Of a stretch of DNA of 25,517 nucleotides, positions 1 to 25,517 are shown in pieces. Both the position numbers and the translations under genes were made by a program. Positions within the stretch are counted from its first letter, which is position 1, and every line of letters starts with the position of its first letter. The stretch is from a virus. The notes under the pieces were generated by a model. The model worked only from the letters and a program-made list of their open reading frames with translations. It ran no database searches and had not been told where the DNA came from. The stretch is from IMG/VR virus record IMGVR_UViG_3300007522_001016, positions 1-25,517 of that record; one strand, given 5' to 3'.

Positions 1-726
1 GACCCTCATGACTAGGGCGCGCTTTAACCACCTGTCGGTGCCATCGTAGCGCGGCTGAAAATCGCTTCTCCCATGAACGGCGGTGTTGTTATCTATAACC
101 AATAAATCGCCAGCGTCGAGTGCTACGGACTGGGTGCTTTTGTTTATGGCGTCAGATAACTCCAGTAACGCGTCTTGAGCATCCGCCCAAAGGCCGGTCA
201 TCAGAGCGCGGTCATACCGTATCGTATATGACCCATTATTCAACCGAGACAAGACGGCAACATCAATCCCGACATCCCCCTCCTGTTTATCCAGCATAAA
301 ACTCTCATCCACGCGCGTCCTGAACCATTTATTTTCTAATATTTTGATTGTTTCAGGGCTTAGTTTTTCAAGAATATCCTCGATGTTCGCATATGTCGTG
401 TGCGCGTTGGGGTCACCGCGCAAACAGAGCAGAAATACATAATCTGGCCTATATGAATGAAAGGCCGTTTCCGTGTGAAGTTCGAGAACGGTCTTAGAGG
501 ACGAAGATATCTGATTGGATTCGTCACGTTTTATCGGGTAGATATTTTGTACAAGGCTCCCGAACTGCTCTTGCACATAGCCCACGGTATTCCCAAATTC
601 CGCAGCGTGCTCCAATAGGCATGCCGTTGCTTCCAGGGTCTTCACGGACGTGTCGTCGTCGGCATACTTTATGGTCGGGGTGCTTGGGATGCGGCCAATA
701 GGTAAATTACGTATAATGCTAATCAT
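1..726 (-). CDS. Fe(II)/2-oxoglutarate oxygenase, asparagine-oxygenase/clavaminate-synthase-like (3' end cut by window)
   Basis: I translated the minus strand from ATG at 724-726; 242 residues are open to the window edge. The metal-binding HxE motif is in LHTETAFH (H84, E86), followed by RPDYVFLLCLRGDP. The distal histidine is in DNNTAVHGR (H218), and DRWLKR supplies the likely 2-oxoglutarate-binding arginine (R232, 14 residues later). This layout matches the TauD/TfdA superfamily and most closely the AsnO/VioC/clavaminate synthase branch, which hydroxylates free or carrier-bound amino acids. Only a few C-terminal residues should be missing. The N-terminal helical part is shorter than in AsnO (about 330 residues), but a stop codon just upstream excludes an earlier start. 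It lies 37 nt downstream of nrdJ on the same strand, so is probably cotranscribed. Family is confident; substrate is unknown. Confidence 0.85.
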   Translation of the reverse strand, partial: MISIIRNLPIGRIPSTPTIKYADDDTSVKTLEATACLLEHAAEFGNTVGYVQEQFGSLVQNIYPIKRDESNQISSSSKTVLELHTETAFHSYRPDYVFLLCLRGDPNAHTTYANIEDILEKLSPETIKILENKWFRTRVDESFMLDKQEGDVGIDVAVLSRLNNGSYTIRYDRALMTGLWADAQDALLELSDAINKSTQSVALDAGDLLVIDNNTAVHGRSDFQPRYDGTDRWLKRALVMRV

Positions 727-763
727 TAGGACAGTCTACACGTCGGCAAGCCGGCACCACCCT

Positions 764-2689
764 TTATTTGATTGGACACGCACCGGTTGCGCAATCATCT
801 AGGTCGATAGAACCCACATATGACCGCTGAACCATCGGGATTGAAGTGTCAATCTTGGAAATCGCCTTTTCATATTCCGCCTGCGTTATCTCTTCATATG
901 GTGGAAGTGAGAAATTGTGGTCCGCATGGAGCAAAAATGATACCGACTTAATACTCTTATCGTAGTTCTTAGATAACCACGCCTTGATGTCCTCAAGTTC
1001 TTCCCTGCGGTAATACACCGTTACGGACACGGCATTGTCGGCCCAATCCGTCTGCATTTTCTTGACCCATTCCAACTGTTCGATTGCCGTCATGTTGGCG
1101 GCCAAGACCGAACCCTCCGGAGACATACACGGAAAATCCACCACGTATCTAGTGTGTTCTTCGCGTCCGTCCAACCCGATATCCCACTGAACCTTATAAC
1201 CACGTTTACGGCAAGCCTCGACTAGCGGGTCAGATGACCCGAAGCGGACCCTGCGAGTGTAGTACTGCGCGTACGCTGGATGAATGCCCGGCGTGACGCC
1301 GGGGAGCAGGGAGAGCGTCCCAGAGGGCTGCACGGTGGTTAAGCGCACGGACACGGGGAATCCATGTATTGCGGAATACTTTTTATCAAAAGCGACAAGA
1401 CCGCTGTACACGGGGTCAAGCCACGTCAGTTTCCCTTCCGTAACTTGGAGTATCCCGGTTATTGATTGCCCGAGCCGCGCATTTTTCTGGACTATCTCCG
1501 TGGTCTTTTTGTATGGGTACGTAAGCCGCGTGATTTGTTTCTGGGCCATATATAGCAACTGAGAGATGTCATGCATCTGTTCTAGTGAATCAACGTTGGG
1601 CAGGAAGATTGTCGCCAGGTTGCAGCTCTCACCATTTCCCAGCGGAATCTCGCCGCACGGATTCATGCCCTCAATAGTGTTGTCCATTTTGGCCTCGCCA
1701 AGCCGTCCAAATTTCCGGGCCAATTTACGATTCATTAATCCGTATGGTTCACCCGAACCATCGTAGCCCTTCCATAATTCGGACTGAATCTCGTCGTATG
1801 AATCTGCAAAAATACTGTTGTTGCTATTGCTGCGCCAGGCCGGGACGGAACCCGTGCCCCAATTCTTTGCGCGAAGAAAAAGAACATCGTCCGGGTCGCC
1901 TATCGCAATCTGTGCGGAGCGACGCGAAGAGCCAGAAACAACAATCCGTCCAATAATGTTACAAATATCAAGAACGTCAATTGAGCGGAGTTTCTTGCCC
2001 TCGCGATTTTGCATCACCGCGCAAATGTCTTTAACCCCATCGATGAGCGCGCCCGGGCCGGATGCAGTGCCGCCGAATGTCTTGAGCGGAGCGCCGTATT
2101 CGCGAATTAGAATTGTTGAATAGGTGAATGACCTGCCGGTGTAGAAATATGACTTTAGAACTGCATGAAGTAGGCGCTTCCATCCCTGACGGGAATCCGG
2201 AACGATAATGTCGGCATCATTACTGCGCTCGTTGGTGATGGTGATGCCTGGAATAACTTTTGGCAAATCGTGAATTTTTGAACGCTCCACAGAGAAACCG
2301 ACACCCCCGCCGAGCATCAGATATTCAAAAAGTAGTTCAAAATCCGCAATGGCTTCAATGTCTACCCAGTAGCAATTATTTAACGATGTGCCGTTCATCT
2401 GTTGCACCAATGGCGTGCCGAGCTGCCACAACGAACGACCAGCAAACGAACAACGCAGATTAAACATATGGTCGAATAGTCGCTCGGCCTCGTCCTGTGT
2501 GTATGGCACGCCGATATCAATAGCTCCGTTTATAACTCTGTGCAAAGTCTCGGGCCACGTCTCAAGGTCGTCGTTTTCTTTGCGCCGTGAATATGTGCGC
2601 AAATAAACTATTTCCCCGAGCCCACCAAAACCCCACGGAATTGTCTTTTGGGAATAACCGTCTACAAATTCTTTCTCAATGCGGGCCAT
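764..2689 (-). CDS. nrdJ: Adenosylcobalamin-dependent (class II) ribonucleotide reductase
   Basis: This 641-residue enzyme reduces ribonucleotides to deoxyribonucleotides using coenzyme B12, so it works with or without oxygen. The NPCGEIPL loop gives N343, C345 (thiyl radical cysteine) and E347. C106 (NNCYW) and C356 (GESCNL) are the reducible pair, and the tail has CATGACPIK with C633 and C638 for re-reduction. The C345-C356 spacing equals that of the Lactobacillus leichmannii enzyme (C408-C419), the monomeric triphosphate reductase. That enzyme is 739 residues, so this is a compact version. AGGA lies 6 nt upstream of the ATG. It is third of four minus-strand genes; an 84-nt gap before it holds a promoter-like inverted repeat. 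The role would be dNTP supply for phage replication. Confidence 0.96.
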   Translation of the reverse strand: MARIEKEFVDGYSQKTIPWGFGGLGEIVYLRTYSRRKENDDLETWPETLHRVINGAIDIGVPYTQDEAERLFDHMFNLRCSFAGRSLWQLGTPLVQQMNGTSLNNCYWVDIEAIADFELLFEYLMLGGGVGFSVERSKIHDLPKVIPGITITNERSNDADIIVPDSRQGWKRLLHAVLKSYFYTGRSFTYSTILIREYGAPLKTFGGTASGPGALIDGVKDICAVMQNREGKKLRSIDVLDICNIIGRIVVSGSSRRSAQIAIGDPDDVLFLRAKNWGTGSVPAWRSNSNNSIFADSYDEIQSELWKGYDGSGEPYGLMNRKLARKFGRLGEAKMDNTIEGMNPCGEIPLGNGESCNLATIFLPNVDSLEQMHDISQLLYMAQKQITRLTYPYKKTTEIVQKNARLGQSITGILQVTEGKLTWLDPVYSGLVAFDKKYSAIHGFPVSVRLTTVQPSGTLSLLPGVTPGIHPAYAQYYTRRVRFGSSDPLVEACRKRGYKVQWDIGLDGREEHTRYVVDFPCMSPEGSVLAANMTAIEQLEWVKKMQTDWADNAVSVTVYYRREELEDIKAWLSKNYDKSIKSVSFLLHADHNFSLPPYEEITQAEYEKAISKIDTSIPMVQRSYVGSIDLDDCATGACPIK

Positions 2690-2722
2690 GTGTAATCCTA
2701 ATTATGTAAGAGGGACAGTGTG

Positions 2723-2748
2723 ACTATTTTACTCTACTGCCAAATAGT
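2723..2748 (-). promoter_or_regulatory. Candidate nrdJ promoter/operator: -10 inside an inverted repeat
   Basis: On the minus strand a good -10 hexamer, TAAAAT (2726-2731), lies about 36 nt upstream of the nrdJ start. It is inside an inverted repeat with 7-bp arms ACTATTT (2723-2729) and AAATAGT (2742-2748). No convincing -35 is visible. An operator overlapping the -10 is an inference. Confidence 0.4.
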
Positions 2749-2773
2749 GAAACGGTCTAAAATTATATGAATT

Positions 2774-3109
2774 TTATTCTTTGACCAGCCCGGCCCGTAT
2801 CGCCTCGGACATCTCTAACACTTTTCCGCGCGGATACAGCAAAACTCTTATTTTGTTGAAAGGGGTTACTTGCCGCTCTTCATAAATATCTTCTTCCACA
2901 TAAAACGTTTGGAGTGACAAAAGTGACGTTATTGTTAACGTCTCCCCAATAATGCCAGTTGGGGGTTTCCCTCCGTCACTACAGTCCCCTGTCGGATGAC
3001 CGCAAACCGGACAGGGCGACCTGTCTACCGTGCTGATGAATACGTTATCGAATAGATGGCGTCGTCCGCCGCGCTCGGGTGCGGAGTTTTCATAAAAATA
3101 TTCACCCAT
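2774..3109 (-). CDS. Unknown protein with a short Cys/His cluster
   Basis: This 111-residue protein is not one I recognise. Residues 33-43 (CPVCGHPTGDC) place C33, C36, H38 and C43 together and could bind zinc. The second half is a mix of beta-like and charged segments with no further motif. The start at 3109 has no Shine-Dalgarno sequence, but a perfect TATAAT sits 5 nt upstream, which suggests a leaderless message beginning at or near the ATG. It lies 17 nt after the preceding minus-strand gene and 84 nt before nrdJ, so it may be read both from its own promoter and from the upstream one. Confidence 0.75.
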   Translation of the reverse strand: MGEYFYENSAPERGGRRHLFDNVFISTVDRSPCPVCGHPTGDCSDGGKPPTGIIGETLTITSLLSLQTFYVEEDIYEERQVTPFNKIRVLLYPRGKVLEMSEAIRAGLVKE

Positions 3110-3114
3110 GGCAC

Positions 3115-3120
3115 ATTATA
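3115..3120 (-). promoter_or_regulatory. -10 element TATAAT for a leaderless start at 3109
   Basis: A consensus TATAAT on the minus strand ends 5 nt before the ATG at 3109, and no ribosome binding site lies between them. No TTGACA-like -35 is seen at 16-18 nt. A transcript from it would start at or next to the first codon. Confidence 0.5.
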
Positions 3121-3126
3121 TAATAA

Positions 3127-3774
3127 CTAAGCTACGTCTTCTGCGTAGAACCCATTAATTCTCATCAAACGTCTAAGTTCGTCGAACGCCTCGGGCGGGA
3201 GGTCGTCAACAATCTTTCTCGTCAACTGTTTTCTTAACATTTCGGGAAACTGGGCATTTCTGAATTTTTCTTGTCCTCCGCCGGGGTAGATAAGCATGTC
3301 CCCCCACGCGATATTCCTACCAATTTCATACGAGTAAGGGACCGCCACCGTGGTCAGCGGTATTGACCCGCCACGGCCTACTGCCTCCGCCGCATTCGCA
3401 TGGGCGACGGTGATGCATTCCCTGACGGATGCCGATGGGTCCAAAAAAGCCTTAGATAGCTCTATGTTGCCGGTTTTGTCAGCGTCCATAGAGCAGTATC
3501 CCTCCGCGACCATGGTTATCGAAGTTACTTGCCAGTAACGCCTTAATACCGAACACAGTTCAGTAGACTTCATAAGCCTCTTCTTGATGGATAGGCTCAT
3601 GTCCTTGCGCGACATTTGACAGATGATTGTTAAATTATCATTCCTCCACCCAAAAAAATTAAAAGTCAGGTCTTCGCCAATCCCGAATTCTTTGACGCTA
3701 TTTACTTTTGCTAATTGGGCCGCGGTGACCGCTAGCGCTATTTTACTGAAATCGTCGTCGTATGAACCGTCCAT
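3127..3774 (-). CDS. Unknown 215-residue protein
   Basis: I do not recognise this protein. It is soluble in composition, with no signal peptide or membrane segment. Its middle (residues about 90-160) contains an alternating hydrophobic stretch, a Gly-rich VGRGG and then VAVPYSYEIGRNIAWGDML. It ends in a Leu/Arg-rich helical segment (about 175-205). Cysteines are scattered without a metal-site pattern. It is the first gene of the leftward unit that continues to nrdJ and the oxygenase. There is no Shine-Dalgarno site; TAGTCT lies 8 nt upstream of the ATG, in the leaderless pattern seen elsewhere here. The long open frame and operon position make it a real gene. Confidence 0.75.
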   Translation of the reverse strand: MDGSYDDDFSKIALAVTAAQLAKVNSVKEFGIGEDLTFNFFGWRNDNLTIICQMSRKDMSLSIKKRLMKSTELCSVLRRYWQVTSITMVAEGYCSMDADKTGNIELSKAFLDPSASVRECITVAHANAAEAVGRGGSIPLTTVAVPYSYEIGRNIAWGDMLIYPGGGQEKFRNAQFPEMLRKQLTRKIVDDLPPEAFDELRRLMRINGFYAEDVA

Positions 3775-3782
3775 GAATGACC

Positions 3783-3788
3783 AGACTA
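3783..3788 (-). promoter_or_regulatory. Possible -10 (TAGTCT) for a leaderless start at 3774
   Basis: TAGTCT fits the TANNNT pattern and ends 8 nt before the ATG on the minus strand. No ribosome binding site and no clear -35 are seen. It is supported mainly by the same arrangement at other unit starts in this window. Confidence 0.35.
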
Positions 3789-3862
3789 CGCCTTATCGGT
3801 GGCGGCTAGGGGAACCCACTTGTTGGGCTGCATAGTTCCGCCTCTGAGTAGCGAGGTTAGAG

Positions 3863-3868
3863 TAGCGT
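3863..3868 (+). promoter_or_regulatory. Possible -10 (TAGCGT) for a leaderless start at 3877
   Basis: TAGCGT lies 8 nt before the ATG of the H1-like gene, which has no Shine-Dalgarno sequence. With the site at 3783-3788 it forms a divergent promoter region of about 100 bp between the leftward nrdJ unit and the rightward replication unit. Confidence 0.35.
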
Positions 3869-3876
3869 ATTAGCCC

Positions 3877-4128
3877 ATGACAACAAAACCAAGTAAACCA
3901 AAAGCAAAAACCAGTGCCCAAAAGACTCCCGCTAAGAAAGTCCCGGCCAAAAAGGCTCCAGCGAAAAAAGCTGTGAAGTTGGCTGCAAAGCCGGCCGCGA
4001 AGAAAGTCAGCGCAACAGTCTCGCCCGCTTTGCCCGATGCTTCTCGGGGCGCATGGGCTAAAATCGAGCGCTCTGAAATAAAAAGAGAAAACTGGGTGAA
4101 GCGATTTTTTAAAAGCTTGTCGCAGTAA
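3877..4128 (+). CDS. Lys/Ala/Pro-rich histone H1-like DNA-binding protein
   Basis: This 83-residue protein has residues 1-45 made almost only of Lys, Ala, Pro and Val, with repeated PAKK units (KTPAKKVPAKKAPAKKAVK). This resembles the tail of histone H1 and the low-complexity arms of actinobacterial HupB/Lsr2-associated proteins. The C-terminal part (RGAWAKIERSEIKRENWVKRFFKSL) is a basic amphipathic segment. Such tails bind DNA non-specifically, so compaction of phage or host DNA is a reasonable inference. It is the first gene of the rightward block, with no Shine-Dalgarno site and a possible leaderless start. A short hairpin (GCCCT / AGGGC, 4129-4147) follows the stop. Overlapping frames on the other strand are shadows caused by the biased composition. 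Confidence 0.8.
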   Translation: MTTKPSKPKAKTSAQKTPAKKVPAKKAPAKKAVKLAAKPAAKKVSATVSPALPDASRGAWAKIERSEIKRENWVKRFFKSLSQ

Positions 4129-4161
4129 GCCCTCGCAACACAGGGCGTTAAGGCGCGAAAC

Positions 4162-4581
4162 GTGACAACCGAACGTAGGCAGGCGCCTCGTCGCGTAATC
4201 ACGTCCATCAGTCGCGAGGGGGCATGGGGAAAGGTGCGTTATCATCACCTACTTTCCTGCGGGCACACGGAGATTCGCCCGAGGGCGGCTACAGTGTCAA
4301 GGCTCGCGTGCGCATGGTGCTTTCGGGCCGCAGAAAAAAATGCAGAAATGTCGGCCCTGCGTGCTGGCGCTAATCTCGTTTATGTAGACTTTGACGCACG
4401 CTCGGCAAACGAAGAAATTTTAATTAGCAAATCAAAAGCAGCGCTCGCTGCCCGTTTCGCAATTCCTCTGGATGCGGTCGACATCGCCGTTTCTGACGTG
4501 AACGGAAATCTTGTAATAAAATACGCTTCGATATTCCTTTCTGCCCAAGACATAGATAGGCTTATCTCTCCGCAGAACTAA
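4162..4581 (+). CDS. Unknown protein with an N-terminal zinc-finger-like motif
   Basis: This 139-residue protein starts with GTG at 4162, with AAGG 8-9 nt upstream. C33, H35, C50 and C53 (CGH followed by CAWC) form a plausible small zinc site after a basic N-terminus. A predicted helical segment rich in Ala follows (about 54-75), then a C-terminal region (about 75-135) of alternating hydrophobic residues. I know no family match. It lies 14 nt upstream of the WhiB gene on the same strand, so a regulatory or nucleic-acid-binding role is possible but unproven. Confidence 0.72.
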   Translation: MTTERRQAPRRVITSISREGAWGKVRYHHLLSCGHTEIRPRAATVSRLACAWCFRAAEKNAEMSALRAGANLVYVDFDARSANEEILISKSKAALAARFAIPLDAVDIAVSDVNGNLVIKYASIFLSAQDIDRLISPQN

Positions 4582-4595
4582 CTCAGAGGAGAGCA

Positions 4596-4970
4596 ATGGA
4601 CGATTTTAGCAATCCTCCGAAAAACGGAAACTGCCTCGGGCTCGATACCAACATGTGGTACCCCGGTTTAAAACAGGGTGCAAGCAAAACTGAATACAGG
4701 GCTTACGTAGACAAGATGAAAATAGCTATTTCTATTTGCGAACAATGCGTCGTCAAAATTGAATGCCTTGAGTATTCCTTGCGCCATGAGCCCCACGGAA
4801 TATGGGGCGGCAAAACTGAGTCCGAACGCGCCAATTTACGATACGTAAATAAGGTGCCCCTATCGCGAGACGGTAGAGTTTTTTTTGCAGGAGTAGGGAC
4901 CCGCTCTGCCGATGGCCGCGCCTATTATCGTCCACGTTCACGAATATTGCCGAGTGCATCAAATGAATAA
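4596..4970 (+). CDS. whiB: WhiB-family iron-sulfur transcription regulator
   Basis: This 124-residue protein has the four cysteines that bind a [4Fe-4S] cluster in WhiB proteins, C13 and C48-x2-C51-x5-C57. They are followed by the diagnostic turn GIWGG (68-72) and a basic segment (KTESERANLR). WhiB proteins bind the main sigma factor and adjust transcription; phage copies (for example TM4 WhiB) can interfere with host WhiB2 and cell division. A strong ribosome binding site (AGAGGAGAG) precedes the ATG. The C-terminal tail beyond residue 85 is longer than the minimal domain and is basic. Its 3' end overlaps the primase start. This gene is the best host indicator in the window. Confidence 0.95.
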   Translation: MDDFSNPPKNGNCLGLDTNMWYPGLKQGASKTEYRAYVDKMKIAISICEQCVVKIECLEYSLRHEPHGIWGGKTESERANLRYVNKVPLSRDGRVFFAGVGTRSADGRAYYRPRSRILPSASNE

Positions 4971-6714
4971 ACCTCCTGGCGATATAGCCCATAACTTTCT
5001 TTCCAAGTTGAGCGGAGTAAGACAAACGGGCTCTGGTTGGCAGGCGCAGTGCCCGTGTAGGGATGACGACAGAAACCCGTCGTTATCTATCGGGGAAGGG
5101 CAAGACGGAAAAGTTTTAGTGACATGCCATAGGGGCGGTGGGTGCAACGTCGAGCAAATTTGTTTTGCTGTCGGAATGAAAGTTTCAGACCTAATGCCCC
5201 CATCGATAGATTTTGTAAAACCAAAAGACAAACCAACCCTCGTTAAAACATATGACTTTGTTGATGAAAACGGAGTACTTCTATTTCAAAAATTAAGATA
5301 CCTAAACAGCGACGGCACGAAAACATTCAAACAGCGGAAACCTGGCCCCACGCACGGGGAGTGGGTCTATTCATTAGGCGACACCCCGAAAGTTCTATAC
5401 AACCTTCCAGCGGTACTAGCCGCACGAGCGAGCGGCACGTCGATTTGGGTCGTTGAGGGGGAGAAAGATGCGGATACCCTAACGGCCCTTGGTTTCTGCG
5501 CCACGACCATGCCGGGCGGAGCTGGGAAATGGCTAGACATACATACTGCCGCTCTCGCCGGCGCAGTCGTCGACATAATCTCGGATAATGACCTACCTGG
5601 ACGCGGACACGCCCTCAAGGTACTCGCGGCACTGACCGGAGCGGGCTGCGATGCGCAGGTGTGGGTTTCCGAAACACACAAAGATATCACCGACCATTTA
5701 TCGGCAGGCAAGACAATTGATAATCTGATTGCGCTAGAAGAGTTACCTGAAATATTTCCACAAAGCGACCATACTCCTATCGCGGATGCACCACGACCAG
5801 GGACCGATGACGCGAAGGACGCACTCTTGGCGCGTGTCCAACAAATCCTAGACAGGGATGACCTAGATACAAACTTAAAAATCGCCAAAGCGTCATTAAT
5901 TTTATCATCGTCTCCATCTACAAACGTGTTGGACCCGGGCCGACTTGTACAGTGGAACGATTTATTTAATGAAGAATTCGACGACTCCTACGATTGGGTC
6001 ATTCCTGGGCTACTAGAACGCGGCGAGCGTGTCATCGTTGTCGCAGTAGAGGGGCTAGGCAAGAGCATGCTTGCTAGACAGATGGCCATTCTTCCGTCTG
6101 CTGGTCTTCATCCATTTACGTACATGCCAATGAGACCAGTGCGCACTTTGTTGATAGACCTTGAAAACCCTGAGCGGATAATTCGTAGGACATCCAGAAA
6201 TATCGAAATACAAGCGATGCGCCGCGGAAACGTAGCACGTTTGGACGGTCATATTTTGGTCAAGCCATCAGGACTTAACCTTATGACGGCAAGCGATAGA
6301 GCTCTCTTGGAAGATGCCGTTGAGCGTACAAAACCCGAAATATTGTTAATTGGACCATTGTACAAAGCCTTCATTGACCCCGGGGGACGCACATCCGAAT
6401 CCATCGCTGTCGAGATTGCTAAATATCTAGACACAATTAGAATCGGATTCAATTGCGCACTCTGGATAGAGGCGCACGCTCCCCTGGGGAGCAGCATGAC
6501 GAGCCGTGACCTTCGCCCATTCGGTTCGGCGGTCTGGTCACGTTGGCCCGAGTTCGGGATTTCCTTGCAACCGGACCCCACAACGAACGACCCATTCGTT
6601 TATGACGTGAAACATTTTCGAGGTGCTCGTGATGAACGTCAGTGGCCGACGAAAATCCGCCGTGGGAAAGTGTTCCCTTTCGAGGCAATGGAATTCGCTA
6701 AGATAGGTCCATGA
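4963..6714 (+). CDS. Bifunctional primase-helicase (zinc finger, TOPRIM, RecA-like ATPase)
   Basis: The protein is 583 residues from ATG 4963, which overlaps the WhiB stop by 8 nt; an in-frame ATG at 4912 would add 17 residues but has a poorer context. Residues 26-65 form a CHC2-type primase zinc finger with ligands C30, C32, C55 and C61 (CPCRDDDRNPS... VTCHRGGGC); a cysteine replaces the usual histidine. TOPRIM follows: VVEGEKDADT (163-172, catalytic Glu) and IISDND (205-210). Residues about 345-560 are a RecA/RepA-like helicase with Walker A AVEGLGKS (361-368) and Walker B RTLLIDLEN (394-402). It would prime and unwind DNA at the phage fork. It is translationally coupled to both neighbours (ATGA overlap at 6711-6714). 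Confidence 0.93.
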   Translation: MNKPPGDIAHNFLSKLSGVRQTGSGWQAQCPCRDDDRNPSLSIGEGQDGKVLVTCHRGGGCNVEQICFAVGMKVSDLMPPSIDFVKPKDKPTLVKTYDFVDENGVLLFQKLRYLNSDGTKTFKQRKPGPTHGEWVYSLGDTPKVLYNLPAVLAARASGTSIWVVEGEKDADTLTALGFCATTMPGGAGKWLDIHTAALAGAVVDIISDNDLPGRGHALKVLAALTGAGCDAQVWVSETHKDITDHLSAGKTIDNLIALEELPEIFPQSDHTPIADAPRPGTDDAKDALLARVQQILDRDDLDTNLKIAKASLILSSSPSTNVLDPGRLVQWNDLFNEEFDDSYDWVIPGLLERGERVIVVAVEGLGKSMLARQMAILPSAGLHPFTYMPMRPVRTLLIDLENPERIIRRTSRNIEIQAMRRGNVARLDGHILVKPSGLNLMTASDRALLEDAVERTKPEILLIGPLYKAFIDPGGRTSESIAVEIAKYLDTIRIGFNCALWIEAHAPLGSSMTSRDLRPFGSAVWSRWPEFGISLQPDPTTNDPFVYDVKHFRGARDERQWPTKIRRGKVFPFEAMEFAKIGP

Positions 6715-7343
6715 GTGACGAAAAAAACAACAGGGGGTTAACCCGTGAATTCCTCAGCGAGCGAGACACGCGTATTTTCAAACTCCGACAAGCCGGCACG
6801 TCGAATTCGGAGATTGCTAGACGTTTTGCGATTTCGACGAGTGCCGTATCAAAAGCGGTTCAGCGACAACTAGAAAAACTTAACCGCGAGGCCCTGCTGG
6901 CTTACCCGGAGGTACTACGCCTTGAGCTAGAACGTCTCGATAATCTTCAGCAGGCCATATGGCCCCTTACTCAACACCGCAGGCAGGTACTAGATGACGG
7001 CACGGAAATAGCGGTTGAGCCAGATTTAAAAGCGATTCAACAGGTTTTGTCCATCATGGACCGGCGCACTAAACTCCTTGGAATGGACCAGACAAATATC
7101 AGTGTTCAGGTGAATGCGGCGCAAAAGCCCAACGAGGCCATACGGGCGACCCTTGCCGGCGGAAGTACCGCCATCGCCGACGCCAACAGGTTCGACCCCG
7201 AATCGGAGGCTCGTCAATTATTGGCGCTTATGGGCGCTTCGGGTGTTTTGCCTGAAAATATGGTGCGTCAAATGCTCGGCGAGGGGGACATAGTAGATGC
7301 CGAAATAGTAGTTACCGATGAGTTAGAATCTGGTGATGACTGA
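6711..7343 (+). CDS. Helix-turn-helix protein, possible terminase small subunit
   Basis: This 210-residue protein has an HTH at about residues 20-52 (RIFKLRQAGTSNSEIARRFA, then ISTSAVSKAV), close to phage small-terminase and sigma-region-4-like HTHs. A long helical region follows (about 53-125: LRLELERLDNLQQAIW... QVLSIMDRRTKLLGMD); that ending is common in small terminase subunits of actinophages. The C-terminal part is Ala/Gly-rich and ends in an acidic tail. Its start overlaps the primase stop (ATGA). Small terminase recognises the packaging site, but the large subunit is not next to it here, so a transcription-factor role is equally possible. HTH is confident; terminase identity is tentative. 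Confidence 0.8.
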   Translation: MSDEKNNRGLTREFLSERDTRIFKLRQAGTSNSEIARRFAISTSAVSKAVQRQLEKLNREALLAYPEVLRLELERLDNLQQAIWPLTQHRRQVLDDGTEIAVEPDLKAIQQVLSIMDRRTKLLGMDQTNISVQVNAAQKPNEAIRATLAGGSTAIADANRFDPESEARQLLALMGASGVLPENMVRQMLGEGDIVDAEIVVTDELESGDD

Positions 7344-7644
7344 AGACAACAACCTTAAAGCAGCGGTGGATAAAGTTGCCGAGACCATCTCTCCAACCAT
7401 CAACCCAATAATCAATCCAGACGGAGGACCGGTCGACAAACAGGTACTCATTCGGGCTACCGAATACGACCGTCAACGCTGGCGTGAAGCCGCGGATAAA
7501 GGCGGAGAAACTCTATCCGGGTGGATTCGTTCTGCTTTGACCGCAGAATCCACCAGGATTCTTGATTGCACCCACCCGTCGGAGTTAATTCGCGTATACC
7601 CATGGTCGAAAACATGTACTCTTTGTGGCAAAAGGCTTAGTTGA
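7336..7644 (+). CDS. Ribbon-helix-helix-like protein with a C-terminal zinc knuckle
   Basis: The protein is 102 residues from ATG 7336; GTG 7333 is an alternative. Residues 35-70 (DKQVLIRATEYDRQRWREAA, then LSGWIRSALT) match the ribbon-helix-helix pattern of a beta strand, a helix with a Trp, and LSxWIR as the second helix. The C-terminus carries C78-x-H80 and C94-x2-C97 (CTLCGKRLS), a likely zinc-binding knuckle. Fusion of an RHH domain to a zinc knuckle is unusual. Such proteins normally repress their own or nearby promoters. It overlaps the HTH gene by 8 nt and is the last gene before the giant protein, so autoregulation of that gene is possible. Confidence 0.75.
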   Translation: MTEDNNLKAAVDKVAETISPTINPIINPDGGPVDKQVLIRATEYDRQRWREAADKGGETLSGWIRSALTAESTRILDCTHPSELIRVYPWSKTCTLCGKRLS

Positions 7645-7669
7645 ATAGTCGCCACCGACCAATACGGTG

Positions 7670-7675
7670 TATTCT
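7670..7675 (+). promoter_or_regulatory. Possible -10 (TATTCT) before the giant gene
   Basis: TATTCT ends 8 nt before ATG 7684, and no Shine-Dalgarno sequence is present. The spacing matches the leaderless pattern of other unit starts in the window. No -35 is recognised. Confidence 0.35.
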
Positions 7676-7683
7676 TGATAAAT

Positions 7684-10600
7684 ATGCCTCGGCAATTCAA
7701 GATTTCATATTCTAATTCCCGTCGGGGAGCCTTAGAGCGCCCGGCGTCTATTCCGCGCGTGCCCTCTGGGCAGTGGAACATCTACACAAAGCCACAAGAG
7801 CACAATAGATTAAAAAATGAAATCCTCAATGGTTCCAATGGTGGGGCGCGGGGGCAGTGGAGCGTTCGAAAAGCACAGCTTCTGGCCTCCGCTTATGAAA
7901 AAATTGGAGGGGGTTACACTGGGCGACGCTCGCGCCCGCAGAGAACTCCTGGGCGATTGGGGCCGAAACTGTATAACCGCAAGAAACGGGATGACGCACG
8001 CAAGGGAAAGAGGACGCGAGTCCATCTGCCCGCCAAGGCGTGGACGCGGGTGTCGGCATTCCGGCGCAAGGCTGACAATCAAGCGCGGATATTCCAAAGT
8101 CGAAACGCGGTGGAAAATGCCAAGACGGTATCAACCAAATCGCTTTCTGTTGAGTACGAACTTGAAACTAAGGCCGCAAGACGAAAAATTAGAGGATTAA
8201 TTGGAAACGCCGGGCGACTAGGTGGCGGTATTGGCAGTGCTCGACGGTCTGATATCGACGTACCTACTGGCGGAGTCGCCGGAATCCGAAGGGTCACCCC
8301 AGATATGTCGCTTGTCGACGTCGACAGCGATGGGTGGGCGAGAGAGGGAACCGCGAATCCAGTATGGGTCGGAATAAATGCGGTCGATAAATTAAGTTCC
8401 GGCAAAGACCGTCCGCGTCTGGCTATGTTTCGCCGTGATAAAAATACTCGTCCAGTAATTCCGATGAGAAACACCGAACACGAACGACTTCTTATTCGGC
8501 ACCATAAGAAAACGTACGTTTACGGAGATAAAGATGTATTTGGTCGCACCATCGGTCGCCAGCACCGAGGACCAAGGTGGCTTGATGGTTTGACCAACAA
8601 ACAGATTGCCACAGTTCTAATACCGTCGACAAGAGAGCAGCATCGGCAAATGTGGATTGACGGCGAGCCTTATACGCCGGGAACCATTAATAACTTCCTT
8701 AATTTTTTTGACGAAGAGATGGCGAGAGCGTACAGGCAAGTGGATTATTCACCAGCCGCCATACGAGAGATGCGGGCGGAGCTTGAGTCCGCACTTAACA
8801 ATTCGCCGCTCCTCGCGTGGAGTTTTCGAACGCATGGAGCACCAATATTTGCGATGCTGACGCCGGAAGCAGTCGATGCCTACATGGACCTTCCGCACAT
8901 AGTGAAGATGCTTGAGGAAAGAATAAAATTACTAACCACAGCCAATCCGAACATTGCACCAGAGAAAATACGCAAGGCAGTACTCATGGGCACCGTAGTC
9001 AAGGGTTCTCACTCCCCCGGGATGGGGGCGGTTGTATTTAATCCCGATATGATTAAGGGGAAACCGGTACGCAGTATAAATCTAAAAACATTTGAGGCCG
9101 CTTGGGGCGTTAGGCCATCCATCTCAAAGTATGACGATATGCCCGACTCCTCAACTATGTCAATGGATGATAGCGTCGGTGGAACGATACGGCACGAGTA
9201 CGGTCATTGGCTGCATAATATGGCTCAACGACAGGCGGAAATATCCGATGGGCCCTGGAGGCCGTATTATTTGATATCAAATAGCAATCACGCGCTGTCC
9301 GTAGCAAACGAATACAATAGCGCTGAAAGTTTTTGGGATAAGGAGTCACCATCGATTGACATTCAGACTGTTTCCGATTCCCCACGCACCCTCACCCGGT
9401 ATGGCTACACAAATCTCCGTGAGATGTTCGCTGAAGGATTTAGTGCCGTGACACATCCAAACCCGGAGGCAAGTCGGACCCTCATTAATGCGAAACTACG
9501 AAATGACGTAGAAACCATTCTTGGCGCCGGAAGAGGACAAAAGCCATGGCTCGACGAGAATGGGGATGTTAAAACCAACAAGCTCTCCTCTGCCGGCAAA
9601 ACGGAAACATTTGGCAAATATGAAATGCGTTCTTCGCATGGATTCAATAAGGATATTCATTCGATTACCGATGGAATCGCATACGACAAAAATGGACAGA
9701 AATTAAACAATATTGTGCTGTATCACGAGGGCTCCCCGGTGGGATTCCTTTCATGGAGCCAGGAAGATGGCGCAATTCGCTACCTTGCTGTTTTGGATAA
9801 ACACAAGGACCGCGGACTCGGAAAACGAATGCTAAAAATGAGTCAGAAAATCTCGCAAGACTCAGATATGACCAGCGTTAAAGTTTCTAGGGATATTTCC
9901 CCGGACGGCGATTCGCTGCTCCACCCAGTTTTGCCGTCGCTGCCGTCGACCGCGGTGTCGACAGCCAAATTGCCGAGATTCCCGCGCCAACCGACGTATG
10001 GAGCGTTTATCGGGAGCGCAGTAGAGCGTTTTAAAGACGCGCGGACGTGGGAGCGTTTTGAGCGCATTTATAACGACACAGAAGTCATCTTCTTCGACTA
10101 CGAAACAACCGGTTTGGTCTTCGACAAATTCGGAGAGTCGTCTAGCAACGGCCAGCCATTGCAGTTTGGTGCCGTAAAGATGAGAAACGGCAAAGTAATT
10201 GATTCGATAAATTTATTTATGAACCCCGAAGAACCGCTCGGTGATTGGTCGAAGGCGAATTTGAAAGATATGGACGGGAACCCGCTTGCCGATGAATGGC
10301 TCCTAAATCAACCCTCAATGGCCGCAGCGCATCAGCGTCTGGCGGAATTCGCCGGACCCGACGCAATATTCGGCGTTCAAAACGCGGTATTTGACAAGAA
10401 CGTCCTTGATGACGCACTCGCCGCCGCAGGGATTGATTGGAGACCCGGGGGATATCTCGATACAAAAGAAATAGCCGACATGGTTCTGCCAAAGTGGAGC
10501 GAAGATAATCAAGACGGGCCATTTTTAGTAGATGGTAAAACCGGGGAGAAAAAGGCGTCGACGGGGCTTGCTGCGATTACCAAATATCTGGAAGTAGACC

Positions 10601-13600
10601 TGGGGGAAAAGCATCACACAGCAGACGCCGATGCCGAAGCAACCGGGAAGGTGATGTCCGCCATCATTGAGGGCGCAATTAAAAATGATTGGCCGTCGAA
10701 GGTGCTTGATGGCGACCTTAGGGTATCAAGAGCTGAGAAAAAAGACTCCGATTTCGGTAAGGCTGTAGAAAAATTCCGCACCGAAAAAGCTAAGTGGATA
10801 GAGGATGATGCTAGCGCACGTAAATTGAGTAGCGCGCGTGCGTCTCGGAATTTCGTAAGGGCAGCCCCACCAGACGCGCCGCGCGCAAAAACAGAAGACA
10901 GAATGTTAAGTCGAATAACTAACGCTGGTGGCAAAAACGCCCGAGACCTTGTTGACAGACTCCTGAAATTGTTTGCTTCCAAGGAATATCCGGAGGACCT
11001 CAGGCCATATCGCGCAGGGGTTAACGTATCCGAACCAATTGTTGCGATTCAGGAATTGGTCGATGTTTTTAAAGGACTTGGGCATTCAAGCGTAAAGGTT
11101 GATGGAAGTGTCGCAAAAATTCTGGGCCCGGTAATTCCCGAGTTGATAGACCTAGTCGGCAGCGAGGAAGATATTCAGTATGCGCGAGAGTGGACGGCGC
11201 CACAGGCCGACGAATGGGCTAAAATAGCCGCGCTTTCCGCGGTCAGACAATGGGGCATAGAGGACAGCCTTGGCGAAACCATAGATACACTCCTAAATCG
11301 CCCGGTGCTATGGAATGGTGAAGAAAAATTCCCAGACTTCGAAGCCCTGCCGGATGGTAACTACGGATACGACATCACATCACAAATGAAATCGACGCTC
11401 ACCCTTTTGGACAGTCAGGGAAACGTTGCCATGAGAATCCCGCCGGGAGTACTCACGGAGCAAGACGTGAAACTTCTATCTCTGGGAAACCTTATGAGCT
11501 GGCTGAGTACTCTCCACAAACGAACCGATGGCGATTTACCCTTCATGGCCATGGTCCAGCGAGCCATATACCCAGATGAGGATTTAAACATATTATTCGG
11601 CCCGGGACGGGCAAAGAGTCACGACATAATCACCGTGTTTCGGGCACAGGAATCAGGCCCTATTCGAGTTCATTCATCTCAAATGGAGTTTGCGGATTCT
11701 CAAGCTGGCGAATTTCTCAAGGGCGTAGTGGGGCGTGCGGAAGCGAATAATGAGCATCATCGGGAATTCGCAAAACGATATGGACAGCGCGTGCGGACCC
11801 TGCTTGCGGAAGCCGGACTTGATGTGGATTCGCCGGATGTAAAACTCGCCCTTACAGATGCATGGCATCCAGCCGTTGACGCGGTGGTTCTTTCGAAGGA
11901 GGACGGCGGACGCTTTGTGACTGCCGCGGCCATGGCTAGAAACATTGTTACAAACTTATACGCGCCAGCATGGGACCCTGAGGCCGATTCCTATACAACG
12001 GCACACGAATTTATGCATATTATAACGGGACAGGGATTTACCCGACACGGCGAACTGGCCGCAGATGTGGGTTGGCTTGGATTCTTCGGAGAGGATGTAT
12101 GGCCTACCGTCCATCAGTTATTGGACCTTCAGGGTCGCTTTTACGATATGCAAGTGCAGGATTTTGAGAATCCGATATCCTCGCAGGCAAGCAGCGGGTC
12201 ACCCCATCGAAGCATCCCGCATGAAGAACAATGGCAGTCACAGAAAGTCCGTTTTTTAAACGAACTTAAACGAATAATGGGTGACCACTTATTCAACGCT
12301 TCGCCACAAATCAAAGAGGGAGTCGGCCCCAAGATTCGCGAGATAAACCGCTTCCTGAGCCCGTGGGTCCCGATGACCGCAGAAGAATTGGGGTGGGGTT
12401 CCACCGATATGACCGGGCCCACGCTGAGTCGCAAAAAATCCGACCGACTATCTTCTGGACGAACATGGGCGCGTGGCAAGAGTAACTCGATACTGAGAAA
12501 TTCGAGCATTTCGGCCCATGCCTTTACCGAAGAATCGGAATCCGGCGATGTAAAAATGCATCAGATTGTCAAATATAACGGCAGACCAATGATTCTTGCT
12601 AACATTTCTATCCCCCACCCCACGAGGCATGCCAGAATCAACATAAGGGTTCCGTTTTTCATGAGCATCGGAGAGGACAACAGAGACGGTATCCCAATCG
12701 GAAGATGGTATCCGTTCTTCGGCATAACATCCGACAATCATTTGAGAAAACTCGGCGATAAAAATTCTCTTGTTAACTATTACAACTCATCCGAACTGCG
12801 CTCCATAGCGGAACGACTTGACGCGTCTCTTAGAGATACCGGAATAGGAAAATACCGAGGGCCACTCAACGATAAAAACATTTTTGAGATACGCAACCCC
12901 GAATTGAGATATGACGACTGGGCGGCCGGACTCCCGACACAGGACAGGCGGTTTGTTGGCATAATAAACCGAGACGTAGGAGAGATGGACCTTGATATCG
13001 TCAAAAGTGAAGGTCTCAACGAAGAATCTATCTCAAAAATATTACGCAGTGCCCCTGATTACGGCTACCAGGGCATGCAGACTCGCGAGCAGCGACATCG
13101 TAGGCTTAGACAGGCGCGAGACCCGTATACGACAAAACTTTCGTCAGGGATGGACAGAAGGCATACCGCTGCTGACATAAAAGAGAAAATTGCCGAAATA
13201 TTCCACAATCCGGACGACCCCACTAAATTGCGCGTTCCAGAAGAATCACGAGATGGCCTGAGGGCAATCATAGATAGTGGAGGCTTCACCGGTTCGGCCG
13301 ATACCGCATCAGCCACCGCGGCAGTAAGGCCCGTTATCGACGTTGGGGTCATGGCCATGAGCCTGTTTTACCAGCATGTCGAAGATGGTTTCGTCAACAT
13401 GGACGAGCCAACGAAAAAGCAACTTGCCGAGATATTGAGATTAGTGTCCCCAGGTTTGGAGTCCGTACCGTTGACGCAGGAGACGGTCACTGCGGCCAGA
13501 AAAGCCGTTAGGGATTTTGATTTACTTCAACAAATAATAAGAAGAGACCTCGTGCCGCATGTCAGGGACGACGAAGGCATTATGAATAAACGGTCAAGGG

Positions 13601-15510
13601 CGGTACGCGACATCACCAGAATGATGTTTGAGAGTCGCTGGAATTTGCAGGGCGTCGGACAAAATCAGCCAGACGGTGACGGCGCGTTTCCCCGTCCGAC
13701 ATATACCGGTATTTTTTGGGGCGAATTTTCTCGATTGTACGACAGCGAGAACCGAACTACGGCGGCGAAGATTCCACAACCAGTACGCGATGCATGGGAT
13801 AAAAGAAAGCCCCTCATTGAAGAGCATGCTAGAAAAATCAATTCACGCAAGGGCCCGGAGTACGATGAATTCACGGTAATGTTCCAGCATACCGCCCTGA
13901 AGGTTAGGGGTGTAACGAACCGTACGTCTCACAGCCCATCCGATGCAAGAAAGATGGCTAATGATTTTCTTGACAAGTATGGAGAATACGGACTGCGCGA
14001 GGCGATGCATGAAGCTCTTGGCTCACGCATACACAGCCTATCCGTCGACGCCATGGACGTAGAAAGAAAAGCAAACGAATTATTGGAGAGTAGTGTTTTG
14101 ACGCCGCAAGAATACAGGGCGGCAGTTAAAGATGCGAGACGGACGATGCTGGAACCACACGGACACGGAGATGAACCAATGCATTCCCTGGTTGCGGGCA
14201 GACAGTTCAGGGGGACCTATGCGACATCATTTGGAACCGACCATGAACTATTCGGTTATGCCGTTGACGGAATACGCAAAGGCCTCATGGCGGAGCATTC
14301 CCGCGGCGAGCCATCAGAATTTGAAAATTATACATTTCGGAATTTGATTTTGACCGAAGATGAGAGATTTGATATCGTTAGCGCATACGTTAAATTCCTG
14401 GCCACCCCAACGCTAGTAAAGTCCGTCATAAATCTCTCTGAAATCCGGAAAAGTCTAGAGAAGGAATCCAGAGCCATTGACGGGATGCAGTCGTCTCCGG
14501 AAAGAATGGTGGGCCTGATTCTCGAAGGCCGACTTGGTGAAATCCCCGACAATCACATATTCATGGACATCGGACCCGACGAGGATACATCAGACACGTC
14601 GCAGGATATGAAAAATGTGACGAACGCTTTCCGCGCCGTCAGGATAAAAAATAAGAAAATCGAATTAGCCCATACTGCTGAGGTAATCAGTCGGAAAGTC
14701 AAAACTGATGCGTACAAGCAATTAATGGCCTCATCAGGCATAGAGCTCGCCACAGAAAGCCGTGCGTTAGAAACAATTAAGTCCGCGACCCCGTTGGTCA
14801 CGCAGGAAGCAACAAAGATAATTTCTCTGTTTCCTTTAGGGTTGATAAATGCAGAAGGGGATAGCGGCACACCACAAAGCCGCCTAACCCATGTACAACG
14901 AACCGACAAATACGTGAACCGCAAATTGGTAGTGAAAATTAATACAAAACAGGGGAGGGCCCATGCTCAGTGGATACCGCACATGAGTCGATGGTCGTCC
15001 ACGGGCGAGATGGAAGAGGGTGGCGAATACACCCAGCTAAAATTGAATAAAATGCCAGCACCGAACGACCCTAGTTACCCGAAATGGAGAAGCACGCTTA
15101 TTCACGAATTGGTTCACTCCATGGAAAATGCTAACCCGCAACTAAAAATGTGGGAATATGCATTTTGGACCCATAGACGCAAGGGGGAAAAACTTCAAAA
15201 ACTAAAGAAGCTAACTGGCTGGAGCTACGGACCGTCGGAAGTGGCAATTAAGGACGAATGGCCAGATGCATATAGCGGTAGATTCTATGGTACTTACGGC
15301 GGGGGTTTGCCCGAGCAGCAAAATTACGAAATACTAAGTACCGGACTTGAGCGACTATTGGGCAACAAGTCTTGGAATGACCCAGAGTACGAGGCTTTTG
15401 TCATGGGTATTTTGATGCTCGCTAATCGGCTTGAAGTCGCATGGGAAAAACCAGAAAGTCTGCCGGAGCCGCCAGGGTCATCTGATGCTGTACGCTTTAA
15501 TCGGGAATAG
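7684..15510 (+). CDS. Giant polyvalent protein: three zincin metallopeptidase motifs, GNAT, DEDDh exonuclease
   Basis: The protein is 2608 residues from ATG 7684 (TTG 7675 is possible). Order: a basic N-terminus with a DUF5872-like stretch (about 55-150, WSVRKAQLLASAYEKIGGGY); HExxH metallopeptidase 1 (HEYGH 504-508, possible third ligand E584); GNAT acetyltransferase (about 677-745, acetyl-CoA loop K708-x2-G711-x-G713); DnaQ-like DEDDh 3'-5' exonuclease (D805, E807, D904, H978, D983); metallopeptidase 2 (HEFMH 1441-1445, then HGE 1455-1457); an unassigned region; and metallopeptidase 3 (HELVH 2474-2478, E2556). [KR]LSS[GA] occurs at 236, 633, 1047, 1588 and 1818, always between modules. The combination fits phage polyvalent proteins, thought to enter the host with the DNA and act on host defences. 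Self-processing and injection are inferences. Confidence 0.92.
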   Translation: MPRQFKISYSNSRRGALERPASIPRVPSGQWNIYTKPQEHNRLKNEILNGSNGGARGQWSVRKAQLLASAYEKIGGGYTGRRSRPQRTPGRLGPKLYNRKKRDDARKGKRTRVHLPAKAWTRVSAFRRKADNQARIFQSRNAVENAKTVSTKSLSVEYELETKAARRKIRGLIGNAGRLGGGIGSARRSDIDVPTGGVAGIRRVTPDMSLVDVDSDGWAREGTANPVWVGINAVDKLSSGKDRPRLAMFRRDKNTRPVIPMRNTEHERLLIRHHKKTYVYGDKDVFGRTIGRQHRGPRWLDGLTNKQIATVLIPSTREQHRQMWIDGEPYTPGTINNFLNFFDEEMARAYRQVDYSPAAIREMRAELESALNNSPLLAWSFRTHGAPIFAMLTPEAVDAYMDLPHIVKMLEERIKLLTTANPNIAPEKIRKAVLMGTVVKGSHSPGMGAVVFNPDMIKGKPVRSINLKTFEAAWGVRPSISKYDDMPDSSTMSMDDSVGGTIRHEYGHWLHNMAQRQAEISDGPWRPYYLISNSNHALSVANEYNSAESFWDKESPSIDIQTVSDSPRTLTRYGYTNLREMFAEGFSAVTHPNPEASRTLINAKLRNDVETILGAGRGQKPWLDENGDVKTNKLSSAGKTETFGKYEMRSSHGFNKDIHSITDGIAYDKNGQKLNNIVLYHEGSPVGFLSWSQEDGAIRYLAVLDKHKDRGLGKRMLKMSQKISQDSDMTSVKVSRDISPDGDSLLHPVLPSLPSTAVSTAKLPRFPRQPTYGAFIGSAVERFKDARTWERFERIYNDTEVIFFDYETTGLVFDKFGESSSNGQPLQFGAVKMRNGKVIDSINLFMNPEEPLGDWSKANLKDMDGNPLADEWLLNQPSMAAAHQRLAEFAGPDAIFGVQNAVFDKNVLDDALAAAGIDWRPGGYLDTKEIADMVLPKWSEDNQDGPFLVDGKTGEKKASTGLAAITKYLEVDLGEKHHTADADAEATGKVMSAIIEGAIKNDWPSKVLDGDLRVSRAEKKDSDFGKAVEKFRTEKAKWIEDDASARKLSSARASRNFVRAAPPDAPRAKTEDRMLSRITNAGGKNARDLVDRLLKLFASKEYPEDLRPYRAGVNVSEPIVAIQELVDVFKGLGHSSVKVDGSVAKILGPVIPELIDLVGSEEDIQYAREWTAPQADEWAKIAALSAVRQWGIEDSLGETIDTLLNRPVLWNGEEKFPDFEALPDGNYGYDITSQMKSTLTLLDSQGNVAMRIPPGVLTEQDVKLLSLGNLMSWLSTLHKRTDGDLPFMAMVQRAIYPDEDLNILFGPGRAKSHDIITVFRAQESGPIRVHSSQMEFADSQAGEFLKGVVGRAEANNEHHREFAKRYGQRVRTLLAEAGLDVDSPDVKLALTDAWHPAVDAVVLSKEDGGRFVTAAAMARNIVTNLYAPAWDPEADSYTTAHEFMHIITGQGFTRHGELAADVGWLGFFGEDVWPTVHQLLDLQGRFYDMQVQDFENPISSQASSGSPHRSIPHEEQWQSQKVRFLNELKRIMGDHLFNASPQIKEGVGPKIREINRFLSPWVPMTAEELGWGSTDMTGPTLSRKKSDRLSSGRTWARGKSNSILRNSSISAHAFTEESESGDVKMHQIVKYNGRPMILANISIPHPTRHARINIRVPFFMSIGEDNRDGIPIGRWYPFFGITSDNHLRKLGDKNSLVNYYNSSELRSIAERLDASLRDTGIGKYRGPLNDKNIFEIRNPELRYDDWAAGLPTQDRRFVGIINRDVGEMDLDIVKSEGLNEESISKILRSAPDYGYQGMQTREQRHRRLRQARDPYTTKLSSGMDRRHTAADIKEKIAEIFHNPDDPTKLRVPEESRDGLRAIIDSGGFTGSADTASATAAVRPVIDVGVMAMSLFYQHVEDGFVNMDEPTKKQLAEILRLVSPGLESVPLTQETVTAARKAVRDFDLLQQIIRRDLVPHVRDDEGIMNKRSRAVRDITRMMFESRWNLQGVGQNQPDGDGAFPRPTYTGIFWGEFSRLYDSENRTTAAKIPQPVRDAWDKRKPLIEEHARKINSRKGPEYDEFTVMFQHTALKVRGVTNRTSHSPSDARKMANDFLDKYGEYGLREAMHEALGSRIHSLSVDAMDVERKANELLESSVLTPQEYRAAVKDARRTMLEPHGHGDEPMHSLVAGRQFRGTYATSFGTDHELFGYAVDGIRKGLMAEHSRGEPSEFENYTFRNLILTEDERFDIVSAYVKFLATPTLVKSVINLSEIRKSLEKESRAIDGMQSSPERMVGLILEGRLGEIPDNHIFMDIGPDEDTSDTSQDMKNVTNAFRAVRIKNKKIELAHTAEVISRKVKTDAYKQLMASSGIELATESRALETIKSATPLVTQEATKIISLFPLGLINAEGDSGTPQSRLTHVQRTDKYVNRKLVVKINTKQGRAHAQWIPHMSRWSSTGEMEEGGEYTQLKLNKMPAPNDPSYPKWRSTLIHELVHSMENANPQLKMWEYAFWTHRRKGEKLQKLKKLTGWSYGPSEVAIKDEWPDAYSGRFYGTYGGGLPEQQNYEILSTGLERLLGNKSWNDPEYEAFVMGILMLANRLEVAWEKPESLPEPPGSSDAVRFNRE

Positions 15511-15512
15511 AC

Positions 15513-15875
15513 ATGACGAACAGAGACGGCAAGCGCATCAAGCCATTCGTACTGGAGGGACGGAGTGGTGGCAGGGCGTATACCGCAACGCAAGACCATA
15601 AGACGTGGACCTTTTTCCCTGAAGACCTAGATGATTTCGCCAAACTCCAAATAGACATACCAATGGTAAGTTTTGCAAATACCTACATCAAACCAGACCT
15701 ATCAAGCGACGACCCCGTTCTGTCGAGCGGTGCGGCCAATTGGATTATTGCAGAATTCATACAACGGACAACACGACCACCCCATATCATTAATTGGCAT
15801 ATGAGCGGGGGCGACGATAACGCACATTCTGACTATTATGATGAAAATGACGATGAATCTAATATCGTTTACTAG
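15513..15875 (+). CDS. Unknown protein with an acidic C-terminus
   Basis: This 120-residue protein starts 2 nt after the giant gene stops, so is probably translated from the same message. The first half has alternating strands and Trp/Phe-rich segments (YTATQDHKTWTFFPEDLDDF). The last 25 residues are strongly acidic (GGDDNAHSDYYDENDDES). I see no catalytic motif or known family. Acidic tails can mimic DNA or bind basic partners, and the giant protein's basic N-terminus is one candidate partner; this is speculation from position and charge. Confidence 0.72.
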   Translation: MTNRDGKRIKPFVLEGRSGGRAYTATQDHKTWTFFPEDLDDFAKLQIDIPMVSFANTYIKPDLSSDDPVLSSGAANWIIAEFIQRTTRPPHIINWHMSGGDDNAHSDYYDENDDESNIVY

Positions 15876-15899
15876 GGTCCGACAGAAGGAATAACCCGT

Positions 15900-16109
15900 A
15901 TGACAATTAAGAAAAACACTGAACCGGGAATTGCTAAGGACGATATCAAAAAATACATGGCCTTTTTCTCAGAAGAAGAACAGAATGATATTTATGCCGC
16001 AGAAACGTCTGAGGCGTATTCGGAATTCTCGGGAAACAAAAAACCACCGCGCCGCGACCCGGATAAAAGCATAAAGAAAACCCGAATCAGGAAACCAAAT
16101 AATGGCTAA
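15900..16109 (+). CDS. Small unknown protein (acidic first half, basic tail)
   Basis: This 69-residue protein is preceded by a good ribosome binding site (AGAAGGAAT, about 8 nt before ATG). Residues 15-45 are acidic and aromatic (KKYMAFFSEEEQNDIYAAE), and residues 48-69 are basic (KKPPRRDPDKSIKKTRIRK). No family is recognised. Its 3' end overlaps the next start by 8 nt. The same charge layout occurs in the next two genes. Confidence 0.62.
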   Translation: MTIKKNTEPGIAKDDIKKYMAFFSEEEQNDIYAAETSEAYSEFSGNKKPPRRDPDKSIKKTRIRKPNNG

Positions 16110-16293
16110 TTTTGATGATGAGCAAGATGAAATGCTGGATTATTTAAACGAATACCAACGATACATTCGCGACTATAACGGTGTACCTGAAGATTTTGAT
16201 GACTGGATGTCGTCGACTAATGAGAATTTCCGAAGAAGGGGTAAAAAACCCATCAACCGAACGAGCAAACAAAAAGAGACGGGCGCCAAATGA
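16102..16293 (+). CDS. Small unknown protein (acidic first half, basic tail)
   Basis: This 63-residue protein has an acidic, Tyr/Asp-rich N-terminal part (DDEQDEMLDYLNEYQRYIRD, then EDFDDWM) and a basic Lys/Arg tail (NFRRRGKKPINRTSKQKE). It overlaps both neighbours (8 nt upstream, ATGA downstream), which supports a coupled operon. No known family or motif is visible. Confidence 0.62.
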   Translation: MANFDDEQDEMLDYLNEYQRYIRDYNGVPEDFDDWMSSTNENFRRRGKKPINRTSKQKETGAK

Positions 16294-16475
16294 CAACTCC
16301 ATTTTCCAATATCGACGACAAAGAGGAAGATACCATTGCGTCAGCTGACAGCAAATTTCAACATGACGAAAACGAAACGTATATGAACTTTATGGCACGA
16401 TTGGCATTTGAGTCACGAAGAAAAAATGAATCACCTAGCGCCGTTCGCACGCAGGGCAAAAACGAAACGGACTAG
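16290..16475 (+). CDS. Small unknown protein, last of the rightward block
   Basis: This 61-residue protein starts in an ATGA overlap with the previous gene. The first part is acidic (NIDDKEEDTIASADSKFQHD), followed by an amphipathic segment (YMNFMARLAFESRRK) and a polar tail. YMNFMARLAF is loosely like YMAFFSEEE of the 69-residue protein, so the small proteins may share an origin, but the similarity is too short to assert. A perfect inverted repeat follows the stop. Confidence 0.6.
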   Translation: MTTPFSNIDDKEEDTIASADSKFQHDENETYMNFMARLAFESRRKNESPSAVRTQGKNETD

Positions 16476-16476
16476 G

Positions 16477-16492
16477 TAGTCGCTCGCGACTA
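16477..16492. terminator. Short perfect inverted repeat between convergent genes
   Basis: TAGTCGC and GCGACTA form a 7-bp stem with a 2-nt loop exactly where the rightward block and the leftward three-gene unit converge; it includes the stop codon of the leftward unit. There is no T-run, so termination is only suggested by position. Confidence 0.35.
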
Positions 16493-16750
16493 TTCACTCT
16501 CGTCCCCCGTTCGGTGGGTTGTGATTTCATCTAATAGTTCATCAACAGCGGGGTTGTAATCCATTTTGCCAAGCGAGTCTTCTGTCTTGCTGAGCAAAAG
16601 TTGGGCTTTAGCCCCTTCCGTTTGCAGCCGTTTCACTTCGTGTTTTAAATGCGTTATTTCTCTACTCAATTCCGCAGTGGACACCATGTGCATATCGACT
16701 AGGGCACTGTAGCGTCCCCTCTCGTGCTTGTATAGTTCCGCATCATTCAT
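16490..16750 (-). CDS. Small coiled-coil protein
   Basis: This 86-residue protein has residues 26-62 (STAELSREITHLKHEVKRLQ and onward) with the Leu/Ile spacing of a short coiled coil, followed by an acidic tail. No known family. It is the last of three overlapping minus-strand genes; its ATG overlaps the previous stop (ATGA). The start is preceded by GACAGGAGACAGCAA, a strong ribosome binding site that is copied before the neighbouring gene. Confidence 0.66.
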   Translation of the reverse strand: MNDAELYKHERGRYSALVDMHMVSTAELSREITHLKHEVKRLQTEGAKAQLLLSKTEDSLGKMDYNPAVDELLDEITTHRTGDESE

Positions 16751-16986
16751 TTGCTGTCTCCTGTCTGTTTATTGGGAATAAATGTTCCGCCACCGTAACG
16801 GATGAGATGTTGAACCTCAAACTTTTGTAGCCGCGCCACTTCTGCTTGTAGCCGTTCCATGTGGTCAGCCCACCTGCGCAAATTCGCGGGTGTTTCCACG
16901 AGCGGTGCGACACTCTCCAGCGCATCAGCGAAACCGCGCATCTCGGCAACAACATCTACACTCACTTCGTTCGTGTTCTCACTCAT
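16747..16986 (-). CDS. Small helical protein
   Basis: This 79-residue protein is mostly helical in composition, with a central amphipathic stretch (NLRRWADHMERLQAEVARLQ) that could dimerise. No motif or family is recognised. The start overlaps the upstream stop by 8 nt and has the same AGGAGA ribosome binding cassette as the next gene. Other open frames over it on either strand are shadows. Confidence 0.65.
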   Translation of the reverse strand: MSENTNEVSVDVVAEMRGFADALESVAPLVETPANLRRWADHMERLQAEVARLQKFEVQHLIRYGGGTFIPNKQTGDSK

Positions 16987-17000
16987 TGCTGTCTCCTGTC
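16751..17000 (-). repeat. Duplicated ribosome-binding cassette (16751-16765 and 16986-17000)
   Basis: The 15-bp sequence GACAGGAGACAGCAA (minus strand) occurs identically immediately before or overlapping two consecutive start codons. It also encodes the C-terminal residues of each upstream gene (GDS...), so it is both coding and a translation signal. Confidence 0.75.
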
Positions 17001-17197
17001 ATCAGTGCCGCATACTCCTGTTTGTAAATGCTGGCGTATTCATCTTCGTGATTATGCTGAAGAACTGCACGACTCCGTCGGCGTGCCTCCTGGCGCATTT
17101 TTGTAACTCGACGACTTTTCTCTCCGTCGGCATCACTTAATCGCGGCCGACCCCGCTTGATTTTGGTTTTTTTGAGTTTGACATACTGGGAGACCAT
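16979..17197 (-). CDS. Small basic protein with an AT-hook-like GRPR motif
   Basis: This 72-residue protein is very basic in residues 8-45 (KLKKTKIKRGRPRLSDADGE then KSRRVTKMRQEARRRSR). KRGRPRL matches the AT-hook core GRP flanked by Arg/Lys, which binds the minor groove of AT-rich DNA. An AT-rich tract lies about 60 nt upstream of the gene, so self-binding is conceivable. It heads the three-gene minus-strand unit. AGGAACG lies about 7 nt before the ATG, inside the palindrome CTATCGATAG. Confidence 0.68.
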   Translation of the reverse strand: MVSQYVKLKKTKIKRGRPRLSDADGEKSRRVTKMRQEARRRSRAVLQHNHEDEYASIYKQEYAALMTGDSNE

Positions 17198-17309
17198 AGT
17201 AATGCGTTCCTATCGATAGTAGTTGCGGATATTTGATTTAGTACCTTCATGTTAAGGGGTGTTTTAAAAAAAGCAACATTAAAGGCAAAATTTATTAAAC
17301 CACCCTTTT
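17198..17309. promoter_or_regulatory. Divergent AT-rich intergenic region
   Basis: This gap separates two divergent units. It holds a perfect 10-bp palindrome CTATCGATAG (17212-17221) overlapping the leftward ribosome binding site. An AT-rich tract at about 17258-17300 contains an A-run and TTTATTAAAC. Reading leftward, TTGCCT with TAAAAC 16 nt on is a weak promoter candidate. No clear promoter is seen for the rightward gene. Confidence 0.4.
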
Positions 17310-17546
17310 ATGGCGCTAATACGGTCCGCGGCCAGATGGGGTATACTCGATATTACCGTGGATACGCTTAATCAGTACCTTGTTGATTTTTCCAAACGCT
17401 CCAAACACGACCCATTCCTTAAGGTCTCGGTCCAAGAAGTTATTGACATTCTTTTAGATATACGGTCCGAAATGATTGAAAAACCCCAATTGGAGCAATT
17501 GGATTTTACGCCGAGCCCCATAGGGGAATCCCTGCTCGTTGGTTAA
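17310..17546 (+). CDS. Small unknown protein
   Basis: This 78-residue protein has a mixed helical composition, with RSKHDPFLKVSVQEVIDILL as the most structured part. No known family, signal peptide or metal site. The ATG at 17310 has neither a ribosome binding site nor the TANNNT leaderless element; GTG about 48 nt downstream is an alternative start, so the N-terminus is uncertain. It lies 58 nt upstream of another small gene on the same strand. Confidence 0.55.
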   Translation: MALIRSAARWGILDITVDTLNQYLVDFSKRSKHDPFLKVSVQEVIDILLDIRSEMIEKPQLEQLDFTPSPIGESLLVG

Positions 17547-17604
17547 CGGGCCCCCCTACGCTAACCTGAGATAACATAACCACACCAAAGGACGGACTCA
17601 ATAT

Positions 17605-17826
17605 ATGACTACGGTACTCAACGGCCATTCGGCTCGCTACTACGGCGATGGAGACGACACATTCAGCAGAACCGAGTGGGAAGCGACACTTTGGAAGACG
17701 CTACGGAGCACCTATGAGCTCAAGGAAGCCCTTGACCCGAATTTCGCTGCTCCTGATTACGAAACAATCGTCGAATGCGAAGAGCAATTACAATTGGCTG
17801 GGCTAACTCGCACCTACCGGCAATAA
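17605..17826 (+). CDS. Small unknown acidic protein
   Basis: This 73-residue protein is preceded by AAAGGACGG, a usable ribosome binding site. The sequence is acidic with several aromatic residues (YYGDGDDTFSRTEWEATLW) and a C-terminal helix (ETIVECEEQLQLAGL). No recognised family. It ends just before the strong hairpin terminator shared with ssb. Confidence 0.62.
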   Translation: MTTVLNGHSARYYGDGDDTFSRTEWEATLWKTLRSTYELKEALDPNFAAPDYETIVECEEQLQLAGLTRTYRQ

Positions 17827-17827
17827 T

Positions 17828-17885
17828 AAAAAAAGCCCTGTTCCCGTGTCTCTCGCACGGGTTTAACAGGGCCTTTTTATTTTTA
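17828..17885. terminator. Bidirectional Rho-independent terminator
   Basis: The stem GCCCTGTT (17835-17842) pairs with AACAGGGC (17865-17871 and flank), and an inner stem CCCGTG/CACGGG extends it. An A-run precedes and a T-run (CCTTTTTATTTTT) follows, so it works in both directions. It sits between the rightward small gene and the leftward ssb. Confidence 0.92.
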
Positions 17886-17896
17886 AGCGTTACGCC

Positions 17897-18376
17897 TTAA
17901 AACGGCTCGTCCTCTACGCCGGCGCTCGCCATTGCTGGAGCCGCGCCCGGTCGTGCGCGTCGGGCTGACGACGACGCACTTGCGCCCTGTCGGGCTGGCT
18001 GGGATGACTCGCCTTCAGCGCGTGGCGCACGCCTTGTCACGGCTTCGATGCTGCGGGTGTTAATCGCTATGTCGTCCGCAACCAATTCAAACGCCGAACG
18101 CTTATTGCCGTCCTTGTCATCATAGGAACGCTGCTCTAAGCGACCGACACAGATGCAACCGACTCCTTTTGACAGGGTCTTTGCGGCATTTTCTGCCGTG
18201 TAGCGCCAAGCGACGATATTGAAGAAGGACGCTTTTTCTTGCTTCTCGTTTGCGTCGTTGTACCAAACGTGATTGACCGCGATTGAAAACGCCAGTCGTG
18301 CCTGCCCACTTGATGTGAAGGTAAGCTCCGGGTCTGCCGTAACGTTCCCTATGAGGAACGCTGGTGAATTATTCAT
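17897..18376 (-). CDS. ssb: Single-stranded DNA-binding protein
   Basis: This 159-residue protein has an N-terminal OB fold (about 1-110) with typical SSB segments (IGNVTADPELTFTSSGQARL, SFFNIVAWR, KGVGCICVGRLEQRSYDDKDG). A flexible Ala/Ser/Arg-rich linker and the acidic tip VEDEPF follow; the tip recruits replication and repair proteins in bacterial SSBs. AGGGAG precedes the ATG. The gene is monocistronic, with its own TTGCAA/TAGTAT promoter and a strong terminator. It would coat single-stranded DNA during phage replication, together with the primase-helicase. Confidence 0.96.
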   Translation of the reverse strand: MNNSPAFLIGNVTADPELTFTSSGQARLAFSIAVNHVWYNDANEKQEKASFFNIVAWRYTAENAAKTLSKGVGCICVGRLEQRSYDDKDGNKRSAFELVADDIAINTRSIEAVTRRAPRAEGESSQPARQGASASSSARRARPGAAPAMASAGVEDEPF

Positions 18377-18424
18377 TATGTTCTCCCTGATATCCGATGG
18401 GAAGCATGATTGCCTCCCTCGGTA

Positions 18425-18453
18425 ATACTAGCGTCGGTCTGCTAGGGTTGCAA
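18425..18453 (-). promoter_or_regulatory. ssb promoter TTGCAA-N17-TAGTAT
   Basis: On the minus strand TTGCAA (18448-18453) and TAGTAT (18425-18430) are 17 nt apart, upstream of the ssb ribosome binding site. The same -35 with a 17-nt spacer occurs upstream of the transglycosylase gene. Confidence 0.6.
18443..18448 (+). promoter_or_regulatory. Possible -10 (TAGGGT) for a leaderless start at 18455
   Basis: TAGGGT ends 6 nt before the ATG. It overlaps the ssb -35 region on the other strand by one base, so the two divergent units would compete for polymerase. Confidence 0.4.
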
Positions 18454-18454
18454 C

Positions 18455-18736
18455 ATGCCCATGAAACCCGATGAAGCCCGTCTGGAAATCCTCAAGCACC
18501 TATTTGATGTCCTGTACTACTTCCACGCGGAGGAGGACACGATGTCCGAGGAGGAATTGGATGACCTCAGAATTGACCTGGCTGACATAGCGGACCTCGT
18601 GGGGGTATCGTTGGGTCTTGAGGTAGTTTCAGTTGATGATGACGGCGTGATAACCGTGACGATGAAACCCACAGACATAGAGGCCTTCATAGAAAGCTTG
18701 CTCAATCAGACAATCATTGGCGAGGGCAAATCCTAA
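18455..18736 (+). CDS. Small acidic unknown protein
   Basis: This 93-residue protein is strongly acidic, with a helical first half (EILKHLFDVLYYFHAEEDTM then EEELDDLRIDLADIADL) and a strand-rich segment (LEVVSVDDDGVITVTMK). No known family. The start may be ATG 18455 or ATG 18461; the first fits the leaderless spacing. It is divergent from ssb, and its stop codon lies in a short hairpin. Confidence 0.66.
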   Translation: MPMKPDEARLEILKHLFDVLYYFHAEEDTMSEEELDDLRIDLADIADLVGVSLGLEVVSVDDDGVITVTMKPTDIEAFIESLLNQTIIGEGKS

Positions 18737-18758
18737 AACCCTTGCGTGATAAGGGTTT
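18736..18758 (+). terminator. Hairpin at the end of the acidic gene
   Basis: AAACCCTT and AAGGGTTT form a perfect 8-bp stem around a 7-nt loop directly at the stop codon. There is no T-run after it, so it may be a weak terminator or an mRNA-end stabiliser. Confidence 0.4.
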
Positions 18759-18769
18759 CGCGGCAAAAG

Positions 18770-18798
18770 TTGCAAACCCCAACAGCATTTGATAAACT
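18770..18798 (+). promoter_or_regulatory. Promoter TTGCAA-N17-TAAACT before the transglycosylase
   Basis: TTGCAA (18770-18775) and TAAACT (18793-18798) are exactly 17 nt apart. Transcription would start near 18805, leaving a leader of about 75 nt before the TTG start. Confidence 0.55.
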
Positions 18799-18881
18799 AG
18801 TGTTACCCGAGAGATTCAAAACATAGGCAGGTGCTACTAGTAACCTGTTGTCCTATCCGCAGAAGTCCAGGAGAATTAAAA

Positions 18882-19454
18882 TTGAAACCACGAACAAAAT
18901 TGGCCATTGCTATACCCGTATTAGCCCTAGGTCTATCCTTGCCAGTAGAAGCGCTAAGTCCTGCCATAGTCGTAACAGCCGACCGCATAACCGTAATAGC
19001 CGCAATCCCACCGACCCCCGCCAGGTACGTCCCTGATGCCATTTCTGTGCTTGGGTGGGTTCCTGAATCGGCGCCCATCACCGCCAAGCAGGTGTCGGCG
19101 CTGAGTCGTATCCCAAAGGACAAGGAACAACGATGCCCACAGTTTGAGTCGGCGTTCAAGCAGTACGGACTGGTTCCGGTGGAGGTGTTTTCCTATATCG
19201 CATATCGGGAAAGTCGCTGTCGGATTAAAGCCATTAATATCAGATGGGATGCACGGGGCAATATCATCTGGGCACTTAACAATGACAAGTCGTATGATTC
19301 CGGGATTTTGCAAATAAATTCTACGTGGAAAACTGTCACCCGTAAAGTATGTGGGGGCGGGATTGACCTGCTGATGACACTTGATTGTAATCTTAAGGTG
19401 GCGAAATACCTATTGGATAACGGCGGGCTTCGTCACTGGAGCATAGGTGGCTGA
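18882..19454 (+). CDS. Exported lytic transglycosylase / lysozyme-like endolysin
   Basis: The protein is 190 residues from TTG 18882, chosen because AGGAG lies 8 nt upstream and the resulting N-terminus is a clear signal peptide: KPRTK, then a hydrophobic stretch (LAIAIPVLALGLSLPV) and a VEA cleavage site near residue 24. The C-terminal half (about 95-190) is a lysozyme-like fold: IAYRESRC holds the catalytic E110, and DSGILQINSTWK (139-150) is the conserved SLT-type motif. C85, C113, C157 and C169 may form disulfides outside the membrane. It would cut peptidoglycan, either for lysis by Sec export without a holin pore or for DNA entry. A longer GTG start (18831) lacks the signal-peptide layout. 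Confidence 0.9.
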   Translation: MKPRTKLAIAIPVLALGLSLPVEALSPAIVVTADRITVIAAIPPTPARYVPDAISVLGWVPESAPITAKQVSALSRIPKDKEQRCPQFESAFKQYGLVPVEVFSYIAYRESRCRIKAINIRWDARGNIIWALNNDKSYDSGILQINSTWKTVTRKVCGGGIDLLMTLDCNLKVAKYLLDNGGLRHWSIGG

Positions 19455-19519
19455 TGCTGCTCGTTCTGGCTATCGGGCTTCATCTATTGACAGTTTATTT
19501 GCTGTCCGTTCAAAGATAG
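19454..19519 (+). CDS. 21-residue hydrophobic peptide coupled to the transglycosylase
   Basis: ATG at 19454 shares one base with the transglycosylase stop (TGATG), a classic reinitiation arrangement. The product is MLLVLAIGLHLLTVYLLSVQ plus a final Arg, one short membrane-spanning segment. Position next to a cell-wall enzyme suggests a holin-like or lysis-regulating peptide, but the length is below that of usual holins and chance is possible. Confidence 0.45.
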   Translation: MLLVLAIGLHLLTVYLLSVQR

Positions 19520-19548
19520 TTGCTTATTTCGTAGAACGCTCCTATAGT
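19520..19548 (+). promoter_or_regulatory. Promoter TTGCTT-N17-TATAGT placed for a leaderless start at 19555
   Basis: TTGCTT (19520-19525) and TATAGT (19543-19548) are 17 nt apart, and TATAGT ends 6 nt before ATG 19555. It is the most complete promoter of the leaderless set. It would express the 22-residue peptide and the coupled nuclease gene. Confidence 0.6.
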
Positions 19549-19554
19549 TGCGGT

Positions 19555-19623
19555 ATGAACCACATACTAATTTTATCTATCGCAGTTTTTGTAGCATCAT
19601 GGATGGTGGCGACTCGTGGGTAA
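19555..19623 (+). CDS. 22-residue membrane peptide
   Basis: The open frame encodes a peptide beginning MNHILILSIAVFVASWMV and ending ATRG: a single hydrophobic helix with a basic end. A well-formed promoter places the transcription start at its first codon, and its stop overlaps the nuclease GTG start by 8 nt. It could be a lysis peptide, or a leader that couples translation to the nuclease. Confidence 0.5.
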   Translation: MNHILILSIAVFVASWMVATRG

Positions 19624-20092
19624 CTATGAACCGCGCTACGACCTGGGTGGGTCCGAAGGCTGGGATAAGGATTTAGAACACGGCCTCCTCGGAGAAAACC
19701 TCGTTGAAACTTTCCGAAGGGATGTCGCAGCCGGTTCCTTCGAAGTCAAAACTGATAAATATCACAACGGGCGTATGGTCGTGGAGACAGACCAAAATCC
19801 AGGCGGTAGAGGGTGGAAGGAATCCGGCATTAACGTCACTGGGGCCATATGGTGGGCCTACGTTCACAACCTGGACGGGGGGATGACTATTGTGAAAGTC
19901 GAGCGTTTGAGACGCTACATAGACATGGGGGTGAAGTCGGGGAAATTGCACAAGAGGGACTTCGCGGAAGGTACCGAGAATCCGACGCGAGGCTATCTGC
20001 TGTTTCCGGATGCTGTTAAGGATTTACTGAATAATCCACTATATAACGCCCCCGAAGAATACGACGACCTCGGAACCGAGGAGCGGGTATGA
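19616..20092 (+). CDS. PD-(D/E)xK-like nuclease
   Basis: This 158-residue protein starts with GTG. Residues 24-83 follow the phage PD-(D/E)xK layout: LLGENLVETF (E27 in the first helix), SFEVKTD (E43-x-K45) and RMVVETDQ (E57), then GWKESGI and TGAIWWAYV, which match the conserved GI...A.WW.Y segment of this group. Members are small nucleases such as Holliday-junction or single-strand cutters used in replication and recombination. The expected catalytic Asp before the ExK strand is not obvious to me. The start overlaps the membrane peptide, and the stop overlaps the next gene (ATGA). Confidence 0.72.
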   Translation: MGNYEPRYDLGGSEGWDKDLEHGLLGENLVETFRRDVAAGSFEVKTDKYHNGRMVVETDQNPGGRGWKESGINVTGAIWWAYVHNLDGGMTIVKVERLRRYIDMGVKSGKLHKRDFAEGTENPTRGYLLFPDAVKDLLNNPLYNAPEEYDDLGTEERV

Positions 20093-20463
20093 ACATGAGC
20101 ACCATACGCGAACGCTATGCCGGCTACGAAGCGGATGACGGAGAACCATTTGTCTCTGACAACTCAAACCCGTGGACGGGAGGCGGGTGGACGCCCCTGA
20201 TTAACGCTTGTCATCTGGAGTTGGTTGCAATAGACCCCGATTACAAAATAAATCGCATAAAAGAAAAGTTCGGCGGACTCCGATACTCCTTTATCGCATC
20301 AAAAGATGAACTCAACGAATCCATGTGGGCGGTGACTACCAAATACGAATCGGTATCATTCTCCACCTGCGAGATATGTGGCCGACCCGGAGTATTAATC
20401 GAGACAGACACTGACTGGATAAAAACGGCGTGCGCCGAACACGCGCGAGCGTTTGACATTTAG
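20089..20463 (+). CDS. Conserved phage-type protein with a C-terminal zinc site
   Basis: This 124-residue protein has GAGGAG 5 nt before the ATG. The N-terminal part (GGGWTPLINACHLELVAIDP then YKINRIKEKFGGLRYSF) is of a type I have seen in many phage hypothetical proteins, usually next to a C-terminal CxxC zinc element. Here that is C94-x2-C97 and C115-x2-H118. The function is not known. Its TAG stop shares its last base with the first base of the tRNA, so processing of the tRNA would cut right at the end of this message. Confidence 0.75.
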   Translation: MNMSTIRERYAGYEADDGEPFVSDNSNPWTGGGWTPLINACHLELVAIDPDYKINRIKEKFGGLRYSFIASKDELNESMWAVTTKYESVSFSTCEICGRPGVLIETDTDWIKTACAEHARAFDI

Positions 20464-20535
20464 GGCCATTAGCTCAGTGGTCAGAGCAGGGTGCTCATAA
20501 CGCCTTGGTCGTAGGTTCGATACCTACATGGCCCA
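20463..20535 (+). tRNA. tRNA-Met (anticodon CAT; tRNA-Ile2 possible)
   Basis: This is a complete cloverleaf: acceptor GGGCCAT/ATGGCCC (7 bp), D stem GCTC/GAGC, anticodon stem GGGTG/CGCCT (two G-T wobbles) around loop CTCATAA, T stem GTAGG/CCTAC with TTCGATA, and discriminator A. CCA is not encoded. The G-C first pair excludes an initiator tRNA. CAT could also be read as Ile (ATA codon) if the C is converted to lysidine. It overlaps the preceding stop codon by one base. Confidence 0.93.
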
Positions 20536-20571
20536 CTAACATAGACACATTAAATTTCGAAAAGAGTTCTG

Positions 20572-20775
20572 GTGAGCCGTAAAAAGAAAAGGAAGGGGGG
20601 TGGAAAGAAAAAATACAAACAGGAATATATCCGCAGGCCAGAAGAAGTCATCAACAGGGGTGGACCCATAAGGGTAATAAAAGCCGACGGGACAACATAC
20701 GTGATTCCGGCAGAGAAAGTAAATGTTCCAAAACCAACCCGTCGTCCGCCTGTGCGTAGGGGCCACGCCATATAG
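20572..20775 (+). CDS. Small very basic protein
   Basis: This 67-residue protein starts with GTG, with AAAGAG 5 nt upstream. The N-terminus is SRKKKRKGGGKKKYKQEYIR and the C-terminus KPTRRPPVRRGHAI; the middle (GGPIRVIKADGTTYVIPAEK) looks like a short beta hairpin. It probably binds nucleic acid, by composition only. It lies 36 nt after the tRNA on the same strand. Opposite-strand frames here are shadows. Confidence 0.66.
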   Translation: MSRKKKRKGGGKKKYKQEYIRRPEEVINRGGPIRVIKADGTTYVIPAEKVNVPKPTRRPPVRRGHAI

Positions 20776-20817
20776 TGACAGGGGATAGACTAGACACAAC
20801 TGAAAGGAAATAGGCAA

Positions 20818-20979
20818 ATGGACTTCGACAAATTAATGAAACAGATTGATGTGCTCGGCGCGAAAATCAAAGTCAAGCAGGACCAGCTTGATGTGTTAAC
20901 AAATCAACTAAATTCACTTGTTGACGACACGTGGAATCGTCGCGACGAAATAGACGGGGACCTTACTGCGGGCGTTTAA
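20818..20979 (+). CDS. 53-residue coiled-coil-like protein
   Basis: ATG 20818 follows AAAGGAAATAGG, a good ribosome binding site. The product begins MDFDKLMKQIDVLGAKIKVK, continues with a Gln/Leu/Asp-rich helix (QDQLDVLTNQLNSLVDD) and ends DGDLTAGV; heptad spacing suggests a short coiled coil. No family is known. Its last 17 bases overlap the end of the convergent SNF2 helicase gene. Confidence 0.62.
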   Translation: MDFDKLMKQIDVLGAKIKVKQDQLDVLTNQLNSLVDDTWNRRDEIDGDLTAGV

Positions 20980-22882
20980 TAAAATCGAATATCAGTTGCG
21001 TCGTAGAAACGTCATCTAAAACTTCAGTACCATCTACTGCTGCATTAACTACGGAGCGCTTACGTTCAATTAGGTCGTAAATCTTTTCGTCTATGGTATT
21101 CGCCGTCAACATGTAGGTCGACGTGACGGAGCCCATTTGCCCGATGCGATGAAGACGACTGTATGTTTGGTCGACGTCGGCCGGCGTCCATGGCAACTCG
21201 ACGAAGAGACATTCTTGCGCGGCGGTTAAAGTGTGGCCAGTTTTTGCTGCCTGTATCGACAAAACAATAACCGGAGCCTCTTCAGCCGACAGGGTTTGGA
21301 ATTTTCTCTTATGTTCCTCTACCTCTTCGACGGTCATGCCGCCCTGTATCCGCAAATTGCCAAACTTTTTGGCAAGCGCATCGACGACGTCCCTATGGTG
21401 AGCGGCGACAACAACTTTCCTGCCGTTTTCCACGCGCTCCCGTATCCACTCTTCAGCAATCGGCATCTTCGCACGAGCCGAGAGGCGTCTCAACACGGAT
21501 AGTTTCACCAAGTGCTCGTTGCTCTCCGCTCGTATGCGCGCGTAGACGGCCGCAGAGTACGGCGATGTTCCTAGCTCGACGGCTATCGCCGCCGCTCTGT
21601 CTGAAATATATTTGATGATGTCGAGTTCCGCCTTAGCGTATTCAAGCATCCCCGCAGCGGTCCCCTCGACGACAATCGTGCTGTGGATTACTGGGGGTAG
21701 TTCTGATAACACCTGTTCTTTGGTGCGGCGTATATAGCAATTCCCACGCAGCCTGTCATTCAATTCATCGAGATTAGAATTACCGCTTATATTCCACTGG
21801 CCAAAACTATCTCGAAACGCACCGCAGTATCTACGATAGAAACCCCAGAGGCCGCCAAACTCCTTGAGCTTTCCTAGGATTTCCAGTTGGGCGGCGTACT
21901 CTGCCGGCCTGTTTGTTACCGGCGTGCCAGTGAGGCATAAAACTATCGCATCTTTCGGTGCCTTTTTAGTCAGCCGAACTGCAGATTTGGTTCTCTGGGC
22001 GGTGTGATTTTTACAATAGTGACTTTCGTCGAATACGTATGACCTATGACCCATCAAACGAGTCTCCCATGTCACTAAATTGCTATAACCAATAACGACG
22101 ACGTCGTAGTCCTCCATTGCGGGGAAATCTTTCCGGTTTCTAACAACGGCAACCCGTTTATCTGGTAACCACTTCTTGTATTCGGCTTGCCATGTGAGAA
22201 CCAGGTTTGGCGGACACACAACGACCACTGGGTAAACGTCATCCGTGCCGCTGGAGTATTCAATTGTTGCAATCGCCTGTAAAGTTTTGCCCAAACCCAT
22301 GCCGTCAGCTATGAAGGTGCGTTTCGCCTTAGCCGCGTAAGCCACCCCAGCCCTCTGATATGGAAATAATGTACCAGTAATCGTCGGGATGAAGATTTCG
22401 GCGTCTACAGAGCGTGACGCATCGCGCAATTCCCCTAAATCACGCGTCACAGAAGCCGCCATGCCCTTGACGACATCATCTACCACTAAAGAAAATGATT
22501 CCGCAAACCCTATTACGTCATTTATCGACGCCACAGGGGCCCTCCACGCGTGTGAGGGGCTATCCCATGTGATTCCGGGGATACGCTTCACTGCCGCGAC
22601 GACTACACGCTCATATGGGAACCTCAAACACAGCGTTCCGTCATCATAGGAGACCCCACCAACAGGCACCGGCGGAACGGTGAGCTTTAATATGTCATCA
22701 GAGATAACAAAATCATACTTACTAGCGAATACTCGGGCTTCAGCCACCGACGTAGCAGGTATCCGCCACAATTTCGCCCCCTTATCCCACCGAGCCCCCT
22801 TAATCGTCTTAATATCAGCCACCTGCTGAGGGTCGTAAGGGAAACTTAGGGCCAAATGGTCCCCATCGATATATACCTGCAT
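20963..22882 (-). CDS. SNF2-family DNA helicase/translocase with duplicated N-terminal domain
   Basis: This 639-residue protein has residues about 8-63 and 82-137 as tandem copies of one small domain (LSFPYDPQQVADIKTIKGAR... and LRFPYERVVVAAVKRIPGIT..., each ending in WD...WR-P). This resembles the N-terminal part of bacterial SMARCAL1/HARP-like proteins. The motor follows: TLFPYQRAGV, Walker A DGMGLGKT (193-200), DESH box (285-288), LTGTPVTN, and motif VI DQTYSRLHRIGQ. Relatives remodel DNA forks or anneal strands. The ATG has no ribosome binding site, but TATGCT lies 6 nt upstream. It is divergent from the next gene by only 29 bp and convergent with the 53-residue gene. Confidence 0.93.
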   Translation of the reverse strand: MQVYIDGDHLALSFPYDPQQVADIKTIKGARWDKGAKLWRIPATSVAEARVFASKYDFVISDDILKLTVPPVPVGGVSYDDGTLCLRFPYERVVVAAVKRIPGITWDSPSHAWRAPVASINDVIGFAESFSLVVDDVVKGMAASVTRDLGELRDASRSVDAEIFIPTITGTLFPYQRAGVAYAAKAKRTFIADGMGLGKTLQAIATIEYSSGTDDVYPVVVVCPPNLVLTWQAEYKKWLPDKRVAVVRNRKDFPAMEDYDVVVIGYSNLVTWETRLMGHRSYVFDESHYCKNHTAQRTKSAVRLTKKAPKDAIVLCLTGTPVTNRPAEYAAQLEILGKLKEFGGLWGFYRRYCGAFRDSFGQWNISGNSNLDELNDRLRGNCYIRRTKEQVLSELPPVIHSTIVVEGTAAGMLEYAKAELDIIKYISDRAAAIAVELGTSPYSAAVYARIRAESNEHLVKLSVLRRLSARAKMPIAEEWIRERVENGRKVVVAAHHRDVVDALAKKFGNLRIQGGMTVEEVEEHKRKFQTLSAEEAPVIVLSIQAAKTGHTLTAAQECLFVELPWTPADVDQTYSRLHRIGQMGSVTSTYMLTANTIDEKIYDLIERKRSVVNAAVDGTEVLDDVSTTQLIFDFIKRPQ

Positions 22883-22888
22883 ATTGAC

Positions 22889-22905
22889 AGCATAACCGAT
22901 AGACT
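22889..22905. promoter_or_regulatory. Two divergent -10-like elements in a 29-bp gap
   Basis: On the minus strand TATGCT (22889-22894) ends 6 nt before the helicase ATG. On the plus strand TAGACT (22900-22905) ends 6 nt before ATG 22912. The gap is too short for two leadered transcripts, so both genes are likely leaderless, with each -35 region inside the other gene. Confidence 0.5.
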
Positions 22906-22911
22906 TTCCCC

Positions 22912-23154
22912 ATGACCATATTCGGACGAAAAAAACAAGAAGGCAACATCGCCGACGACACGCAAGACCAGCTTGCCGACTACCAGCGAAGCATGATTCC
23001 TCACCTAAGAGCCATTGAAAGCAGGCTCTCTCGCGCCGAATTACAAATAGGTGTACTGGAAGACGAAATCCGCCGTTTAACCTTCTTAGAGAAGCCCCTA
23101 GAGGGCACTAAGTCACTAGGAAGCATGCTCCCCAGCATCAAAGACCTCACCTAG
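22912..23154 (+). CDS. Small coiled-coil protein
   Basis: This 80-residue protein has a basic start (TIFGRKKQEG), then a long amphipathic helix (about 18-60: IPHLRAIESRLSRAELQIGV, then LEDEIRRLTFLE) with coiled-coil spacing. No family is recognised. It is divergent from the helicase, and the next gene starts 3 nt after its stop. Confidence 0.68.
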   Translation: MTIFGRKKQEGNIADDTQDQLADYQRSMIPHLRAIESRLSRAELQIGVLEDEIRRLTFLEKPLEGTKSLGSMLPSIKDLT

Positions 23155-23157
23155 ACA

Positions 23158-23358
23158 ATGCGCCGCACCCCCCTCTACACCTGCTGCGTCTGCGGCCTCG
23201 ACATCGACCCCGCAGGAGCTCTATCCGAGCGACTCGTCACCGCCTGGCTCAAAAGCAACTCAAAAACAATATCCAGCGTCGAAGACGAGCTTTACAAATA
23301 TAAACACCAGTTCTGTAAAGAAAAAGCAAGCGAATTCGTTCAAGACGCGATGTTCTGA
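23158..23358 (+). CDS. Small zinc-binding protein
   Basis: This 66-residue protein has C9, C10 and C12 near the start (YTCCVCGLDIDPAGALSERL) and H50 and C53 near the end (YKHQFCKEK), a plausible four-ligand zinc site. The central helix is LVTAWLKSN. No named family. It lies between two genes of the same unit, 3 nt before the HNH nuclease start. Confidence 0.65.
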   Translation: MRRTPLYTCCVCGLDIDPAGALSERLVTAWLKSNSKTISSVEDELYKYKHQFCKEKASEFVQDAMF

Positions 23359-23361
23359 TAT

Positions 23362-23997
23362 GTGGGTTGTCTGTTGAAGATTTGCAGAGACTGCCTACTC
23401 CCCAAATCTCTCGATAAATTTCATAAAGATGCGGTAGCCAAAGATGGTCTACGAGGTCAGTGCAGGTCCTGTGTGTCCATTTACCGCCATGCCGACCGTA
23501 CCGCCAACCCTGAAAAAAAACGTGCCTACGACCGCAGGTGGCGTGCCGCTAGCCAAGGGAAATCGCTCAACACTTATCGTAAATGGTGTGCGGCAAACTC
23601 CGAAAGAGTGCGCGGATACGGGAGTGCGTGGCGTGTTGCCAATCGCGAACAGGCTGTCGCCGCGACTCGCAAATGGCGCGCCGGCCACCCCGAGATGGTG
23701 CAGATGGACAGGTACCGCCGACGAGCGCGAGAAAAGAAAAACGAAGTTTTCGTCATTACATCCGAAGAAATCAAACGACTACTACGACGGCCCTGTTATT
23801 TGTGCAATACTTCACCCAGCACAACAATTGACCATATCATTCCCGTCGTCCGTAACGGTAGGCACTCAATCGGAAACATCCTAGGTGCCTGTAGGAAGTG
23901 CAACGGGAGCAAGCATGACAAGTTCCTTGTTGAATATCGACGATACCTGATGCGCGCCCAGGCCTCGCCGTCTATCCGATTAACGAATAAATTCTAG
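23362..23997 (+). CDS. HNH endonuclease with N-terminal zinc motifs
   Basis: This 211-residue protein starts with GTG; TTG 23374 is an alternative. The N-terminus has C8-x2-C11 and C34-x2-C37 (CRDCLLPKSLDKF... CRSC), a type often joined to HNH domains in actinobacteria and phages. A basic linker repeats a Trp-containing unit (RRWRAASQ, RKWCAANSE, SAWRVANRE, RKWRAGHPE). The catalytic domain is C145-x2-C148, IDHIIPV (D157, H158), GN (N172) and C177-x2-C180 with NGSK. HNH enzymes nick or cut DNA; phage versions act as homing or packaging nucleases. No terminase or interrupted gene lies beside it. A run of 11 T follows 29 bases after the stop. Confidence 0.92.
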   Translation: MGCLLKICRDCLLPKSLDKFHKDAVAKDGLRGQCRSCVSIYRHADRTANPEKKRAYDRRWRAASQGKSLNTYRKWCAANSERVRGYGSAWRVANREQAVAATRKWRAGHPEMVQMDRYRRRAREKKNEVFVITSEEIKRLLRRPCYLCNTSPSTTIDHIIPVVRNGRHSIGNILGACRKCNGSKHDKFLVEYRRYLMRAQASPSIRLTNKF

Positions 23998-24091
23998 TCA
24001 TACGGAAAAGCAAAGCCCATTCGCGTTTTTTTTTTTCAAAAGTGGCATATGGACGTTTTGCAAATATCGCGCGCCGCCTTTCTCTAAATAC

Positions 24092-24109
24092 TCTGGATAG
24101 ATTTATCCG
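24092..24109 (+). repeat. Direct repeat copy 1: TCTGGATAGATTTATCCG
   Basis: The 18-bp unit contains the small inverted repeat GGATA/TATCC around GATT. Copy 2 is identical and starts 96 bp downstream. Confidence 0.8.
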
Positions 24110-24187
24110 GGTGCACCACGTCACCATATGTAATTTCTGTGAGAGCACTATCATCTATGGGACTAGTAGGTGTGTTGGTGTCTCGGT

Positions 24188-24205
24188 TCTGGATAGATTT
24201 ATCCG
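24188..24205 (+). repeat. Direct repeat copy 2: TCTGGATAGATTTATCCG
   Basis: Identical to the copy at 24092-24109. A degenerate relative (GGGATAGACATAATTTATA) follows at about 24212-24230. Confidence 0.8.
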
Positions 24206-24534
24206 AGAGTTGGGATAGACATAATTTATATAGCTACCCCCCTCCCGTCATAAAAAGGGAAAACAACAACCACTCACAGTGGGCACATCAAAAAGCTAAT
24301 CTCAAAGCAAACCCTAAAAGCCGACCCTAAAGAACAGCACTCAATACCCATACCAAAAGCCAATCCAACAAGCTAATCCCACAACAACAACCCGTGACCG
24401 CAACCGCATCACGGAGAAGCCGTGGATGGAAAGAGCGGACTGAGCCGACATCGAAAAATACCCTACACACGAAGGACACAAAAGACGGACACCGGAAACG
24501 ACACCACCGCCAATGAACGGTGCCACAGCCACCA

Positions 24535-24566
24535 CAAATAAAAGGCCCCCGATTTTACTCGGGGGC
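24535..24566 (-). terminator. Rho-independent terminator (minus strand)
   Basis: Reading leftward, GCCCCCGA (24559-24566), a 6-nt loop and TCGGGGGC (24545-24552) are followed by CTTTTATTTG. It would end transcripts of the two small minus-strand genes to the right. Confidence 0.8.
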
Positions 24567-24678
24567 GGGTAGGGCTGGTGACGGCCAAAGGGCCGGTTGA
24601 GTCCTGACCAAAGTATAGCCCACCGAACCCGTAGAAACAACACCGCCGCCACAAGAAAGAACACCGCCGCCGGCCACT

Positions 24679-24692
24679 TTGGATAGATTTAT
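24679..24692 (+). repeat. Direct repeat copy 3 (partial): TTGGATAGATTTAT
   Basis: This matches the first part of the other two copies but lacks the closing CCG, so it cannot form the same hairpin. An AT-rich stretch follows it. Confidence 0.65.
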
Positions 24693-24856
24693 AGTAAATA
24701 ATACAAACATCAAAAATTTCTGACACGCGTCCCCCCCCACACGCAGCGCGCCCTTAAAAGTTCGACGGGGCTCTAGGACTCAATGTGTACATCACCATCA
24801 GCAGGGCAGTATTGGCACACATCATCATCGTCATCATCATTGTGGTGTGTACCATA

Positions 24857-25009
24857 TTAGTCTCCGTGATATGCCTTGTAGAATCCAGAGCAAGGCTCAT
24901 ACTCGCACTTGATTCCATTGGCAAGGTCGCTTTGAGTGAACCTCTCCGCGAAGTCAAAGTCGGTACAGGACTCTGAACAGAAATATGAAGTGTCTGTGTC
25001 TGTGCTCAT
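24857..25009 (-). CDS. 50-residue cysteine-containing protein
   Basis: ATG at 25009 follows AGGGGGCAACACA, the same leader as the next gene upstream. The product begins MSTDTDTSYFCSESCTDFDF and contains C11-x3-C15 and C35-x4-C40, a possible small zinc fold, and ends AYHGD. After the TAA the frame stays open for 26 codons with an Asp run and a CQYC motif, so the original protein may have been longer. No family is recognised. Confidence 0.6.
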   Translation of the reverse strand: MSTDTDTSYFCSESCTDFDFAERFTQSDLANGIKCEYEPCSGFYKAYHGD

Positions 25010-25239
25010 TGTGTTGCCCCCTGCTGTTGTCGTGACGCTTACAAGTTGTCGGATTCAGGTGAACGCGAACCGTACACCGCGCCATTCATCAACCACCACG
25101 CATCGTACGCCGCGTACCACGCTTGGTGCTTATCGTCGCGTGTAGCCTTGTCTGAATCAAGATAGGCATCTCGCGCCCTATCTACGTCATCTCGCAATTC
25201 CGCGACCGTCTTTATTGTGCTCATTGTGTATGCCCCCTG
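25001..25239 (-). repeat. Duplicated leader (25001-25023 and 25216-25239)
   Basis: The two copies differ by a single inserted base. Each covers the ribosome binding site (CAGGGGGCA), the ATG and the first two codons, so both proteins begin MST. Confidence 0.8.
25039..25224 (-). CDS. Small helical protein
   Basis: The protein is 61 residues from ATG 25224, chosen because AGGGGGC lies about 8 nt upstream; the 73-residue extension has no such site. The sequence (MSTIKTVAELRDDVDRARDA, then KATRDDKHQAWYAAYDAWW) is an amphipathic helix rich in Ala, Asp and Trp/Tyr, of a kind common among tiny phage proteins of unknown role. It is 29 nt upstream of the 50-residue gene on the same strand. Confidence 0.7.
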   Translation of the reverse strand: MSTIKTVAELRDDVDRARDAYLDSDKATRDDKHQAWYAAYDAWWLMNGAVYGSRSPESDNL

Positions 25240-25287
25240 TGTTGTTGTTGGTATACCCACCCTACCCCTACGGCAGGCAGAATATTC

Positions 25288-25320
25288 CCACCACCACCAC
25301 CACCACCACCACCACCACCA
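25288..25320 (+). repeat. Microsatellite (CCA)11
   Basis: Eleven perfect CCA units, followed by an imperfect CTCATCACCACCACC tail. Reading frames through it give only poly-His or similar. Confidence 0.95.
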
Positions 25321-25338
25321 CTCATCACCACCACCTCA

Positions 25339-25385
<47 letters not shown>

Positions 25386-25392
25386 CCGCAAG

Positions 25393-25412
25393 TGCTACGG
25401 GTTGCTACGGGT
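25393..25412 (+). repeat. Tandem pair of TGCTACGGGT
   Basis: Two exact adjacent copies of a 10-bp unit lie between the CAT and CATA arrays. Confidence 0.9.
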
Positions 25413-25422
25413 AGTACACCCC

Positions 25423-25461
25423 CATACATACATACATACATACATACATACATACATACAT
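25423..25461 (+). repeat. Microsatellite (CATA)9 plus CAT
   Basis: Nine perfect CATA units and a partial tenth. Beyond it to the window end the sequence is C/T/A-rich (CACCC, CTACCC, CATCATCACC) with no gene. Confidence 0.95.
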
Positions 25462-25517
25462 CACTACCCCCTACCCAATCACCCTCTCACCCTCGTCACC
25501 TCACCCCCATCATCACC

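Follow-up and report, generated by a model that had tools for sequence, protein, structure and literature searches.

A lineage-specific L-[S/A]-S-G separator at the module borders of giant phage proteins suggests processing by a trans-acting phage protease

We analysed a stretch of viral DNA of 25,517 nucleotides (the window; positions 1 to 25,517 of IMG/VR record IMGVR_UViG_3300007522_001016) that encodes a giant modular protein of 2611 aa on the plus strand (7675..15510 in the ORF list; start codon TTG, with ATG at 7684 as a possible alternative). This protein, giant A of its phage group, has homologues in L004, L006, L007, L158-L175 and others, and it seems reasonably likely that it is one of about three giant polyproteins whose separators are cut in trans by a phage protease, most likely of the S78 type. 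The separator motif stands at the borders of modules whose order is shuffled between phages, it is under selection at the peptide level, and it displays a lineage-specific specificity common to different proteins.

The initial annotation had reported five copies of [KR]LSS[GA] in this protein, and all five were recovered exactly where it had placed them: KLSSG, KLSSA, KLSSA, RLSSG and KLSSG start at nt 8389, 9580, 10822, 12445 and 13135, i.e., at aa 239, 636, 1050, 1591 and 1821 when numbered from the TTG at 7675 (its own residue numbers, 236 etc., take the ATG at 7684 as the start). Among 20,000 shuffled versions of the protein encoded by ORF 7675-15510, the mean was 0.024 copies and none had more than 2. 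The five separators account for every LSS triplet in the protein, and the sole further six-frame match to the motif in the window (20205) is out of frame. The DNA 12-mers of the five copies all differ from each other, in agreement with the earlier claim that the peptide rather than the DNA is kept. Among 39 non-redundant giants, the fourth motif position is generally G (249 L[SA]SG observed vs 6.8 expected); LSSA as a general variant was not enriched in this set (L[SA]SA, 10 vs 6.6 expected), and the two KLSSA copies are taken as separators because they lie at homologous module borders, not by sequence alone.

All features of giant A lie on the plus strand. The N-terminal module (aa 35-147, 7777..8115) covers a phrog_17747 region with GQWSxRKAQL (PHROG match, E=4e-14); in several relatives it is a separate gene of 161-173 aa just downstream of giant A, and by blastp it matches solo ORFs in L036, L158, L164 and L175 (42-50%) as well as a 361-aa gene near the capsid gene. 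It is followed by a disordered lead with DVDSDGWAREGT (aa 149-238, 8119..8388; pLDDT about 30); blastp places this element at the start of other giant A proteins and, in several relatives, within giant B. Separator 1 (KLSSG, aa 239-243, 8389..8403; pLDDT about 30) leads to pep1, a zincin-like metallopeptidase module delimited by its predicted fold (aa 267-635, 8473..9579) with HEYGH at aa 507-511, whose H, E and H are invariant in 12 homologues; pep1 of L004 yielded a Peptidase_Mx match (E=8e-4). A Foldseek search of the pep1-GNAT model against PDB returned no match below E 0.26, the best being GNAT fragments, and the pep1 fold was therefore not identified by structure. Separator 2 (KLSSA, aa 636-640, 9580..9594), at which pep1 homology stops, lies in a segment of pLDDT<50 between pep1 and a GNAT acetyltransferase-like module (aa about 644-726, 9604..9852; predicted strands and helix, Pfam PF00583 E=0.001, just under the cut-off). 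The latter shares one piece of the protein with a DEDD exonuclease module (aa 767-1043, 9973..10803; Pfam RNase_T E=2.6e-8, phrog_192 E=1.2e-20, 50-65% to relatives); the LSSG that precedes the exonuclease in relatives was lost from the window protein. Homology to pep2, the second metallopeptidase module (aa 1055-1576, 10837..12402; 34-35% to L004, L006 and L007), begins at aa 1055, directly after separator 3 (KLSSA, aa 1050-1054, 10822..10836), and its HEFMH (aa 1444-1448) is invariant in homologue alignment A1. Separator 4 (RLSSG, aa 1591-1595, 12445..12459) occupies the lowest-pLDDT coil of its model and separator 5 (KLSSG, aa 1821-1825, 13135..13149) another low-pLDDT coil; between them lies a module without assigned function (aa 1596-1820, 12460..13134), weakly matched by aa 994-1201 of L006 (E=3e-6) and aa 2703-2782 of L158. 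The C-terminal piece (aa 1826-2611, 13150..15507) contains a third HExxH peptidase-like stretch (HELVH), a weak Pfam M85 match (aa 2453-2487, E=0.004) and a match to phrog_33618 (aa 2473-2574, E=5e-8).

The alignments bear out the proposal that the motif marks module borders and is conserved in homologues with divergent flanks; at the left border of pep1, for example, the LSSG of separator 1 is invariant whereas its flanks diverge (homologue alignment A2). Pfam and PHROG domain matches (E<=0.001) in the window protein, in L004 and in giant B of G003 contain no site, and in giant C of G004 one motif adjoins a MuF match at its C-terminal edge. Sites in unfolded linkers, as in a polyprotein, were also found in the predicted structures, clearly for sites 1 and 2, and for sites 3-5 as low-pLDDT coil in a second model of generally low confidence (mean pLDDT 45.6). 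With the motif outside folded domains in these models and conserved in homologues, neither of the two objections foreseen in the initial annotation materialised. Between phages, the modules (exonuclease, metallopeptidases, GNAT, ADP-ribosyltransferase-like, helicase) are ordered differently with breakpoints at the motif: 51% of 1664 non-syntenic alignment ends fall within 30 aa of a site vs 15% at random.

Relatives encode three giants per phage (2.5-4.3 thousand residues) with 17-26 L[SA]SG per genome and almost none in the rest of the proteome; in four relatives the density per 1000 aa is 1.66-2.93 in the giants vs 0-0.13 elsewhere, and in a single giant chain the motif recurs 8-17 times, so that these proteins have the layout of polyproteins, their sites recurring between functional units and being scarce elsewhere. 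They are also polyvalent in the sense of combining several unrelated enzymatic domains per chain (exonuclease, GNAT-like and peptidases in the window protein; ArdC-N, MPTase-PolyVal and UvrD helicase in giant B), and giants B and C adjoin the portal and capsid genes. A search of other proteins of the same phage, as suggested in the initial annotation, located the motif in the four relatives in three giants per phage and in the tape measure protein (one site in 3/3 phages); the delta-domain border of the major capsid protein lacks L[SA]SG and fits a looser conserved [VI][YF][ST][GAS] (few distinct sequences). In DSL-LC01, the closest isolate checked, structural and giant genes are without L[SA]SG separators, and inspection of L179 and L183 for an alternative separator found none. 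Matches in phage isolates were limited to exonuclease, ART-like or S78 domains, none with separators, and we found no description of such a separator in open-licence papers on LSSG in phages or on phage polyproteins with a prohead or capsid maturation protease. Searches of 84,980 bacterial and archaeal genomes with the whole protein and with pep2 returned no relative and hence no prophage or host link; the hosts of these large tailed phages are probably aquatic actinobacteria.

Sequence constraint is confined to about -3..+5 around the motif, and the -1 residue (S, R, K or G) depends on the lineage of the phage, without such a signal in the flanks. The groups of this footprint analysis were partly named after the -1 residue, a circularity that is removed by taking S78 sequence clusters as the phage labels, in which case the lineage signal amounts to z=14.2 at -1 and z=5.8 at -2, the next value being 3.2 at -10. 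Different giants of one phage have the -1 residue in common, e.g., S in giants A, B and C of G003 and G in giants A and B of contig 3300013004_000063, and lineage L145/L149 uses FSSG/FASG throughout. At orthologous sites of G003 and G004, the ratio of synonymous to nonsynonymous changes is 25:4 in the core vs 37:54 in the upstream flank, and of the 17-26 DNA 12-mers in each phage 16-23 are different; the DNA drifts under a conserved peptide, i.e., selection acts at the peptide level. A -1 residue that is set by lineage and common across giants, with no signal in the flanks, suggests a trans-acting recogniser, for which a protease is the best explanation.

We therefore favour a model in which [-1]L-[S/A]-S-G would be the intermodular recognition site of a trans-acting phage protease, which would cut the chains into single-function pieces. 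The main candidate enzyme is the S78-type head-maturation protease (PF04586, E=7.5e-11; >559 IMG/VR relatives) predicted as the N-terminal module of giant B, whose gene follows the portal gene downstream. S78 is present in relatives G001-G004; the window contig, a fragment of 25.5 kb, lacks the structural genes and the S78 gene, and we infer from synteny that the window phage has one. By analogy with T4 gp21 and phiKZ-type enzymes, the cut would most likely fall between the last S and G of L-S-S-G: P3 would be L, P2 S or A, P1 S and P1' G, and the lineage-specific residue would occupy P4. Once freed, the modules (exonuclease, metallopeptidases, GNAT, ADP-ribosyltransferase-like, ArdC, helicase, MuF head protein) might be packaged as head-internal or ejected proteins and serve as early effectors. 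Against S78, L[SA]SG is missing from the delta-domain border of the major capsid protein, the classical substrate, and the tape measure protein, a tail protein not expected in proheads, bears a site.

A freely diffusing enzyme would account for the tape measure site, and the main rival of S78 is pep1, the zincin-like metallopeptidase of giant A, which might cut the separators both in cis and in trans, once the chains are synthesised or ejected. Pep1 is present with an intact HExxH in every long giant A recovered, as consistently as S78, no match to it was found in the separator-less giants (L179, L183, DSL-LC01), and processing of polyvalent proteins by MPTases was proposed by Iyer et al. 2017 (PMC5512222). 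However, many packaged proteins are known substrates of head proteases, which cut them at a short motif, whereas no specificity is known for pep1, and we regard cleavage by the giants' metallopeptidases as possible but unlikely. Pep2 and the HExxH peptidases of giant B cannot be the general enzyme because pep2 is restricted to few phages and HExxH occurs in only 19/48 long giant B proteins. The initial annotation had suggested a polyprotein cut by its own metallopeptidases or by a phage protease; the evidence partly supports this reading, and of the two cutters the phage protease is better supported, with pep1 still a candidate.

Trans-acting, lineage-specific recognition is also compatible with a short binding peptide for a non-proteolytic partner (portal, scaffold or chaperone) that loads modules as cargo. 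Such a peptide could occur in three giants and the tape measure protein and would explain its absence from the capsid border, but a docking tag need neither occupy nearly every border nor recur 8-17 times per chain, and a border footprint of about nine residues is what protease sites typically show, so that this explanation appears rather improbable. Linker-based module shuffling, the alternative raised in the initial annotation, does describe how the modules evolve, since their shuffling is evident and breakpoints concentrate at the motif. As a merely recombination-friendly or flexible linker, however, the motif would need neither an invariant Leu nor a lineage-specific -1 residue, the divergent 12-mers retain no DNA homology, and giants with comparable modules (3290 and 5183 aa) manage without it, which makes this a very doubtful account. 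That a host protease reads the site, with lineage differences following the hosts, would explain the lineage dependence without a phage enzyme, but by itself leaves the near-absence of the motif from the rest of the phage proteome unexplained, and given that these phages encode their own proteases we consider it hardly credible.

Extending the S78 model, there is perhaps an even chance that a true polyprotein strategy operates in a widespread group of tailed DNA phages, in which three giants would be cut in trans at some 20-25 short sites per phage by a protease forming the first module of one giant, site and enzyme specificity would have coevolved by lineage, and modules would swap freely if they bear the lineage's separator. 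If true, this would be a clear case of such a strategy in tailed DNA phages. Processing of polyvalent proteins has already been proposed, and a separator that tracks lineage makes both cut site and enzyme testable. It also allows functional units to be delimited automatically in many unannotated giant phage proteins, and the variants that occur in nature (S, R, K or G at -1; F for L) are a ready data set for protease-substrate coevolution.

In the polyproteins of RNA viruses and retroviruses, the protease resides within the polyprotein, sites are repeated between functional units, and the site sequence varies by lineage; the layout proposed here is the same, although viruses and module content are unrelated and >150 ordinary separate genes coexist with the giants. 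Among similar aquatic phages, Actinomycetia phage DSL-LC01 and IMG/VR L179 encode modular giants (3290 and 5183 aa) without LSSG-type separators, and L179 has the exonuclease module in common. The polyvalent proteins of phages and conjugative elements, whose processing by peptidases of their own was suggested by Iyer et al. 2017, are likewise giant multi-domain proteins with MPTase, ArdC, ART, GNAT, helicase and MuF domains; no site sequence was given for them, whereas here the modules of three giants are separated by about 17-26 motif copies per phage, and their assemblin-like peptidase was reported at C-termini only, whereas S78 is N-terminal (PMC5512222). The prohead proteases T4 gp21 (site L/I-X-E, L/I at P3; PMC9026906) and those of phiKZ/SPN3US (gp245, site A-X-E, A at P3, S preferred at P1'; PMC10052503) resemble the putative system in that a trans-acting clan protease would act on a short motif in many head-internal or ejected proteins. 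Their substrates mostly lose propeptides and their motifs end in Glu (L/I-X-E, S/A-X-E, A-X-E), whereas the motif described here, L-[SA]-S-G, separates whole enzymatic modules.

The window's giant ORF (7675-15510, 2611 aa; giant A) carries five copies of [KR]LSS[GA], here called separators 1-5, which the initial annotation proposed as candidate cleavage sites, and all five were found: KLSSG at 8389, KLSSA at 9580, KLSSA at 10822, RLSSG at 12445 and KLSSG at 13135. They account for every LSS triplet of this protein, shuffled versions of which held on average 0.024 copies and at most two (20,000 trials), and no copy was found in the remaining real ORFs of the window. The claim that copies differ in codons extends to all five.

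The annotation also placed the motif at module borders, and the ends of local alignments do fall there. Homology of the second metallopeptidase module (pep2) begins at aa 1055, the first residue past separator 3; for the first (pep1), most comparisons put the borders of homology near separators 1 and 2, with a start at about 231-240 and an end at about 625-644. Aligned pep1 sequences keep LSSG without variation between diverged flanks, the pattern for which the annotation had proposed a test. The same modules recur reordered in L004 (2148 aa), L006, L007, G001, G002 and others, the order being pep1-GNAT-exonuclease-pep2 in the window and exonuclease-pep1-other modules-GNAT-ART-like-pep2 in L004. 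Across 39 non-redundant giants, the median distance to a separator was 28 aa for 1664 non-syntenic alignment ends and 137.5 aa for randomly chosen positions. The N-terminal module (aa 35-147; window 7777-8115) is in several relatives a small gene of its own directly downstream of giant A, so a module may exist as gene or segment; in relatives its counterpart also occurs close to the capsid gene, as a gene of 361 aa.

Motifs inside folded domains would speak against this arrangement; structure predictions place separators 1, 2, 4 and 5 in low-confidence segments or coil. In the model of aa 150-760 (mean pLDDT 62.8), pLDDT is about 30 around separator 1, and separator 2 starts a segment below 50 between the pep1 and GNAT folds; separators 4 and 5 fall in predicted coil at local confidence minima, within a poor model (aa 1045-1950, 45.6). 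Foldseek returned no confident match for the pep1 model.

As the annotation had suggested, the other proteins of such phages were searched, in four relatives covered in full (G001, 158.7 kb; G002, 145.2 kb; G003, 170.4 kb; G004, 64.4 kb). Each has three giants (A, B and C), with 17, 19, 24 and 26 copies of the general form L[SA]SG in G001-G004, and 3, 5, 3 and 0 outside the giants. Giant B, encoded immediately after the portal gene, has at its N-terminus a head-maturation protease of the Peptidase_S78 family (PF04586, E=7.5e-11), a module that retrieved more than 559 relatives from IMG/VR. In G003 it continues with ArdC-N, MPTase-PolyVal and UvrD helicase modules, and motifs lie outside domain matches, at 1481 shortly before ArdC-N (1487-1579) and at 1082 shortly after sigma-r4 (1043-1075), with none in the 1,200-residue helicase region. 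In giant C a motif lies at the C-terminal edge of a head morphogenesis module of MuF type (phrog_7625, E=3e-24).

The residue preceding the motif (-1) is lineage-specific: S in L075-L084, R in L123, L128, L129 and L133, K in L126, L130, L131 and L142, and G in L116, L117, L121 and L127 (8/8), while L145 and L149 have Phe in place of the Leu (GKFSSG, KRFSSG, GRFASG, AGFSSG). For 143 non-redundant sites, labelled from S78 sequence clusters alone, mutual information exceeded shuffles at -1 (z=14.2) and -2 (z=5.8), the next best being 3.2 at -10 and most positions near 0; a wider set of 232 sites, its groups partly named by the -1 residue, agrees. Unrelated giants of a given phage share this residue: S in all three of G003, K/R in all three of G001, and G in 2 of 3 giant A and 8 of 8 giant B sites of contig 3300013004_000063. 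At orthologous G003/G004 sites, the core had 25 synonymous and 4 nonsynonymous codon changes and the upstream flank 37 and 54, bearing out the claim that the peptide is kept. Together these show that the peptide and not the DNA is under selection, and that this selection spans loci, the trace to be expected in sequences read by a trans-acting recogniser.

Tape measure proteins (L047:5410-10299, L051:8024-12838, L062:12597-17543) each contain one L[SA]SG at residue about 576-586 (3/3 phages), with K, A and S at -1 in that order. The three copies align in one column, within a linker of low complexity and poor conservation that is bounded by conserved ends, and they suggest a recogniser that acts outside the prohead as well. 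L[SA]SG is absent from the delta-domain border of the capsid protein; near it, after a variable stretch, major capsid proteins (L065:12156-13523, L054:4343-5701, L044:8126-9475, L183:14500-15927) conserve [VI][YF][ST][GAS][LM]P, possibly a capsid processing site, whose first four positions, over few distinct sequences, would be compatible with a looser rule.

The constrained stretch covers about nine residues, in which small residues follow a near-invariant hydrophobic one. Among head proteases, the cut follows L/I-X-E for T4 gp21 and S/A-X-E for phiKZ (PMC9026906); SPN3US gp245 cleaves behind A-X-E, shows preferences at P4 and favours Ser at P1' (PMC10052503). A putative cut L-[S/A]-S|G would put strong preferences at P4, P3, P1 and P1', matching head proteases, and this likeness is a lead towards a protease as the recogniser. 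Both S78 and pep1 occur in every LSSG phage with most of its genome covered (G001-G004), so on sequence alone either may read the motif. As to a linker or tag, some modular giants of other aquatic phages lack separators (DSL-LC01, 3290 aa; L179, 5183 aa), so the motif is not required for module fusion. The L179 giant (L179:3476-19027), whose exonuclease is related, also has helicase-like, ART-like and Nudix-like stretches and P/E-rich linkers. A patchy distribution speaks against pep2 and the metallopeptidase of giant B as readers of the motif.

The window is a virus record of IMG/VR, 25,517 bases long. Its gene order (ribonucleotide reductase, WhiB-like, primase/helicase, helix-turn-helix, giant ORF, single-strand binding protein, transglycosylase-like) corresponds to about 146-168 kb of the 170-kb relative G003; the structural genes of this phage therefore lie outside the fragment. 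WhiB-like genes suggest an actinobacterial host; that of the window (4596-4970) encodes a four-cysteine regulator and, as in G003, adjoins the primase/helicase gene. A small, strongly basic, histone H1-like protein with Lys/Pro/Ala repeats (3877-4128) resembles one in G003 (151172-151465). The non-coding contig end (25288-25461, and about 24100, 24190 and 24680) holds tracts of (CCA)n, (CAT)n and (CATA)n as well as TGGATAGATTTAT in three copies; this is unusual in phage and possibly marks a repeat-rich stretch at which assembly ended.

Giant A has the ART-like module in fused form, but Mycobacterium phage Cane17 has it as a gene of its own: the match (L011:5015-6624, genes 113-114) spans gene 114, which gene 113 precedes and overlaps, within a series of separate genes adjoining tail genes. 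Polyvalent proteins as defined by Iyer et al. (2017) were proposed there to undergo autoproteolysis by MPTases; in the parts consulted, assemblin-like peptidases are reported at C-termini only and no cleavage site is described, whereas the giants here carry separators. We found no description of these separators among the open-licence papers searched, and there is a fair chance that they represent a polyprotein strategy not previously described in tailed phages.
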